A DNA stretch of 64,000 nucleotides, taken from the NCBI GenBank assembly GCA_027618475.1, contig JAQCEJ010000020.1:1-64000 (forward strand), in the 5' to 3' direction. The notes beneath the pieces were generated by a model that saw nothing but the letters and a program-made list of their open reading frames with translations, was not told the origin of the DNA and did not search any database. Shown one piece after another: positions 1 through 64,000 of the stretch. How positions within the stretch are numbered: the first letter of the stretch is position 1; each line of letters begins with the position of its first letter. The DNA comes from Planctomycetota bacterium (GTDB taxonomy: Bacteria; Planctomycetota; Planctomycetia; Planctomycetales; Planctomycetaceae). Both the position numbers and the translations under genes were made by a program.

Positions 1-8
1 TTGAGTTG

Positions 9-26
9 GGCAGGCTCCCGCCTGCC
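9..26. repeat. GC-rich hairpin
   Basis: Seven-base perfect stem (GGCAGGC / GCCTGCC) with a four-base TCCC loop. It lies about 130 bases past the stop of the minus-strand phosphatase-like gene. No T-tract follows on either strand, so it is more likely a small intergenic palindrome than a terminator. The rest of bases 1-152 shows nothing recognisable. Confidence 0.4.
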
Positions 27-152
27 GTTCGTCTTCAATGACCCGTTCGCGAAATCGTGGTGTGATGGGATGTCATTGGCAAAAGAATTGCCTGCAGGCG
101 TATGCTCTACGGGACGAACTGGCATCGCCATTCTCTTTCGAGCGGCAAAGTA

Positions 153-1253
153 TCACTCCCCCCACACCCCCGGCAACGGTTCTGCCGCTTGAGGGACTGC
201 CGCGCGAAAATCTTCGCCGACGAGTTGGGCGATGGTTGCCGCGATCTGGCTTTGCGTGACTTCGACATTCTCGCGAATTCCCAGCGCCGGGGTCTTCGGT
301 CCCATCACCGCCATCCAGACGAATTCGGCACCGACGATCTCTTTGCCGTGGCTCGTCCAGTCGCTCAGGTTTTCGCCGCGGCCGTGATCGGTCGAGATGA
401 TCAGCGACGTGTTGTCCTTATACTCGGGCATGCTCTGCAATAACTCCCAGAGTTCCTGAATCTGACGATCGGCCTTGTTCGCGGCGTGCAGATACAAGTC
501 GTAACGGCGGCCGTGACCCCATTCGTCGGTTTCGCCGAGTCCGAGAAACAAGGCTTTGGGTTTGTGTTTCAGGATGTAGTCGCGGGTCAGTTCGACCGTA
601 AAGACGTCGATCTGGTTTCCTTCCCACAGGACGAGCGCGTTGTTGATGGCGTGGTTTAAGAGCATTTGCCGCTCGTTGAGAGGCTCATCGACGATCGGTC
701 CGGTCCCCGCATGGACGAAGATGCCGCTTCGTTCCTGATTGAGAATGAACGGAAACACGTCCCACGTCGCGAGAGCGGCGACACGCCCTTTGAAACGGTC
801 GCGCGTATTCAAAAACTCCAGCACGTTGATGTTGGGATTGTTGAATTTGTTGTTCGAATCGATTTGCTCGTCGGCGAATCCGACGAACATCTCGTTGTAG
901 CCGGGATACGAGAATTTAAAACTGTTGGTCAGCCGGGCGGCGGCACCGCACGTCGGGTCACCGAAAATTTGACCATTTTTGACGATGGTTTGCCACAAAA
1001 ACGGCATCAACGTTTCACGACGGGCTTCCGGGGTGTCACGCCAGAAACGTTCGCGAATGCCGTTGACGTTTTTCACGCCGGTATCGGGAGTGATAAATCG
1101 TTCTTCGGCACCGGTGAAGACCTCCTGCCAACGGAACCCATCGAGCACGACATAGACGACGTTGTCTTGTGCCGATGCTGAAACTGACAATCGGATTAAC
1201 AGCAGTGCCAATGTCGTGAGGACCACGAGCGGGAGTCGAGGATGACATCTCAT
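153..1253 (-). CDS. Secreted alkaline phosphatase superfamily protein
   Basis: A 366-residue protein of the alkaline phosphatase / type I phosphodiesterase fold. Residues 1 to about 28 form a signal peptide, so it probably acts in the periplasm. Metal-site landmarks are the early VVLDGFRW stretch, GETDEWGHG in the middle and IISTDHGRG late; SYPGYNEM is the likely nucleophile region. The frame stays open upstream to 1343, but the ATG at 1253 starts the signal peptide and is preceded by AAAGGGAA. The substrate cannot be read from the sequence: phosphate monoester, diester or sulfate ester are all possible for the superfamily. It is followed upstream, same strand, by an RraA-family gene 86 bases away. 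Confidence 0.8.
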   Translation of the reverse strand: MRCHPRLPLVVLTTLALLLIRLSVSASAQDNVVYVVLDGFRWQEVFTGAEERFITPDTGVKNVNGIRERFWRDTPEARRETLMPFLWQTIVKNGQIFGDPTCGAAARLTNSFKFSYPGYNEMFVGFADEQIDSNNKFNNPNINVLEFLNTRDRFKGRVAALATWDVFPFILNQERSGIFVHAGTGPIVDEPLNERQMLLNHAINNALVLWEGNQIDVFTVELTRDYILKHKPKALFLGLGETDEWGHGRRYDLYLHAANKADRQIQELWELLQSMPEYKDNTSLIISTDHGRGENLSDWTSHGKEIVGAEFVWMAVMGPKTPALGIRENVEVTQSQIAATIAQLVGEDFRAAVPQAAEPLPGVWGE

Positions 1254-1339
1254 GAATCGGTTCCCTTTCAGATGGAAATTGGCAGAGGAAGAGATGACCA
1301 CAAAAGTCGCTAAAGTGCCTCTCTGCGTCCTCAGCGATC

Positions 1340-2068
1340 TCACACCGGTTTCGGATGCGTCTTGCAGTATGCTTCGTATTCGGCGGCGGTTTGGTCGTTC
1401 ATGGGATATGTCCCCAATAATGGGGCTCCGCCGGCGATCTTGGCCGTGATGAAATCTTCGCGATGTTCCTGCAGGGCCGCTTCTTTAGCGACTTGATCGG
1501 CCAGATGACGCGGAATGACGACGACTCCTTCACCGTCGCCGACGAGAATATCGCCGGGATAAACGGCGACGCCACCGCAACCGATCGGAAGCTGCACATC
1601 GACCGGATGATGGATCGTCTTGTTCGTCGCGGCGTGAGGCGAGCGGGCATAAGCCGGGAAGTTCATCGCCGCAATTGTCGGGGCATCGCGAAAACATCCA
1701 TCGGTGACAATGCCGGCTGCGCCACGGACTTGCATCCGCGTGGCGAGAATGTTTCCCATCGTGCCGGCCCGTTCGTCGCCGCGAGCATCGATAACGAGCA
1801 CATCGCGGTCGCCGACACCCTCAATGGCGATGCGTTGTGGGTCGCGGGTGTTGTCGAAAACGAGGTTGTGATCGAGGTCTTCACGTGCCGGAATGTATCG
1901 CAGAGTAAACGCTTGACCGACCATTCTCAGCTGCGGAGAAAGCGGCTTGGCGCCGGTAATGAAGACATTCCACAGGCCGTGCTTCGCCAGTACTGTCGAA
2001 AGTGTCGCGGTGCTTGGCGTTGTGAGTAATTGCCAGGTGACGTCGGTAATCGGAAGAACGTCGGTCAT
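1340..2068 (-). CDS. RraA family protein (HMG aldolase / RNase E inhibitor-like fold)
   Basis: A 242-residue cytoplasmic protein of the RraA family, formerly mislabelled dimethylmenaquinone methyltransferase. The diagnostic region is VLVIDARGDERAGTMGN followed by GIVTDGCFRD, which matches the family's glycine-rich and D-G-x-x-R-D active-site segments that bind divalent metal and 2-oxo acid. Members include 4-hydroxy-4-methyl-2-oxoglutarate aldolases and proteins of unknown substrate. Residues 1-45 extend past the minimal RraA core, as in sugar-acid-associated members. The ATG at 2068 has AAAAGG upstream. It lies just upstream of the phosphatase-like gene on the same strand and may be co-transcribed with it. 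True RNase E regulation is unlikely outside proteobacteria. Confidence 0.8.
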   Translation of the reverse strand: MTDVLPITDVTWQLLTTPSTATLSTVLAKHGLWNVFITGAKPLSPQLRMVGQAFTLRYIPAREDLDHNLVFDNTRDPQRIAIEGVGDRDVLVIDARGDERAGTMGNILATRMQVRGAAGIVTDGCFRDAPTIAAMNFPAYARSPHAATNKTIHHPVDVQLPIGCGGVAVYPGDILVGDGEGVVVIPRHLADQVAKEAALQEHREDFITAKIAGGAPLLGTYPMNDQTAAEYEAYCKTHPKPV

Positions 2069-2445
2069 CGTGTAACCTTTTGGATTGATTGATTGTCATG
2101 TTACAGAAGTCGGTTGATAAAAACTCAACGCAGACGTCAATGAGGGGTACCCAGATTCGATGTCAATTCGATAACACATAGTCGCGAAACCGCAAATACT
2201 ACAGGAATTTCTGTCATTCCGACAGAGTGTAGAGTTGAAATGACACAGACCATGAACTCGCAACCTATTAATCCAAATGAAGTTACAACAGGCAACGCGG
2301 AATTCACATGTTTAACGGAACACTTTTTGCTAAAAATAGTGGTTGAAGAATCAAGAGAACAGGCGAGCCGTTTCTAACACTTACTGAAACCAATGCTTAC
2401 ATCACGCCCCAAGAAGCGAGTTTATCTCGAAAGCGAGGTTCAGTC
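2069..2445. other. Intergenic region between divergent genes
   Basis: 377 bases between the divergent RraA and TPR genes, so promoters for both should lie here. The only structure I see is a small hairpin, TCTGTC-ATTCC-GACAGA, at 2210-2226. No open frame with coding character was found. Confidence 0.5.
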
Positions 2446-2886
2446 ATGAAACCCGTCGAATATATTGTCTTTCCTGAAGTCGCGCCACTGGTTTTTCGAC
2501 ATCTGCAAGCAGCAGAAGGTTTTTTGGAGTTAGAACTGCCGGACAACGCCGCACAAGAGTTAACGCAGGTTCCCGATGCCGGTTCGATGGAAGGAATTCG
2601 CCATTTGTTGTGGGGCCGAACACTCAAAACCCAGGAGTTTTATCCCGCAGCAATCGATGCTTTACTCGAAGCGCTCAGGTATCACCCGTTCGAGTTTTCG
2701 GCAGAATTGTGGAAAACGATTGGCGAATGCTATGAACAGACCGGACAAGTAACGGCAGCAAAACAGGCCGCGGAACAGGCAGAAAGGGTTTCACACATGA
2801 ATGAAATCGTGGCGATTTTCTCATGTTCACAGCCTCGCACTCATCTCGGACTTTCTAATCGAATGTCCAAAGCAGACGTTGAGTAG
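2446..2886 (+). CDS. Small TPR-like protein
   Basis: A 146-residue soluble protein. Residues 45-115 carry the A/G/Y spacing of tetratricopeptide helices, for example LLWGRTLKTQEFYPAAIDALLEALRYHPF and ELWKTIGECYEQTGQVTAA read in pieces, so it is probably a helical protein-protein interaction module. The first 40 residues form a further helix pair. The last 30 residues, serine-rich and containing two cysteines, do not look like TPR. The ATG at 2446 has GAGG nine bases upstream. No signal peptide is seen. It stands alone and the 3033-3068 terminator lies 146 bases downstream. The partner is unknown. Confidence 0.65.
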   Translation: MKPVEYIVFPEVAPLVFRHLQAAEGFLELELPDNAAQELTQVPDAGSMEGIRHLLWGRTLKTQEFYPAAIDALLEALRYHPFEFSAELWKTIGECYEQTGQVTAAKQAAEQAERVSHMNEIVAIFSCSQPRTHLGLSNRMSKADVE

Positions 2887-3032
2887 CTGTTGGATTGAGT
2901 AATCTTTTCAAACGAGACCCAAAAGCCACAACATAGGAAAAATACCGCAACTGGGTTGTTTCTGGTAACACATTTCTCGCCAGCCCAGTAAAAGAATCTG
3001 TTGGGGAAAAGTCTTAAAGCGAATATACTGCC

Positions 3033-3068
3033 GCTTCCTCGGGACCATCGTTTCCCGAGGAAGCTTTT
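3033..3068 (+). terminator. Rho-independent terminator
   Basis: A perfect 12-base stem (GCTTCCTCGGGA at 3033-3044, TCCCGAGGAAGC at 3053-3064) with an 8-base loop and a TTTT run. It separates the TPR gene from the lipoprotein gene and probably ends the former's transcript. Confidence 0.8.
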
Positions 3069-3175
3069 CACCTGCCGTTCCCGCTTCACATCCCTCCGCC
3101 TATTTATCCTCGCTTAATTCCGTTTTGCCTGTCCATTGATACCATCCTGTTGAATTATCCCGCCCGGATTCCGTA

Positions 3176-4321
3176 ATGGATCGCTCCATTTCCATTCCCA
3201 AGTCTAATCACCGACATCGTGCGTTGCTGCATGGTCGCAAACTGAGGCAATTGGTGTCACTGCTATTTGGTGGTGTCATGTGTCTGATACTGTCGGGCTG
3301 TGGCAAAATGATTGCCCGCGAAGCGACGACGCAATTGCTGATTTCCGATTCCGTCGACCGCGCTATCGCCTCGGTTGATTTCAGCGATCTCAGCGGCAGA
3401 AAGATTTTCTTCGATACAACGTATTTGCAACCGGTTAAGGAAATTGGCTTTGTCAATTCACCATACGTTATCGGATCGCTACGTCAGCAGATGATTGCCT
3501 CCGGCTGTCTGCTTCAGGAAAAGAAGGAAGACGCTGAAATCATCGTAGAAGGGCGGATCGGTGCCCTGGGGGCCGACCAGCACGAAGTCATATACGGTGT
3601 GCCGGCAAACAATCTGCTAAATGCCGCATCCTCGGTGGTTCCTACAATGCCCCAACTGCCGACAGTCCCCGAAATTTCGATCGCAAAAAAGGACGATCAA
3701 ATGGCAGCCGCCAAGATCGCTCTCATTGCTTACGACCGCGAATCTCGCGAACCGATTTGGCAATCAGGAATTTCACAGGCGCGCAGTACGGCCCACTCGG
3801 AATGGTTACTCGGTGCGGGTCCGTTTCAGAGAGGTACCATTTATCGATATAAGCGATTTGCCGGGGCAAGAGGCTTTAACCTACCGCTCGTAAAGTCAGC
3901 GGATGATGACGATAGGATCAAATCGCGGCCGTATTTTAACGAACATCGATTTGCAAAGTCGAAACCGGTTTTGGCAGCTGAGCAGGTATCACCCGCAACC
4001 GATTCTGAAACGACTTCAGAGACCGACGCCGGCAAGGTCATTCCCGCTGGTGGCGAGCTCGAACAATCGACTGAAGAAACACCTCCTGAAGCGATCAAGC
4101 CTTCCGCCGATGCGAAACCGATTACGTCGTCCCACGCCGGTCCCAAAGGGGAGCCAAACACGGTGGACGACTGGAACGAAACGGACTCGACTCGCCATTC
4201 GACGTGGAGCGACGAGGAACTACAAATCGCCGATGATGAACTGTCGTTTCCGACATCGGACCTGAAAGTCGAAACTCCTCCTCGGAAGTTCAGACTTTTT
4301 CCCCGGCGTGCCACTCCCTAA
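3176..4321 (+). CDS. Lipoprotein of unknown function with acidic low-complexity tail
   Basis: A 381-residue protein. A basic N-terminus leads into a hydrophobic stretch that ends in the lipobox LSGC (cysteine near residue 42), so it is a predicted lipoprotein. Residues 45-225 form one globular domain with blocks such as SVDFSDLSGRKIFFDTTYL and AYDRESREPIWQSG. It resembles planctomycete lipoproteins grouped as DUF6655, an assignment from memory that should be treated as tentative. Residues 245-365 are rich in Ser, Thr, Glu and Pro with no predicted fold. The start follows the 3033 terminator by about 110 bases, so it has its own promoter. mnmG begins 135 bases downstream. Confidence 0.65.
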   Translation: MDRSISIPKSNHRHRALLHGRKLRQLVSLLFGGVMCLILSGCGKMIAREATTQLLISDSVDRAIASVDFSDLSGRKIFFDTTYLQPVKEIGFVNSPYVIGSLRQQMIASGCLLQEKKEDAEIIVEGRIGALGADQHEVIYGVPANNLLNAASSVVPTMPQLPTVPEISIAKKDDQMAAAKIALIAYDRESREPIWQSGISQARSTAHSEWLLGAGPFQRGTIYRYKRFAGARGFNLPLVKSADDDDRIKSRPYFNEHRFAKSKPVLAAEQVSPATDSETTSETDAGKVIPAGGELEQSTEETPPEAIKPSADAKPITSSHAGPKGEPNTVDDWNETDSTRHSTWSDEELQIADDELSFPTSDLKVETPPRKFRLFPRRATP

Positions 4322-4456
4322 TATTTGTGGAGTTGGTATGATGGGATGGCTGCCCGCCGCTTGTATTTCGTGAAAACGGTGCGATCGTGAGGCTTTACGT
4401 ACCGGTTTTGTGTTGAAATGCCCTTGCTATTTCGTTGCTGTTCCGAGAAATGTTGA

Positions 4457-6286
4457 ATGTCGATTTCCTATTATGAATATGATGCCGTCGTCGTCGGGGC
4501 CGGACACGCCGGCTGCGAAGCGGCATTAGCGCTTGCCCGGCTCGGGATTCGCACCGCTCTGCTGACCATGAACTGCGACATGGTCGGCGCGATGAGCTGT
4601 AATCCGGCAATTGGTGGTGTTGCCAAAGGACAGATCGTTCGTGAGATCGACGCCCTCGGCGGCGAAATGGGCAAAGTGATTGACGAAACCGGCATTCAAT
4701 TCCGTATGCTGAACCGTAGTAAGGGGGCCGCGATGCATAGCCCCCGCGCTCAGGCCGATAAAAAAGCATACCAGTTCAGTATGAAGCAGCGCGTCGAATC
4801 GCAAGACAATCTTTCGCTGCGCCAGGAGATGGCCGAAGAGATCCTCGTTGAGAACGGCAAAGTAACCGGACTTCGCGTTCGCGGAAACGGTGTCTATCGC
4901 TGCCAGACTCTCGTGCTGACCACCGGGACGTTTCTCCAGGCATTGATGCACACCGGTGAAGCCAAGACTCCAGGCGGACGCGCCGGAGAAGGGACAACCG
5001 GGGGTTTGTCGCAGTCGCTGGCTCAACTCGGCTTCGAACTGGAGCGATTCAAAACGGGCACACCTGCTCGACTGAACGGCAGAACGATCGATTACTCCGT
5101 CCTCGAAATTCAACCGGGTGACGACGAACCGCAACCTTTTTCATTTATGACCGAGCGGATCACACAAACGCAACTGCCGTGTTATTTAACGGTAACGAAT
5201 GCCGAGTGTCATGATGTGATTCGAGCAAACTTGCACCGAGCCCCGATGTACAGCGGACAGATCAATTCGACCGGACCGCGCTATTGCCCGTCGATCGAGG
5301 ACAAGGTCGTTCGCTTCGCCGATAAATCGTCGCATCAGATTTTCCTTGAACCCGAAGGACGTAATACACTTGAGGTCTATTGCAACGGTATCTCGACCAG
5401 CCTTCCCCGCGATGTGCAGGATGAGATGATCCATTCGATCCGCGGCTTGGAGAAAGCCGAAATCATGCGATACGGATATGCGGTCGAATACGACTTCGCC
5501 CCACCGACGCAATTGCATCCCTCGCTCGAAACGAAACGCGTCGCTGGTCTGTATTTTGCCGGTCAAATCAACGGCACGACTGGGTACGAAGAAGCAGCGG
5601 GGCAAGGTTTGCTCGCGGGAATCAACGCCGCTCTTAAACTCCAGGGTCGCGAGCCGCTGGTGCTCGATCGCAGTCAAGCGTATCTGGGAGTGCTGATTGA
5701 CGACCTCGTTACTAAGGGTGTCGACGAGCCGTATCGCATGTTTACGTCTCGTGCGGAATACCGATTATTGTTACGACACGACAACGCCGATCGCCGTCTG
5801 ACTCCGATCGGCCGAGAGATAGGGCTTGTTTCCGACGAACGATGGGAATCCTTTTCGCGACATCAGTCGGATATCGAACGTGCCAATGCGTTTCTTATCC
5901 ATCACCGGCATCACGGCCTGACTCTCGAAGAATGGCTTCGCCGCCCCGATTACGACTGGCAGGCGTTACATCAGCTTGCTCCCGAAATATCGGAACTGAA
6001 TGTCACCCCACGGGCGTCGGCGCAGGTCTCGATCGAAGTCAAATATCAGGGGTATATTCGCCGGCAGTCGCGAGAGATTGCCGAGCAGTCCAAAGTGGAA
6101 GTCGTCAAGATTCCCGAGACGTTCGATTTCCGCGCCGTGCCGCAATTGCGTGCCGAAGCCCGTGATAAACTGACGCGTGTTCGTCCCCGAAACCTCGGTC
6201 AAGCCGGCCGCATCAGTGGCATTACGCCATCCGACCTGACGGTACTGATGCTCTACCTGCATCAGCCGGAACGACTCAGTCGTTAG
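4457..6286 (+). CDS. mnmG: tRNA uridine-5-carboxymethylaminomethyl modification enzyme MnmG (GidA)
   Basis: A 609-residue protein close to the usual ~630 of MnmG. With MnmE it installs the (carboxymethyl)aminomethyl group on wobble U34 of certain tRNAs, using FAD and folate. The N-terminal dinucleotide fold reads VVVGAGHAGCEAALA at residues 11-25, followed by the family block NPAIGGVAKGQIVREIDALGG near residue 50. Other family landmarks are the FKTGTPARL segment near residue 200 and AGQINGTTGYEEAAGQG near residue 370. The C-terminal helical domain is present (residues 470-605). The ATG at 4457 gives the standard N-terminus. No mnmE lies nearby, so the gene is monocistronic in this window. Confidence 0.97.
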   Translation: MSISYYEYDAVVVGAGHAGCEAALALARLGIRTALLTMNCDMVGAMSCNPAIGGVAKGQIVREIDALGGEMGKVIDETGIQFRMLNRSKGAAMHSPRAQADKKAYQFSMKQRVESQDNLSLRQEMAEEILVENGKVTGLRVRGNGVYRCQTLVLTTGTFLQALMHTGEAKTPGGRAGEGTTGGLSQSLAQLGFELERFKTGTPARLNGRTIDYSVLEIQPGDDEPQPFSFMTERITQTQLPCYLTVTNAECHDVIRANLHRAPMYSGQINSTGPRYCPSIEDKVVRFADKSSHQIFLEPEGRNTLEVYCNGISTSLPRDVQDEMIHSIRGLEKAEIMRYGYAVEYDFAPPTQLHPSLETKRVAGLYFAGQINGTTGYEEAAGQGLLAGINAALKLQGREPLVLDRSQAYLGVLIDDLVTKGVDEPYRMFTSRAEYRLLLRHDNADRRLTPIGREIGLVSDERWESFSRHQSDIERANAFLIHHRHHGLTLEEWLRRPDYDWQALHQLAPEISELNVTPRASAQVSIEVKYQGYIRRQSREIAEQSKVEVVKIPETFDFRAVPQLRAEARDKLTRVRPRNLGQAGRISGITPSDLTVLMLYLHQPERLSR

Positions 6287-6375
6287 GCAAGGTTTCATAA
6301 TCCGGTTGACGTCTGCAGCCAACGTCTGTTCTTTCACGAAATCCGCTGAGACCGATCCGCTTCTCGCATTCGTCG

Positions 6376-7305
6376 TTATTCATCATTCGTCGCCGTATTG
6401 GGTTCTTTGACGTCGGCCGACCCTGGGATGACTTCCGTCAGATCGCTTCCCAGAATTGATGGGCACCAGTATTTCTCGATATGTTCAACCGCAAGTTCGG
6501 TCCCGCGGGCATGGCTGACGTACGGCGGCTTGCGCGGGTCGTACATCGCATCGGTCAGATCGCGAGCCAGAACCACATTCTTCCCGAGCCGCACCATCTG
6601 ACGGATGCCAAACGAGCGTCCCAAGACGCAATAGTGCGTGTGCACGCCCATCAGCACGACGTTTTTGATTCCCTGCTGCTCGATAAAGTTGTAGATCTCG
6701 ACGCCGTTGTCGCTGATGCCGTCGTAACCGACGATTTTGATCGCGGGGTGCTGACGGCGGCTGGTCTTTTCGTCTCCCGCGTAGATCGGATCGTCGCAGG
6801 CATCGACGACGCTGTGCGAATAGGGAATCGGATACTCGGCTTCGCGCTCGGGGTCGAGATAACACCAACCCTCGATCGGCACCGGCGATTTTACTTCGGG
6901 GGCGGCTTTGATCCGTCGTCGTTGTGGCGTCTTTTCGTAATGCTCCATCCCTGAACTGGGGGAATGAATGATCGTTACGCCGAGCGACCGCGCCACCGAG
7001 ATCACGCGGTTCATCTCGGGTGCCATCACGTCGACGCGGTGCGCCGACATCTTGCAGGGATGATCTTCCCACATATCGCAGACGATGATCGCGGTCTCGG
7101 AGGCGTTCCATTCAATATCCCCTTCGATCACTTCAAACTCGCCGCTCTTCGGTTCGACCTCTTGCCGCTCGCGCACATGCAGCCGAAGCACGCCGGGGAC
7201 TTTGGGCTGATTCGGAATGGCGATGCCGGTAATATCGTCGGCAACGGCAAAACCGGCGGACAACGCAAGCGCCAGACTGGACAGCAGACAAATGAAAGCG
7301 TTCAT
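6376..7305 (-). CDS. Secreted isochorismatase-fold cysteine hydrolase
   Basis: A 309-residue protein with a clear signal peptide (residues 1-22, ending AGFAVA). The isochorismatase-like domain is shown by AIIVCDMWEDHPCK, which supplies the catalytic Asp, and by GVHTHYCVLGRSFG, which supplies the nucleophilic Cys. Family members hydrolyse nicotinamide, ureides or other amides; the substrate here is unknown. Compared with nicotinamidase it carries a long insertion between the catalytic Asp and Cys, and export is unusual for the family. The frame opens at 7365, but the ATG at 7305 starts the signal peptide and has GGAG upstream. It is divergent from the methyltransferase gene, with about 100 bases shared for promoters. 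Confidence 0.8.
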   Translation of the reverse strand: MNAFICLLSSLALALSAGFAVADDITGIAIPNQPKVPGVLRLHVRERQEVEPKSGEFEVIEGDIEWNASETAIIVCDMWEDHPCKMSAHRVDVMAPEMNRVISVARSLGVTIIHSPSSGMEHYEKTPQRRRIKAAPEVKSPVPIEGWCYLDPEREAEYPIPYSHSVVDACDDPIYAGDEKTSRRQHPAIKIVGYDGISDNGVEIYNFIEQQGIKNVVLMGVHTHYCVLGRSFGIRQMVRLGKNVVLARDLTDAMYDPRKPPYVSHARGTELAVEHIEKYWCPSILGSDLTEVIPGSADVKEPNTATNDE

Positions 7306-7408
7306 AGTTCGATTCTCCGCAGAACGAGTAGAATCAGTTCGATTAACGATGCTATCATATGCCACGCATCAACCGATCACAATTAACCTGCTATTCCGAA
7401 GACAAGCG

Positions 7409-7996
7409 ATGTCTCTAAACGACCGGGAACGTTGGGATCAGAAATACAGCGACCGGATGGTACCCGATCTCGTCATGGCCGATGAATGGCTGATGGATCA
7501 CGCTGCAAAATCAAACAGGGGTCGGGCAATCGATTTAGCCTGCGGTTTGGGGCACAATGCAATTTGGCTCGCGCAACAAGGGTGGCAAGTCGACGCCGTT
7601 GATATTTCACCCGTGGGTCTGTCGATCGCAAAAAAGTTTGCGATGATTCAATCGACAGACGTCAATTTTATCTGCGCCGACTTGGAAGGACTTTTTTTGG
7701 TATATCATCAGCAAATGGAAACGTCTTACGATCTCGTATCGGTCTTTCGTTTTCTTGACCGCGAGCACCTGCCGGAAATCATCCCACGCTTGCTCAAGCC
7801 GGGAGGATTGCTGATTTACGAAACATTCAGTCGCAAACAACTCGATCGGGACGACAGTCATATTAAAGACGCACGGTTTACGCTGTCGCCGGGGGAACTT
7901 CCTCGGCTTTACTCATCCCTGAGTGTTGTCGCACACGAAGAGGTGGATCTTTCTGACCGCTGCGTGGACAGACTTTTAGCGAGACGCGAATCTTAA
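7409..7996 (+). CDS. Class I SAM-dependent methyltransferase (TehB-like)
   Basis: A 195-residue cytoplasmic protein with the Rossmann methyltransferase motifs in order: motif I AIDLACGLGHNAIWLA (residues 40-55), acidic residue after motif II in VDAVDIS, and the post-I segment LLKPGGLLIYETFS. Length and sequence resemble the tellurite-resistance TehB / thiopurine methyltransferase-like group, but the acceptor cannot be inferred. The frame extends upstream to 7217, where it would overlap the divergent hydrolase gene; the ATG at 7409 gives the usual N-terminus for the family. It ends one base before the convergent universal stress protein gene. Confidence 0.85.
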   Translation: MSLNDRERWDQKYSDRMVPDLVMADEWLMDHAAKSNRGRAIDLACGLGHNAIWLAQQGWQVDAVDISPVGLSIAKKFAMIQSTDVNFICADLEGLFLVYHQQMETSYDLVSVFRFLDREHLPEIIPRLLKPGGLLIYETFSRKQLDRDDSHIKDARFTLSPGELPRLYSSLSVVAHEEVDLSDRCVDRLLARRES

Positions 7997-7997
7997 T

Positions 7998-8438
7998 TCA
8001 TTCCGCGTTGTGAGTCCGCAGCACGAGCACCGGGCATTTCGCATGACGAAGCACGCGTTCGGTCACCGAGCCGAGAATCACACGTTTGACCCCGTGGTAT
8101 CCGTGCGATGGGATGACGATCAGATCAGCCTTATGCCGTTCGGCGTAATCGGCGATTTCGAGTCCGGGATCGCCGACCTCGATTGCCACGTGTGCGCCAG
8201 CGAGGTTTCGGGTCATAATCAATTTGTCGAACTCTTGCTGCACGTGGTTCTTGCGAGTTTTCTCGTCGATGTTCCCCCAGATCACCGCCGGAGAAGCCGT
8301 TTCCAAAGGAAACATGACATGCAACAGATGCACGTTTTCCGTCGCGCCGGCAAGTTCGAGAGCCACGGCAATCGTATTCGCACTGTCGGCAGAGAAGTCG
8401 ACCGGAACCACAACCGTTTTTTTGGGCAACCAGCTCAT
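7998..8438 (-). CDS. Universal stress protein, UspA family
   Basis: A 146-residue protein forming one Usp domain. The N-terminal strand reads TVVVPVDFSADS and the C-terminal ATP-binding signature G-x2-G-x9-G-S appears as GYHGVKRVILGSVTERV, so it belongs to the nucleotide-binding class. It is probably a cytoplasmic dimer involved in stress adaptation; specific function is unknown. The ATG at 8438 has AAGGAA upstream. It converges with the methyltransferase gene with no room for a separate terminator, so the two transcripts must overlap. Confidence 0.93.
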   Translation of the reverse strand: MSWLPKKTVVVPVDFSADSANTIAVALELAGATENVHLLHVMFPLETASPAVIWGNIDEKTRKNHVQQEFDKLIMTRNLAGAHVAIEVGDPGLEIADYAERHKADLIVIPSHGYHGVKRVILGSVTERVLRHAKCPVLVLRTHNAE

Positions 8439-8607
8439 AGATTGTTCCTTCGGTTCTATTTCAATCGGGTGGTGAAGATCAGTGGATTACCTCAAAAAAG
8501 GCATGACGGCGGAAGACGGTGGTTTCGACCGAGGGACGGTTTGACGTGTGAACGACGAAACGGTTTGTATTCAAAACCGGTATTCAGCCTCGGAGAGGCG
8601 ATCGTCA

Positions 8608-8772
8608 ATAGCCTGGGGCGGAAGCCCCAGGTGGTCGAATGCCCCGTTGTACTTGAGCCCCGTGAGGGGCGACAGACGAGAATTTCGGCATTGTTTTCCA
8701 TTCGCCTGTCGCCCCTTTCGGGGCTACTCGCAACGCTCGGCAATCGGTCCTGGGGCTTCCGCCCCAGGCTAT
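8608..8772. repeat. Nested palindromic intergenic element (165 bp)
   Basis: Two perfect 24-base terminal inverted repeats (8608-8631 and 8749-8772), each itself a hairpin (CCTGGGGC-GGAA-GCCCCAGG and its reverse), flank an inner pair (8656-8675 and 8706-8725) that matches at 18 of 20 bases and is again self-complementary. The whole folds as a cruciform-like or MITE/BIME-like unit. It lies between the Usp and symporter genes in a 615-base stretch (8439-9053) that has no gene; the remainder of that stretch shows nothing I recognise. No transposase is present, so any mobility would be in trans. Confidence 0.75.
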
Positions 8773-9053
8773 AAACGGCCACTCCTTCGGAGTTTAGACA
8801 CCTTACATTCATACGGCTGCCTTAACTATTGGATTGCGGGCAACGCCTGCGCTGTGTTTCTCTCTTCTTATTGATATACCGAGTTCGCAGAAACGAGATC
8901 GCTCAGATTCTTCTCATCTCCGCCTTTTCCTCAGTACACTCTATGGTGAAGAAGGTCTTTTTCCGACATCAATTCTCTTTCGTAATTTTTGCGACTTTTG
9001 CGTTTCCTCGTGGTTAATCTTCCTCGCTATCTCACGTACCTCTATTGACGCCG

Positions 9054-11033
9054 TCATTTGGTCATTTTGAACTCGCCCGATTTATACTTGCCCCAGTATT
9101 CGTCGAGGGCTTTCTTCACGACGCCGGAGAGCAGGAACAAGCCGAGAATGTTGGGGACGGCCATGCCGAGTATCATGAGATCGCTGAGATCGAGCACGTT
9201 TTGCGCGGTAGTGATCGATCCCAGAAACGTGAAGACGAGAAAGATGAGGCGGTACGTCAGCGACGAACGGTCGCCGAAGAGGTACGCGCAGCACCGTTCG
9301 CCGTAGTACGACCACGAGATCATCGTCGAATAGGCGAAGAGAAAGACCGAGAGCGACAGGATCCAGCGGAAGCCGGGGATTTGCGAATCCATAGCGCGCG
9401 ACATCAAAGCCGCCCCCCGCTGCGCGTCGATGGCGTCCTGGAAAGCAGGATTGTTGTACGCGCCGGTGATCACGATCACCAATGCCGACATCGAGCAGAC
9501 GACGATGGTGTCGATAAAGGGTTCGAGCAGTGCGACCAACCCTTCGCGAACGGGATAATCGGTCTTGGCGGCGGAGTGGGCGATCGCCGCCGACCCGACG
9601 CCGGCCTCGTTCGAGAACGCCGCCCGCTTGAAACCGGTGACCAGCACGCCGATCAGGCCGCCGTACATTCCCTCGGGGCGAAACGCGCCGTCGAGAATTT
9701 CCCGCATCGCCCCCGGCACGTGATCGATATTCATGCCGATGATCGCCAGTCCCGCCAGAACGTAAATGCCGCACATGGCGGGGACGATCATCTCGGCGGC
9801 TTTGGCGATGCGGCGAATGCCGCCGAGAATCACCACGGCCCCCATCGCCGTCATCACCGCGCCGTAGATCCAGCGGTGCGGCGACGGATCGCCGTTCGGC
9901 AGATCTTGCAGCGCGGGAATCGTCTCGGCGACGGCATTGAGCGACTGATTGACTTGAAAGGCGTTCCCCCCGCCGAACGACGCTCCGACGCAAAGCAAAG
10001 CAAATGTGATCGCCAAAAACTTTCCGAGCCGCGCGAAGCCGATTTCCTGAAGGCCCTTCGAAAGGTAGAACATCGCCCCCCCCATGATGCGTCCGTCGGG
10101 ACGGACTTCGCGGTACATCTGCCCGAGCGTGCATTCGACCATTTTGGAAGTCATGCCGAGAAACCCGGCGACGATCAGCCAGAACGTGGCGCCGGGACCG
10201 CCGAGAATGACGGCGATCGCCACGCCGGCGATGTTCCCCAAGCCCACCGTCGCCGAGAGCGCGGCCGACAGGGCCTGAAAATGGCTCACTTCGCCGACGT
10301 CTTCGGGGTCGTCGTACTTGCCCATCGTGACCAGGATCGCATGCTTAAAACCCCGAATGCTGATAAACCCCATCCGCAGCGTGAAGAATGTCGCGCCGAT
10401 GACGAGCCACAACACGGCGAAGGGAATCGATTGGGTTGCGCCGACCGACAGCGTCGGCACGGCTTCGTCGGCCGGCATCGATGCGGAACGGACGTGATAT
10501 TCGTCGTCTTTTTTCTCGACGACGTATGCGGTTCCGCCGGCGTCGCGCCAAGCTCCGACGGGATCGAGCGGGTTGTCGGAAACGGGAGTCTCTCGTTCCA
10601 GCCGCAAATCCAGCCCAGCAAGGTCAATAACGCGCCCGTCATCGCTCATCTCTCCCTCATAAGCCGTTCCCGACGGATCGGACCACTGCACATGCCGGCT
10701 GTCGATCCACAAAGGGATGTCGAAAAACAAGACCGAGGCAACCCAACCGTTAAAGACGCCGACGGCGTCGTCGATGTGATCGGCGACGCCCGGCGGCCGG
10801 GTTTCGGTTTCCGGTATTGCAGATGCAGCAGGTTCTTCGGTATTACCTGGGTTGGTTGCACTCGCCCTGTTATTGTCGACGGATGTGGCACTCTCTTTCT
10901 CAAGCGCCGGTGATTCGACGGCGCCTTTTACATCGGTCTGTCCCAAGGCGACATCGCTGCCAACGCAGCACAGCGAAACGGCAAACACGAAAAATAACCA
11001 AAGCCATTTCAGATCGTCTGCGAACCGCGTCAT
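9054..11033 (-). CDS. Sodium:alanine/glycine symporter (AGCS family) with periplasmic insertion
   Basis: A 659-residue inner-membrane protein, longer than typical AGCS carriers (about 450-550). Residues 1-32 look like a signal peptide, followed by a low-complexity linker. The AGCS core is clear from about residue 175 on: ALSATVGLGNIAGVAIA and GGPGATFW, then FSNEAGVGSAAIAHS later. These carriers import alanine or glycine with sodium. The segment that would be the first membrane helix is split: FNGWVASVLFFDIPLWI is followed by roughly 80 hydrophilic residues before IPFAVLWLVIGATFFTLRMG. The ATG at 11033 begins the signal peptide; the frame stays open to 11192 without a good ribosome site. Large overlapping opposite-strand frames here are shadows of this GC-rich gene. 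Confidence 0.85.
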   Translation of the reverse strand: MTRFADDLKWLWLFFVFAVSLCCVGSDVALGQTDVKGAVESPALEKESATSVDNNRASATNPGNTEEPAASAIPETETRPPGVADHIDDAVGVFNGWVASVLFFDIPLWIDSRHVQWSDPSGTAYEGEMSDDGRVIDLAGLDLRLERETPVSDNPLDPVGAWRDAGGTAYVVEKKDDEYHVRSASMPADEAVPTLSVGATQSIPFAVLWLVIGATFFTLRMGFISIRGFKHAILVTMGKYDDPEDVGEVSHFQALSAALSATVGLGNIAGVAIAVILGGPGATFWLIVAGFLGMTSKMVECTLGQMYREVRPDGRIMGGAMFYLSKGLQEIGFARLGKFLAITFALLCVGASFGGGNAFQVNQSLNAVAETIPALQDLPNGDPSPHRWIYGAVMTAMGAVVILGGIRRIAKAAEMIVPAMCGIYVLAGLAIIGMNIDHVPGAMREILDGAFRPEGMYGGLIGVLVTGFKRAAFSNEAGVGSAAIAHSAAKTDYPVREGLVALLEPFIDTIVVCSMSALVIVITGAYNNPAFQDAIDAQRGAALMSRAMDSQIPGFRWILSLSVFLFAYSTMISWSYYGERCCAYLFGDRSSLTYRLIFLVFTFLGSITTAQNVLDLSDLMILGMAVPNILGLFLLSGVVKKALDEYWGKYKSGEFKMTK

Positions 11034-11242
11034 GCCGTTGCTCACTTTCAACGAAAAACCGAAAGATTGGCGATAAGAGCGAATGGGCAAGCAGTTTAAC
11101 AACTTGATGGATTCTACGAAACCGAGCCAAATCTCATTCGGTATTGACAATGGCCTTCCGCGTCGGCCGTTCGATGAGATCCCTCCCCTCACTACAACTT
11201 CCGGAAATCACCTTTGAGTGCGTTTGGCGTAGCAGACGTGAT

Positions 11243-11821
11243 TCATTGTACTCCGTCATCGCGAATAAAATACGACAGTAGTTCGGCACGCGAGTGAACT
11301 CCAAACAGGCGGTAGATTTCGCGCGTATGCGCGTGAACGGTGTGATAGCTCAAATGGAGTTGTTCAGCGACTTCCTTTTTGCGCAATCCCTTAGCCAGCA
11401 AGTCAAAAACTCGCTTTTGGGCGGGAGACAATATCTCACCAGTTTCATCCGCCGTTGAAATCTCTCGAGAATTGGTTGTCTTATAGGTCGAGATTTCCCA
11501 ATTGAACTCATCATCGCTGACATTGACGGCAATCAGACGAAAACTGACTCGTCCAAATCGCACGACTTGCCCGTAAAGAAGTACGCTCGAATCAACAGGA
11601 CTATCATCAACAAACGTTCCGTTGAGGCTTTCAAGATCGGTCACAGTCACTGCTTCGGTATCAGTGACTGTGACCAGTGCATGTCGGCGCGATATCGAAA
11701 CATCGGGAATAAGAATGCCGCAATCAATCGTTCGCCCCACGTAAGTTTCACCAGGACAAAGAACACATCCGGTCATCGATAGCCCTTTGGTAAGGCAAGC
11801 CAAGATGAGATTTTGTGCCAT
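11243..11821 (-). CDS. FHA domain - LuxR-type HTH regulator
   Basis: A 192-residue protein joining two modules. Residues 20-95 form an FHA phosphothreonine-binding domain with the canonical GR, S-x-R-H and L-x-S-x-NGTF residues (YVGRTIDCG, SISRRHALV, DLESLNGTFVDD). Residues 128-190 form a LuxR/GerE helix-turn-helix (LSPAQKRVFDLLAKGLRKKEVAEQ, then HTVHAHTREIYRLFGV). It is probably a DNA-binding regulator whose activity depends on binding a Ser/Thr-phosphorylated partner. The ATG at 11821 has GGGTGAA just upstream and is preferred to 11839. It is followed on the same strand, 210 bases away, by the symporter gene. Confidence 0.85.
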   Translation of the reverse strand: MAQNLILACLTKGLSMTGCVLCPGETYVGRTIDCGILIPDVSISRRHALVTVTDTEAVTVTDLESLNGTFVDDSPVDSSVLLYGQVVRFGRVSFRLIAVNVSDDEFNWEISTYKTTNSREISTADETGEILSPAQKRVFDLLAKGLRKKEVAEQLHLSYHTVHAHTREIYRLFGVHSRAELLSYFIRDDGVQ

Positions 11822-12444
11822 TGTTTCACCCGGCATCAATAATGTGAAACCACTTAATTTTCAAAGCTCTTACAGGCAAACAGCCGACTTGCCATTTGTC
11901 TCAATGATTTAGAACGACATCACTCCCCAAAATAGCCTGTTTAGGCGATTTCAGCAAACGATAATTATGCGAGAATACCAATGTGTCAGAAGAGTTGATC
12001 TGATTCTTTTACCGAATGCTTACGCACGGCAGTGCAGCCGGATAATTCGGTTGTTAGCCAATCAACAATTCGTTCCATTTGACATGCCTTGTAATGGTCA
12101 ATGAAATTCGATCGATTAACGTGATCGGTTGTTGTTCGCAATGTGCGCAAAATTCTTTAAACTCAAATTTCCCACTTGTTTCCACATTCTCAAAAAGGTA
12201 TTTACGAGAGCCTTTGGGTTAGCACTCTTGCTTAACACTTCCGCATATCAAAGCCACCGAATCGTTCTTTCACAAACTCTGGCAACCCGGTGATTATGCA
12301 CGGGGCACCCTGGTGGAGCCGTGACGATACCTTGTCCATTCGTCACACAACCACACGTTCCATTCCCCCCGCTCTAAGGAAGTCTCTGCATGTAACACCG
12401 TTGAGTTCAGTAAGTATTCTTGTAATTGCATTAAGAGTTTAATT
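11822..12444. other. Intergenic region upstream of divergent regulators
   Basis: 623 bases separating the FHA-LuxR gene from the SufR-like gene, both reading outward. It is relatively AT-rich and should hold both promoters. I find no coding frame with a plausible start, no tRNA and no strong hairpin in it. Confidence 0.5.
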
Positions 12445-13077
12445 ATGACCAAACGGGCTAATTTGGATGAACCAGATCGCATATTCCTCGCAACGCTCCA
12501 CCGGCTGGTAAAACCGACAGTGCAAGATATCTGCACCGAAGCCGGCGTAACGGCTACAGCCGTCAGACAACGGTTGAACCGCTTGCTCAACTACGGTTAC
12601 ATCGAACGCAAGAGCGTGCGTGTCGGTCGCGGAAGGCCGCATCACACCTATCACGTTACCCCCGATGGTCAGCGAATTCTCGGTGAAGATTACTCCATCC
12701 TGGCAAATGTTCTCTGGAAGGAGCTAATGCAAATTCCCGACGAATCGCTGCGACAACAGGTAATGACGCGTATTCGGGATGCAATGGTCGCTCAGCTTGG
12801 CAAAGGTGTCGATGCGGAAAACCTCGATAAGCGATTGCAGGAATTGCAGATACGTCTAATTCAGCAGGGGTTCAATGTCGAAACGGGAATCGACAATGGC
12901 TTACCCGTACTTCGCGAGTTTAGTTGCCCTTTTTACGACCTGGCTAACGCGGATCCACAGATTTGTGAGCTCGAGCGACAGGTCTATGAAAAAATCCTCG
13001 GGGTCAATGTCTTCCTCAAGTCGCGATGTGTCGAGGGGCACCCTTGCTGCGAATTTATCGTGCAGAATGACCGATAA
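12445..13077 (+). CDS. sufR: SufR-like iron-sulfur-sensing transcriptional regulator
   Basis: A 210-residue winged-helix regulator. Residues 12-80 carry the DNA-binding domain (TVQDICTEAGVTATAVRQRL, wing GRGRPHHTYHVT). The C-terminal half carries Cys161, Cys174, Cys195, Cys201 and Cys202. Cys161 and Cys174 are 12 residues apart, as in cyanobacterial SufR, which ligates a 4Fe-4S cluster; the later cysteine spacing differs from the classic C-x13-C-x14-C. In SufR systems the holo-protein represses suf genes. Its place 1.4 kb upstream of sufCBD on the same strand fits that role. nuoB lies between. The ATG at 12445 follows an AT-rich stretch without an obvious ribosome site. Confidence 0.82.
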   Translation: MTKRANLDEPDRIFLATLHRLVKPTVQDICTEAGVTATAVRQRLNRLLNYGYIERKSVRVGRGRPHHTYHVTPDGQRILGEDYSILANVLWKELMQIPDESLRQQVMTRIRDAMVAQLGKGVDAENLDKRLQELQIRLIQQGFNVETGIDNGLPVLREFSCPFYDLANADPQICELERQVYEKILGVNVFLKSRCVEGHPCCEFIVQNDR

Positions 13078-13439
13078 GGTCTAATAGTAAACGGCCCCAA
13101 AGTGCGATCAAATTGCGTCGTACTCCCGCGTACCGCTTGCATGGGCGGAATTCTTCATCGAATTCTCTACATCATTCAAGCTTCTCAGGAGACTGAAACC
13201 ATATAATTGCGTAGGAATTGACGTTTCCCGGCTGAGATTTTGTGGGAAACTTGGATTTCCCGCCCATACAGTTTACAATCCCGTAGGCCGTAGTCACAAT
13301 TTGATTTGATGGCATGACGATTGGCCCCGCCGTTTCGAGTTTGGAAATGTGATGGGACACAAGCCAAGACTCTTCGGATAACAGGATTCTCGGCATCGAT
13401 TATTGCTGATACCAAATGAAGACTGAGCAGGAACCCTCC
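13078..13439. other. Intergenic region upstream of nuoB
   Basis: 362 bases without a gene. It contains an inverted repeat GTTTCCC (13223-13229) / GGGAAAC (13244-13250) with a 14-base loop, which could be a weak terminator for the SufR-like gene or a site controlling nuoB. Nothing else is seen. Confidence 0.4.
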
Positions 13440-14015
13440 ATGACTTGGATTGACGGACGTTACGAAGAAAACCTGATAATTACAACGATCGAACAAGGTA
13501 TGAATTGGGCTAAGCAGTCGAGTATCTGGCCGATGACATTCGGTCTGGCCTGCTGTGCGATCGAAATGATGGCAACGGGAGCGAGCCGCTACGATCTCGA
13601 TCGATTTGGAGCGGGTGCCTTTCGCGCCACGCCACGTCAGGCTGACCTGATGATCGTTGCCGGAACTGTGACTTACAAGATGGCCAGCCGCGTGCGACGA
13701 TTGTACGAACAGATGCCCGATCCCAAATACGTCATCGCAATGGGAGCGTGTACTGTTGGCGGCGGACCGTATTTCAAGTACGGATACCATGTCGTGAAAG
13801 GGGTCGATCTGGTTGTACCGGTCGATGTGTACGTCCCAGGTTGCCCGCCTCGTCCCGAAGCATTGCTGGAAGGGATCATGCGAATTCAGGACAAGATCAA
13901 GTCACGCAGGATCGGTCGGGGCGCCCAACAAGTCGTTCCCGTACCACATCACACCGGTTACGTTCAAATCCCGCAGTTTAAGCCGATGACATCAGAAAAT
14001 ACGCTGTCATCATAG
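13440..14015 (+). CDS. nuoB: NADH-quinone oxidoreductase subunit B
   Basis: A 191-residue NuoB (PSST) homologue, the complex I subunit that holds cluster N2, the electron donor to quinone. Ligand cysteines are visible: the adjacent pair in [11 protein letters not shown], one in [10 protein letters not shown], and one in [14 protein letters not shown]. Length is normal for the family. The ATG at 13440 has AGGA eight bases upstream; 13416 is an alternative. It is isolated: no nuoA, C or D adjoin it, and it sits between the SufR-like gene and sufC. It may be a relocated complex I gene or a paralogue; the rest of the complex would tell. Confidence 0.95.
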
Positions 14016-14465
14016 ATTTTCGTCGAAATGAGCAGGAGTTTCCGATACCGGACATTGCCATGTGCGGTTGTTAACAAACAAGATCGCACTTTCAACGGCT
14101 AATCGGACACACACCAGCCATCTAATATAGGCGAAAATTCGAATCGGGGCATTTGATCGCATGCGCTCACCTGACGGTGAAAGCGAATCCCCTCGATAGC
14201 AGGTTTCCATTGGCGATAACCAGGGAATCGTTATACCAGTGCAAAAGAAAGTCTTGAATTTCGACAAAGATATCTTCTTCGGTTTCAATCGCAACATTCC
14301 GACGGTTACAGACAACCTAAACGAGGGAATTAACAGGGTTTTGGAATATTCCAGTCGGATCTGGTATAAGATTGACTATAATAAGTTTGACTCGTAAAGA
14401 ATCTCGCCATTGCGTTCAGTCCGTCAATTGAATCATTCTCAAATGGGTTTGATGAGGTATTTGAA
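14016..14465. other. Intergenic region upstream of sufC
   Basis: 450 bases between nuoB and sufC. The proximal 120 bases hold the suf promoter/operator candidate listed separately; the rest shows no coding frame. Confidence 0.5.
14342..14382 (+). promoter_or_regulatory. Candidate suf promoter with palindromic operator
   Basis: A perfect 12-base palindrome TGGAATATTCCA (14342-14353) lies just upstream of an exact TATAAT hexamer (14377-14382), which is 83 bases before the sufC start. The palindrome would cover the region around -35, where a repressor could block polymerase. No good -35 hexamer is present, as expected for a regulated promoter. Assignment of the SufR-like protein as the binder is inference. 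Confidence 0.45.
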
Positions 14466-15290
14466 ATGGGTAGTTTGCTGCAGATTGAAAACCTGCACGT
14501 TTCAGTGGAAGGGAAGTCAATTCTCAAGGGAGTACAGCTTGAGATCCGACAAGGTGAAATCCATGCACTCATGGGCCCCAACGGATCAGGAAAAAGCACG
14601 TTGGCGTACGCGCTGGTGGGACACCCGAAGTACGAAGTCACCGCAGGTAAAATTGAAGTCGACGGTGTCAATCTGCTCGATCTTGATCCCAACGAACGGG
14701 CTCGCCTCGGTTTATTCCTTGCCTTTCAGTACCCGGTGGTAATCCCTGGTGTGAAAGTCGCGGACTTCCTGAGACACGCTGTTTCAAACATTCGCAAACC
14801 CGATCGCAAAGAAGGAGAAGGGTTGATTCCCATGCGGGAATTCCGAAAGGAACTCCGCGAACGAATGGAAGCCCTCGGTATGGATACGGAATTCGCCCGA
14901 CGCTATCTCAACGAAGGTTTCTCGGGCGGCGAGAAGAAACGGATGGAAATCCTGCAGATGGCGATGCTCAAACCGAAATTCGCCATACTCGATGAAACTG
15001 ATAGCGGCCTCGACAGCGACGCCGTTCGAGTGGTCAGCGAGGGATTGCAGAAACTGGCCGGTCCCGACACCGGCGTCTTGATCATCACACACCACGAGCG
15101 ATTGCTCGAATTCAACAAACCGCATCACACGCATGTAATGCTCGGCGGCCGCATCGTCGAAAGTGGCGATTCAGCGCTGGCTCATAAATTGCACGAAGAA
15201 GGCTATGCTGAAATTCGGGCGCGTCATCCTCAGGCAGCGGCTGAAAACGCAGCGCACGAAGAAGCTCTCACAGCGACAACGGCAAGTTGA
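14466..15290 (+). CDS. sufC: Fe-S cluster assembly ATPase SufC
   Basis: A 274-residue ABC-type ATPase. Walker A is GPNGSGKST (residues 37-45), the signature is FSGGEKKRMEILQ, and Walker B is FAILDETDSGLD, all close to the SufC consensus. SufC powers the SufBCD scaffold that assembles iron-sulfur clusters in the cytoplasm. The C-terminal 25 residues (HPQAAAENAAHEEALTA) extend past most homologues. GAGG precedes the ATG at 14466. sufB starts 85 bases downstream, with sufD and the Rieske-SufT gene following in the same direction. Confidence 0.96.
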   Translation: MGSLLQIENLHVSVEGKSILKGVQLEIRQGEIHALMGPNGSGKSTLAYALVGHPKYEVTAGKIEVDGVNLLDLDPNERARLGLFLAFQYPVVIPGVKVADFLRHAVSNIRKPDRKEGEGLIPMREFRKELRERMEALGMDTEFARRYLNEGFSGGEKKRMEILQMAMLKPKFAILDETDSGLDSDAVRVVSEGLQKLAGPDTGVLIITHHERLLEFNKPHHTHVMLGGRIVESGDSALAHKLHEEGYAEIRARHPQAAAENAAHEEALTATTAS

Positions 15291-15375
15291 AATCGTAATA
15301 AGCCATTTAATAATCTGCCCAACAGGGGGTTTTGTGACGACAAGGCGAACAGTGTCGTCAATAGCATAGAGGTGA

Positions 15376-16794
15376 ATGATGAGCAGCGATACCACAGTTA
15401 AACCCGACATGGGGATGGATGAATACCAATACGGTTTTCACGATCCACAAGATAAATACATTTTCAAAAGCCAAAAAGGTCTCGATGCCGACGTCGTACG
15501 GCAGATCTCGGCCATGAAGGGCGAACCGCAGTGGATGCTCGATTTTCGTCTGCAATCGCTCGACATCTTCTTTAATAAGCCGATGCCCGAATGGGGAGGT
15601 GACCTAAGCCATCTCGACTTCCAGGATATTTTCTACTACGTCCGCGCGTCGGAACGACAGGAAAAAAGCTGGGACGACGTCCCTGAAGACATCCGCAAGA
15701 CGTACGACCGACTCGGTATCCCTGAAGCCGAAAAAAAATACCTCGCCGGCGTGAAAGCGCAGTATGAATCGGAAGTTGTCTACGGTTCGTTGCAAACCGA
15801 CCTCGAAGACAAAGGGGTCATCTTCACCGACACCGATTCGGCGATGAAAGATCATCCCGAGTTGTTCCGGCAATACTTTGGCACGGTCATTCCGTCCTCC
15901 GATAACAAATTCGCCGCACTTAACTCGGCGGTCTGGTCGGGGGGATCATTCATTTATGTTCCGCCGGGCGTGCATATCGAATTTCCGCTGCAAGCGTACT
16001 TCCGCATCAACTCCGAAAACATGGGACAGTTCGAGAGGACGCTGATTATCGTCGACGAAGGGGCTTCGGTCCATTATGTCGAAGGCTGCACTGCGCCGAC
16101 CTACAGCAGCGAGAGTTTGCACTCGGCAGTGGTCGAGATCATCGTCAAACGCAACGCTCGCTGCCGTTACACGACAATCCAGAACTGGTCGAACAACGTC
16201 TATAACCTTGTCACCAAACGAGCCATGGCCTACGGCGACTCGGTGATGGAATGGATCGACGGCAACCTCGGCTCGCGATTGACGATGAAGTATCCCGCCA
16301 TCTACTTGATGGAGCCGGGGGCTCGCGGCGAGACGCTGTCGATCGCCTTTGCCAGTCACGATCAACATCAGGACGCCGGCGCGAAGATGGTGCATTGTGC
16401 TCCGAATACCTCCAGCCGGATCATCTCGAAGAGTATTTCCAAGGGTGGAGGTCGCGCGAGTTATCGCGGGCTGGTCAAAGTCAACAAGGGAGCCCACGAC
16501 TGCAAATCGAACGTCGTCTGCGACGCGCTGATTCTCGATTCCAACAGCCGCAGCGATACATATCCGTATATTGAAATCGACGAAGACAACGTTGCCATCG
16601 AACACGAAGCAAGCGTTTCAAAGATCGCCGAAGAACAGATCCTTTACCTGATGAGCCGCGGCCTGACCGAGACTGAAGCGAGTTCAATGATCGTTACCGG
16701 TTTCATCGAACCGCTTGTCAAAGAGCTGCCGATGGAATACGCCGTCGAAATGAACCGGCTGATCGAACTTCAGATGGAAGGTTCGGTCGGGTAA
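15376..16794 (+). CDS. sufB: Fe-S cluster assembly protein SufB
   Basis: A 472-residue SufB, the scaffold subunit that with SufC and SufD builds nascent clusters. The family's beta-helix core is visible from about residue 180: [22 protein letters not shown] read in parts, [13 protein letters not shown], and [16 protein letters not shown]. The conserved cysteine in [11 protein letters not shown] near residue 380 is present, as is the C-terminal segment [21 protein letters not shown]. Two in-frame ATGs, 15376 and 15379, follow AGAGGTGA; the second has better spacing. It is separated from sufD by seven bases, which suggests coupling. Confidence 0.97.
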
Positions 16795-16801
16795 CAAATC
16801 C

Positions 16802-18160
16802 ATGTCAAACGTCGAGGCCTCAATGTCTGGCACAATAGCAGCCGCAACCCTTCCCCCAAGTTTCGACGCACGGGCGTTCGAACAATTTGTGTCGCATCGA
16901 TCAGAACCTACTTGGTTGACTGAGCGGCGCCGGCAGGCATTTTCTCAATTCGAAGAGCTTTCTCACTCGTCGCTTGACGAAGAAGAATGGAAGCGTATCG
17001 ATCTGCGATCGTTTCGTCCCGAACGTTATGAAATCCGGAATACGCTTCCCGCACAATCGACGTTCGATTTATTACTTGCCGACCGCACGGAGTTCGGCGG
17101 CCGAGTGACACATATCGATGGCTGTACGCAAGCCTCACAACTCGACGGAACTTTGCGAAAACAAGGGGTCATCTTCGGCAGTCTTCAAGACGTGTTGCAG
17201 GCACACCCCGACTTGCTGCAGGATTACTGGATGCAGCGTGCCGTTCCGAACGGACGCGACCGCTTTAGCGCCTGGCACGCCGCATTTTGCACTGGCGGTA
17301 CGGTGCTCTATGTCCCCAAAGGCGTTGACGTTGAGGCCCCCCTGTACAGTTTCATCGGGCTGGCATCGGAAAACGCCGCTGACTTGAGTCACACACTCGT
17401 GATTCTCGAAAACGGTGCCTCCGCAACTCTCCTCGAAGAAACAGCTTCGGCAAATCCCGATCTCTCCGGACTGCACATCGGAGCCGTCGAACTGCTCGTA
17501 GGTGACGGGGCTCACCTGCAATACGTGCAACTTCAAAACTGGGGAACTAAGGTTTGTCATTTTGCGCATCAGGCGGGACGCGTTGCCGGCAATGGCTCGT
17601 TAAGATGGACCGTCGGCGGACTTGGGGCGCGCATCGCTCACATTCATCAAGACGTTTTTCTCGACGGCCCCGCTGCAGAAGCACAAGTTAACGGCGTCAC
17701 TTTCGCCAGCGAAAAACAACTCATTTCGTATTACACACAACAAACGCACGCCGCCCCATTCACACGGTCGGATTTGCTCTATAAGCAAGTCTTGAGAGAT
17801 CGCGCACGAGGCATCTGGCGCGGCATGATTCGCGTCGATGAGGGTGCACAAAAAACCGACGGTTATCAACGCAACGATACCTTACTGCTGAGCGGTGACA
17901 GCCGGGCAGATGCGATTCCGGGTTTGGAAATCGAAGCTGACGACGTCCGCTGCACTCACGGTGCGACCGCGGGTCGCGTCGATGAAGAACAGATTTTTTA
18001 TTGCATGGCGCGCGGCATTAGCGAGATGGAAGCCAAGCATATGATCGTCGAAGGATTCTTCCAAACGGTGCTCGATCGCATCCCCGTCGAAGTCGTTCGT
18101 GAGACGCTCAACCGCGCCGTAGAGAAGAAATTAGGCATCGAACGATTACAGGGCGTTTAG
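16802..18160 (+). CDS. sufD: Fe-S cluster assembly protein SufD
   Basis: A 452-residue SufD, paralogous to SufB and its partner in the SufBC2D complex. Residues 150-430 form the shared beta-helix: TGGTVLYVPKGVDVEAPLYS, a stretch with HIHQDVFLDGPAAEAQVNG, and the C-terminal MARGISEMEAKHMIVEGFF. The N-terminal 120 residues are helical and divergent, as usual for SufD. It begins seven bases after sufB. No SufS or SufE/SufU gene follows, unlike in the Escherichia coli or Bacillus operons. Confidence 0.95.
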   Translation: MSNVEASMSGTIAAATLPPSFDARAFEQFVSHRSEPTWLTERRRQAFSQFEELSHSSLDEEEWKRIDLRSFRPERYEIRNTLPAQSTFDLLLADRTEFGGRVTHIDGCTQASQLDGTLRKQGVIFGSLQDVLQAHPDLLQDYWMQRAVPNGRDRFSAWHAAFCTGGTVLYVPKGVDVEAPLYSFIGLASENAADLSHTLVILENGASATLLEETASANPDLSGLHIGAVELLVGDGAHLQYVQLQNWGTKVCHFAHQAGRVAGNGSLRWTVGGLGARIAHIHQDVFLDGPAAEAQVNGVTFASEKQLISYYTQQTHAAPFTRSDLLYKQVLRDRARGIWRGMIRVDEGAQKTDGYQRNDTLLLSGDSRADAIPGLEIEADDVRCTHGATAGRVDEEQIFYCMARGISEMEAKHMIVEGFFQTVLDRIPVEVVRETLNRAVEKKLGIERLQGV

Positions 18161-18333
18161 AACCAACTTTATTTCCTGAATTGCAATAATCATATTCCCG
18201 ATACGCCCCGAAATGATCACTACTCAGTGAATTAACATGTGGGGTGTTGGATAATTTTCTAAGCTGAAGCGTAAGTCAACATGACAGCTAAGGATCGCCT
18301 TCCGGGGTTAATGAAGAAAAAAGCAGAGCACAA

Positions 18334-19053
18334 ATGGCCGACTTCGAACGAATTGCGAGTTTGAAAGATCTCCCGGACAATGGACGCTTATCGGTATTCA
18401 TTGACGATGATCCTGCACTATTGGTTCGTATTGGTGATGCCATATACGCCGTGGAAGATGTCTGCACCCATGACGGTCAACCGTTAACCGATGGACCGAT
18501 TGTGGATGATCAGATTGTCTGTCCGCGTCACGGGGCGCGATTCGATCTCAGAACAGGACAGCCCACTTGCATGCCGGCAACGCAACCAATTGCAACATAT
18601 CTTGTCGAAATTCGCGATGGAGAAATTTACGCCCGACCACGTACTGCAAACGAGTCCGCATCCGAATCATTGGAAGGCGGAACCGCGATGGCTACTGCTG
18701 AACAATCTGTAGTCGATAAAAACGCTCCCGAAGAAACCGAACGCTACGGCGAGAAGATCGACGACGCTAAATTGATCGAAGCGCTGCAACAGGTTATCGA
18801 TCCCGAATTGATGATCAACATCGTCGACCTGGGTTTAGTTTATGAAGTGAATCAGGCCGCGAACAAAGTCAACGTGCTGATGACACTAACCAGTCCCGCG
18901 TGTCCTGCCGGTCCGCAGATCGTGCAGCAGGCAAAGATGGCGCTCGAAAAGCTAAAAGACGTCGATGAAGCTGAGATTCGCTTGACGCTTTCTCCTCCGT
19001 GGACTCCCGCACGGATGACCGATGCCGCCCGTGATCAGCTCGGGATTTTTTGA
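18334..19053 (+). CDS. sufT: Rieske ferredoxin - SufT (MIP18/DUF59) fusion protein
   Basis: A 239-residue protein with two domains. Residues 1-103 form a NirD/ferredoxin-type Rieske domain; the 2Fe-2S ligands are Cys44-Thr-His46 and Cys63-Pro-Arg-His66. Residues 135-239 form a SufT/MIP18 domain with DPELMINIVDLGLVYEV and the conserved cysteine in TSPACPAG. SufT-type proteins help maturation of Fe-S proteins. The linker contains an internal ATG (Met119, base 18688) preceded by GGAAGGCGGAAC, a strong ribosome site, so a SufT-only product could also be made. It is the last gene of the suf cluster, 173 bases after sufD. A sequencing-induced merge of two genes is possible, but the frame is clean. 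Confidence 0.88.
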   Translation: MADFERIASLKDLPDNGRLSVFIDDDPALLVRIGDAIYAVEDVCTHDGQPLTDGPIVDDQIVCPRHGARFDLRTGQPTCMPATQPIATYLVEIRDGEIYARPRTANESASESLEGGTAMATAEQSVVDKNAPEETERYGEKIDDAKLIEALQQVIDPELMINIVDLGLVYEVNQAANKVNVLMTLTSPACPAGPQIVQQAKMALEKLKDVDEAEIRLTLSPPWTPARMTDAARDQLGIF

Positions 19054-19441
19054 TCTCCCGACACGATGCAATCGATCTGCCAGGCGCGCGACATTGAATC
19101 TGTCAACCGTTTTCGCCCGAAATTTTTGCGTCATTTATCTCTTCGATGCAAAAATTTTCTCTTCTGAATTCTTCACCGGATGCCATTGCGTTTTGATCGA
19201 TGCCTACGCATACTGAAAACCGCGTCAGACACCGATCGATAATCAGTATCTGGCGTGCCTTTGATGTCACCCGTCTCTGGTATCACGATGGACGTATCCG
19301 ATTCACGATATCCGTCTGTCGTTCAACTTTGACGATCATCGCTACAAAGCCAACCATGCCGATGCAGCGATCTCATTTCGACAAATCGAAGGCGAGAACA
19401 ACCTATCGAATTCAGATCCTCTCACACAACGCAGGAGAAAT
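19054..19441. other. Intergenic region after the suf cluster
   Basis: 388 bases with no convincing gene. It contains the terminator-like hairpin at 19120-19157. A strong ribosome site for the next gene (AGGAG) lies at its end. Confidence 0.5.
19120..19157 (+). terminator. AT-rich terminator-like hairpin ending the suf cluster
   Basis: AAATTTTTGC (19120-19129) and GCAAAAATTT (19148-19157) form a perfect 10-base stem, extendable by three bases with one mismatch. It starts 66 bases after the SufT stop and is followed by a pyrimidine-rich TCTCTTCTG rather than a pure T run, so termination strength is uncertain. Confidence 0.45.
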
Positions 19442-20512
19442 ATGATGAAAGCAAAATCAACCTGTCGCGATTGTCATGCAGAGGAAAATCATCAACCGTT
19501 GAACGATAATAAAAAGACAGAACGAGTTAGTCGTCGTCGATTTGTGCAGAGCGTAGGTGTGACAGCCATAGCCGCTTCATTGCCGCACGTACTTATCGCG
19601 AAAGAAAACGAGGCTGCTACTCCCGAAAATCTTGTCGAAAAGCTGTACCACTCTTTGTCGGACGAACAGAGAAAGGTGATTGCCTTCCCCTGGGATTTCA
19701 CCGACGAACGGGGACTTCTCCGTACCTACATCAGTAACAATTGGCATATCACCGAACCTCGCATCAATTCGAATTTTTATACCTCCGACCAAAAGGATAT
19801 CATCGAATCGTTATTCTTCGGCCTGTATCAACCCGATTGGCATGCCAGTTTGAAGAAACAGTTGCAAGACGACGCCGGGGGCTATGGCAAACAGCAATCA
19901 ATCGCGATTTTTGGTGAGCCAGGAAATGACAAATTCGAATTTGTGATGACCGGCCGACATCTCACGATTCGATGTGACGGGAATAGTACCGACCATACGG
20001 CGTTCGGCGGTCCCATTTTCTACGGTCACGCGGCACAGGGATTTGATGAAGCCGCCGATCATCCGGGCAACGTCTATTGGGAGCAGGCACTAAAGGCCAA
20101 TGCGTTGTATCAGATGCTCGACGGGAAGCAGCGCGATGTAGCCCTGATAGAAGTTCAACCCGAAGAAGCGGATGTCAATTTCCGTTCGGAAGGTAAGTCC
20201 TTTCCTGGTATTGCTGTTACCGAACTCTCCTCCGACCAGAAAGAGCATCTGCAGAAGATACTCGAATCGTTACTTGCCCCCTACCGAACCAGCGATCAGG
20301 ATGAAGCGTTATCCTGCCTGCATGCTCAGGGGGGTCTCGAACAATGTGCATTATCGTTCTACAAAGAAGGTGATATTGGCAATGACGGCGTCTGGGACGT
20401 TTGGCGTCTCGAAGGACCGTCGTTCGTCTGGCATTTTCGCGGTAGCCCACACGTTCACGTCTGGGTGAATATTGCCAATAGCCGCGATGTCAAGATCATC
20501 GCCGTCGGTTAA
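19442..20512 (+). CDS. Tat-exported DUF3500 family protein
   Basis: A 356-residue protein. Residues 29-55 form a twin-arginine signal (SRRRFVQSVGVTAIAASLP), implying folded export. The mature part matches the DUF3500 family by its overall plan: EQRKVIAFPWD near the start, TGRHLTIRCDGN and GGPIFYGHAA in the middle, and FVWHFRGSPHVHVWV at the end. The family is of unknown function, and the many conserved His and Asp residues suggest metal binding or hydrolysis, which is inference. The 28 residues before the signal contain a C-x2-C pair. AGGAG precedes the two tandem ATGs at 19442 and 19445. Confidence 0.8.
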   Translation: MMKAKSTCRDCHAEENHQPLNDNKKTERVSRRRFVQSVGVTAIAASLPHVLIAKENEAATPENLVEKLYHSLSDEQRKVIAFPWDFTDERGLLRTYISNNWHITEPRINSNFYTSDQKDIIESLFFGLYQPDWHASLKKQLQDDAGGYGKQQSIAIFGEPGNDKFEFVMTGRHLTIRCDGNSTDHTAFGGPIFYGHAAQGFDEAADHPGNVYWEQALKANALYQMLDGKQRDVALIEVQPEEADVNFRSEGKSFPGIAVTELSSDQKEHLQKILESLLAPYRTSDQDEALSCLHAQGGLEQCALSFYKEGDIGNDGVWDVWRLEGPSFVWHFRGSPHVHVWVNIANSRDVKIIAVG

Positions 20513-20778
20513 ACATTGATCGATGGGGCGGTCTCGTATTTTCGCGAAAGCGAATTGCTAACGCGACCGTTTAGCCTTGTCGCATCGGCAGTGAGAAGGT
20601 ATCTCCCCATTCATCTTGACTCAACTGAGAGCTGTGTTTATTGACGACTTTTCATCATTCGAATTTTGTTTCCCCAAGACACCTCCCACACATCTAATAA
20701 ACATCTCCCGTTATCACATGAAAGATTCGCCATGCCTTTGCTTGATCGATGTCGAAAACTCACAGGAAGGAGCCATTC

Positions 20779-21756
20779 GTGAGTCAACACGCTCTTTCAT
20801 CCCGAATTGAACCCGTCGCCCTGCAGGGTGATAAACGATTCATCAGACTCGATAAACCTCAAATATCACATCCTCCCGTTTGCCGCTGGTCGCTGCATCA
20901 AATCAGTACGTACCGCTGGTCGCTCGAAGAGGATATCAAACGCTATGCCGCCGCCGGCATCCCGGCAATCGGCTTGTGGCATCGCAAAATACAGGAGATC
21001 GGTGAAGATCGGACTGTCGACGCGTTCGATGAGAGCAGCTTAGGAGTTTCAAGCGTGTCTTGGCTGGGAGGATTCACCGGCACTGAAGGGATGTCTCATC
21101 AGGAGGCGATAGACGAATCCCTAGAGGCGATTCATCTTGCCGACCGTCTTGGTGCACGCTCGGTCGTCGTCGTTAGTGGAGCACGCGGCCGGCATATTAC
21201 AAGTCACGCACATCGCTGCATTCGCACGGCGTTGATTGAATTGGGGAACGCTGCTGCCGAAGTGGGGGTGACCGTATTATTGCAATCTGAATCGCGCCCG
21301 CTCTGCCGTCCCTGGTCGATATTTGGAAACTGGGAACAGGCGTTCGATATCGTTGCCAGCTGTCGCCATCCGTATGTAAAACTCGCCGTGGATCTCAATC
21401 AATTGTTGCCCGTCAATGCATCGCGTCGCCACCTGGATGAAATCGTTCCATTTCTTGGCCAGATACAACTTCCGGTAACGGAGTCACAACTTTCATCCGA
21501 TTCACACATCTCTAATTGTCGATCGATATTGTCGGACCGAAATGCCAGATGTGCCGACATAGCGGAGATATTCACATGCCATGTAGGCCATGCGTCATTA
21601 ACATCCGACCGGGTTCAGTCTCTTCAGCACGCCGGGTTTTCTGGTTACGTCGAATTCGAATTCTGGTCAGAAGCCGTTTGGCAATCCGACTATTCTATGT
21701 GGCTGAATACGCTCTCTCATAATGTGAACGCAAAATCTGTTCACACCAACAAATGA
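20779..21756 (+). CDS. Sugar phosphate isomerase/epimerase-like TIM-barrel protein
   Basis: A 325-residue protein of the xylose isomerase-like TIM barrel (AP endonuclease 2) superfamily. Barrel landmarks are LEEDIKRYAAAGIPAIGLWHRKI near residue 45, the strand GARSVVVVSGA, the LQSESRP segment, YVKLAVDLNQL and the terminal GFSGYVEFEFWSEAVW with metal-type acidic residues. Substrate is not predictable; relatives include inosose dehydratases and hydroxypyruvate isomerases. A GTG at 20779 is chosen because AGGAAGGAG lies seven bases upstream; the in-frame ATG at 20749 has no such site. The protein is cytoplasmic and stands alone. Confidence 0.78.
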   Translation: MSQHALSSRIEPVALQGDKRFIRLDKPQISHPPVCRWSLHQISTYRWSLEEDIKRYAAAGIPAIGLWHRKIQEIGEDRTVDAFDESSLGVSSVSWLGGFTGTEGMSHQEAIDESLEAIHLADRLGARSVVVVSGARGRHITSHAHRCIRTALIELGNAAAEVGVTVLLQSESRPLCRPWSIFGNWEQAFDIVASCRHPYVKLAVDLNQLLPVNASRRHLDEIVPFLGQIQLPVTESQLSSDSHISNCRSILSDRNARCADIAEIFTCHVGHASLTSDRVQSLQHAGFSGYVEFEFWSEAVWQSDYSMWLNTLSHNVNAKSVHTNK

Positions 21757-22140
21757 AAACAAACCATATGCAGCGCTGGCTTATTCAATCTAATTTGATA
21801 GACTGGCATGTGGTCCATCCAATAGATACCGACTTTTAGCGAATTTCGAATATCTCGAAAGAATCAATCTTGCTCATCGGTTTGCAATGTTTAACACACA
21901 GCGCCGATAACTCCCCGTTTTTTCCCGACCGTCATAGTTTCCAAGACGAAACTTCCATCTAATTTTCATCCTGCGGCTTCGGTCTCAGGATCCTCCCTGA
22001 TGAACGAGCGACTCGTTCCAGAATAGTCCAACAACCATCGAGTACCGATTGCCGGTGATCGCGGACATTCTGTGAATTCAACGTCGACAATTCAAATGAT
22101 TCGATTCTGCAATGATGTTGATGGTCAGGCTGGTGATAAT
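21757..22140. other. Intergenic region with two small hairpins
   Basis: 384 bases without a gene. It contains ATCCTG/CAGGAT (21968-21991, 12-base loop) and a perfect GAACGAG-CGA-CTCGTTC hairpin (22002-22018). These could belong to a 5' leader of the next gene or to a small dispersed element. Confidence 0.4.
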
Positions 22141-22851
22141 ATGACTCATGAATGGATGACATTGAAGGAACTTGCCCGTCAATTAGGACGAGATCGCCGC
22201 GAAATTGAGCGACTGGTGCAGCGAGGACGGCTACCCGGTCACAAAGCCGGAGAGGACTGGCAATTTCACACAGCCGAAATCACTCACTGGCTCGAACAGG
22301 AAATGCGCGAATACACTGATCGCGAACTTGCTGCGGTTGAGGCATCTCCACTCTCATCCGATCCCTCTTCGGAACCGACAAATTCGCCGATCTCTAAGAT
22401 ACTTCATCCCGAAACTGTGCAAGTTCCGCTGGAAGCCCGTACCAAACGCTCGGTGATGGAAAGCCTGATCGAAGTCGCCGGCCGGACGTGGCAAGTCTGG
22501 GAACCGGCGACGGTCTTGAAAGCCGTTCGCGATCGGGAAGACGTGATGTCGACTGCCTTTGAAAATGGCGTCGCCTTCCCGCACCCGCGAAATCCAGTTT
22601 CCAGTGCCTTGGGAGAATCGATTCTCGCCTATGGACGGACACTCTCCGGAATTCCGTACGGCGGCCCCAATCGCACGTTATCCGATATTTTTTTCCTCGT
22701 ACTCTGCAAAGATTCGAAAACGCACTTGCTGACATTGGCTCGACTGGGGCGACTGATTCAGTTGCCCGATTTTCTAGATAATCTGAGAAACGCGACCGGC
22801 AACGAACAGAGTTACCGTGTAATCATCGACGCCGATGCTGCATTGAGTTGA
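22141..22851 (+). CDS. HTH - PTS EIIA (PtsN/fructose type) fusion protein
   Basis: A 236-residue protein. Residues 1-60 form an excisionase/MerR-type DNA-binding domain (MTLKELARQLGRDRREIER, then GRLPGHKAGEDWQFHTAEI). Residues 90-232 form a PTS EIIA type-2 domain, with the phospho-accepting histidine in AFPHPRNP where PtsN has A-x-PHGR. It probably links phosphotransfer state to a regulatory output rather than to sugar import, as no EIIB/C genes are nearby. The frame opens at 22072, but the ATG at 22141 has GGTGAT upstream and starts at the HTH. It converges with the HAMP membrane protein gene 23 bases away. Confidence 0.8.
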   Translation: MTHEWMTLKELARQLGRDRREIERLVQRGRLPGHKAGEDWQFHTAEITHWLEQEMREYTDRELAAVEASPLSSDPSSEPTNSPISKILHPETVQVPLEARTKRSVMESLIEVAGRTWQVWEPATVLKAVRDREDVMSTAFENGVAFPHPRNPVSSALGESILAYGRTLSGIPYGGPNRTLSDIFFLVLCKDSKTHLLTLARLGRLIQLPDFLDNLRNATGNEQSYRVIIDADAALS

Positions 22852-22874
22852 ATTGTTGCAGAACGTTTCTGTTC

Positions 22875-23558
22875 CTAATTTCGAGTCCCTTTGTTTTGGA
22901 ACACCTGTTCTAAAGCATCATCTGCGTAGCGCGTATTGACACTTTTTACGACTTCACGAGCCTGCTCGATCAGATCGCGTTCAAAGCGATCGGTATTTGC
23001 TGGCAAATCAGGATCAACGGTCGCCTCCCTTTGTGCATGGCTATCACGATCCGCCACGACATTGACTTCTTCGCCGTTTTCGTTTCTCAGCAAAATGTCG
23101 TCGTCGGAATGGTGTTCTTTCAGATACTCGATCCGATGACACACATGATTGACGGCCTCGGCAATATCGCCGAGGTAATCTCCTTTACGCAAACGTATTG
23201 GCGTTAATTCAACTCCGGCTGCTAATTGTTGAAGCGCAATACGAATACGGTAAAGCGGTCCGACAATGCGATGTGAAAACCAAAGGGCATCAAACAAGAT
23301 GATCGGCAACACAATAAATGCACAGCAAATGAAACACATATGCTCGGACAGAAACTGCCCGTAAAGAACGGTCATCGGCAAGGCGTCTTCACCGATCAAT
23401 ACTGAGTCGCGGGTCCGAAAGATGCGATAGATAAACGTCGCATGAAGCAACAGGAAGTGGTAAAGAACCCAATAGAGACTGATATAGGTCAGAGCTCGTC
23501 CCTGAATGAGCCCGTTGACCCAGACACGTTTTCGCATGATGCTCTTGTGAAAACCCAT
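22875..23558 (-). CDS. Two-pass membrane protein with HAMP domain
   Basis: A 227-residue inner-membrane protein. Helices lie near residues 21-45 and 75-95, with about 30 residues between them that would face the periplasm. A HAMP-type segment follows (SHRIVGPLYRIRIALQQLAAG, then GDYLGDIAEAVNHVCHRIE), then an acidic, disordered tail. There is no kinase, cyclase or methyl-accepting domain, so it may transmit or modulate a signal to a partner. The ATG at 23558 has AGGA seven bases upstream. It is one of a class of HAMP-only membrane proteins common in planctomycetes, which is a recollection rather than something shown here. Confidence 0.72.
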   Translation of the reverse strand: MGFHKSIMRKRVWVNGLIQGRALTYISLYWVLYHFLLLHATFIYRIFRTRDSVLIGEDALPMTVLYGQFLSEHMCFICCAFIVLPIILFDALWFSHRIVGPLYRIRIALQQLAAGVELTPIRLRKGDYLGDIAEAVNHVCHRIEYLKEHHSDDDILLRNENGEEVNVVADRDSHAQREATVDPDLPANTDRFERDLIEQAREVVKSVNTRYADDALEQVFQNKGTRN

Positions 23559-24107
23559 ATCAAAATCCTGTCTTTCAAGAGTGGCCCAATCGATGTCCTC
23601 GCAAAGCGACCTTTGTCAAATTTAGTTCGTCCACATGTGTGTTCGATATCTGTCTACTCAATTCCAGGCGTTTCCACAGACCTCCACGACCGGGTGTAAC
23701 GATTGTCGCGATAGGAGCGACCTTCAGGGAAACCCGGCCGGTCCGGGATACTGGCCAAAAATGCTTCTTATTCGTTTTGCTTCCGATACATTCATCGATT
23801 CATCTGTCCACATCACAAGACATCGACGGCTCTGATTACTGAGCAAAAACGTCAATAGCCGAAGTTTGCAGCTCACGATCGAATGCTGCTGATACAGCCT
23901 TGAATCGATACCGAAGGTTTCAATCTCTGCCGCTGACATGTACGATGTAGTTGAACGAGAATACCTGCTGGATAACTCGTGATCCTGCTTGTATTTTCCT
24001 GGCTGTTTGGAACGCCTTTGTCCTGAATTGACCAACGAACAGATGTAGGAATCTTTGAAAACAATTCAACGGTCATAGGTTGATACGACGAATTTCAGGA
24101 ATGATCG
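23559..24107. other. Intergenic region between divergent genes
   Basis: 549 bases with no convincing gene. Two adjacent hairpins occur at GTCGC-GATAGGA-GCGAC (23705-23721) and CCCGG-CCGGT-region-CCGGG (23733-23747), resembling a short intergenic palindromic unit. The remainder should hold promoters for both flanking genes. Confidence 0.45.
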
Positions 24108-25136
24108 ATGACGTCAGAAGCTCGTACCACTGCACCGCAATCCGCTGATGTGGATTCCGCCGACGGCTACCGTCTGCCTTGCTCGGTGTCGGAGAACGTA
24201 TCGGGCAATGTGCAGGATCGAGACGTCTCGGTGAATATTGTTACGACCCCATCAGAAGCGATCGAGCCCTGCCCTTCACCGATGTCATGGGTTGACGTCG
24301 TCGATCGTCTGCGAATGGACGCCAGTTCGTGGGAAGTATATCGAGGATCGTATTCGATCAGATGTCGCTCCATCGGAACTGGCAAGCCGCTCTATTTCCT
24401 CGGTGGTGCAACCGGAAACAGCGACTTGTTTGCACTGATGGCCTGGCTTCTGAAAGACGATTTCCGTTGCGTGCTGTATGATTATCCCGACCACTCGGCA
24501 CGAAACCAACGACGACGACCGCTGACAATCGACGATTACGTCGATGACCTTATCTCCGTTGTCGATAGTCAGCGCGAGGAACAAGTTTCCGCATACGCCA
24601 TTTCGATGGGTACTCCCATATTATTGACGGCGATGAGACGACAACCCAAACGCTTCTCACATGCCATCATTCAGGGAGGACAGTTGCGACTTCCCTTAAC
24701 CGGTATTGAACGACTGATGTTGGAGTTCGGTAAATATCTTCCCGGAAAACTTCGACACTTGCCTGGGCGTGACACCATCTTTCAACAGAATCATCGTGCG
24801 TGGTTTCCGCCATTTGACTTTTCGAGATGGAATTTTTTTGCCGACGTCACCGGGAATGTCACACTCAAAACTCTCTCACATCGTTTGAAAGTAATGCACC
24901 GAACCGATCTAAACGACATCGTGAAGGATCTGCCGCAGCCGGTACTCATTGTCGGTACCGAAGGAGAAGGACCACGATTGTCGGCCCAGCGTCAATTGTT
25001 GGAACAATCGTTGTCGAACTGTCGAACCGAGTTGCTGGACACAACCGGGCTTGTTCCTTTTCTGACTCATCCGCATCGACTTAAGAAAATCATCTTGCCG
25101 TTTCTAACTTGTGAGAATGCGGCAGACCGGCCATAA
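24108..25136 (+). CDS. Alpha/beta hydrolase
   Basis: A 342-residue protein with an alpha/beta-hydrolase core from about residue 80. [21 protein letters not shown] supplies the oxyanion region, [11 protein letters not shown] the nucleophile elbow (Ser-Met-Gly) and [15 protein letters not shown] the acid region; the final His may be in [10 protein letters not shown]. The first 75 residues are polar and of unknown role. There is no signal peptide. Substrate is unknown. AGGA lies ten bases before the ATG at 24108. The LmbE-type gene follows after 19 bases and probably shares its transcript. Confidence 0.75.
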
Positions 25137-25155
25137 CTGCAAATACATATCAATT

Positions 25156-25899
25156 ATGACAAAGTCACCGAAAAACCTTCCCGAACCTCTCGATGTGATT
25201 GCCGTTGGCGCTCATCCTGATGATGTGGAAATTGCATGCGGCGGGACGTTAGCACAACTTGTGCGACAGGGATACCGCGTCGGAATTGTCGATCTGACCG
25301 ATGGTGAACCAACACCCGGGTCGGCCGGACCACACATTCGACTCGCGGAAGCGCAACAGGCCGCGGAGATCCTCGGCGTGCAGGTACGTCAGACGCTGGA
25401 GTTGACGAATCGTCGGTTGTTTGACGATTTTGATTCACGGGTCGCCCTCGCCAAGGTTTTTCGTCGTTACCGCCCACGAATTGTAATGGGGATTGCCGAT
25501 AAAACGCCACTTGCCTCTCCCGATCATTGGCAGGCCATGCAGATCACTGACGCAGCTGTCTTTTATTCGCGGCTGACGAAATGGGACGACCAGTTTGAAG
25601 GCTGGCCGCCACATATCATTTCAAAGCAGGTCTGGTATCCTTTGGGAATATCGAACTTGAAATTACCAACGGGGGGGCATCATTTTGTGATGGATATTTC
25701 AACGACGTTCTCGATAAAATTGCAGGCCGTAAGAGCCTATCAGACACAGTTTCCCCCGGCCAAAGAGCGCGTTTTCGGTTTACTCGAAAGTCAAAATCGA
25801 TTTTACGGAGCCGCTGCCGGTTTTGAGTCGGGTGAACTGTTCATTTCGAATAACCCACTGGGAATGGTCGACCTCGTTAAAACGCTTATTCCCGATTAA
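25156..25899 (+). CDS. PIG-L/LmbE family deacetylase, BshB1-like
   Basis: A 247-residue zinc-dependent N-acetylglucosaminide deacetylase-type protein. [16 protein letters not shown] is the family's AHPDD metal motif; the next landmark is [21 protein letters not shown], and SPDHWQAM and the late [10 protein letters not shown] add conserved histidines. The length and GEPTPGS-type loop resemble BshB1, which deacetylates GlcNAc-malate in bacillithiol synthesis. No bshA or bshC is in the window, so pathway assignment is tentative. The frame starts at 25111 inside the hydrolase gene; the ATG at 25156 gives the normal N-terminus. Confidence 0.8.
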
Positions 25900-26036
25900 T
25901 ATTTTGGTTTTGAACCCAACTCAAAGCCCGTTTAGCGTGTGAGTATAGCCTTCACATAAGGAACAATGTTGACGATCAACTGGTTTTGAGATTGTATACG
26001 GAATAGAAAGTTCTTACGTCGAATCAGGATTGAATT

Positions 26037-26783
26037 GTGATGGTCCAATTGAATTGGGGAATGAAAAGTATCACTGGCAACTATCGTGAAAACAACGAAG
26101 ACAGTTGTACGATTCACGGTGCCGGTCGAATGTTTGTCGTCGCTGACGGTATGGGGGGACAGAACGCCGGCGAAAAGGCAAGCGCATTGGCCATCGAGTT
26201 GTTTCCCAAACGACTGGAACAATTGCTCGAAGCAGTGTCTCCCGAAAACATCGATGTAATTTTGAAGTCGATCGACGAAGCGGTGAGTCACGCAAATACC
26301 GAAATCATGGCGCTGGGCGAAATCGATTCCGACACCCGGAGTATGGGAACGACAATCGCATTTATTGTCTCTCACGGAGAAACATTATTTGTCGGCGGTG
26401 TGGGTGACAGTCGCGTGTATATGCTGCGCAACGGCAATTTCATGCAACTCACGACCGACCACTCACTGACGCAAGCGCTGATCGATGCCGGAACGCTGAC
26501 ACCCGAGGAAGCTGTCGGACACCGTTATCGCAATGTGTTGTATCGATATCTGGGAACCAAAGAAGGAGGAATCGGCGTGCAAACCCGCCAGATTCAGCCT
26601 CAAGCAGGCGATCGGTTCCTCATCTGTTCGGACGGTGTACTCGATGGGACGAACGATGATAACCTCGCCGAACTTTTGCGGCAATACGACGACCCGCAAG
26701 AAGCAGCCGATGCCATCGTTGATAGCGCTCTCACCGGAGGATCGAAAGATAACATCACGTCGATTGTGGTGCGTTGCCAGTAA
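26037..26783 (+). CDS. PP2C-type serine/threonine protein phosphatase
   Basis: A 248-residue cytoplasmic PP2C (PPM) phosphatase without extra domains. The metal-binding motifs are all present: GNYRENNEDS, VADGMGGQNAGE, GVGDSRVYML and ICSDGVLDGTNDDNL, with the final KDNITSIVV. It removes phosphate from Ser/Thr residues and would oppose Hanks-type kinases, which are numerous in planctomycetes; none lies nearby. GTG at 26037 and ATG at 26040 are adjacent; AGGA at seven bases favours the GTG and at ten the ATG. Confidence 0.93.
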   Translation: MMVQLNWGMKSITGNYRENNEDSCTIHGAGRMFVVADGMGGQNAGEKASALAIELFPKRLEQLLEAVSPENIDVILKSIDEAVSHANTEIMALGEIDSDTRSMGTTIAFIVSHGETLFVGGVGDSRVYMLRNGNFMQLTTDHSLTQALIDAGTLTPEEAVGHRYRNVLYRYLGTKEGGIGVQTRQIQPQAGDRFLICSDGVLDGTNDDNLAELLRQYDDPQEAADAIVDSALTGGSKDNITSIVVRCQ

Positions 26784-26858
26784 GGTTCCACCGACGGACT
26801 GTGTTTCCAGTCGATGGACGATTCACAGAAACGTCACTTGCGGTGAAACTCCAGTCCC

Positions 26859-27761
26859 TCAGGAGGCCATTTTCATCTGCAACTCCTGAGCGTTCAGCGA
26901 CACAACGGCGATGCGAAATCGTTCGGCGAGCTCTAGAAATTCCGGCTGATCGAGAAGTATCGTCATACCGCTTTCAATGGCTAGCACGCGACCCCCTGAT
27001 TCGTGCATGCTGTGCAACGTCTGCACCCCGATCGTCGGCATATCGAAGCGTAAGTCCTGTTGGGGTTTGGCAACCTTGACGACGGTGAATCCACCACGCT
27101 TGCAGAGGAGTCCCGCGCGCTTGATCGCCTGATCGGTCCCTTCGATCGCCTCGACAGCAATGACGGCTTTGTCGTTGACAATGACCGTCTGGCCGATGTC
27201 AAGCCGTCCGACTTCTTTGGCGATTTCCCACCCGAAGTGTATGTCGTCCCATTGCGCCGGTGTGGGACGACGTTGTGTTAAAAATCCATGTTTCACTAGG
27301 ATCTCCGGACAATAATCAACTGCAGAAACGAATTCGAGGTTATCTCGAGCGAATTCTTTGATGACGGCCAATAATAATGTGTCGTCTTTTCGGTCTCGTC
27401 GAGCATAACCCCACCACATATGGAGCGTGCGCCAGTCGGGGAGTAAACGAAGCCATCGCCATTTGCGAAACAACACCGTTTTTTCGATCTTCCCCGCCAT
27501 GATTACCTGCTGAATTCCACCTCGTTTGAACAAACGAATTGCTTTACCCAGTCGAGCGATAGGGACTTCAGCATAGCGATCGCATAACGATGCCAGTTCG
27601 GGGTCTGCCATCCCGATCACACCCAGACATTGCACAAAATAGCCCTGACGACGCAGAGATTCGGCAACCGTCATGGGAAAATGGCCAGCTCCAGCCAGCA
27701 ATCCCATGCGCGGTGCACGTTGCGGCAATGTCGACGTCATCGGTATCAACATGGATGACAC
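26859..27761 (-). CDS. lpxI: UDP-2,3-diacylglucosamine pyrophosphatase LpxI
   Basis: A 300-residue LpxI (DUF1009) enzyme, which hydrolyses UDP-2,3-diacylglucosamine to lipid X in lipid A synthesis in bacteria lacking LpxH. Family landmarks are MGLLAGAGHFPMTVAESLRR, CLGVIGMADPEL, the MAGKIEKTVLF block, and the C-terminal GIQTLHSMHESGGRVLAIESG-type stretch. The start is a GTG at 27761: AAGGTGG, lying in the last codons of lpxD, sits eight bases upstream. Only three bases separate it from the lpxD stop, so translation is coupled. Confidence 0.93.
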   Translation of the reverse strand: MSSMLIPMTSTLPQRAPRMGLLAGAGHFPMTVAESLRRQGYFVQCLGVIGMADPELASLCDRYAEVPIARLGKAIRLFKRGGIQQVIMAGKIEKTVLFRKWRWLRLLPDWRTLHMWWGYARRDRKDDTLLLAVIKEFARDNLEFVSAVDYCPEILVKHGFLTQRRPTPAQWDDIHFGWEIAKEVGRLDIGQTVIVNDKAVIAVEAIEGTDQAIKRAGLLCKRGGFTVVKVAKPQQDLRFDMPTIGVQTLHSMHESGGRVLAIESGMTILLDQPEFLELAERFRIAVVSLNAQELQMKMAS

Positions 27762-27764
27762 GTT

Positions 27765-28868
27765 TCAGGCCACCTTTTTTTGTTCGAGACCGCTGGCCGA
27801 ATCACCGGCCTCCGACACCAGCTTTTCAATTTGGGTCGTCAACTTTCCGACGTGATTCTGTAATTCTCGAATTTGCTTTCGCATGTCGGGAACACGACGA
27901 ATCGACATCACCGTTCGCAACTGTTCGGCCTCAGGTGCCGCCGGGTAACCCTGATACGATTCGCCGGCAGGGACGTCTTTATGCACACCGGCTTTGGGGC
28001 CCAACAACGAACGTTCGCCGAGATGAATATGATCGGCAATGCCAACCTGACCGGCACAACGAACGTAATCACCGGTCGTCACCGAACCGGCGAGTCCAAC
28101 TTGAGACGCAAATGCGTTGTGTTTGCCGAGTTCGCAATTGTGAGCGATCATTACCTGATTGTCGAGTTTTGTCCCTTCACCGATTACTGTCATACCGATC
28201 ATGGCGCGGTCGATCGTCGTCCCTGCACCAATTTCGGCGTCACACTCGATGCGAACACCGCCGCGGTGAGGAATCTTTCGATATCGTCCCTCATGAAAGC
28301 GGTATCCAAAACCATCCGAACCGATAATCGCTCCGGCGTGAATAATCGCACGATCGCCAACGATTACGTCGGAATACAAGACGGCATTCGGATAAATCAC
28401 GACATTGGCACCGATGCGGCAACCGGGGCCGACGAAAACGCCGGGATAAACATCGCAGCCATTACCGATAACAACGTCATCCGAGATATATGCACCGGGG
28501 AAAACATTGCAGTTTTCCCCCAATTGAACAGACGGATCAATCGAAGCCTCGGGTGAAATCCCGATGGCAGGACGAGGGCGTGCCGGACGAAATTCCTCGA
28601 GAATATTCAGAAATGCAAACAAGGGATCAGAGACAAACAGCAGTGTTTGCGAGGTCGGTTGAGTGATTGATTTTCGCAGAGATGTCGGGAGCAGCACACT
28701 GCCGGCCTGTGTCGTTTTCAACCGGCGGAGGTTCTTTTCGTTTTCGATAAACGTGATATCCGAAATGCCGGCACGGTCGGCGGATTGAGCACCGCGAATC
28801 TCTCGTGCTGTATCGCCAACGATTTCAGCATGCAGACGTTGAGCCAGATCTCCAGAGGTGATCACCAT
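27765..28868 (-). CDS. lpxD: UDP-3-O-acylglucosamine N-acyltransferase LpxD
   Basis: A 367-residue LpxD. It transfers a hydroxyacyl chain to the amine of UDP-3-O-acylglucosamine in lipid A synthesis. Residues 1-105 form the uridine-binding N-terminal domain; from 110 to 320 a left-handed beta-helix of hexapeptide repeats is obvious. The catalytic histidine region reads MIAHNCELGKHNAFASQ. The C-terminal 45 residues form a helix (MRKQIRELQNHVGKLTTQIEKL) as in other LpxDs. AAAGGAC precedes the ATG at 28868. It is the first gene of an lpxD-lpxI pair; lpxA, lpxB and lpxC are not in the window. Confidence 0.95.
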   Translation of the reverse strand: MVITSGDLAQRLHAEIVGDTAREIRGAQSADRAGISDITFIENEKNLRRLKTTQAGSVLLPTSLRKSITQPTSQTLLFVSDPLFAFLNILEEFRPARPRPAIGISPEASIDPSVQLGENCNVFPGAYISDDVVIGNGCDVYPGVFVGPGCRIGANVVIYPNAVLYSDVIVGDRAIIHAGAIIGSDGFGYRFHEGRYRKIPHRGGVRIECDAEIGAGTTIDRAMIGMTVIGEGTKLDNQVMIAHNCELGKHNAFASQVGLAGSVTTGDYVRCAGQVGIADHIHLGERSLLGPKAGVHKDVPAGESYQGYPAAPEAEQLRTVMSIRRVPDMRKQIRELQNHVGKLTTQIEKLVSEAGDSASGLEQKKVA

Positions 28869-29256
28869 CGTCGAAGTCCTTTTCTCTGATGAAATGATTC
28901 AATTATCTGTATATAAACTGATTTGTGATTTCACGTTACGGTGACGAACCCAATATCCACCGAACATCGTATGAAACCATTTCGAGAGATCATCCCGATC
29001 TCAGAAGCGAATTTGTACTCGAAACCCCATTTTCAACGCAACCCCTTTTCTCAGTGTGGTATATTTTGCCGCGTCGGTCATGAAATGTGTTGTAGCATTA
29101 ATCTTCGAGACAAGACCATCTACAGCATTTCACTTGATTTCGTATCAACGTCAAGCTGTGATTCGGGATAAGAAAATGTTACTGTAACGGCATTCGTGTT
29201 GAAACAGTTCGCTCATTCTCAACAATTTTTGAACTCAACGAAGGTGATAGACGAGT
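28869..29256. other. Intergenic region between lpxD and aroH
   Basis: 388 bases separating two divergent genes and expected to hold both promoters. It is AT-rich near lpxD. No hairpin or coding frame of note is seen. Confidence 0.5.
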
Positions 29257-29628
29257 ATGGCGGTACGTGGAATTCGCGGAGCAATTACAGTCACGAATGA
29301 TCAGGCTACGGAAATTCTTGCCGCTACGCGAGAATTGCTGGAAGAACTGCTCCGCGCTAATCAGATTTCACACTTCGAAGACATCGTTTCGGCGATCTTC
29401 ACGACGACAACCGATTTGACGTCGACGTTTCCTGCCGAAGCGGCGCGGCTGCTTGGTATGAAACAGGTACCGTTGTTGTGCGCGTGTGAGATTCCGGTAC
29501 CGGGAAGCATGCCCCGTTGTATTCGTGTGCTGCTTCACATTAATACCGAAAAGCAGCAGGCTGACATAACACACGTTTATCTCCGCGATGCGAAGAAACT
29601 TCGCCCCGATGTGCAAAGCGCGCAATAG
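29257..29628 (+). CDS. aroH: Chorismate mutase, AroH class
   Basis: A 123-residue monofunctional chorismate mutase of the AroH type, which forms a trimer and converts chorismate to prephenate for phenylalanine and tyrosine. Landmarks are [10 protein letters not shown] at the N-terminus with its catalytic Arg, [25 protein letters not shown] and the late LHINTEK / [13 protein letters not shown] segment. Length matches Bacillus AroH (127). GGTGA lies upstream of the ATG at 29257. No other aromatic-pathway gene adjoins it. Confidence 0.96.
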
Positions 29629-29700
29629 TGAGCCGGTAAGAAGCGTGCAACACCTTTATCGCATAACTGCGATCGATGGTTCTATTGCCTCGGATGGAAA

Positions 29701-30624
29701 TTACTCGATCGACTCGGAATCGGGCAACAAATCTACCGTAGGCGACAAATCTTTTTTAGCGATCTCGTCAACGGTAGGTTTTTCGATATCCGGCTTATCG
29801 TAACCGAACAGAGCATTGTCAGGATCCCAAGTGATGTCATCCTCCAGTGACGAACTGTCGATGACTTCAAACGGCAAGCCTTTTTCGAGTAACAGATCGG
29901 CGACGTCGTCCAATGGGTTCATCAGGAATTGTTGAGGCAGGCTCTTTTTCAATTCCTCGATATATCGACGGACCAGTTTCACGTTGTCGAGGGGTACCTG
30001 ACTAAGCTGTTCGGCCCGGTTTTGTCGTGTCAACCAGGCCGCCTGCTTCAGTTTGGCATATTTCTCGTCGTCTGGAAGATTAGCAAATGGAGTTTCGACC
30101 CGCATTAATCGATCGATTTCCCGGTTGCCGTCTTCAATCACGACCCTTAATTCCTGGTTATCACGCAGCATGGCACGTCCGTAAGCTGCTCCTAGAGTGA
30201 GAGTGTAACCTGCGAATTGTTGTGGCGTCACACGGAACGCCTTGAGCTGCCTTATGAGAACCTTGTTCTTGTTCAGCTTCTTCGCGAGATAATCGACATC
30301 CCATCGTTCATGGATCTGCTTGAGTTCGTCGTCAACGAGATCCTTAACCGGTAATTGCCGCGTATGAGACCATTCTGCGGGAGGGGTGTAAACTTGAGGA
30401 AATTCAGGAGGACGCTCGTCAGGCAGACTCTTGATGATTTCAAGATACTTCAGCAACTCCAATTCATCGATCGATTCGTTTATTCGCCTGACTTCGGTAT
30501 ATTCCAGCGGCGCATCCCGGCACCCTGGCATTGCGCCGATAAGTCCGAAGCAGCAGATGAACATCCCAACTAAAGTTTTCGCCAAAGCACGATTCCAATC
30601 GGTCAACGATGGCAGAGCTGACAT
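29701..30624 (-). CDS. Predicted exported lipoprotein-like protein of unknown function
   Basis: A 307-residue protein. Residues 15-35 are hydrophobic and end in AMPGC, a marginal lipobox, so it is probably exported and perhaps lipidated. The mature part is charged and helical, with heptad-like stretches around residues 45-60 and 205-235 (LVRRYIEELKKSLPQQFL). No family is recognised. The ATG at 30624 lacks a clear ribosome site. It lies downstream of the large membrane protein gene at 30799 on the same strand, 174 bases away. Confidence 0.6.
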   Translation of the reverse strand: MSALPSLTDWNRALAKTLVGMFICCFGLIGAMPGCRDAPLEYTEVRRINESIDELELLKYLEIIKSLPDERPPEFPQVYTPPAEWSHTRQLPVKDLVDDELKQIHERWDVDYLAKKLNKNKVLIRQLKAFRVTPQQFAGYTLTLGAAYGRAMLRDNQELRVVIEDGNREIDRLMRVETPFANLPDDEKYAKLKQAAWLTRQNRAEQLSQVPLDNVKLVRRYIEELKKSLPQQFLMNPLDDVADLLLEKGLPFEVIDSSSLEDDITWDPDNALFGYDKPDIEKPTVDEIAKKDLSPTVDLLPDSESIE

Positions 30625-30798
30625 CGACGAATCGTCGTATGCCTTTCCCTAAAGGTATCGGGAAATTGCTCGAATAAGATTGATCGTCAATCTATTGCAT
30701 CGAATGGAAACAAGAAATGCAGAACCCGCACAATCCACATAATCGGTGTAACCGCTGAGTTCGACATCCAGCGACGGACGGTGGAATGAACGACGAAA

Positions 30799-32388
30799 TC
30801 AAATCTGTAGAATGTGAAATCCGCTCACTCCGGTCACTGTCACGATTGTCGCTATCATTTGAGCGACCATCAGCCAAGAATAGTCACGCTCCAATTCGGC
30901 GTCGTCGGTACCGATAGTCCAGCGTTGAGCGAGCGTCCATAATCCCCAGGGGAGCAGAAAAATCCAAAGTCGTGCGGCTTCTCCCATGTTTTTCCCCGAC
31001 AGCCACAATAGACTCCAAACCAATGGGCAGCAGATGAGTGGTCCCCACGCCGCATACGGTAACCGACGGAAGTTCACGCCGGCGCGCCCATAACTGGAGA
31101 TAACGGCAAACGTCACCGGCAACCCAAAGGCAATCGCCAGTTCGAACGGATTGACCAGTAACCATATCCAGTATGTACGCGGATACTGAGTGTAAAATCC
31201 GGCGTGATTCTGCAGATTCATCCGCCAGCAATTCAGCAGGTTCAGGTCGGTCAGCCACCAGACCAAGGCCACGAGAAGGGCGAACGATCCTCCCATCGCT
31301 ATGATAGGCGCGATGTACTGACTCCAGGCACTCGTAGTCGATGATTCCCCCCTTGTCGATTGCGAATTGGCACGATGTGAAGTGAAAATCTCCCAGACAA
31401 CAAGCAGCAATGTCAATACGAGGCCCGGCAAGAGAGCCAATGACATACTCAATCCAAGCCATAAAACAAATCCGGTAGAACATCCCCATAACCAGGACTT
31501 TCGCCGCACTCCCTGCAGAGCACACCAGACAAGTAGCAGTGTGAGGAATGGATACAGTGTATCCGACTTGGGCAGAAATACGTTTAGTGCGGGTATCAAC
31601 GGCCAGAGCGTTGATACTTGCCACGCCGCCCGATCAGAAAAGTGGCATCGGACGACTCCGAATATCGGAAAGATGGTGGCGAGTGCTATTCCCTGAGTCA
31701 GCAAGATCATCCCCCACAAGGCGGAACGATCACTTCGTTTGAGCTCGCGCGGCAAGGAACGAAAATGGCTGTTGATATCTTCAAGACCACGAACGATTTC
31801 GCCCGGCATGGTTGCTATCAACAGGTCGGTCAAGACAGAAGACCGTTCGCAGAGGTAAAGCATTTTATAGTTGAGTAAATACAATCCCGGTGGATGTGTG
31901 CCGACATGCAGAACATCCCCTTCGCGCATCCACGCTTCGTATTCACTCAAAAATGACGAAACGTCGACAATACGATAACGGGCATGATAAAAATACCCCG
32001 ACGTCGACGGGTAGTATGTAACCCATGTCGCCTTTGTTAGATTGTAGGGTTCCGGAGGCGACTGTTGCAGGGCGAGTACCCACCCGTTGGCCATCACCCA
32101 CAAACCACATAACCAGAGGAAGACGGTTATCGAGGATCGCTTCGTTCCTTTCGTCAAGTCGATCGTTACAAAATACGGCAATCCCCAACAAGCGAAGGCA
32201 ACGTATAGGGCACCTGCTAAAAGTGCCAGACAAATACCCAACAGCGTCTCAGCCAGATTGTCGTCGGTCCAGAGTATTCGTTCCCATGTCCATTCACCGG
32301 GGATACCAAGCGGTAATACCGTCCATCCTCGAAAAAGGATGAGGGTAAAGACCAGCGCCAGTACAGGGCTCCAGGGAATACGTCGCAC
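30799..32388 (-). CDS. Polytopic membrane protein, possible PMT/ArnT-like glycosyltransferase
   Basis: A 529-residue protein with about 11-12 membrane helices. The loop HVGTHPPGLYLLNYKML resembles the periplasmic motif of some GT-C (PMT/GT39-like) enzymes, and the helix pattern fits that class, so it may transfer sugar from a lipid carrier. The canonical early D-E catalytic motif is not obvious, so I hold this loosely. The start is a GTG at 32388, the furthest upstream start in the frame. The gene follows the terminated metalloprotease gene on the same strand and so needs its own promoter in 32389-32480. Confidence 0.6.
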   Translation of the reverse strand: MRRIPWSPVLALVFTLILFRGWTVLPLGIPGEWTWERILWTDDNLAETLLGICLALLAGALYVAFACWGLPYFVTIDLTKGTKRSSITVFLWLCGLWVMANGWVLALQQSPPEPYNLTKATWVTYYPSTSGYFYHARYRIVDVSSFLSEYEAWMREGDVLHVGTHPPGLYLLNYKMLYLCERSSVLTDLLIATMPGEIVRGLEDINSHFRSLPRELKRSDRSALWGMILLTQGIALATIFPIFGVVRCHFSDRAAWQVSTLWPLIPALNVFLPKSDTLYPFLTLLLVWCALQGVRRKSWLWGCSTGFVLWLGLSMSLALLPGLVLTLLLVVWEIFTSHRANSQSTRGESSTTSAWSQYIAPIIAMGGSFALLVALVWWLTDLNLLNCWRMNLQNHAGFYTQYPRTYWIWLLVNPFELAIAFGLPVTFAVISSYGRAGVNFRRLPYAAWGPLICCPLVWSLLWLSGKNMGEAARLWIFLLPWGLWTLAQRWTIGTDDAELERDYSWLMVAQMIATIVTVTGVSGFHILQI

Positions 32389-32480
32389 GTCGTCGGAGAT
32401 ACCGATAAAGAAGAGATAGGATCGGAATTGAGTGACGAATAAGCCAACATTAGCAGAAAACAGGTTCGTCCGGCCAGTAT

Positions 32481-32522
32481 AAAAAACTCCCGCAGGTCAG
32501 TTCAGATCCTGGCCTGCGGGAG
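32481..32522 (-). terminator. Rho-independent terminator of the metalloprotease gene
   Basis: Perfect 10-base stem CTCCCGCAGG (32487-32496) / CCTGCGGGAG (32513-32522) with a 16-base loop. On the minus strand it is followed by TTTTTT, the classic arrangement. It lies 18 bases past the metalloprotease stop. Confidence 0.9.
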
Positions 32523-32539
32523 TTGAAAATCAATGAGGA

Positions 32540-35221
32540 CTATTGGGGCTCGGCACCAAACAGACGAAAGACGCCACCACCAAATCCGCCACCGGCAGGG
32601 ATGACGAGATCTGCCTGAAGCGCTTTTTGAATCCGTTCGCGGGAATCGAGCAGATGAGCCTTGGTGTAGTCGTCAAGTTCCGACTCCGGCTTGTCGATCA
32701 CTGCGGTCGCCCTCTGCTCCAGTTGTTGCAAATGCATTCGCGTGAGCGTTCGGGCATCTTCGGGAACCCCCTGCCCCTGTACCATCACATCGATCATCTT
32801 CTGTAGGGTCATTCGCTGCAATATGCGGCGGTGACTATTGATATATGGTGCACGGTCCGTCGTCTTGATCGGCTGCTCGGGGGGCGTCCATTCACTATAT
32901 ATGGCATCCACAATACGTCGCAGATGTTCGGCAAGCGTGTACACTTCCGTTTCCGGAGCCACCTTGAGTTCGTTGTCCTGCAAGCGCTCAAGAGTCAAAG
33001 GACTGAGGAGTCGATTGACGATCTGCGATTGTGCCGAGCTGATAGAATCATGAATGGGATAATCGAGCCTCGACGGTTCATTAACGCCCCAGTGACGCCA
33101 TCGCGTCGCTGCCAGTTGATTCAACAACTGAGGATTATAGCTCGGTGCGGCAAACGCATGCTTGGCCAGCAGATCCATGGCTTCACGTTGCTTGCCGGCA
33201 TCAACGATTGTAAAGGGGGCACGCCCGTTGGGATCCCCCTTGTGATCACGGTGAATCTGAACTCCACCGGGAAATCGTGCGGCTAGCGCCACAGAATGCC
33301 AGTACTCACGAATCAGCATGCCGAATGCCTGACGGGCGCGTTGATATCCATCTCCTTCTTTGACTGCCCGTTCGACAACAAGAGGAAGTAATTCTTGAGA
33401 CACATGAATCTGCCTTGTGGCATATTGCAGAGGATCTTTACCCAGATCAAACCGATTGGAGTAAGGATCCGAATCGGAACTTCGCGTATCTTCGTCGGTC
33501 GCATAATCGAGACCAGGTTCGGCCGACCGCGCGGCGATCTCTTTGAGCGCCTTGCTTTCATCTCCCTCAGCGGGTTTATAACCATACTCGATTGCCCAAT
33601 AGTCGTAGGGACCGATGGTTTGTGAATAATACAGTCCCTGCGTCGTTCCTTTGGGTGCGATATTCGCCGGTGAGTAATCCATCACGCTGGCCACCGTCCC
33701 TTCGGACGGGCCACCGACAGGATCGTCAATCCCCTGCATTTCTTTCCAGGAACTCGCTTTGAAATTGTGACGCAATCCCAGCGTATGGCCCACTTCGTGC
33801 ATCACCACTTCTTTGAGACCCTGCTGAATCAACTCCTCCGGCAAATTGCCGTCGGCGGCCAGTTCGTTTCGGCCCAGCAGTACCATTCCGGCATAACCGA
33901 GTTGATTCTGCATTCCACGGCTCAACAAACAGTTGTGTGACGAATGGTCGTCATGAGAATGTCCGTGGCTCGAAGTGGAAGGTGTGAGATACAACATCTG
34001 CTCGAACGATTCCGGCTTGTACGTTTCATACTCGGTCTTCCAGAATCGCAGAAAACTGGCGTCGAAGATAATATCGGCGTCGAGAATCTGTCCTGTCATC
34101 GGATTGACGCGAGATGGTCCCATCGCAAAACCGGCTTCAGCGGTGATCCAGCGGAATGTGTTATACCGAATGTCTTCGGGATCCCAGTCGTCGTCATCGC
34201 GTTGCTGACGAACTTCGATCGCATTTGCAAAACCGATTTTTTCGTATGCCTTGTTCCATTCTTCGATACCGTCACGAACAATGGGACGAAGATGAATTGG
34301 TACGGTTTTTTCGAGGTAGAAAATAATTGGTTCTTTGGGAGGAGACAGTTTTGCCTTCGGGTCGGCCTTCTGCAGATTCCACCGATTGATATAGCGAACA
34401 AAGTGCTCGTCATCGTCGTTGTTCGAGAAATTCTTAAGCACCGTTAAAAAGTATCCGATGCGATCGTCGGCCAATCGCGATTTATAGCCGTTTTCGGGCA
34501 ACATACTGATGCTGTAATGCACGTTGACTTGTACGCCGCGCGAATCCGAAACCGTATCAATCGATCCGGTTCCCGAATAAATTGCAGCAACTTGAATTTC
34601 AACATTCTTCGGATAACTTTCCAATTTTGTCCACGTCGAACGATCGTTCATAAAACGGAAACCTGGGCCGATACTACGGCCAATTTGCTGATCGTCGCTC
34701 ATAAAGATCGACGACATATCGACCAGATTCCCACCTGTTGTTGGAGAAATGATCGGTAACGCATAAAGCACACTGTCGCTGTAGGCCAGCTTGACAGCGT
34801 TTGATTCTGGAGTCCCCGGATCGGCCTTAAAACGGACATTGCGGCGAATCACGTGAATCTTTTCGCCAACTTTGTTGAACGACCAGATAACGTCGTCGCC
34901 GAAACCCCAACTCATGCCGCCGAGAACATCCCCACTGCTGATGCCACGAGCAATCGAAGTGAGCACAATAAAGTTTTTACCAAGATGACCGGTGGGAAGA
35001 TCGACGAGAAGTTTCTGTTCGTCGTGATACATCTTCCACAGCATCTCGCCGTCGTCTTCAACCTTCTTTAAGGTCTTAATTGCGGCGTCGAATTTGGATT
35101 CGGGTGGTTTGTTCTCTTGCCCGAAAGACGAAACGACGTTACTGCAGAAAAACACCACCGCACAGGCAAGCGTCACCAGACGCGTCACGATCCACGACTT
35201 GGGAATTCTAAATGTCTGCAT
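32540..35221 (-). CDS. Exported zinc-dependent metalloprotease (DUF5117/DUF4953 type)
   Basis: An 893-residue protein. Residues 1-36 form a signal peptide ending in SSFGQ. Residues 50-270 match the DUF5117-like N-terminal domain, and residues 290-520 the metallopeptidase, with the extended zinc motif HEVGHTLGLRH. A histidine-rich insert (HGHSHDDHSSH) near residue 440 may bind metal. The remaining 350 residues are the family's C-terminal helical domain. Substrate is unknown. The ATG at 35221 has GGAG six bases upstream; 35233 is less likely. A strong terminator follows at 32481-32522, so the gene is monocistronic. Confidence 0.88.
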   Translation of the reverse strand: MQTFRIPKSWIVTRLVTLACAVVFFCSNVVSSFGQENKPPESKFDAAIKTLKKVEDDGEMLWKMYHDEQKLLVDLPTGHLGKNFIVLTSIARGISSGDVLGGMSWGFGDDVIWSFNKVGEKIHVIRRNVRFKADPGTPESNAVKLAYSDSVLYALPIISPTTGGNLVDMSSIFMSDDQQIGRSIGPGFRFMNDRSTWTKLESYPKNVEIQVAAIYSGTGSIDTVSDSRGVQVNVHYSISMLPENGYKSRLADDRIGYFLTVLKNFSNNDDDEHFVRYINRWNLQKADPKAKLSPPKEPIIFYLEKTVPIHLRPIVRDGIEEWNKAYEKIGFANAIEVRQQRDDDDWDPEDIRYNTFRWITAEAGFAMGPSRVNPMTGQILDADIIFDASFLRFWKTEYETYKPESFEQMLYLTPSTSSHGHSHDDHSSHNCLLSRGMQNQLGYAGMVLLGRNELAADGNLPEELIQQGLKEVVMHEVGHTLGLRHNFKASSWKEMQGIDDPVGGPSEGTVASVMDYSPANIAPKGTTQGLYYSQTIGPYDYWAIEYGYKPAEGDESKALKEIAARSAEPGLDYATDEDTRSSDSDPYSNRFDLGKDPLQYATRQIHVSQELLPLVVERAVKEGDGYQRARQAFGMLIREYWHSVALAARFPGGVQIHRDHKGDPNGRAPFTIVDAGKQREAMDLLAKHAFAAPSYNPQLLNQLAATRWRHWGVNEPSRLDYPIHDSISSAQSQIVNRLLSPLTLERLQDNELKVAPETEVYTLAEHLRRIVDAIYSEWTPPEQPIKTTDRAPYINSHRRILQRMTLQKMIDVMVQGQGVPEDARTLTRMHLQQLEQRATAVIDKPESELDDYTKAHLLDSRERIQKALQADLVIPAGGGFGGGVFRLFGAEPQ

Positions 35222-35749
35222 AGAATGCTCCATGAGAAAGTAAACGAATCGTGGATGCCCCGTTGCGACTCTTCAGGGCACGGAATTGGAATAGGGGCGT
35301 TATGGAGACGAACAACGTCTTATGATCCCTTGTAGTCTACACTTCTCAGCAACCCAGATTCCCCATCACATTAGTCATTTTACGCTTACTGACTCAAAAG
35401 ATGAGGGTTTTAGATCAACTTTATGTATTTTTCCGTCTAAAAGGAATGGACCGACAATCGTAAACCGCCAACAATATCCATAAGTACAGATGGCGGCGAG
35501 AGGAAATATAATCCCATCAGACTGCAGGGATAATGAATTCGACCAGATCAGTCGAACTCCTCATGGAATAGGTTGCCATGCCGTTACAAAACCATTCGGC
35601 CATGGATTAGCACACCTGCCGGCGCAGACTTTTGAAGGACACGCGTTCGTTCACCCATGACGGTGTGTTGCCAAAGTCTGTTTCACTGTCAATCTGTTCG
35701 AGAAAAGCAGGCCCGCACCGGATCGAAAGTAGAATCCCGACCATGCCAC
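35222..35749. other. Intergenic region between metalloprotease and response regulator genes
   Basis: 528 bases. An inverted repeat CAGACTTT (35625-35632) / AAAGTCTG (35673-35680), 70 bases past the response-regulator stop, may end that transcript. The metalloprotease promoter should be near 35240-35400. No coding frame is convincing. Confidence 0.45.
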
Positions 35750-37141
35750 TCACCCTGCCGCTGAGTGTCCCTGATATTGATTGAGCTTGTTATACAGCGT
35801 CTTAAGGGCAATACCGAGTTCGTTCGCAGTCTTGGGCTTATCGCCATTGTGCTTCGCTAGAACCTGATAGATCACTTCCATTTCGATCTCGCGAAGTGTC
35901 TTATTCTGGTTATATTCACCAACTGGGATGGTCGCTCGCGGCTTGACCGCTTTCGGAGCTGACAAACTCGCCGGAAGATCCTCAGGGTGAATCGCCTTTC
36001 CATTCGACATGATATAAGCGTGTTGAAGGGCATTTGATAACTCTCGTACATTCCCCGCCCAGAGATGCGACTTGAGGATTTCGATTGTCTCATCCACAAG
36101 AATGTCGGGGGAAACATGCGGCCTGTGCAAATGACGGGCCAGCAGCGTGGTCGCCAACTCGGGAATATCGTCGGCCCTGTCGCGCAGCGAGGGGAGGCGA
36201 ATTTCAAACGTATTCACACGGAAGAATAAATCCTCACGAAATTCACCAGATGCAACCATGTCCTCGAGTGAACGATTCGTCGCACAGACGACACGAACGT
36301 CGACGTGAAATGCCTCGTTCTCACCCACGCGACGGACTTCACCCGATTCGAGAAACCGCAGCAGTTTCACCTGCATCGCTTTGTCGAGTTCACCAAGTTC
36401 GTCGAGAAACAACGTCCCGCCGTTCGAGACCTCCAATAGTCCCTTACGAGTCGTTTCCGCTCCGGTGAATGCACCTTTGCGATGGCCGAAGAGTTCGCTT
36501 TCGACGAGATTATCCGGTAAAGCTCCACAGTTAACGGCCACAAACGGCATGTCGGCTCGTTGACTCAACTCATGAATCCGGCGGGCCACCAGTTCTTTGC
36601 CGGTACCGGTTTCACCAAGAATCAACACGGTCGAGTTGGTGGGAGCAATTCGTTCAATCAACCGTTTGACCTGCATCATCGCAGGGGTGTGCCCAATAAG
36701 ATCGGTTGTTCCTTCAACGGCCTTCAAGCGGTTTTCCAGTGCGATCGTCTTGTGCACCAACGATCGTTTTTCAGCAATGCGATTCAGAACGCTGGAGATT
36801 TCAAAAAGCTGACACGGCTTGGGAAGAAAATCATACGCCCCTTTGCGGACCGCCTGAATCGCCTCCTGCATGCTGCCATGTCCGGTACTGATTATCACCT
36901 CGGTTTCGGGCGAAACTTGCTTGATATGGTCGATGACGTCCCAACCGCTTAATCCGGGCATCCGCAAGTCAACGATCGCAGCGTCGAACGTCTGTGTTTC
37001 CAATACTTTAAGTGCACAGGCACCATCTTCGCAGATGGTAGCATCGTGCCCCATTCGGCGGAGTTCGATCTTCATGACATCGCGAATAGCCGATTCGTCG
37101 TCGACGAACAACACGCGCAATTTGTTGGCGGAAGAATTCAA
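35750..37141 (-). CDS. Sigma-54-dependent response regulator (NtrC family)
   Basis: A 463-residue regulator with three domains: receiver (residues 6-120, phospho-acceptor in AIVDLRMPG), AAA+ sigma-54 activator (residues 138-375, Walker A GETGTGKE and the sigma-54 contact loop GAFTGA), and a Fis-type HTH at the end (ANELGIALKTLYNKL). It activates sigma-54 promoters on phosphorylation. The start is taken as TTG at 37141, since AAGGAG lies six bases upstream; the frame is open to 37273 but that stretch is not conserved-looking. No sensor kinase is adjacent, so the partner is elsewhere. Confidence 0.93.
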   Translation of the reverse strand: MNSSANKLRVLFVDDESAIRDVMKIELRRMGHDATICEDGACALKVLETQTFDAAIVDLRMPGLSGWDVIDHIKQVSPETEVIISTGHGSMQEAIQAVRKGAYDFLPKPCQLFEISSVLNRIAEKRSLVHKTIALENRLKAVEGTTDLIGHTPAMMQVKRLIERIAPTNSTVLILGETGTGKELVARRIHELSQRADMPFVAVNCGALPDNLVESELFGHRKGAFTGAETTRKGLLEVSNGGTLFLDELGELDKAMQVKLLRFLESGEVRRVGENEAFHVDVRVVCATNRSLEDMVASGEFREDLFFRVNTFEIRLPSLRDRADDIPELATTLLARHLHRPHVSPDILVDETIEILKSHLWAGNVRELSNALQHAYIMSNGKAIHPEDLPASLSAPKAVKPRATIPVGEYNQNKTLREIEMEVIYQVLAKHNGDKPKTANELGIALKTLYNKLNQYQGHSAAG

Positions 37142-37338
37142 AACGCACTCCTTGCGTAGACGCGAAACATCCTGTTTCGGCGGGGTTTTCAATGGATTCC
37201 CGTGAAGGGAGAGGGGTGATAGCAAATTTTTCAAAGTGGAGCAATCGGAGTCTGGCAAATTTTGCCGCTGCATCAGAAAATGCCAGACCCACTAAACATT
37301 TTGGCACAGCAAAAAGGATTTGATCGCTCAAAAACAAC

Positions 37339-37379
37339 AGAAAAGAGACAGAAAAAACTCTTAATCCTGTCTCTTTTCT
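37339..37379 (-). terminator. Terminator-like hairpin after the ABC permease gene
   Basis: Perfect 13-base stem AGAAAAGAGACAG (37339-37351) / CTGTCTCTTTTCT (37367-37379) with a 15-base loop. On the minus strand it is followed by GTTGTTTTTG, a usable U-rich tail. It lies about 70 bases past the permease stop at 37448. The rest of 37142-37447 shows nothing else. Confidence 0.65.
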
Positions 37380-37447
37380 GCGTAATGTGGCTATCTCATT
37401 TTGTACGTCAACCTGTGCCGCTCTGGTGGGTTCTCATTCAGGCCACT

Positions 37448-38263
37448 TCACCCCCCGAACGCACTGTAATGTTTCACGCCGCGTTGAAATGCCCACCGAT
37501 TGGCGAGGAGCAAGCCAACAATCCAGATCGCTTCGACGATCAGACTTTGTACCATCATGTCGCCGCTGCATTTCCCCAATAAAATTGACGCTGGGAAGTA
37601 CGCGAGATATTGAAACGGCAGATACTGAAGCGCCGTGCCGAAGTCACCCATCCAGTCCAGTGGTAACATGTGTCCCGAGAGAAAGAAATTCAGCATCGTG
37701 AATATAAAGACGAGCGAACTAACCTCCAGAAACCAGAATGCGACCAGCCCCATCAACGATTCGAGCAAGAACCCGACAAGAAACGCGAACGCCAGTGAAA
37801 TCACAAATCCGCACCACGATGCCATTCCAGGCGTATAACGGAAGTAATCTCTCAGCACCCAGAACATGAAAGCGAACGGCAGTGTCGCCACGAGGTAATA
37901 CACGAGCTTATGAGCGACTCGATGCAGGAAAAAATACTGCATCATGTCGATCGGCTGCGTCAGATACTTTTTGATAGACCCGTCGCGGATTTCGCGGGCA
38001 ATACCGGTCGTTAATCCCGGCATGCTCGAAAAAGCCCGCGCCACCATCGCCAGCATCGTGTACGAAACCATCTCGGAGAAATCGTAACCGTTGATTTTCT
38101 GCGCGAGTCCTCCACCGGAATAAATCGCCCGCCACAAGAAAACCTGTGTTACGACGGGCAAAAAGCGAATGAACATCGAAAACAGAAAATCGCCGCGGTA
38201 GACCAGGCGTTCCTGCAGGCAGGTCTTGAGAATAAACCAGTTTGTCCGCATTAACACGTGCAT
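37448..38263 (-). CDS. ABC-2 type transporter permease
   Basis: A 271-residue inner-membrane protein with six predicted helices and the ABC-2 permease pattern: an N-terminal helix pair around [14 protein letters not shown], the coupling segment [21 protein letters not shown] and the terminal [18 protein letters not shown], all typical of the DUF990-like (YadH/NodJ-type) family. The frame opens at 38296, but the ATG at 38263 has GAAAGG upstream. It is not next to an ATPase gene or the second permease, so partners are encoded elsewhere. The cargo is unknown. Confidence 0.85.
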
Positions 38264-38338
38264 CGAATGGACCTTTCGGGACGCGAATGATAGCACGTGC
38301 AGGGAATGATTGTCGAACGACGCGACTTCCGTTCCCGT

Positions 38339-40054
38339 TCAGAATTCTCCCGAATGGATCGGCAGTTCATAACACGCCGCCTCTTCGGCATTACGGACGA
38401 GAAGTTTACCATGGGCGAACGCGGGTTGATTCCATGTTTTCCCCTCGATCGCCTGCCAGCGGTAAACCTCTTTGAGTTCTTGCGGATCGGGAACGATATA
38501 CACCACCTCGCCAGACTCGGCGAGCATAACAAACATGCCTCCGATGTCGATGAACTGACCGAAACCATAGCGGCCTGCTTTCCACAACTGCTTGCGGGCC
38601 TCGAGGTCGATGCAAACCATGATCCCTTCATCCAATCCGTAAGCGTATTTTCCGCGAACGATAAAATCATTAAACTTCGGTTTGAGATATCTCGATTCTC
38701 GCTGCGACCAATCGGTTGTCGCCGACCAAACATCGCCGTCGTGTTTGATATCGAGAAGTGCAATACCCTGACCATACCCCGAGCCGATCAGCACACGACG
38801 TTCGTCAACCAATGTCGGCATGGCAACATTGACTTTGGGCTGTGTCGTCCACGGAAACCGCCACAGTTCTGTTCCGTCATCAGGCTTGATTCCCGCCACT
38901 CCCTGACCGTCGTGCAACAGGATCTGTCGCACACCATCGATTGTCACGAGGTCAGGCGATGAGTAACTGGCTGGGTGATCTCCCCTGGTCCAGAGCTTTT
39001 CACCGTTCAGCCGATTGTAAGCGGTTACACTTTTGCCTTGTTCTCCTCCGGGGTTGACGATCACCATCTCATCGACAATCAGCGGCGATGCCGACATTGC
39101 CCATGTGATGTTTCCAGCTCCGGCGTCTGCCAGAATGTTTGTCTGCCAGATTTTCTCGCCGGTTCGAAGATCGAGGCAATTCAATATCCCCGTTGCCCCG
39201 AGGGCATAAACATATCCGTCATGAAGCGTTGGCGTGGCACGGGGTCCCACTCCGCCAAATACTTCTTCAAATCGTGCCGAGTCGACATGCACCCAGATCG
39301 GAGTACCGGTATTGAGGTCGTAACAGACGACCGCCTCGTTCTCCTGTTGTTGCTCTTGCGTTATCGCCAGATTCTGTACGACGGCAAATGATGACCACCC
39401 CGGCCCGACGGGGTGACGCCAGATTTCTTTCGGATGCGTTTCGGATTCTCCATCGCGCGGGACGATGAGCGAACGACCGGGAACAAGGCCCCAATCCTCC
39501 CCTCTGATGATGCCCGACCGATCATTACCACGAAATTGTGACCAATCATCAGGACCAATTTGTATGTCCGGTTCATCCGGCGGCTCGACCGCATCGTTTA
39601 AGTCTCTATCGTCGCCCGCATTGGCTGAAGACTCAAATACACCGGCTTTTGCACTGGCTGTTAATACATCGTGTCGATGCCAGTATTTCGCAGCACGGTC
39701 TTCGGCGGACTCTTGCCAGCGGAATGCGAGAATCGGAAACGCCTCCCCGCGAAAACCGACAACGCGTACCGAATAACGTAAACCGACTCCCAAGAGCACC
39801 AACAACAACAGCCCTGCAAATCGTGTCCTCCAACGCACGCCACTGAAAAACGTCCACCATATTGTTAACAACAGCATCGTCGCCATGATGATCAACAGCT
39901 GAACAAAGTTCTGCAACGAACGATCGGACGCAAATGTGAACCACTCGATGACTCCGCCGATAATACCGAGCGACAGAATGAAGAGTCCCGATTTCCAGCG
40001 AATGCGCTGTGGTTGGTCGGGCGTAGTGTTTTCAACAGCTGGTTCTGATGGCAT
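38339..40054 (-). CDS. Membrane-anchored PQQ-like beta-propeller protein
   Basis: A 571-residue protein. Residues 20-100 contain three hydrophobic helices, and residues 170-570 form a PQQ-type propeller with repeated blades such as VHVDSARFEEVFGGV, YVYALGATGILNCLDLRTGEKIW and VDEMVIVNPGGEQGKSVTAYNRLNGEKLW. The propeller should face the periplasm. PQQ-binding residues for dehydrogenase activity are not evident, so it may be a scaffold or a BamB-like protein. The ATG at 40054 has no strong ribosome site. Confidence 0.8.
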   Translation of the reverse strand: MPSEPAVENTTPDQPQRIRWKSGLFILSLGIIGGVIEWFTFASDRSLQNFVQLLIIMATMLLLTIWWTFFSGVRWRTRFAGLLLLVLLGVGLRYSVRVVGFRGEAFPILAFRWQESAEDRAAKYWHRHDVLTASAKAGVFESSANAGDDRDLNDAVEPPDEPDIQIGPDDWSQFRGNDRSGIIRGEDWGLVPGRSLIVPRDGESETHPKEIWRHPVGPGWSSFAVVQNLAITQEQQQENEAVVCYDLNTGTPIWVHVDSARFEEVFGGVGPRATPTLHDGYVYALGATGILNCLDLRTGEKIWQTNILADAGAGNITWAMSASPLIVDEMVIVNPGGEQGKSVTAYNRLNGEKLWTRGDHPASYSSPDLVTIDGVRQILLHDGQGVAGIKPDDGTELWRFPWTTQPKVNVAMPTLVDERRVLIGSGYGQGIALLDIKHDGDVWSATTDWSQRESRYLKPKFNDFIVRGKYAYGLDEGIMVCIDLEARKQLWKAGRYGFGQFIDIGGMFVMLAESGEVVYIVPDPQELKEVYRWQAIEGKTWNQPAFAHGKLLVRNAEEAACYELPIHSGEF

Positions 40055-40098
40055 GGATTCTCGTCTTATGCAGGCTTCAAGTGTTTCGGCACAAAATG

Positions 40099-40536
40099 TC
40101 AGTCTAAAAACAGTACCCGCTCATCCTGTGTCGGGATTCGACAAACTTCTTTTTTACCGAACAGTCGATATCGCATGGCCGAAACACCACGATATCCGAG
40201 ATCGCGTAGTGGCAATGGAATGATCCATAACATCGCCGAGGCGATTTTCCAGATACCGCCGAGTTTCCACAACACACGCACAATGGCAGCGGATCGGCGA
40301 TACTCGCCGTGCTCCGAAAAATAAACGAACGTATTCAATTCTCGAACCACTTTAGGGTCGAGTAATAGTTCTGCGGTCGCTCCTTGCAGCGGAGCATAAC
40401 GAAACACCCGTTCACGATCATGGCGAATCAGAAAATCAATCGTGTGATTGCAGAGGCCACACACACCGTCGAAAAACAAAATCGGCCGATGTTCCTGCAC
40501 CTCGGAGGGCAATGCTTCTTCGACCATGCTTTTCAC
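40099..40536 (-). CDS. DCC family thiol-disulfide oxidoreductase-like protein (DUF393)
   Basis: A 145-residue protein of the DUF393/DCC family. The defining motif D-x-x-C-x-x-C is ILFFDGVCGLCNHTIDF near residue 20. The family resembles thioredoxin-type oxidoreductases and function is unproven. The rest follows the family plan (FRYAPLQGATAELLL, RRSAAIVRVL, LRDLGYRGVSAMRYRLFGKKEVC). The frame begins with a TTG at 40614; GGAG seven bases before a GTG at 40536 favours that start, with an ATG at 40527 as the alternative. Confidence 0.85.
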   Translation of the reverse strand: MKSMVEEALPSEVQEHRPILFFDGVCGLCNHTIDFLIRHDRERVFRYAPLQGATAELLLDPKVVRELNTFVYFSEHGEYRRSAAIVRVLWKLGGIWKIASAMLWIIPLPLRDLGYRGVSAMRYRLFGKKEVCRIPTQDERVLFLD

Positions 40537-41042
40537 ACTTAGACTCCGGATCTCTGTAAACGACACACCGCCTGAAAGTTGCGGAATTTTATACCGCTCG
40601 CGCCGATCGTCCAAGCCAGGAAGTGACGTCCATCGCTGAGATAGAACCGAAATTGATGTATGCCATTAACGCTGTCGTCAGCGAAAATTGCTTTCTCCAC
40701 GAAAAAGTGCTGAAAACCAGGTCTTTGGAACTCCTGTTTGGATCAAACGTTACGCAATTACTATAACGGTAAGGATGACAACTCTTAAAATCTTCTTTTC
40801 CCCAGTCATGCCGCGATTGGTATGATAACGAACATCGATTACACCCCGGAACGGCGAAATGCATAAACCGATGAGAGGCGAATCTCCGATGGAATTTAGA
40901 CGAACCGTTCGCATTGCTATCTGGTTCGTCTTGCAATCTGCAGGACGAGAACGCAAGATGAACTTTGAAGTCTATATCTGATGATAAGTTCGTCGTTCGA
41001 CGTTCGATATGTGGTTTTCCAGATATATCAAGGATGCAGATC

Positions 41043-42179
41043 ATGCCGAAGACGAGGTCGGAAGCGACTTTCCGCCCCCCCTGGCTTGAAGACGCGTATT
41101 GGACGAAAGTCCGAAACGCACCGTCATCGGCAATTCACACTCCACCGGCTTCGCGTCCCACCGATCGACTTTCTTTCGTCACCCGCTTATCTGGTTGGAT
41201 GACCGAACGTTTCCCGGTAATAACCAATTGGCATTCCCGCTGGAAAACGAGTCTCTGGACGTCGATCGCGCTGCATGTGATGGTTTTATTGATCCTGGCT
41301 TTCGTCGTTGCTCAATCTCTTGATCGTGACATGGCGACATTGAATCCACTGGAAACTCGCTGGAATGACGAAGTCAACGATAGCGAAATGAAGATAGAAG
41401 AACTTGCTACGGGCGATGCGGCTTCGCTGACGGTCGCGCTTCAAACCAGGCAAGATCTGCAGCCTTTCACCAGCAGGATGCACACGATCGTCACATCAGC
41501 CTCACGGCGTGAACCGAGCGTCGATCTTGCTGACTCTCGTCTGCCGATCGAAGGTGGATGGGAACGCTCACCGATAATGGATCATATTACCGACGACGTT
41601 GGCATATCGAGCGGCGTGGCGCTGGATGGTACCGGACTGGGAATCGGCACCTCGGGTGACGGCGAGAAAAGCAAAGACTTTTTTGGTATCAACGTGGAGG
41701 GGAACAAGTTCGTCTATGTGGTCGATGCCTCACGCAGCATGAATCATCCTCATGCCAGCGCAGCAGGTACACGATTTAACCGCGTCAAAATCGAATTGGT
41801 CAATTCGATCGGTCAGATGTCGCAGGACTCGCAGTTTTTTGTCATATTTTTCAACGATCAGGCGATACCCATGCCGGCAGACGGCCTCGTAAACGCCACT
41901 CTCGACAATCAAATGCGCTGCCTCAAATGGGTCGCAACCGCCCGCACGGGAGGCCAAACTAACCCTCGAGACGCCCTCATGATCGCATTACGACTAAACC
42001 CCGACGTCATTTATTTTCTCACCGATGGCGAGTTCGAATTCAACGTCGTCAAACAGGTCAAAGCCGCCAACAAGCTGAAGACCCCCATCTATACCTTCTG
42101 CTTCAGCGATCGCAGCGGCGAGAAATTCCTGAAACAGATCGCCACGCAGAACTACGGAAAATATCACTTCGTCCCGTAA
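41043..42179 (+). CDS. Membrane-anchored von Willebrand factor A domain protein
   Basis: A 378-residue protein. A single membrane helix lies near residues 75-95 (TSIALHVMVLLILAFVVAQ), after a basic cytoplasmic stretch, so the rest is periplasmic. Residues 220-375 form a VWA domain with a metal-ion-dependent adhesion site: VVDASRSM gives D-x-S-x-S, and TARTGGQTNPRDAL and LTDGEFEF add the Thr and Asp. It probably binds another protein. The ATG at 41043 has AGGA eight bases upstream; the frame is open to 40965 without support. It is monocistronic, and 224 bases separate it from the acyltransferase fusion gene. Confidence 0.8.
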   Translation: MPKTRSEATFRPPWLEDAYWTKVRNAPSSAIHTPPASRPTDRLSFVTRLSGWMTERFPVITNWHSRWKTSLWTSIALHVMVLLILAFVVAQSLDRDMATLNPLETRWNDEVNDSEMKIEELATGDAASLTVALQTRQDLQPFTSRMHTIVTSASRREPSVDLADSRLPIEGGWERSPIMDHITDDVGISSGVALDGTGLGIGTSGDGEKSKDFFGINVEGNKFVYVVDASRSMNHPHASAAGTRFNRVKIELVNSIGQMSQDSQFFVIFFNDQAIPMPADGLVNATLDNQMRCLKWVATARTGGQTNPRDALMIALRLNPDVIYFLTDGEFEFNVVKQVKAANKLKTPIYTFCFSDRSGEKFLKQIATQNYGKYHFVP

Positions 42180-42238
42180 GTTCTTCTCGTCGAATTCTCG
42201 CGATTTTCCTCCCCCGCCATTCTTGCCCGACAGGTTGC

Positions 42239-42254
42239 CATAGTATTTACTATG
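42239..42254. promoter_or_regulatory. Palindromic candidate operator upstream of the acyltransferase fusion
   Basis: CATAGTA-TT-TACTATG is a perfect palindrome with 7-base arms. Downstream, GTTGGTATA occurs twice (42263-42271 and 42314-42322), giving -10-like GGTATA cores 51 bases apart. This is the only strong palindrome between the VWA gene and the fusion gene and may be a repressor site. Confidence 0.4.
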
Positions 42255-42403
42255 CTGTAACAGTTGGTATAGGGCTCATTTTTTGTCGATCTCGCATAAG
42301 TGTCGACTCTGCTGTTGGTATAACGCTAAGGGCGTCGATATGATTCGAAACCGCATACATCCTTAATCTGACCGAACCTTGACTTTCGTTGAGATGGCGG
42401 CAC

Positions 42404-45400
42404 ATGAACCGCGAGACACCAACTGTTCCAGAATGCGATCACAGCCGACTCTGGTCGGCGTCGTTTATCGGATTGCTGGTCACACAGTTTCTCGGTGCCC
42501 TTAACGATAATCTGTTTCGTTGGCTCGCGGTTCCCATTGCTCAGAAACTGCTCGATCCATCGGTCTCGCTCTCTCTCGGACTTGCCTGTTTTACAATTCC
42601 GTATTTGCTGCTGGCGACTCATGCCGGATTTCTTGCGGATCGCTTCAGTAAGCGGCAGGTCATCATTTACTGCAAAGTGGCTGAGATCGTACTGATGCTC
42701 CTGGGAATCACTGCCATATTGACGTCGCAGCTGGTGTTGTTATTCATCGTTGTCGCTTTAATGGGGGCACAGAGTGCACTCTTCAGCCCCTCCAAGTACG
42801 GAGCATTACCCGATATCGTCTCGACGAAATTTCTCTCGAAAGCCAACGGCTGGATGGGACTCGCCACCGTCGCCGCCTCGGCGTTCGGCGGTATCGGCGG
42901 ATATATGCTCTATTCACACTCAGGAATCGATTTTTCTCAATCGGTCACGTTCTCGCAGGTGATAGTTCCCGCATCGATACTGCTCGGCGTCGCTGTTGTC
43001 GGCTGGATGACCAGTCTGATGATCCAGCATCTTCCTGCCGCCGATGCAGCGCGGCGATTTCCTCTCAATCCGTTTTACGAAACGTGGAAGAGTCTGTCGT
43101 TGCTCAAGTCCGATGTCCCGCTCCTACGTACGACTCTGGGAATTGCCTTTTTCTGGATGCTCGCTTCGCTCGCACAAATGAACATCGACCCATTCGGTGA
43201 AGAAGTACTCAGTCTCGACAAAACCAAAAACGCTTCGGAAATCGGCATCCTGATGGCGGCTCTCGTTGTCGGCTCGGGCTTGGGAAGCGTGCTCGCGGGC
43301 ATCTGGTCGGGGGGGAAAGTCGAACTCGGAATTGTGCCGCTGGGAGCGATCGGTATTACGCTCAGTTCGTTACTGCTGTTCTGGTTCGGTTCCAACGTCA
43401 ACATCGACATGCAGCTTTCGGCCCAGGGTTCTTTCATGCTCTCTTCAGGAATGTTGTTCCTCCTGGGCATCAGTGCGGGGCTGTTTTCGATCCCTCTCGA
43501 TTCGTATCTGCAATACCGAAGTCCCCCCGAGCATCGCGGAACGATTCTTGCGGCGAGCAACTTCGTTTCGTTCTCGTTTATGCTGTTTGCTTCGGCAATT
43601 TTTTTCCTGATGAGGGTGCAACTTGACTTCTCACCGAGCACTGTTTTCCTTGTGGCAGGACTCGGAACCATTCCGGTCATCATCTATGTCGTCTGTTTGC
43701 TTCCCGATGCAACCATTCGCTTCTTCGTCTGGCTGTTGAGTCATTCGTTTTACCGGTTGAAAGTACACGGCATTCATCAGATTCCGCCGCGCGGCGGTGC
43801 GTTGTTAGTTCCGAATCACGTCAGTTGGATCGACGGGATTGTCCTGCTTCTGGCATCGTCCCGTCCGATTCGGATGCTCGTTTACGCCGACTACGCTAAC
43901 AAAAACGGCCTTCGCTCGCTGGCAAAGATTTTCAAAGTCATTCCCATCAAAGATTCGGCCGGTCCCAAAGCCATTTTGCAGGCGTTGCAGGCGGCGAAAG
44001 AAGCCGTGCAGAACGGCGAACTCGTTTGTATATTTGCCGAGGGGTCTCTGACACGATCGGGGCAGTTGCAGTCGTTTCAGAAGGGTGCACTTCGCATCGT
44101 ACAAGGGACCGACGCTCCGATTATTCCTGTTTATCTCGACGAATTGTGGGGAAGTATTTTCAGCTTTCGCGGCGGAAAGTATCTTTGGAAAATCCCCAGA
44201 AGGTGGCCGTACACGATTTCGATCTATTTTGGAAAACCGATTACCGAAGCTCAATCAATTGATGAAGTTCGACAGGCAGTTTCAGAATTGGGAGCAGAAG
44301 CGGCTATGCAACGAAAAAAACGTCACCAACTCTTGCCAGTTTCGCTGATTCGGTCATGCAAGAGAAGTCTGTTCCGCGAAAAGATTGCCGATTCATCTGG
44401 CGCGAAGCTGACCGGAGGGAAACTACTCACCGGCATGCTCGTCATGCGACGTCTCTTACGCAAACATGTGTTTAAGGGCGACCATCAGTTCGTCGGTGTC
44501 CTTGTTCCGCCATCGGTCGGAGCGACCGTCGTCAATGGGGCGCTGGCACTCATGCGTAAAGTCGCCGTCAATCTCAATTACACGTTAACCGACGAAGTGA
44601 ATAATCACTGCATTCAGAACGCAGGCATTACTCAAGTACTGACAAGTCGTCGCTTTCTTGAAAAGAAACCGATGAACGTCGAGGGGGAACTGGTGTTCCT
44701 GGAAGACCTGCGAGACAAGGTGACGCTGTGGGATAAAGTCATCTGCCTGTTATATGCGTTTCTGCTGCCGACATTTGTACTGAAGAAAATGCTCAAGCTC
44801 GATACGATTCAACCCGACGACCTGCTGACGATCATCTTTACTTCGGGTTCGACCGGCGAACCGAAAGGTGTGATGCTCACGCAGTATAACATCGCCTCCA
44901 ACGTCGAAGCGGTCCACGAAATCTTCCATATTTCGAAAAACGATGTGCTGCTTGGCATTCTACCGTTCTTCCATTCATTTGGTTACACCGGCAATTTGTG
45001 GCTGGCACTGGCACTCGACCCAAAACTCGTGCTGCATGTCAATCCGCTCGATGCCCGGTTGATCGGCAAGCTGATTCACGACCACAAGATCACGATTCTC
45101 ATGGCAACACCCACGTTCCTGAGATCGTACTTGAAGCGGTGTGACGAAGACCAATTGAAAACGCTCAATCTGGTGATCGTCGGTGCCGAAAAACTACCCC
45201 TCGATCTCGCGAAAAGTTGGGAAGAAAAGTACGGCTTTTTGCCGACCGAAGGGTTCGGTACGACCGAACTCTCCCCCGTTGTGTCGGCGAATATTCCACC
45301 GAACCGTGCAGGAAACACGACTCAAATCACACAAAAACTGGGAACGATCGGCCGACCGATTCCAGGAGTCTCCGCCAAAATTGTACATGCCGATACGTTC

Positions 45401-45928
45401 GAAGACCTGGGCCACAACAAGGAAGGCCTGTTGTGGATCAAGGGCCCGAATGTGATGCTCGGATATCTGAATCAGCCAGAAAAGACGGCCGCGTTGATTC
45501 GGGACGGTTGGTACAACACCGGTGACATTGCCAAAATCGACGACGACGGATTCATCACTATCACAGGACGGCTCAGCCGTTTCTCTAAAATCGGCGGCGA
45601 AATGGTGCCGCACTTACGAATTGAAGAGTTGATCGCCAAAATCATCGACGATGCCGAACCGACGGACGAGCCCGATCTTAAAGTCGCCGTGACGTCGGTT
45701 CCCGACGCGAAAAAAGGAGAACGGCTGATCGTTCTCCACAAGAAACTGACGATCTCCGTCGATCAGATTCTCAAGAAGCTATGTGACAGTGGTCTGCCGA
45801 ACTTGTGGATTCCATCGAGCGATTCGTTTTTCGAGATTGAGCAGATCCCGATTCTGGGTACGGGGAAGCTCGATCTCAAGGGAATACAAACGACCGCGAG
45901 AGACCTGACCGCCGTGGCCAATGCGTGA
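42404..45928 (+). CDS. Trifunctional LplT-PlsC-acyl-ACP synthetase fusion (lysophospholipid recycling)
   Basis: A 1174-residue protein with three domains. Residues 10-420 form an MFS transporter (LplT type, about 12 helices). Residues 435-630 form a PlsC-like acyltransferase with VPNHVSWIDG (H-x4-D) and FAEGSLTRSG. Residues 690-1165 form an AMP-binding acyl-ACP synthetase with TIIFTSGSTGEPKGVMLTQ and GFGTTELSPV. Together they flip lysophospholipid inward, activate fatty acid and re-acylate it; in enterobacteria LplT and Aas are separate neighbours. The ATG at 42404 is chosen over a TTG at 42389. It converges with the gene at 45957. Confidence 0.93.
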   Translation: MNRETPTVPECDHSRLWSASFIGLLVTQFLGALNDNLFRWLAVPIAQKLLDPSVSLSLGLACFTIPYLLLATHAGFLADRFSKRQVIIYCKVAEIVLMLLGITAILTSQLVLLFIVVALMGAQSALFSPSKYGALPDIVSTKFLSKANGWMGLATVAASAFGGIGGYMLYSHSGIDFSQSVTFSQVIVPASILLGVAVVGWMTSLMIQHLPAADAARRFPLNPFYETWKSLSLLKSDVPLLRTTLGIAFFWMLASLAQMNIDPFGEEVLSLDKTKNASEIGILMAALVVGSGLGSVLAGIWSGGKVELGIVPLGAIGITLSSLLLFWFGSNVNIDMQLSAQGSFMLSSGMLFLLGISAGLFSIPLDSYLQYRSPPEHRGTILAASNFVSFSFMLFASAIFFLMRVQLDFSPSTVFLVAGLGTIPVIIYVVCLLPDATIRFFVWLLSHSFYRLKVHGIHQIPPRGGALLVPNHVSWIDGIVLLLASSRPIRMLVYADYANKNGLRSLAKIFKVIPIKDSAGPKAILQALQAAKEAVQNGELVCIFAEGSLTRSGQLQSFQKGALRIVQGTDAPIIPVYLDELWGSIFSFRGGKYLWKIPRRWPYTISIYFGKPITEAQSIDEVRQAVSELGAEAAMQRKKRHQLLPVSLIRSCKRSLFREKIADSSGAKLTGGKLLTGMLVMRRLLRKHVFKGDHQFVGVLVPPSVGATVVNGALALMRKVAVNLNYTLTDEVNNHCIQNAGITQVLTSRRFLEKKPMNVEGELVFLEDLRDKVTLWDKVICLLYAFLLPTFVLKKMLKLDTIQPDDLLTIIFTSGSTGEPKGVMLTQYNIASNVEAVHEIFHISKNDVLLGILPFFHSFGYTGNLWLALALDPKLVLHVNPLDARLIGKLIHDHKITILMATPTFLRSYLKRCDEDQLKTLNLVIVGAEKLPLDLAKSWEEKYGFLPTEGFGTTELSPVVSANIPPNRAGNTTQITQKLGTIGRPIPGVSAKIVHADTFEDLGHNKEGLLWIKGPNVMLGYLNQPEKTAALIRDGWYNTGDIAKIDDDGFITITGRLSRFSKIGGEMVPHLRIEELIAKIIDDAEPTDEPDLKVAVTSVPDAKKGERLIVLHKKLTISVDQILKKLCDSGLPNLWIPSSDSFFEIEQIPILGTGKLDLKGIQTTARDLTAVANA

Positions 45929-45956
45929 AAGAAAGAGATCGTTGTATTCTTCTCAT

Positions 45957-46682
45957 TTAACGCGACTCGGCTTCTAATCGTGCAGCCGCTTCTAAATCCG
46001 TGAATTCTGGCAGCGGATCGGCGTCAGTTTCTTGCGGGTTACCGGCAAACTCTTCCTGTAACTCTCGCCGGCGACGGGCGACCTGGCGGTCGAATTCGCT
46101 AAGAACATCAGCCGCTTTGTCACGCGACGTCACCAGGCCGATAATCAGATACTGCGTGATCGCCAGAAAAAAACAGGCCCAGCCCAAGCGGCCCGGTGCT
46201 GCAGCCGCGAGAATCGCGAAGACCGGCGACGAACGACTGAGGTGCTTGCACAGCAAGCCTCTGCAGAACGGGAAGCAGTATCCTCTGATCTGAGGAAACC
46301 ATCGCTCCTTCCGCTGAAACTTCAACTTCGGCGGGCCGCTGTGAATGATCGTGAACAATTCCTGATCGGGCATCATCTCGATCACACCGATCGCCAGCAT
46401 CACGCGCATGCCGACGAGTATCCAATACCACTCGCCGTCGCTTTGCAGAAACGAAGCCCAGCCGAATAGCAGTTCTTCCATATTGCGGGTGGCAACGAGC
46501 AATATCAGCGAACCCCGAACCCACTGCTCGAGATCTTTTTCGAGTTCGGCATCGATTACGTTGACCCGCAGCACGCGCTTCATGAAAAAGCGGAACAGTG
46601 GGATCGCGATAAAACCGACGATCAACCGCGTCAGTGGTCGAAGCACCGGTCGAATGGCAAATGTATTGATGAGATTCGGCAT
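45957..46682 (-). CDS. Multi-pass membrane protein downstream of the retron-type RT (possible effector)
   Basis: A 241-residue protein with about four hydrophobic segments (near residues 12-32, 55-75, 85-105 and 150-185) and a charged C-terminal tail ([27 protein letters not shown]). A cysteine- and aromatic-rich loop ([15 protein letters not shown]) precedes the last segments. I recognise no family. It begins ten bases after the reverse transcriptase stop on the same strand, so the two are probably one transcript. That makes it a candidate retron effector, as two-helix membrane proteins serve that role in retron Ec48. It could instead be a conserved host gene that happens to follow. No ribosome site is obvious, consistent with coupling. 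Confidence 0.6.
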
Positions 46683-46692
46683 AAATCACACG

Positions 46693-47961
46693 TTACCAGC
46701 GAATCTGATTAAACAACGTCCACAGCCTGCTGCCACGGGACGGATTGAGCTGCTGTACGTAGGCGATTTTTCCTCGAAGATGCGACGCGAAATCGGGATG
46801 CTGCAGGCGATTTTGTGTTGCCGGACCGTGACGCACACAATTCGTCAGAATCGCTTTAAGGGAGTCGTATTGTTGGCGCGATATATTGATATTCTGATTC
46901 ACGACCACGCCGGTTACAGTCTGGCGCGAATTCTGCCTTAGAATTTTCCGCTTCTGTTTATGAACGCGAAACCGTTCATCTCGGATCACTTGCGTAACCA
47001 GTGGAATAAAAATTTTCAGGCCACGCTCGAACGATGCGGGCCCAGAAAATGTGAGGTCATCTGCATATCGAGTGTAATTCGCACCGAACGACCGGGCCAG
47101 CCCAAACAGCCGAATATCGAGGCTGAACGCCGCCAGATTGGCCAACATCGGCGATGTCGGTGCACCTTGCGGCAGATGTCGACGCAGGTACGGCACGAAC
47201 GCCCCGGCGGAGTCTTTGGGAAATCCCATGGTCGACGGCACACACGATGTCGCCAGTCGACCGAGCCATGTCGAGATCTCGCGATTGTATCCCAGCCCGC
47301 GAAACAGCGCCACCACGCGGGAAAATGTCACGTTGGGATAAAAATTTTCGAGGTCGAATTTGAGCACGACTGTCTGCCCGACGTGTGGCTTCGCGTTGGT
47401 GACAATCGATCGTCCGGTCGTAAACCCCTGACACGCAACATGCAGCGGGACGCGATTCAAAATCTGCTCGAGCAGCTGCGACTGGGCTTTGTGTAGAATC
47501 GGTTTGGGAGCTTCGATCAGTCGGTAACCACCGCGGCGTTTTTTAATCCAGTGATATCGATAATGAGATTCCCGCTCGTTCGGAGGGCGATCGCCGTCGT
47601 GAAAGCGATGAATCAGCCATGCGAGTTGTCCGAGAGGAATCTGCAACCACATTGCCAGGTCGGCAGGGGTTTCCAACCGAGGAAGTTGCCAATCATCGAG
47701 AAGTTGATGCCGGCTGTCGGAACTGAGATCCTGATATCCACCGTCGGGGATCGCCAATCTTGCGAAAGCGTAAGGGGATTCTGCAATCGTCTGCCGAACC
47801 AGAGGTTGACGCAGCTGCTGATACCGCAAAGGAACCAGTTTCGCTCGCCCGCGTTTGTCGACCACCGATTTCGTCAGAGCCGCAGGGACGACAGAATCGG
47901 CAACGGACGCATCTGACGACGAGCGAAACAGCCATCCGAACAGAAAATCGAACAGACCCAT
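46693..47961 (-). CDS. Retron-type reverse transcriptase
   Basis: A 422-residue RT. Residues 1-95 form an extension of unknown role. The RT core runs from about 96 to 422: KKRRGGYRLIEAPKPIL, the retron region-X motif NAKPH (189-193, NAxxH), catalytic Asp203 in KFDLENFYPN, LPQGAPTSPMLAN (263-275), YTRYADDLTF with Asp301 and Asp302, and the retron region-Y motif VTG (349-351). It lacks maturase, HNH and integrase domains, so it is not a group II intron, and no template/variable repeats mark a diversity-generating element. A structured RNA lies upstream on the same strand. The ATG at 47961 follows GAGACGG. Retrons make RNA-linked msDNA and many act in anti-phage defence. Confidence 0.93.
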   Translation of the reverse strand: MGLFDFLFGWLFRSSSDASVADSVVPAALTKSVVDKRGRAKLVPLRYQQLRQPLVRQTIAESPYAFARLAIPDGGYQDLSSDSRHQLLDDWQLPRLETPADLAMWLQIPLGQLAWLIHRFHDGDRPPNERESHYRYHWIKKRRGGYRLIEAPKPILHKAQSQLLEQILNRVPLHVACQGFTTGRSIVTNAKPHVGQTVVLKFDLENFYPNVTFSRVVALFRGLGYNREISTWLGRLATSCVPSTMGFPKDSAGAFVPYLRRHLPQGAPTSPMLANLAAFSLDIRLFGLARSFGANYTRYADDLTFSGPASFERGLKIFIPLVTQVIRDERFRVHKQKRKILRQNSRQTVTGVVVNQNINISRQQYDSLKAILTNCVRHGPATQNRLQHPDFASHLRGKIAYVQQLNPSRGSRLWTLFNQIRW

Positions 47962-48069
47962 ATTACCGTCTCATCTACCATACGACGAGTTGTCCGGGAC
48001 TGATCGAAGTCGCTTCATGGCTGGTCGGTTCCATTTCTCATCGTAAGGTACTCCTTTTCATACAATCGC

Positions 48070-48239
48070 GGCCGGCGGGTCGCACAACTGATCCTGTGGC
48101 GAATAGTGACCGCGGTAACGTTGCTTACCGCGTCACTATTCACGATATGCAAAACCGGCAATGCTTCTCCCGCGGGGTAACCCCGCAGCGTTCCCATCCA
48201 TGACTGGTGAGGGAACAAAACTTGTGCGACCCACCGACC
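48070..48239 (-). ncRNA. Candidate retron msr-msd RNA
   Basis: On the minus strand, in order: arm a1 (48239-48222), a candidate priming G at 48221, a hairpin with a 6-base stem (48216-48190), a second hairpin GCGGGG-TTA-CCCCGC (48186-48172), about 30 less structured bases, a long hairpin of 17 pairs with one bulge and a 6-base loop (48141-48101), and arm a2 (48087-48070). The 18-base arms pair completely on this strand, with two G-U pairs; on the plus strand these become A-C mismatches. This is the layout of known retrons (a1, msr, msd, a2, then RT). The RT start lies 108 bases downstream. Boundaries are inferred from pairing only. Confidence 0.75.
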
Positions 48240-48254
48240 ACGATGAGCAGCTTT

Positions 48255-48282
48255 ATCGTAACGCCTTTTCCGTTAAGGTCAA
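48255..48282 (-). promoter_or_regulatory. Candidate promoter of the retron transcript
   Basis: Reading the minus strand, TTGACC (48282-48277) and TACGAT (48260-48255) are separated by 16 bases, matching five and four of six sigma-70 consensus positions. The predicted start, near 48247, falls about eight bases before arm a1. Confidence 0.55.
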
Positions 48283-48376
48283 TGCGAGAGAGTGTCGAGA
48301 GACTGGATGCGGACAAAGAGACACGAAGAGAAACAACTGTTGCATTCCACCAGGTTTAGTACGTTTGATCTGTCTA

Positions 48377-48396
48377 CCGCTCCCTGACGGTCGCGG
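48377..48396. repeat. Candidate dispersed planctomycete intergenic repeat
   Basis: CCGC-TCCCTGACGGTC-GCGG has short inverted ends. I recall near-identical strings scattered between genes in several planctomycete genomes, but only one copy is seen here. It lies between the retron promoter and the protease gene. Confidence 0.35.
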
Positions 48397-48508
48397 CTGG
48401 TAAAATTCGATTGTTGGATTCCTTGTGAACCGTTACAGTTCACGATACCGATCTCGCGGCAACCACAGTCCCCTTCGATCCCTCTGGAAAGGGTGGAACT
48501 TCCCCATT

Positions 48509-49216
48509 ATGTTCGGACAATCGAACGAAACGGCTTACGATCTTCGCTTTTCGTTGTGGAATATCCCCATCCGAGTCCATCCGATTTTCTGGGCAACCGC
48601 AGCGTTTCTCAGCTGGGTGCCCCAGCGACTCGATCTCACATTTATCGGCATGCTGTGTGTGTTCTTCGCTATACTCGCCCACGAACTCGGACATGCCCTT
48701 GTCAACAAAATTTACGGCTGGCGATCGGAAATCGTGCTCGAATTCTTCGGCGGCTATGCGACGACAACCCGCCATTCTTACGGAAAAAACATCGTCGTCT
48801 GTGCGGCGGGGCCGCTCGTGGGACTGTCGATCTGGGGCCTCTGCAAGATCGCCGTCATAATTATTATCGATAGAAAAGCGTATCCGGGTGAAATTGCCGC
48901 GTATGCACTGTCGTTTTCACTGTTTATCAATTTCATCTGGAGCCTGATGAATCTGATGCCTGTGTTTCCATTGGATGGCGGGCAGATATCGCGAAACCTG
49001 CTGATGTGGCTTTCACCGCGCAACGGTGCCCTCTACTCGGTGAATCTATCGATTCTCTGCGCAGGAGGTATCGCATTATGGGCGATGCGATGCAAATATC
49101 TTAACGAGGGCTTCTTCGGCCTCGATCCCACATTCCTCGCGATCATGTTCGCCGTACTCTGCTATCAATCGATCCAGGTTCGAAATATGATGCAGCAAGG
49201 CGGGTCTTATCGGTGA
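48509..49216 (+). CDS. Site-2 protease family (M50) membrane metalloprotease
   Basis: A 235-residue polytopic protein with the M50 zinc motif HELGH in the first hydrophobic region (FFAILAHELGHALV) and the second-site NLMPVFPLDGGQI with its metal-ligand Asp. These enzymes cut substrates within the membrane. It is the short form without PDZ or CBS domains. The frame extends upstream to a GTG at 48425, but the ATG at 48509 gives a normal N-terminus. It is divergent from the retron and convergent, 12 bases apart, with the enolase-superfamily gene. Confidence 0.85.
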   Translation: MFGQSNETAYDLRFSLWNIPIRVHPIFWATAAFLSWVPQRLDLTFIGMLCVFFAILAHELGHALVNKIYGWRSEIVLEFFGGYATTTRHSYGKNIVVCAAGPLVGLSIWGLCKIAVIIIIDRKAYPGEIAAYALSFSLFINFIWSLMNLMPVFPLDGGQISRNLLMWLSPRNGALYSVNLSILCAGGIALWAMRCKYLNEGFFGLDPTFLAIMFAVLCYQSIQVRNMMQQGGSYR

Positions 49217-49228
49217 GACTGCACCCAG

Positions 49229-50581
49229 TCAGAAACCCAGCCCGACGCCATTGAGAATTCCCGTGCCGACGGTACCATCGGTGATGTTGAACATCGGAGG
49301 ATACAACCGGGCCCATTTCTTGTTCGGACCAGGACAGTATTGTCGACCGTTCCCTTCAATCGCTGCGACGGTCGGAATGTGCGCCGCCAGGCTCGCCGAG
49401 TGCAAGAATGAAAAACCGGGACAGGACAAATCCTGCACACAGAGAAACATGCCGAATTTCTGTGCGGCGGCAGCCATCAGCAGGGCTTCGGTCTGTCCCT
49501 TGCATGCCTTGAGCGCTACCCCGGTATAACCCTGTTCGCGGGCCAAGAGCAATGCTTCGTAATCGACGAGCGATTCATCGATGACGACGGGTTTTAACTT
49601 CGCCGCTTCGTGCATGCGATTTTCCGGATGCGCTTTTAAGTCGCGATGCGTCGGTTGTTCGATGTATTGTATGCGATCGTACGCCTGAGCGTTCTGTTCC
49701 TGCACTTTCTTGAGAAAATCGAGAATGTATTGCACATTGGCGCATTTCTCGTTGAAATCGAGCGAATAAAACCATTCGGTGCGGTTGAGAGCCTTCTGCG
49801 CTTCTGCAGACACACGGTCGACGGCGAGTACGCGCTCGACATCCCACGCGAGATCATCACCGGCCAGCTTGATTTTCAGATGAGAAAGATGATCCTGTGC
49901 GATCCATTCTCCCAGAGTCTCGGGCAGTCCGTCGCCAATGGGCTTTACAACATCGGCCGTCGTCAGCGGATCGACTGCACCGACCAGATGATACAGCGGC
50001 ATCGTCGCTTTCGGCTCACGAAGCGTATACTGGTCGAGATATTCTCCCTCGAAATTCTCATCGAGGTACTCCGAGAGATCATAATTCATGAATTCTTCGG
50101 AAAGGGTGTCAAAACAATTGAGGTCGAACATGCGACCGTAGGCGTCGTGAATCGCTGCGTCGAGCGGGCTCGCCGCCACCAGTTGTGCGAGTTCTGGCAT
50201 CGGTTCGGCGAGTTTCATTCGTTCGGAGATCTTCTTGCCCAGGTGATGATATTCACCAGAGAGATGGTAAACGAGATCGATCGGATGTCCGAATTCCGTA
50301 AAGGCATCGGCGATGGTGACAATTTCCTCGGCAAAGGCCTGCATAGCCGAGTGAGAATCTTCGGCGGAGACATTTCCTCCGGGCCAGGCCCAGACGTTCC
50401 CCAGCGGCATACTCCCCGCACCGGCGACCGATTTTCCTTTACTGTTTTCGAGTGTTACCGTTACGTTAATTAAAACGGCCTTGTCGATAACGCGCCCGCC
50501 AAACTTGAGAGGCGTTCGAAACGAAATGGGTTCAAAATCGCATATCGCGCCTGCCAGTCGAACATCGGTCTGCTTAGCCAT
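49229..50581 (-). CDS. Mandelate racemase / enolase superfamily protein
   Basis: A 450-residue enolase-superfamily enzyme. After the N-terminal capping domain, the barrel residues appear in order: the K-x-K pair HLKIKLAG, metal ligands in SLDFNE, IEQPT and VIDESLVDY, and the later lysine in VALKACKGQ. Members abstract a proton alpha to a carboxylate; the substrate is unknown. It is longer than MR-type enzymes (about 370-400). GGAG lies before the ATG at 50581. It shares its strand with the ATP-grasp gene upstream, 178 bases away. Confidence 0.85.
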   Translation of the reverse strand: MAKQTDVRLAGAICDFEPISFRTPLKFGGRVIDKAVLINVTVTLENSKGKSVAGAGSMPLGNVWAWPGGNVSAEDSHSAMQAFAEEIVTIADAFTEFGHPIDLVYHLSGEYHHLGKKISERMKLAEPMPELAQLVAASPLDAAIHDAYGRMFDLNCFDTLSEEFMNYDLSEYLDENFEGEYLDQYTLREPKATMPLYHLVGAVDPLTTADVVKPIGDGLPETLGEWIAQDHLSHLKIKLAGDDLAWDVERVLAVDRVSAEAQKALNRTEWFYSLDFNEKCANVQYILDFLKKVQEQNAQAYDRIQYIEQPTHRDLKAHPENRMHEAAKLKPVVIDESLVDYEALLLAREQGYTGVALKACKGQTEALLMAAAAQKFGMFLCVQDLSCPGFSFLHSASLAAHIPTVAAIEGNGRQYCPGPNKKWARLYPPMFNITDGTVGTGILNGVGLGF

Positions 50582-50759
50582 GGTCTCCGCGTCACAAGTT
50601 AGAGCAAAAAATGAACGGCTTGGGTGACATCACCGAAGCGAATATCGGTTCGTTGTGCAAAAATCTTATCGGAGATTGCCGATTCGTTCAAGAAGTCTTC
50701 ATCATTCTCTTACGAATCGCCCGATTTTCCAAAATTTCTCGAATTCGCACAACCTCAAA

Positions 50760-51962
50760 TCATTGGCCAAACACCCTTTCGAAAATGATTGCGGCATAAT
50801 GGTGCAGGTGTTGTTCGCATTGGATGATCGACTTTTCTTTTGCAAGAATCGTGCAAATCGGATGACCGGCTTCAATTGTTTCACCGACCTGAGGAACGTC
50901 CGAAATCATCGGTCCGTAGATGGGGTCGATCGCGCAAAGGATGTCCTTAACGACGAATTGCCGAGGGGCATACAGAATTGCTTTGCCGACGCACCCCCTA
51001 AAACTAATACGAGACGATTGAACTTCGTTTTGCAGAAGTTCGGAAAATCGTCCGAGTTCCGGCTGCGCACGCAGGGAGCCGGTAAGATGTTCTTCCAGCA
51101 TAGAACGACCCGTCGCGATTTCGAGAACTTCGGTCGAAGCCGGATAACGGGGATTGATTTCGATGAGCGAGACGCTTTCCGAGCCGGTGTCGTTGTCACG
51201 ATGTACCATCAGATCGCAACCAAAGAGGCCGACGAGCCTCCCCTTCTCTGCCAGCACATGTCCGAGTCGCTGTACGTATGCGGTTTGCAAGTCGCTTGAA
51301 TCGATAGGGCCGATCGATCCGCAATAGGTAAACCCAACGGCATGAAACTCCGGCCGGCCGATCAGTTGTCGGGTCATCCCCAACATCCGGGCCGACGATC
51401 CATCGCCGGAGAATAATGCCGAATAACTCTCGCCTTGATGAAATTCCTGATAATAATACCCTTTTCGCGTGTTTACATGAGCAAAGTCGCGTGAAACCAT
51501 TTCGTCCCACCTACGAATTCCGATTCCTGCACTACCGCGCAGCGGTTTGAACAGCCACGTCCCGTCTGTGGATGGTGGATTGTTCGAGCGCCGTAACGGC
51601 ACCACCTTGAGGCCGGCATCGCTTAACCACTCGGCAACTAAAAACGGATCGCGAACCTTTTCCAATACTCCCGGCGCATTGCCGAACAACGGATGGATTC
51701 GAGAGATTTCGGCGACAATTTCGGGATAATTCTCAAGGGCTCCGGTGTACATCCAAGGAATGCCCTCAAATCGAGCCATCTTCCGGGGCAGATCGTGCGG
51801 ATACCGCTCCACACGTTCGACCGGTGCCATCTCTTGCAGATCGGCATCGGCAAATTGATCGAAACAATAAGGCCGCAACCCGGCCCGCAATGCCGAAAAC
51901 GCACAGGCCCGCGCACTGGCCCCGGCAATCAACAGATCAGGTTTTTCAGACGCGGCGGACAT
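50760..51962 (-). CDS. ATP-grasp domain protein
   Basis: A 400-residue protein. An N-terminal Rossmann-like segment (LLIAGASARACAFSALRAG) is followed by an ATP-grasp fold: TWLFKPLRGSAGIGIRRW is the nucleotide-binding loop and SLIEINPRYPASTEVLE carries metal-binding Glu and Asn. The C-terminal 70 residues resemble the end domain of ATP-grasp proteins linked to the tetrahydromethanopterin C1 pathway in methylotrophs and planctomycetes (orf17 type); this is from memory and tentative, and no other C1 gene is in the window. It would ligate a carboxylate to an amine or thiol. Confidence 0.8.
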   Translation of the reverse strand: MSAASEKPDLLIAGASARACAFSALRAGLRPYCFDQFADADLQEMAPVERVERYPHDLPRKMARFEGIPWMYTGALENYPEIVAEISRIHPLFGNAPGVLEKVRDPFLVAEWLSDAGLKVVPLRRSNNPPSTDGTWLFKPLRGSAGIGIRRWDEMVSRDFAHVNTRKGYYYQEFHQGESYSALFSGDGSSARMLGMTRQLIGRPEFHAVGFTYCGSIGPIDSSDLQTAYVQRLGHVLAEKGRLVGLFGCDLMVHRDNDTGSESVSLIEINPRYPASTEVLEIATGRSMLEEHLTGSLRAQPELGRFSELLQNEVQSSRISFRGCVGKAILYAPRQFVVKDILCAIDPIYGPMISDVPQVGETIEAGHPICTILAKEKSIIQCEQHLHHYAAIIFERVFGQ

Positions 51963-52127
51963 GTCTCTCTCTTGCTCCCCATTGCCCGTTCAGCCTTGTA
52001 ACATTTCTCAGGAGAGATATGCTAACCTTCAAGAGTTTACAAACAAGCGTCAGTGGAATAACGGCTTCAACGTCAGCCGTTGTTGCTTACACAAACGAAG
52101 GTTCTTTTCTTAGATAGAAGTCGACGT

Positions 52128-53444
52128 ATGATGAACTCTTCTCAAAAATTTTCGTATCACGCGATGTTATTTTTTTCTTCCATCATCGGCGTTCTGGTGT
52201 TCGCATCACACACCTTCTCGGCGTCAGAGACACAGGTCGTGTTCACCGTGCATGCCGGCGATGTGGCGCGGATCGATACACCGATCGTGGTAGAACTGCC
52301 GAAAGCCTTAATTCATGCGATGAATGCTTCGCCGGAGGGCTGGACACTCAAAGAAATGATGGGAGACGAGCAAAGAGTCACCACCAGTCAACTTCTCGCG
52401 AGTGAACCTCCGCAACTGGCATGGGTGCTAAACGGCGAAACAGCGGCGCAGGCAAAGCGACGTTTCGTCTACTCCAACATCGCTACGTCGGCGGAAAAAA
52501 AGTCTGCTCACGCAGACGACGAGGGGATCACGGTTCTCGACGACAACGGCCAGTTGGAAATTCGCTGCAATAGTAAACCGGTGTTGCAGTATCACATGGC
52601 CCACGTTGCACCGCCGGCAGGAGCCGACGCGAAATATGGCCGTAGTGGTTATATTCACCCCGTCTGGACGCCCGGTGGGGCGATCGTCACTGATGAATTT
52701 CCTCCGGACCATCTGCATCAGGATGGCATTTTTCTCGCGTATACAAAAACCGCGTTCGAAGGTCGACAGCCAAATTTCTGGGACTTACTCGGTGGAACCG
52801 GATTTGTGCGACACGCCGAAAAACTGACCGTGATCGAAGGCCCCGTCTGTGGGGGATTTCGCGTCCGCCATGAACATGTCGACAACGGCGTCGAAGGTGG
52901 CAAGGTCGCGTTGGACGAGGAATGGGACGTTCGCGTCTGGAAGACGACCGATGACCATTCCCTACCCGTTTTTCGCTTTGATATCACATCGTCCATTCGG
53001 TGTGCATCGGAGAGTCCATTGGAGCTACCCACATATCATTACGGCGGCATGGCGATTCGCGGTGCCAGAAACTGGGTCATGGACGATGTCGCGATGGTGA
53101 CAGCGGCAGGTCAAAATCGTATCGACGGAAATCATGCTCGCGTCCCCTGGGTCGATCTCTCGGGAAAAATCGCCGGAAATGACAGCAGCGGCTGGGCGGG
53201 AATGTCTATTTTCACCGATCCCCAAAACTTCCGCTTCCCCGAACCGGTTCGACTGCATCCCACGATGCCCTATTTCGTCTACACTCCCTCCGTACTGGGG
53301 GATTGGTCTATCGAACCAGGAACGATGCATGTTTCGCGTTATCACTATCTGGTGCACGATGGGAAATTGAATTTCACAGAAACCAACCGGATAGGGGAAG
53401 AGATCGCTCACCCCCCCCAGGTCGACGTTGCTGTGGTGCAATAA
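52128..53444 (+). CDS. Exported PmoA/DUF6807 family protein
   Basis: A 438-residue protein with a signal peptide in residues 10-33 (MLFFSSIIGVLVFASHTFSA). The mature protein fits the PmoA-like DUF6807 family: YHMAHVAPPAGADAKYGRSG, HPVWTPGGAIVTDEFPPDHLHQDGIFLAY and LPTYHYGGMAIRG. Despite the name the family is not methane monooxygenase; its function is unknown and it is abundant in planctomycetes. Tandem ATGs lie at 52128 and 52131. It is monocistronic. Confidence 0.8.
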   Translation: MMNSSQKFSYHAMLFFSSIIGVLVFASHTFSASETQVVFTVHAGDVARIDTPIVVELPKALIHAMNASPEGWTLKEMMGDEQRVTTSQLLASEPPQLAWVLNGETAAQAKRRFVYSNIATSAEKKSAHADDEGITVLDDNGQLEIRCNSKPVLQYHMAHVAPPAGADAKYGRSGYIHPVWTPGGAIVTDEFPPDHLHQDGIFLAYTKTAFEGRQPNFWDLLGGTGFVRHAEKLTVIEGPVCGGFRVRHEHVDNGVEGGKVALDEEWDVRVWKTTDDHSLPVFRFDITSSIRCASESPLELPTYHYGGMAIRGARNWVMDDVAMVTAAGQNRIDGNHARVPWVDLSGKIAGNDSSGWAGMSIFTDPQNFRFPEPVRLHPTMPYFVYTPSVLGDWSIEPGTMHVSRYHYLVHDGKLNFTETNRIGEEIAHPPQVDVAVVQ

Positions 53445-53662
53445 TCGCTTCATATTCATTCATTTTGTTGCGTTTTTCGACGGCCGATTATGCGAATTCA
53501 CGAAACCCGATCGGTAGATTACTGAGGGTTCGACAATCTCCCCACTTGAGAAACCGCACGGAGTGGCATACGATGGAGGAATCGCAGCAACCGACGGCAA
53601 CCGCCGCCGGCCCTCGTTGCTCGAAGGCAACTTGATTCTCCGAGATGATTTGAGGAAGTCGC

Positions 53663-54109
53663 ATGGAAACGCAACGCAAAATCCTGTTGATCGAAGACGA
53701 CCGAGAAATTGCTTCAGCAATCCAGAACGTCTTGCAGTCGGCGGGCTATGCGGTCACATGGGCTTCAAATGGCCTGGAAGGCCAACGCCAGGCGGAAGCG
53801 ATTGCTCCCGATCTCGTCATTACCGACATGATGATGCCTAAGATGGGAGGATTTCCCATCCTTGAATTCTTGAAGTCGCTGCCGACGCCGCCACGAGTGA
53901 TCATGATCACCGCTAACGAAGGGGGACGCCACAAGGCCTACGCCGAAATGCTCGGCGTCGACGATTACATCCGCAAGCCGTTCGCTATGGAAGTGTTGCT
54001 CGAAGCGATGTCGCGGATCTTGAAGGGGGACAAAAAGCCCCCCAGAACATCGACTCCCACCGGTTCGCCGCGCCTGCGCCGCTCAGCCTCGCGCAAGCCA
54101 CAGCAATAG
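53663..54109 (+). CDS. Single-domain response regulator (CheY-like)
   Basis: A 148-residue protein: a receiver domain (residues 6-120) with acidic pocket ILLIEDDRE, phospho-acceptor Asp in [13 protein letters not shown], and the conserved Lys in DDYIRKPF. A 25-residue basic, proline-rich tail ([20 protein letters not shown]) follows with no output domain. It probably shuttles phosphate to or controls another protein. GAGGAAG lies upstream of the ATG at 53663. Confidence 0.92.
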
Positions 54110-54128
54110 CCGTATCGCGGCGGGTCGA

Positions 54129-54401
54129 TTATTCGATCCCCAGATTTCGTTCGATGGCGTTGGCTTTTTCGGACATCGCCCAGTTCTTGTACCAGCGATC
54201 GGGATCTTGTTCCATCCGCTGGTCGCCGCGGGCTTCGATCCCGACGTCGCTCCATTCATCGCCCCCCTTCCCCATTTCATAATCGCCGGTCTTCGGTTTG
54301 AACGCCTGCTTCATAATATGATTGGTCTCTGCTATTGCGGCACAACCTGATACAGCAAAGAGTGTTAAGGAAAGCATGATCACAAGCGATTGAGGACGCA
54401 T
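54129..54401 (-). CDS. Small lipoprotein of unknown function
   Basis: A 90-residue protein with a lipoprotein signal (MLSLTLFAVSGCAA; lipobox VSGC, cysteine at residue 20). The mature part is charged (GDYEMGKGGDEW, DPDRWYKNWAMSEKAN). No family is recognised. It is convergent with the response regulator gene 19 bases away. Confidence 0.7.
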   Translation of the reverse strand: MRPQSLVIMLSLTLFAVSGCAAIAETNHIMKQAFKPKTGDYEMGKGGDEWSDVGIEARGDQRMEQDPDRWYKNWAMSEKANAIERNLGIE

Positions 54402-54672
54402 GGCGAGATTCTCCGGCAGAAAACAGGAGGGATTGGCTTTGAAGGAGAGGGTGGGGACTGACGTGTCTGAAGGAGGGAGCGAACTGATTTTCGCGGGGAC
54501 AAGAGTCGTGGTGTAACAGATTCCTGAATTCTGGTCTAGCCAGATTTTTGCCCCGCCTCACCGGCAATTGAGCGATACCATAGTTGAAGAATCGTCTCGC
54601 CCGGCGGTAAACTATATGTCGTCGATTCAGAGGATCGTTCACCATTCCCGCGCCTTATACAGGAGTATTCGC

Positions 54673-56139
54673 ATGTATCGTTCATCACGCCGAGAATTCT
54701 TGGAACAGTCGATGTTGGCTGCCGCAGCATCGGCCGTCGCTGCCTCGCCCCTCCGTTCAGCCTCCGCCGAAGACAAAACGTCGGGGGGAACCGATTCTCC
54801 CAATGAAGTGTTGCGCGTGGCTCAGCTTGGTGTGAACGGCCAGGGAAGCGGACATCTCGGTCAGTGGATCGGCCGCCAGGGGTGCGAAGTCGTCGCGATC
54901 GTCGACCCCGATGAAGGAGTCGGTCAGACGAAGGGTGTCGATCGCGTCGAAAAAGCGACTGGCAAGAAACCGGCGTTTTATCAGGATCTCCGTGAAGCGT
55001 TCGAGAAAACCGAAATCGACGTCGTCAGTATTGCGACTCCAAACCACTGGCACGCTCTCGCCGCTATCTGGGCGATTCAAGCCGGCAAAGATGTCTACGT
55101 CGAAAAACCGGTCAGCCACAACGTGAGCGAAGGCCGACGCATCGTTCAGGCGGCCCGCAAACATCAAAAGATGGTGCAGACCGGCACGCAATGCCGGTCG
55201 ATGCAGGGAACGATCGACGCCATCAATTTCGTGAAAGCGGGAAAAATCGGCGAAGTCAAACTCGCTCGCGGCCTCTGCTACAAAAATCGCCCGTCAATCG
55301 GAGCACGCGGCACTTACGATGTTCCCCCCGGAATCGATTACAATATCTGGCTCGGCCCGGCACCCGAAGTGACACTCTCGCGGCCGCGGTTCCATTACGA
55401 CTGGCACTGGCAATGGGATTACGGCAACGGCGACCTTGGCAATCAGGGGATCCATCAAATGGACATCGCCCGCTGGGGACTCGGCGTCGACGACCTCGGC
55501 ACCGAAGCCGTCGCATACGGCGGACGTGTCGGTTATGAAGACGCCGGTGAAACCGCCAACACGCAGGTTTCGATTCACACCTACGGCGACAAACGGCTCG
55601 TGTTCGAAGTCCGGGGATTGAAATCCGACGGAGAGAAAGGGGCTCGCGTCGGTGTCATCTTCTACGGAACCGACGGTTACGTAGTTCTCTCCAGTTACAA
55701 CGGCGGAGCGGCATTCGATCTCGACGGCAACATGATCCAGAGCTTCAACGGCGAAGGGGACCACTTCGGCAACTTCGCCCAGGCGGTCCGCAGCCGGAAC
55801 GTCGACGAACTGAATGCCGATATTCTGCAGGGCCATCTTTCGAGTGCGCTCTGTCATTTGGGAAATGTTTCGTACCGGTTGGGTTCGCCGAGCACACTCG
55901 CCGAAACCGCCGCACGGCTCGAGGGGGACGCCGAGGCACTCGAAACGCTGGAACGTGTGAAGACACACTTGGCCGACAACATGCTCGACCCGAATACGAC
56001 GCCGACAACCTACGGTGCGACGCTCGCCATCGACAGCACCGACGAGCTGATCACCGGCGAATTCGCCGAAGCCGCCAACCCGCACATGACCCGAGAATAC
56101 CGGGCCCCGTTCGTGGTGCCGAAGGCCGAAGAGGTATAA
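54673..56139 (+). CDS. Tat-exported Gfo/Idh/MocA family oxidoreductase
   Basis: A 488-residue protein. Residues 1-32 form a Tat signal (SSRREFLEQSMLAAAASAVAA). The NAD(P)-binding fold follows (QLGVNGQGSGHLGQWIG), with the EKPVSHN motif of the family near residue 140 and a C-terminal beta-sheet domain with WDYGNGDLGNQGIHQMDIARWGLG. It likely oxidises a sugar or inositol derivative, with a cofactor bound before export, but the substrate is unknown. AGGAG lies seven bases upstream of the ATG at 54673, which also starts the signal. The frame is open to 54568. Confidence 0.9.
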   Translation: MYRSSRREFLEQSMLAAAASAVAASPLRSASAEDKTSGGTDSPNEVLRVAQLGVNGQGSGHLGQWIGRQGCEVVAIVDPDEGVGQTKGVDRVEKATGKKPAFYQDLREAFEKTEIDVVSIATPNHWHALAAIWAIQAGKDVYVEKPVSHNVSEGRRIVQAARKHQKMVQTGTQCRSMQGTIDAINFVKAGKIGEVKLARGLCYKNRPSIGARGTYDVPPGIDYNIWLGPAPEVTLSRPRFHYDWHWQWDYGNGDLGNQGIHQMDIARWGLGVDDLGTEAVAYGGRVGYEDAGETANTQVSIHTYGDKRLVFEVRGLKSDGEKGARVGVIFYGTDGYVVLSSYNGGAAFDLDGNMIQSFNGEGDHFGNFAQAVRSRNVDELNADILQGHLSSALCHLGNVSYRLGSPSTLAETAARLEGDAEALETLERVKTHLADNMLDPNTTPTTYGATLAIDSTDELITGEFAEAANPHMTREYRAPFVVPKAEEV

Positions 56140-56164
56140 GTCTCGCAAAAAATCGAATCGTCTC

Positions 56165-56205
56165 AAGATGGGTCAGTGCGATATTGAGTTGTGCTGACCC
56201 ATCTT
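56165..56205 (+). terminator. Terminator-like hairpin after the oxidoreductase gene
   Basis: A perfect 12-base stem AAGATGGGTCAG (56165-56176) / CTGACCCATCTT (56194-56205) with a 17-base loop, beginning 26 bases past the stop at 56139. No strong T run follows, so the call rests on stem quality and position. Confidence 0.6.
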
Positions 56206-56358
56206 CCATTTGACGAATTGTGACTTATGAAGAATTGACAGAGACACGGCAAACAGTATTAACAATCCAACACTCGCGAATAGAGTCGAAGCATGGAACC
56301 GTTCGTATGAAGAAGAAACAAGACGTAAAACCTTAGCCCCCGGCCACCCGCTGTTCTG

Positions 56359-57099
56359 TTATTCCTCTATGACTTCAGCACAACAGAGATCTTTGCGACC
56401 ATGCCATTCGTGACGAATGCCGCGCATGAGCAATGCGCAGTCGAAGCCAACCGATCCACGGGGGAACTGTAACTCGTTTTCGAAGTAGCTCGATTCAACG
56501 TGGTCGATCTCCAACGGGTCGACATGCCAGTTCTCGCACAACAGTTCGAGGCCGTCAAATCGGCCGTTCGTTCGCGTCACCGAATATCCCAGCGATCCCA
56601 TTTCGAAGAATTTCGACGCCGCAGCGACCGAAGGAAACACCGACGAATCTGGCAGGTGGTCGGTGACGATACCGGAAACAAGTACGCGCGTATCGCCATC
56701 ATCGCTTTGGAGTGCGACAGAAAAATGATCACTCGATTCCTTCACCGTGAACCTTGCGTGGTGATGCAAACCGGGAAAGAGCGTTCCCCCAGCCCACGTG
56801 TTAAAACGTGAATTGGTGTCACGACGTGGGATATAAACCCCTTCTTGAGTTCGACCGTCGACGTCCCACTCAACGGCAATGCGATGCGCAGCGTTTTCTG
56901 ATCGGATGCCCCACGAAGACGGAACGAACCGTGGCCGAAGACTTTTCAGTCGAATCAGGCAGATGCCGCCGATGGCGAATCCGTTCGTCAGTTTGGGCCG
57001 AAACGGTGGGGGGAGTCTCCGAGCCATCACTTCGGGATCGATGTGATAATTTGCGAGAATACGCCGATCGATGATGCCACGGATGACTGGAATTCGCAT
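56359..57099 (-). CDS. DUF2071 family protein (YqjF-like)
   Basis: A 246-residue cytoplasmic protein of the DUF2071 family. Diagnostic segments are LANYHIDPEVMARRLPPPFRP, GGICLIRLKSLRP, NAAHRIAVEWDVDG, GVYIPRRDTNSRFN and the terminal NELQFPRGSVGFDCALLMRG. The family is structurally acetoacetate-decarboxylase-like but function is unproven. The ATG at 57099 has AAGG upstream. The gene stands alone between intergenic gaps. Confidence 0.85.
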   Translation of the reverse strand: MRIPVIRGIIDRRILANYHIDPEVMARRLPPPFRPKLTNGFAIGGICLIRLKSLRPRFVPSSWGIRSENAAHRIAVEWDVDGRTQEGVYIPRRDTNSRFNTWAGGTLFPGLHHHARFTVKESSDHFSVALQSDDGDTRVLVSGIVTDHLPDSSVFPSVAAASKFFEMGSLGYSVTRTNGRFDGLELLCENWHVDPLEIDHVESSYFENELQFPRGSVGFDCALLMRGIRHEWHGRKDLCCAEVIEE

Positions 57100-57149
57100 G
57101 GCCTGGTGCCTTGCTGCATAATGGAAGGGTTCCGTAGCTCGCTTACAGG

Positions 57150-57530
57150 CTAACAGCCTGACTTGCGGGACATGGAAAGTATTGTTTCCAACTCATCCAC
57201 TACATTATTCAACCACTGACGCAGGCATTTGAGAGAACAGTACTGAAGATCAAACTGGTCGCTTTGAAGGTCGGCGACGATGTTTGCATCAACGCTGTCT
57301 GACATGTCCGAACTAACTCCGTGAAAACCGATGTGGAATAACGACTCGACTCGGAGGTCACGAGCGTCGACGCTGTCGCCATTTTCGTCAACCCTTAATG
57401 CACCGGATGATAAGTATGCAATGCAGTTGGATTCTTTGAACGCCGTTCCACAGACGGGACACTCTGGAATGTGGGGAAACCATGGGGAATCATCATACTG
57501 TAAAAGTGGATGAGAAAGCGGTGCCATCAT
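57150..57530 (-). CDS. Small zinc-ribbon-like protein of unknown function
   Basis: A 126-residue protein. A CPVCG near residue 25 and YCSLKCL near residue 97 provide four cysteines spaced as in treble-clef or zinc-ribbon proteins. The intervening region is acidic. Tandem ATGs at 57530 and 57527 follow GGGGAA. No family is recognised; the reading frame is supported by the cysteine pattern only. Confidence 0.55.
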   Translation of the reverse strand: MMAPLSHPLLQYDDSPWFPHIPECPVCGTAFKESNCIAYLSSGALRVDENGDSVDARDLRVESLFHIGFHGVSSDMSDSVDANIVADLQSDQFDLQYCSLKCLRQWLNNVVDELETILSMSRKSGC

Positions 57531-57609
57531 TTGATTCCCCAAAGATGAGCCGGGCATTGGGAACGACTTTTGGTCATGGTCACGCTACGACAACAAGGAG
57601 ATCCCTTTG

Positions 57610-57646
57610 CCGAGGTCTGCAACCTCGGTCCGGCCTCAGAGAGGCC
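57610..57646. repeat. Tandem intergenic hairpins
   Basis: Two adjacent palindromes: CCGAGGT-CTGCA-ACCTCGG (57610-57628) and GGCCTC-AGA-GAGGCC (57632-57646). They lie between the zinc-ribbon gene and the J-like gene end and look like a small dispersed unit rather than a terminator, as no T run is present. Confidence 0.45.
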
Positions 57647-57669
57647 AGCTACAATAGAACGGCAAACTA

Positions 57670-58698
57670 TCACTTCTTCCGCAACGCGAACCAGTACGTT
57701 CCCACGCCGATGACGGCGAAGACTGTCAGGATGTACGAGCTGTAGGCCCACGACTGCGGCAGAACGAGCGTTTTCATCACGAACTGGTCGACGACGACCG
57801 AGCCGATGATCGCCCAGCACGAGAACAGAAGCTCCATCATAAATTTCTGTTCGGAGTCGGCAGCCGGCGCATCGGCGGATTTCTTTGCGGTCTTTTCTTT
57901 CGGCTTGTTGACCGGTTTTCCCGTCTTGCCCGACTTCGTCTTCGTGTCGGCTGCCGATTCGCTCCGGGCACCGGGGGCGTAATATTTGGCGATCGCCTGG
58001 TTGATCGCGAGCGGAGAGGCGATGACCGCGCGCAGATGAGTTCCGAAACGGACCCGCAAATCTTCTTCGAGATGATGATCGGGTTCGTCCGAGCAGGCGA
58101 CGAGCAGCATATCGTCGTCGATGAACAACGGCAAAAATGAATGTTGCTTCACCAGCTGGCGCGGCACCTGGTCGAGAACCGAATCGTCGGGAAGCATATC
58201 TTCAATTTCGAGATACGAACGTCCCAGTTCGACGGCGAGCGCCTTCGTCGCCGTTTCGATGTCGGTCATTTTCATCTGCACGGCGGCATCGCGAAGCGAT
58301 AATCCCCGTTTATCGGCAAAATCTTCGAGTTCTTTGGCCTGCGCCCGTTCGATGATCCCCCAATCCTGCAGCACTTTCGCAAGCGGCTTGCGGCCGAGCA
58401 CATCTTTCGCAGCCTCGTCGAATTCGCGTCCCTGACTTTCGTCGTACTCTTGCTTCCGCTCGGGATCTGTCAGACAGAGCATCGCTTTCGCCAGCTCGTT
58501 GAGCAGATCCTGCGATTGCAGATAGTAGTTACCCGTCGCATATTTGCGAACGTGGGCGTTGAGCTTTTTGTAGTTCTTGCGAATCTTCTCGACATCGTCT
58601 TCGAACTGCACCAGGCGCAACAACTGGTAATGATCGGGCGGACGATCCCCTTCCGGGATGCCTAACCACTCCTTGTAGACATCAATTTCGGTCGTCAT
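57670..58698 (-). CDS. J-like / MshEN-domain membrane protein
   Basis: A 342-residue protein. Residues 20-95 resemble a degenerate J-domain (DHYQLLRLVQFEDDVEKIRKNYKKLN and LNELAKAMLCLTDPERKQEYDE) but the HPD motif needed to stimulate Hsp70 is absent. Residues 100-235 form a GspE N-terminal (MshEN) domain (GRSYLEIEDMLPDDSVLDQVP). A Lys/Ala-rich linker is followed by two membrane helices near residues 285 and 315. It lies 117 bases downstream of a truncated Hsp70 gene on the same strand, which suggests they work together. Confidence 0.75.
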   Translation of the reverse strand: MTTEIDVYKEWLGIPEGDRPPDHYQLLRLVQFEDDVEKIRKNYKKLNAHVRKYATGNYYLQSQDLLNELAKAMLCLTDPERKQEYDESQGREFDEAAKDVLGRKPLAKVLQDWGIIERAQAKELEDFADKRGLSLRDAAVQMKMTDIETATKALAVELGRSYLEIEDMLPDDSVLDQVPRQLVKQHSFLPLFIDDDMLLVACSDEPDHHLEEDLRVRFGTHLRAVIASPLAINQAIAKYYAPGARSESAADTKTKSGKTGKPVNKPKEKTAKKSADAPAADSEQKFMMELLFSCWAIIGSVVVDQFVMKTLVLPQSWAYSSYILTVFAVIGVGTYWFALRKK

Positions 58699-58815
58699 GA
58701 AAAGTCCAGAGTCGAGAGGATCGGTTGGTCGGCGATTCGAACGTCAATGAATCGGGCCAGCGCTCCGCGATGCGTTACGGCTAACCGGTAGAGCGCGTTA
58801 CGTACGTTTATCGTT

Positions 58816-60393
58816 TTATTCGACCGTATATTCTTTGGCGAGCTTTTCGAACGCCGTTATACCTTGATTGTCGAGCCCCGAATCGCGTTTGATTTCGATA
58901 TGAGCCGAACGGTTACTTCGAACTTCGCGAGCGGCAACCGTAATGCGTCCGTTGGCATCGTAACTGTAAGTGAGCTCGACAGGCGAACCGGCGGGCAGCT
59001 CTGCAGGAAGATCGGAGATCACGAAATCGCCGATCACCGAACAGGCATTGGGATCGGGGACTTCCCCTTCAAGAACCCAAATGTGAATCCGCTGCTGATT
59101 GTGGCTGGTCGTCACGAACTGCTGCTTATAACTGTAAGGAATCGTCGTATTGCGCGGGATCATGATGTGGTTGATCTTACGCGTCTTGTCATTGGGGTCG
59201 CTGATCTTCACGCCCAGCGAGTGCGAATTGACTTCGTATGTCTGTACCGACATCAGCCGTTTGATCACCGATTGAGCCATGCGGCCTTCGCCCCCCGTCA
59301 GACGGGCTTCGAGAATCGCCGCGTGAATCGCCGCACCGTGGGCCACGGCTTCATCCGCCGGCAAATCGCGTGTCGGCGCACGTCCGGTCGATTCCTTGAG
59401 CATAACTTCCACGAGCGGCATGTACGTCGAACCGCCGACGAGTACCACTTCGTCAAGTTCGCCATGATTGAGATTGGCCTGCTGCAACACGAGTTCGGTG
59501 GTATCTCGGGTTCGCTGCATCAGGTCGGCCGTCATCCGTTCGAAGTCTTTGCGCGTCAGAGAGACCGTCAGCGTTTTACCTTCGTGATACACGGTAATCG
59601 GCACCTGTAGCGACTTGCTGAGTAACCGCTTGGCGTCTTCGCAATCCTGCGTGATCTCACGTAGCTTGACGTTGTCCTCCCGCGGATCGGAACCGAATTT
59701 CTGTTTGAACTGTTCGGCGACGTGATCGACGATTCGCCGCGACCAGTCGAGACCGCCTAGCATTACGTCGCCGTCGGTCGCGAGAACGCGGAAGTGTGTC
59801 GGGTCGTATCGGACAGCGGTCACGTCGAAGGTTCCTCCCCCGAGATCGTAGACCAGAATGTTCTTTTCTTTGGACATCTTATCTTCTCGGCCGAGTTCGC
59901 CCTTTATCCAGGCGTAGGCCAGCGTCGCAGCGGTCGGTTCGTTAATAATGTCGATGATGTTCAGACCGGCGATGCGTCCGGCATCTTGCGTCGCTTTGCG
60001 TCGAACGTCGTTGAAGTAATACGGCACGGTGACCACAGCATTGGCAATCGTCCCGACACGTTTTTCCGAATCCTGTTTCAGTTTTTTAATAATCAAAGCG
60101 GAGATGAATTCTGGGGTGAGCTTCTTGTCCTGGTAGACGACGAAATAGTTTTTGTTGCCCATCTGCCGTTTGATCGCTTCGATGACCCGTTCGGGTTCTT
60201 CTTGCGCGATTCGATCGTAAGTCGGCCCGACGACGATATGCCCGTCTTCCCCGAGTAACACGACCGACGGAGTAATCGGACGGTTTTCGGCGTTTCGCAG
60301 CGACTCGGGAACGCCGTTGGAATTCAGTTGTGCCATCGTGGAATACGTCGTACCCAAGTCGATACCGACTGTCGCCCCTTCGAGAAAATTCAT
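58816..60393 (-). CDS. Hsp70 family protein, shortened C-terminus
   Basis: A 525-residue DnaK-like protein. The nucleotide-binding domain is complete: VGIDLGTTYSTMAQ, ILVYDLGGGTFDVTAV and VVLVGGSTYMPLVEVML. The substrate-binding beta domain is present in part (NHIMIPRNTTIPYS, DANGRITVAA), but it stops about 110 residues before a standard DnaK and lacks the helical lid. It is therefore a paralogue rather than the housekeeping chaperone. AAGGTAGATCC precedes the ATG at 60393. Its downstream neighbour carries a J-like domain. Confidence 0.9.
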   Translation of the reverse strand: MNFLEGATVGIDLGTTYSTMAQLNSNGVPESLRNAENRPITPSVVLLGEDGHIVVGPTYDRIAQEEPERVIEAIKRQMGNKNYFVVYQDKKLTPEFISALIIKKLKQDSEKRVGTIANAVVTVPYYFNDVRRKATQDAGRIAGLNIIDIINEPTAATLAYAWIKGELGREDKMSKEKNILVYDLGGGTFDVTAVRYDPTHFRVLATDGDVMLGGLDWSRRIVDHVAEQFKQKFGSDPREDNVKLREITQDCEDAKRLLSKSLQVPITVYHEGKTLTVSLTRKDFERMTADLMQRTRDTTELVLQQANLNHGELDEVVLVGGSTYMPLVEVMLKESTGRAPTRDLPADEAVAHGAAIHAAILEARLTGGEGRMAQSVIKRLMSVQTYEVNSHSLGVKISDPNDKTRKINHIMIPRNTTIPYSYKQQFVTTSHNQQRIHIWVLEGEVPDPNACSVIGDFVISDLPAELPAGSPVELTYSYDANGRITVAAREVRSNRSAHIEIKRDSGLDNQGITAFEKLAKEYTVE

Positions 60394-60705
60394 GGATCTA
60401 CCTTCGTATAACGGTGCCAGTGCATTTTGAACGTGAAACCAGAGACTTGAATCGACACTACGCCCTGCCGACCCTCACCGCGCGAAACAGTAGAGCGAAC
60501 TGCCACCTTGTCGCCGTGAAGGGTAAGAACAACATCGTGTCGAGGAGATACGTATCTTCGCTATTCTGCCAGCAGAGATGAATGGAATCAAGCCTCCCCA
60601 CCATAGGGGAAAGGAACTCGCAGGAAATCTCTGCTCGTCTTTACGATCGGGAGAAGTCCGCGAAGAGGATCTTCTTGAGAGGCCGTCTTCAATTCTCAAC
60701 AGTAA
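60394..60705. other. Intergenic region
   Basis: 312 bases between the Hsp70 start and the esterase stop, both on the minus strand. It should hold the Hsp70 promoter. No hairpin or convincing frame is seen. Confidence 0.5.
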
Positions 60706-63480
60706 TTACCGCGAGACGTTCGCCGTTGTTGTGCTGGGAGGAGACTCGGCACGCGCTTGATACAGTCTTGGAGAGTCGCCAGGATTTTTCGAGAAGAATT
60801 CGACGTGACACCCGGTGGGAAGTGTAAATTTCTGATTGGCCCCCGCCGTCGAACTGCGGTATCCGAGAGGCGTCGCACCGTCGAAGACATGCGATTTTCC
60901 CGGTTCCAACGTATACGGTCCTCCCCACGCGGTATATGTCCCCTTCACTTCGTAGACCAACGGGATATTGCTGCCGTTTGTCACACGGGTTTTCGGCGTA
61001 GTGAACTCGGCGGCAAGAAAGCGGCCTCGATGCTGCAGCGCGTTCAACCGGAGTTTCGCGAAACCGAAATCGACATCGGGGACGGCACTCTCGCTGGCTG
61101 GTCCCTCTTGTGTCCAGTTCTTCCATCCCGTCTGTAACCAGCCGGCCAGCTGCTCGACATTCAATTGAGGGTCGCTCGGTTCGTATCCCTCCACAAAATG
61201 CCCCGTTGGCTGCAACGTCGCATCGCCGACCCAATCCAATTTCAGTACGCGATGTGAATGGGTCGGTTCGATCAATCCTAATACGGTCGTTTGTGAGAGA
61301 TCGAAATTCAACACGGCCACTTTCTGCCAGGGAGATGCGGTATCGGTCCGCAACGAAAGCTGCCAGACAAGACTCGGAACGCCGATTTGCAATCCGATTT
61401 CGGACGTCGGCGTCACGGTGTTCGTCGGCGGCGTAGCGGCCGCTTCACCGGGAGCCTGTGCAGCGACGGCATCATCGGGATTATTCGCCGGTTCGGTCGA
61501 CGCAGCCGCGGGTGCGGGGGCAGGATCGGTCATGGTCATATTCAATGGTCGAGTGAGGATCAGCTCTGAACGAATCTCGACATCATTGGCATATCGCTTG
61601 AGATCGGGGATCGCCTCGGCGAGCGTATCGTACGACGACAGCTCGGCAAACGGTTCGCGAGGAATATCCTGCACATGAATGTGTGCCACCTCGCGTTTGA
61701 CGAGCAGATTGGTCAACGGTTCGAGAATCTGGGGCTGTATCATCAACTCGAGTTCTTCACTGCGACTCAAGTCGCGTGCCGGCGGTCCCTGCAACTCGAC
61801 GGTTGCTAGCGGTTCGCGGGTTTCTCCCGTTGTGACATCGGATGCGGAAATCCCGAATACCAGCGACACTCCTTTTTCGTCGCACGAGGCATCGGTCGGA
61901 AACAGCCGAACCTGTGGGCGATAAACGGGGAGCGGCCAGACGTTGTCAAGCAGTTCTGACATGTCGTCGAACACGAGTTGTTTTTCAAGTTCTTCGATCA
62001 GCCCGGGGACGACTGTGAGAACTTCTCTTTCGATCTGGTCTTTGCGCCCGTACAAACCATCCACCAGACCGCTGGAGACTCGGCCTGAGGTCATGCCGAT
62101 ACCGCGTGTCGAGACTCCTTGCGGGCCGGAGACGTACCAGTTGTCCTCAGGAATATCGAAGCGTTGGGCGACGAGTTCAAGCCGCAGGCGACGATCTTTG
62201 ACATAAGGTCGAACGTCGAAACTGATCCAGACCGGGCGATTATGTCCAATGATGATCTCGATCGGACCGGCCGACGCCGACTTGCCGCTTCCATTCACAT
62301 AGGTCGAGCCGATGGTGAGATTGGCATTTTCGAGACCGAGTTGAATATTCAGCCGCCCTTCTCGGTAAGCCTGCACGCGGGCGCGAGACAGCGTTGCGTT
62401 GTAGCTTAAGTCGGTAAACGACACACTGAAGGACCGCCCTTCGGCTGTTGTGCTCGTGTTGATGTCGTCGATCGTTCCGGTCAGCATGTCGGGACGGACC
62501 AGACGAGGAACCGAGTCGCCAATCGCTTTGAGCGACTGATTGCCGATTCGCACTCCCACCGCGTTGGGGATCTCCAGTGCCGGCTCGAACGGCATACCGG
62601 TTTGCGATTTCGTATCGAGCGTGCGAACATCGCTCGCCGCCAGCGTCGCAGGAGCATGCGGAGCGGACGCGGGATCGAGCATCCACTTCAGAAGATCGGG
62701 GTATGCGTAGGCGACTTTCCACACGTCGTGGCCAGAGCCGGTGACTTCGGTAAATTTCGGTGAACCGCCGGCGGCATTGACGGCGGCGATCATTTGACGA
62801 GAGGCTTCAACCGGGACGACCGAATCGTCATCGCCATGAAACGCCCAGATCGGGACCGATTTCAACTTTTCGGCAGAGGCAGGATCGCCCCCGCCGGAAA
62901 GCGGAACCACGGCATGCCAACGTTCAGGATCGGCAGCGGCAAGACTCCAGACTCCATAGCCCCCCATCGACCAGCCGGAGAGGACTTCGCGCTTCGTATC
63001 GACCGCGTAGTTCTTTTCGACCTCCTCGAGAATTTTCAAAGCCCGCTCGGCATCGGGACTCCCGGCATTCCACGCCGGGAGTATGCGTCCTTCGGTGTCT
63101 TCGTTTTGCGGAAAGACGACGATAAACGGATACCCGTCGGGACGGGCCGCGACAATAGGGCCCAAGCCGACGGTCATCGGCAATCGACCGTCCCGGCCGC
63201 GCTCACCTGCCCCATGCAGAAACAACATCACCGGCCAGCGCTGGTTCGCGTTGTAATTCGACGGAAGATAAACGACGTACTTGTGAGCCCCTTGTTCGTC
63301 GTTAAACGTGTGCGTGAGGAAACCGGTCCGCTGTTGTGCAACTGCGACCGTTCCCCAACTCATAATCAACGCGATGCAGAGAATCGGAATCAACGCCGTG
63401 AGGAACGATACAATACCTGTCGAATATAGACTCGCTGCAAGACGAAGCTTGGGACTGTCGGCGACCGATCGTTGCGTCAT
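60706..63480 (-). CDS. Large exported esterase/peptidase of the alpha/beta-hydrolase fold
   Basis: A 924-residue exported protein. A hydrophobic N-terminal segment (residues 25-48) ends in VAVAQ. Residues 55-290 form the hydrolase: LFLHGAGERGRDG, the elbow GWSMGGYGVW, HGDDDSVVPVE for the acid and GSGHDVW for the His. This part resembles secreted feruloyl/acetyl esterases and PHB depolymerases. The remaining 630 residues, including an Ala/Pro-rich linker near 690 (PAPAPAAASTEPANNPDD), are unrecognised and may bind polymer. The ATG at 63480 has GGGGAG upstream. Confidence 0.8.
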   Translation of the reverse strand: MTQRSVADSPKLRLAASLYSTGIVSFLTALIPILCIALIMSWGTVAVAQQRTGFLTHTFNDEQGAHKYVVYLPSNYNANQRWPVMLFLHGAGERGRDGRLPMTVGLGPIVAARPDGYPFIVVFPQNEDTEGRILPAWNAGSPDAERALKILEEVEKNYAVDTKREVLSGWSMGGYGVWSLAAADPERWHAVVPLSGGGDPASAEKLKSVPIWAFHGDDDSVVPVEASRQMIAAVNAAGGSPKFTEVTGSGHDVWKVAYAYPDLLKWMLDPASAPHAPATLAASDVRTLDTKSQTGMPFEPALEIPNAVGVRIGNQSLKAIGDSVPRLVRPDMLTGTIDDINTSTTAEGRSFSVSFTDLSYNATLSRARVQAYREGRLNIQLGLENANLTIGSTYVNGSGKSASAGPIEIIIGHNRPVWISFDVRPYVKDRRLRLELVAQRFDIPEDNWYVSGPQGVSTRGIGMTSGRVSSGLVDGLYGRKDQIEREVLTVVPGLIEELEKQLVFDDMSELLDNVWPLPVYRPQVRLFPTDASCDEKGVSLVFGISASDVTTGETREPLATVELQGPPARDLSRSEELELMIQPQILEPLTNLLVKREVAHIHVQDIPREPFAELSSYDTLAEAIPDLKRYANDVEIRSELILTRPLNMTMTDPAPAPAAASTEPANNPDDAVAAQAPGEAAATPPTNTVTPTSEIGLQIGVPSLVWQLSLRTDTASPWQKVAVLNFDLSQTTVLGLIEPTHSHRVLKLDWVGDATLQPTGHFVEGYEPSDPQLNVEQLAGWLQTGWKNWTQEGPASESAVPDVDFGFAKLRLNALQHRGRFLAAEFTTPKTRVTNGSNIPLVYEVKGTYTAWGGPYTLEPGKSHVFDGATPLGYRSSTAGANQKFTLPTGCHVEFFSKNPGDSPRLYQARAESPPSTTTANVSR

Positions 63481-63700
63481 AACTCTTCTCCCCGGATGAG
63501 TGGTCTCGCGGCAAATGCGAGAGCAACGATTTAAGCGACTAAAGCTCAAACCGTGCTCGATCAAGAGTCATTCTTGTGGCCGGAACGACAGCTGTCAACA
63601 GGTGCGCTCGAACACAATCCGTATCAACTCGTGAATCGGATCGAAGAACTCAAATGCCACGCGGCGGGACACGTGTCGCCGATTCGGAATTACGTCGGAA

Positions 63701-64000
63701 TTACGAACGAACCTGATGCTGTCTCAGCCATGACCGGGCCCGGCTGAGAATCGGGCCGATCGTGTTCATGGGGATTTGCAGTTGTTCGCTGATCTGACGA
63801 TAGGTTCGCCCTTCGAGATGATACTGACGGACAACCTCGGCGTCAGCATCGGGAAGAGCGTCGAGCATCAATCGGACCGTTTCGCGGTCTTCAATGCGAG
63901 AATACTCTCCCATTTCTTCTTCGGCTTCGGGAATCGCATGAATCGAATTTCCAGCCGCAACGGTCGTATCGTACTTCTTTCGTGCGGCCATTTCCCGAAT
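63701..64000 (-). CDS. Sigma-70 family RNA polymerase sigma factor (5' end beyond window)
   Basis: The last 99 codons of a sigma factor. Region 4 is clear: LPDADAEVVRQYHLEGRTYRQISEQLQIPMNTIGPILSRARSWLRQ, read in parts, forms the -35-binding HTH typical of ECF-type sigma factors. The Met codon at 63991 is probably internal, as the frame runs on to the window edge (residues I-R-E before it), so the start lies outside. Its regulon is unknown. Confidence 0.85.
   Translation of the reverse strand: MREMAARKKYDTTVAAGNSIHAIPEAEEEMGEYSRIEDRETVRLMLDALPDADAEVVRQYHLEGRTYRQISEQLQIPMNTIGPILSRARSWLRQHQVRS

Follow-up and report, generated by a model that had tools for sequence, protein, structure and literature searches.

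A probable chromosomal retron kept across most of the family Planctomycetaceae

The window analyzed here is a stretch of 64,000 nucleotides from a planctomycete contig (GenBank assembly GCA_027618475.1, contig JAQCEJ010000020.1, positions 1 to 64,000). Its minus strand encodes a retron-type reverse transcriptase (RT), with a structured RNA element upstream of it and an open reading frame (ORF2) downstream; an M50-family peptidase gene lies on the plus strand, beyond the RNA (Table 1). Retrons are bacterial systems that produce small DNAs linked to RNA.

Table 1. Features at the locus, with window coordinates
Feature	Coordinates	Strand	Remarks
ORF2, 241 aa, all-helical, probably a membrane protein	45957..46682	-	10 nt after RT; a direct neighbor in some family members
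Retron-type RT, 422 aa	46693..47961	-	NAxxH 189-193, YADD 299-302, VTG 349-351; N-terminal MGLFDFL helix
a2 arm, 23 nt	48065..48087	-	Pairs with a1
Conserved single strand CACAGGATCAG; putative reverse transcription start	48088..48098	-	Invariant G at 48088 beside a2 (alignment position G156)
msd hairpin, fast-changing sequence with pairing preserved; putative msDNA template	48099..48143	-	Alignment, covariation
msr hairpin 2, CTGCGGGG-TTA-CCCCGCGG, most conserved element	48170..48188	-	99.8% of cells paired; loop TTA
msr hairpin 1, differing in sequence and length among homologues	48190..48216	-	Fold, alignment
Invariant G right after a1, candidate 2'-OH priming (branch) guanosine	48221..48221	-	Invariant in 50/50 homologues; site agrees with the known priming G in AGC context (PMC6868368)
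a1 arm, 23 nt	48222..48244	-	Pairs with 48065-48087
-10 element TACGAT	48255..48260	-	Predicted start about 7 nt downstream, at the a1 foot
-35 element TTGACC, putative ncRNA promoter	48277..48282	-	16-nt spacer to -10; sequence pattern
M50-family peptidase, divergent; probably the ancestral upstream neighbor, not part of the retron	48425..49216	+	Profile match, neighborhood

Results

The RT matched the RVT_1 domain, and its YADD motif was invariant in 20 orthologues, as were N189, A190, and H193 of region X (the NAxxH motif as defined in PMC6868368). Region Y reads VTG-VVVN in the window; its G was invariant, and its V and T were present in most of the same 20 sequences. The nearest solved structure to an AlphaFold model of the RT (mean pLDDT, 84) was the RT of retron Ec86, likewise the best match of the RT sequence profile; retron RTs ranked at the top by sequence and by fold, with group II and DRT2 RTs far behind. 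With retron types assigned by PADLOC models, the best profiles were RT_other (428 bits), RT_outgroup (407 bits), and RT_XIII (365 bits). The RT core is preceded by about 90 residues, mostly modeled at low confidence, and a short N-terminal helix (MGLFDFL or similar, by a loose pattern) was found in 26 of 37 RTs. In the window it spans residues 1 to 12 (47926-47961); the helix is MGLFDFL in most orthologues and resembles an amphipathic anchor, and our guess is that it might contact a membrane or a partner. In close pairs, the dN/dS of the RT was 0.03 to 0.18.

On the minus strand, the a1/a2 stem of the RNA runs for 23 base pairs without interruption, including three G-U pairs. The first-pass annotation, made from the sequence of the window, had described an inverted repeat enclosing hairpins upstream of the RT on the same strand, and this arrangement was confirmed. 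The repeat and its full pairing on the minus strand are real, but the arms, given as 18 bases with two G-U pairs, are 5 bp longer than that. Three hairpins do lie between the arms, the largest having a stem of about 19 bp with one bulge rather than 17 bp, and the element does sit just before the RT, whose start (47961) is 103 bases, not 108, downstream of a2 on the same strand. The minus-strand fold (-106.7 kcal/mol, versus -71.1 ± 4.5 in dinucleotide shuffles; z, -7.85; 0/200) was stronger than the plus-strand fold (-89.1). In five shuffled windows, the longest run of pairs with arms 100 to 250 nt apart measured 15 to 17, and the real window held, besides the 23-bp run of the arms, just one other run above 17; runs of 23 pairs at this spacing are not chance products here. 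An Rfam search gave no match for the RNA, even at an E value of 5.

An alignment of 50 diverse homologous RNAs was turned into a covariance model, which scored 147.8 bits on the minus strand of the window (48066-48243) versus 23.9 bits on the plus strand. Constant across the 50 RNAs were the end of a1 in AA and the invariant G after it, the hairpin TGCGGGG-NTA-CCCCGCGG, a TTG, the strand CACAGGA, the invariant G beside a2, and a2 itself, while hairpin 1 and the msd hairpin varied in sequence. By its position, the post-a1 guanosine (G in 50/50) is a candidate for the priming guanosine known in AGC context; AA always precedes it (n = 50), and the next base is C in many homologues and T in the window. 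The a1/a2 repeat thus surrounds an RNA of msr-msd layout, with msr hairpins and one long msd hairpin. Two-sided changes were seen at 26 of 35 consensus pairs, at 14 of 19 modeled a1/a2 pairs, and at all eight msd stem pairs examined, so the compensatory changes by which the first-pass annotation had proposed to check its structure are abundant in both stems. Stem cells paired in 94.1% of cases, compared with 38 to 43% when one side was slid by 1 to 3 columns, and covariation was 0.433 versus 0.166 after shuffling, with 0 of 500 shuffles reaching the observed value. Helix cells over the 50 homologues held 130 G-U versus 33 A-C combinations, the excess expected of a minus-strand RNA; with the bit scores of the two strands, this bears out the earlier argument that the minus-strand RNA is the functional form. 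The RNA also changes far more slowly than synonymous sites: at a dS of 0.94 (several saturated dS values were excluded), genomes G085 and G059 differ at 3 of 162 RNA positions. A double compensatory change in the msd stem separates G038 from G075. These computations show purifying selection on both the RT and the RNA.

Several signals make the RNA look like a small gene of its own. Of 76 homologues, 54 have a predicted sigma-70-like promoter (a TTGAC-type -35 element plus a -10 element) no more than 45 nt upstream of a1, compared with 1.5 expected, and the -10 element ends 5 to 9 nt ahead of the aligned arm in 51 of 67. A run of at least four T's stands at the a2 foot in 47 of 77 homologues (4.3 expected), by which the a1/a2 stem resembles an intrinsic terminator. 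The window itself has no U-run after a2, so the RNA there may be read through into the RT; judged by these patterns, an msr-msd-RT transcript unit would have a separate RNA promoter in most homologues and a U-run inside it in the 47. The distance from RNA to RT ranges from about 26 to 568 nt.

RNA and RT share one cassette in the window and in nearly all relatives, the exception being genus g4. In its three species (G003, G058, and G084), no RNA lies upstream of the RT; it is found on another contig, between two other genes and at the identical place in all three genomes. A contig break was rejected as the cause of the split, the contigs of G003 and G058 extending several kilobases past the RT. 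The g4 copies retain a1/a2, the invariant G, and the conserved hairpin, and their msd stem has changed yet is still base-paired. A conserved TTGATT...TATGAT-like stretch precedes the RNA, and a T-run follows it. The RT remains constrained (dN/dS, 0.066 for G084/G058). With the two at separate loci, RNA and RT must act in trans if both are active. The g4 RNAs, with their promoter-like and U-run signals, are located at L231:5622-5791, L232:5668-5840, and L233:5755-5926. Another variant of the arrangement occurs in G036, where two tandem RNA copies (L234:3931-4083 and 4250-4402), nearly alike in the msr and differing in the msd hairpin, precede one RT.

Among 150 genomes of the same family (Planctomycetaceae), an RT orthologue was present in 97, and 95 of these had the RNA; the covariance model gave strong matches in the same number of genomes, every one RT-positive. 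The two RT-positive genomes without an RNA match, G019 and G104, both have partial RT hits; that of G104 lies at a contig end (locus L168, only 53 bases), and a contig end is presumed for G019. RT loci once thought to be armless (L013, L021, L125, L139, L142, L143, and others) did yield the RNA to the covariance model, genus g4 excepted. The same structure in the absence of an RT, which would have spoken against the first-pass reading, did not appear: no RT-less genome among the 150 gave a strong match under strict search filters, which weak copies could escape. Weaker but significant matches to the RNA model were also found ahead of related RTs from other planctomycete families and from Bythopirellula, Acidobacteria, and Burkholderia. 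Four genomes of the family (G116, G117, G119, and G144; e.g., L241:6808-6968) carry more distant retron-type RTs with a weak RNA-model match of their own, in G117 and G144 in addition to the orthologue.

Trees of RT and rpoB were compared for 50 genomes by quick searches that resolve deep splits poorly. All nine multimember genera were monophyletic in both trees, and of 18 supported RT splits within the family, 14 were supported by rpoB as well and one conflicted. The conflict concerns G029 (L029, L203), whose RT groups with genus g16 and whose rpoB falls in a group otherwise devoid of the RT; horizontal transfer of this RT is likely. Mapped on an rpoB tree of 46 RT-positive and 24 RT-negative genomes, presence of the RT takes 8 to 9 changes, versus about 25 with shuffled labels. 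Read most simply, these trees would have the RT present early in the family, lost about eight times, and transferred once, which amounts to mainly vertical descent. Plasmid and phage collections yielded only distant retron RTs (best matches, <45% identity). A mobile, horizontally spread retron fits neither these distant matches nor the largely rpoB-congruent history with its one likely transfer.

At 37 family loci with a called RT (gene calls being simple longest open reading frames), the RT is the only gene shared by all. In 16 of them ORF2 comes after it, always on the same strand, and other neighbors stand there in the remaining 21; the M50 peptidase precedes the RT in 11, probably the ancestral order. 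Nor did 57 loci that carry related RTs, mostly in other phyla, have a conserved neighbor, and neither set showed a conserved, dedicated effector beside or fused to the RT of the kind that defines tripartite types I to XIII. The surroundings in the window are not a defense island: the neighbors are a fusion protein with MFS, acyltransferase, and AMP-binding parts, an enolase-superfamily enzyme, and the M50 peptidase. Elsewhere in the window, an exact 24-bp inverted repeat (ATAGCCTGGGGCGGAAGCCCCAGG; 8608-8631 and 8749-8772), with each arm nearly palindromic, is REP-like and unrelated to the retron.

Discussion

We interpret the element as a chromosomal retron composed of an RNA with its own promoter and an RT (probability, about 0.9), with the priming site, the template limits, and the production of msDNA deduced from its layout. 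On all features within reach of testing it classes as a retron, and a single one, the dedicated effector, puts it outside the effector-coupled types. The retron reading of the first-pass annotation is supported by covariation, by co-occurrence with the RT, by the NAxxH and VTG motifs, and by the Ec86-like fold. In the known retron reaction, the 2'-OH of the guanosine after a1 primes synthesis, and copying proceeds through the msd (PMC6868368). By analogy, the minus-strand RNA would start at its own sigma-70-type promoter (48255-48282), adjoining a1, and fold into the a1/a2 stem, two msr hairpins, and the msd hairpin. The RT (47961-46693) would recognize this RNA and prime from the 2'-OH of G48221; copying would start near G48088 and run through the msd hairpin, and the predicted product, a short branched molecule of RNA and DNA, would remain with the RT.

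A tripartite retron, with ORF2 as an effector held inactive by the RT-msDNA complex until phage attack, would suit the position of ORF2 in the window, 10 nt downstream of the RT on the same strand, its place beside the RT at 16 of the 37 loci, and its all-helical, probably membrane-bound product; membrane effectors are known for some retrons. At the other 21 RT loci, however, different genes occupy the neighborhood, and searches of Pfam, PADLOC, and NCBIfam, like the comparison of its predicted structure with solved ones, found no match for ORF2. Because ORF2 occurs in 130 of 150 genomes, many of them without the RT, and is often distant from the RT where both are present, it is not a dedicated RT partner, and we regard the tripartite explanation as unlikely. 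In the species of the window, its 10-nt distance from the RT still leaves ORF2 a conceivable partner in cis.

Two further explanations concern the RNA. It could be a structured leader or attenuator of the RT mRNA, in which the a1/a2 stem and U-run act as a regulated terminator, as the U-runs at the a2 foot and the upstream position in nearly all genomes might suggest. An attenuator does not explain why the msd hairpin, the CACAGGA strand, and the invariant G next to a1 are each conserved in their own right, nor why the distance between RNA and RT varies, and in the three g4 species the RNA sits at another locus, where it cannot be a leader, with all of its parts kept; this explanation is very improbable. 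An RT and a structured RNA likewise go together in other RT-ncRNA systems (DRT2- or DRT9-like, or group II-derived) (PMC12039810, PMC12483538), but the rank of retron RTs above all others by sequence and fold, the presence of NAxxH and VTG, and the retron layout of a1/a2 with its adjacent G leave membership in such a system scarcely credible.

Turning from these alternatives back to a retron of RNA and RT, its function is probably something other than the usual phage-defense package, given its long inheritance, the lack of a fixed partner gene, and an RNA that appears to be its own small gene. Retrons studied today are mostly patchy phage-defense cassettes with a neighboring toxin. We see even odds that RT and msDNA form a standing complex in the planctomycete element and that its partner is not a neighboring toxin, as in the classified defense retrons, but the product of a gene elsewhere in the genome or a core host protein; such a partner is favored because selection keeps RT and RNA together while all neighbors are exchanged. 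Somewhat more tentatively, the element may serve a lineage-wide cell function in the Planctomycetaceae, carried by two independently expressed genes, an sRNA-like msr-msd with promoter and terminator and the RT, which would act in trans; with no toxin alongside, its role or partner would be unlike those of the classified defense retrons.

Among known systems, retron Eco1 (Ec86) provides the best RT match by profile and fold and shares the order of a1, G, msr hairpins, msd hairpin, a2, and RT. It differs in having a dedicated effector, with the complex solved (7v9x), where the planctomycete element has no conserved neighbor, and in lacking the N-terminal extension of about 90 residues that the planctomycete RT carries. 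The best PADLOC profiles, RT_other and RT_outgroup, name no system or effector, and RT_XIII is clearly weaker. A parallel in distribution is with the myxobacterial retrons (Mxa1/Mx162 and Sau1/Sa163 type), reported as chromosomal, present in 27 of 28 strains, and judged vertical (Rice and Lampson, 1995, as cited in PMC6868368). Chromosomal location, lineage-wide presence, and vertical descent are, on that cited account, common to both; lineage-wide vertical retrons are thus already known from myxobacteria. RTs of Myxococcus and Pyxidicoccus fall under the same PADLOC models (RT_other and RT_outgroup), a likeness that does not establish their identity with the Mx162 RT, and a Pyxidicoccus locus weakly matches the planctomycete RNA model. 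The myxobacterial retrons belong to another phylum, with an RT about 44% identical and a different RNA sequence; the separate promoter, the U-run stem, and the split arrangement are observations made in planctomycetes.

Neither planctomycete retrons nor naturally split retrons were found in the open-access literature, within which the planctomycete lineage, the promoter and terminator signals of the RNA, and an RNA naturally located apart from its RT therefore appear to be new. With its compensatory changes, the alignment of 50 RNAs can serve directly as a covariance model in searches for such RNAs, and it can help to map the features by which the RT recognizes them. Strong purifying selection has acted on protein and RNA alike, and most of a family has retained the retron despite the turnover of its neighbors and the split in g4; this bears on what purpose effectorless retrons serve, among them those of myxobacteria, the first to be discovered.
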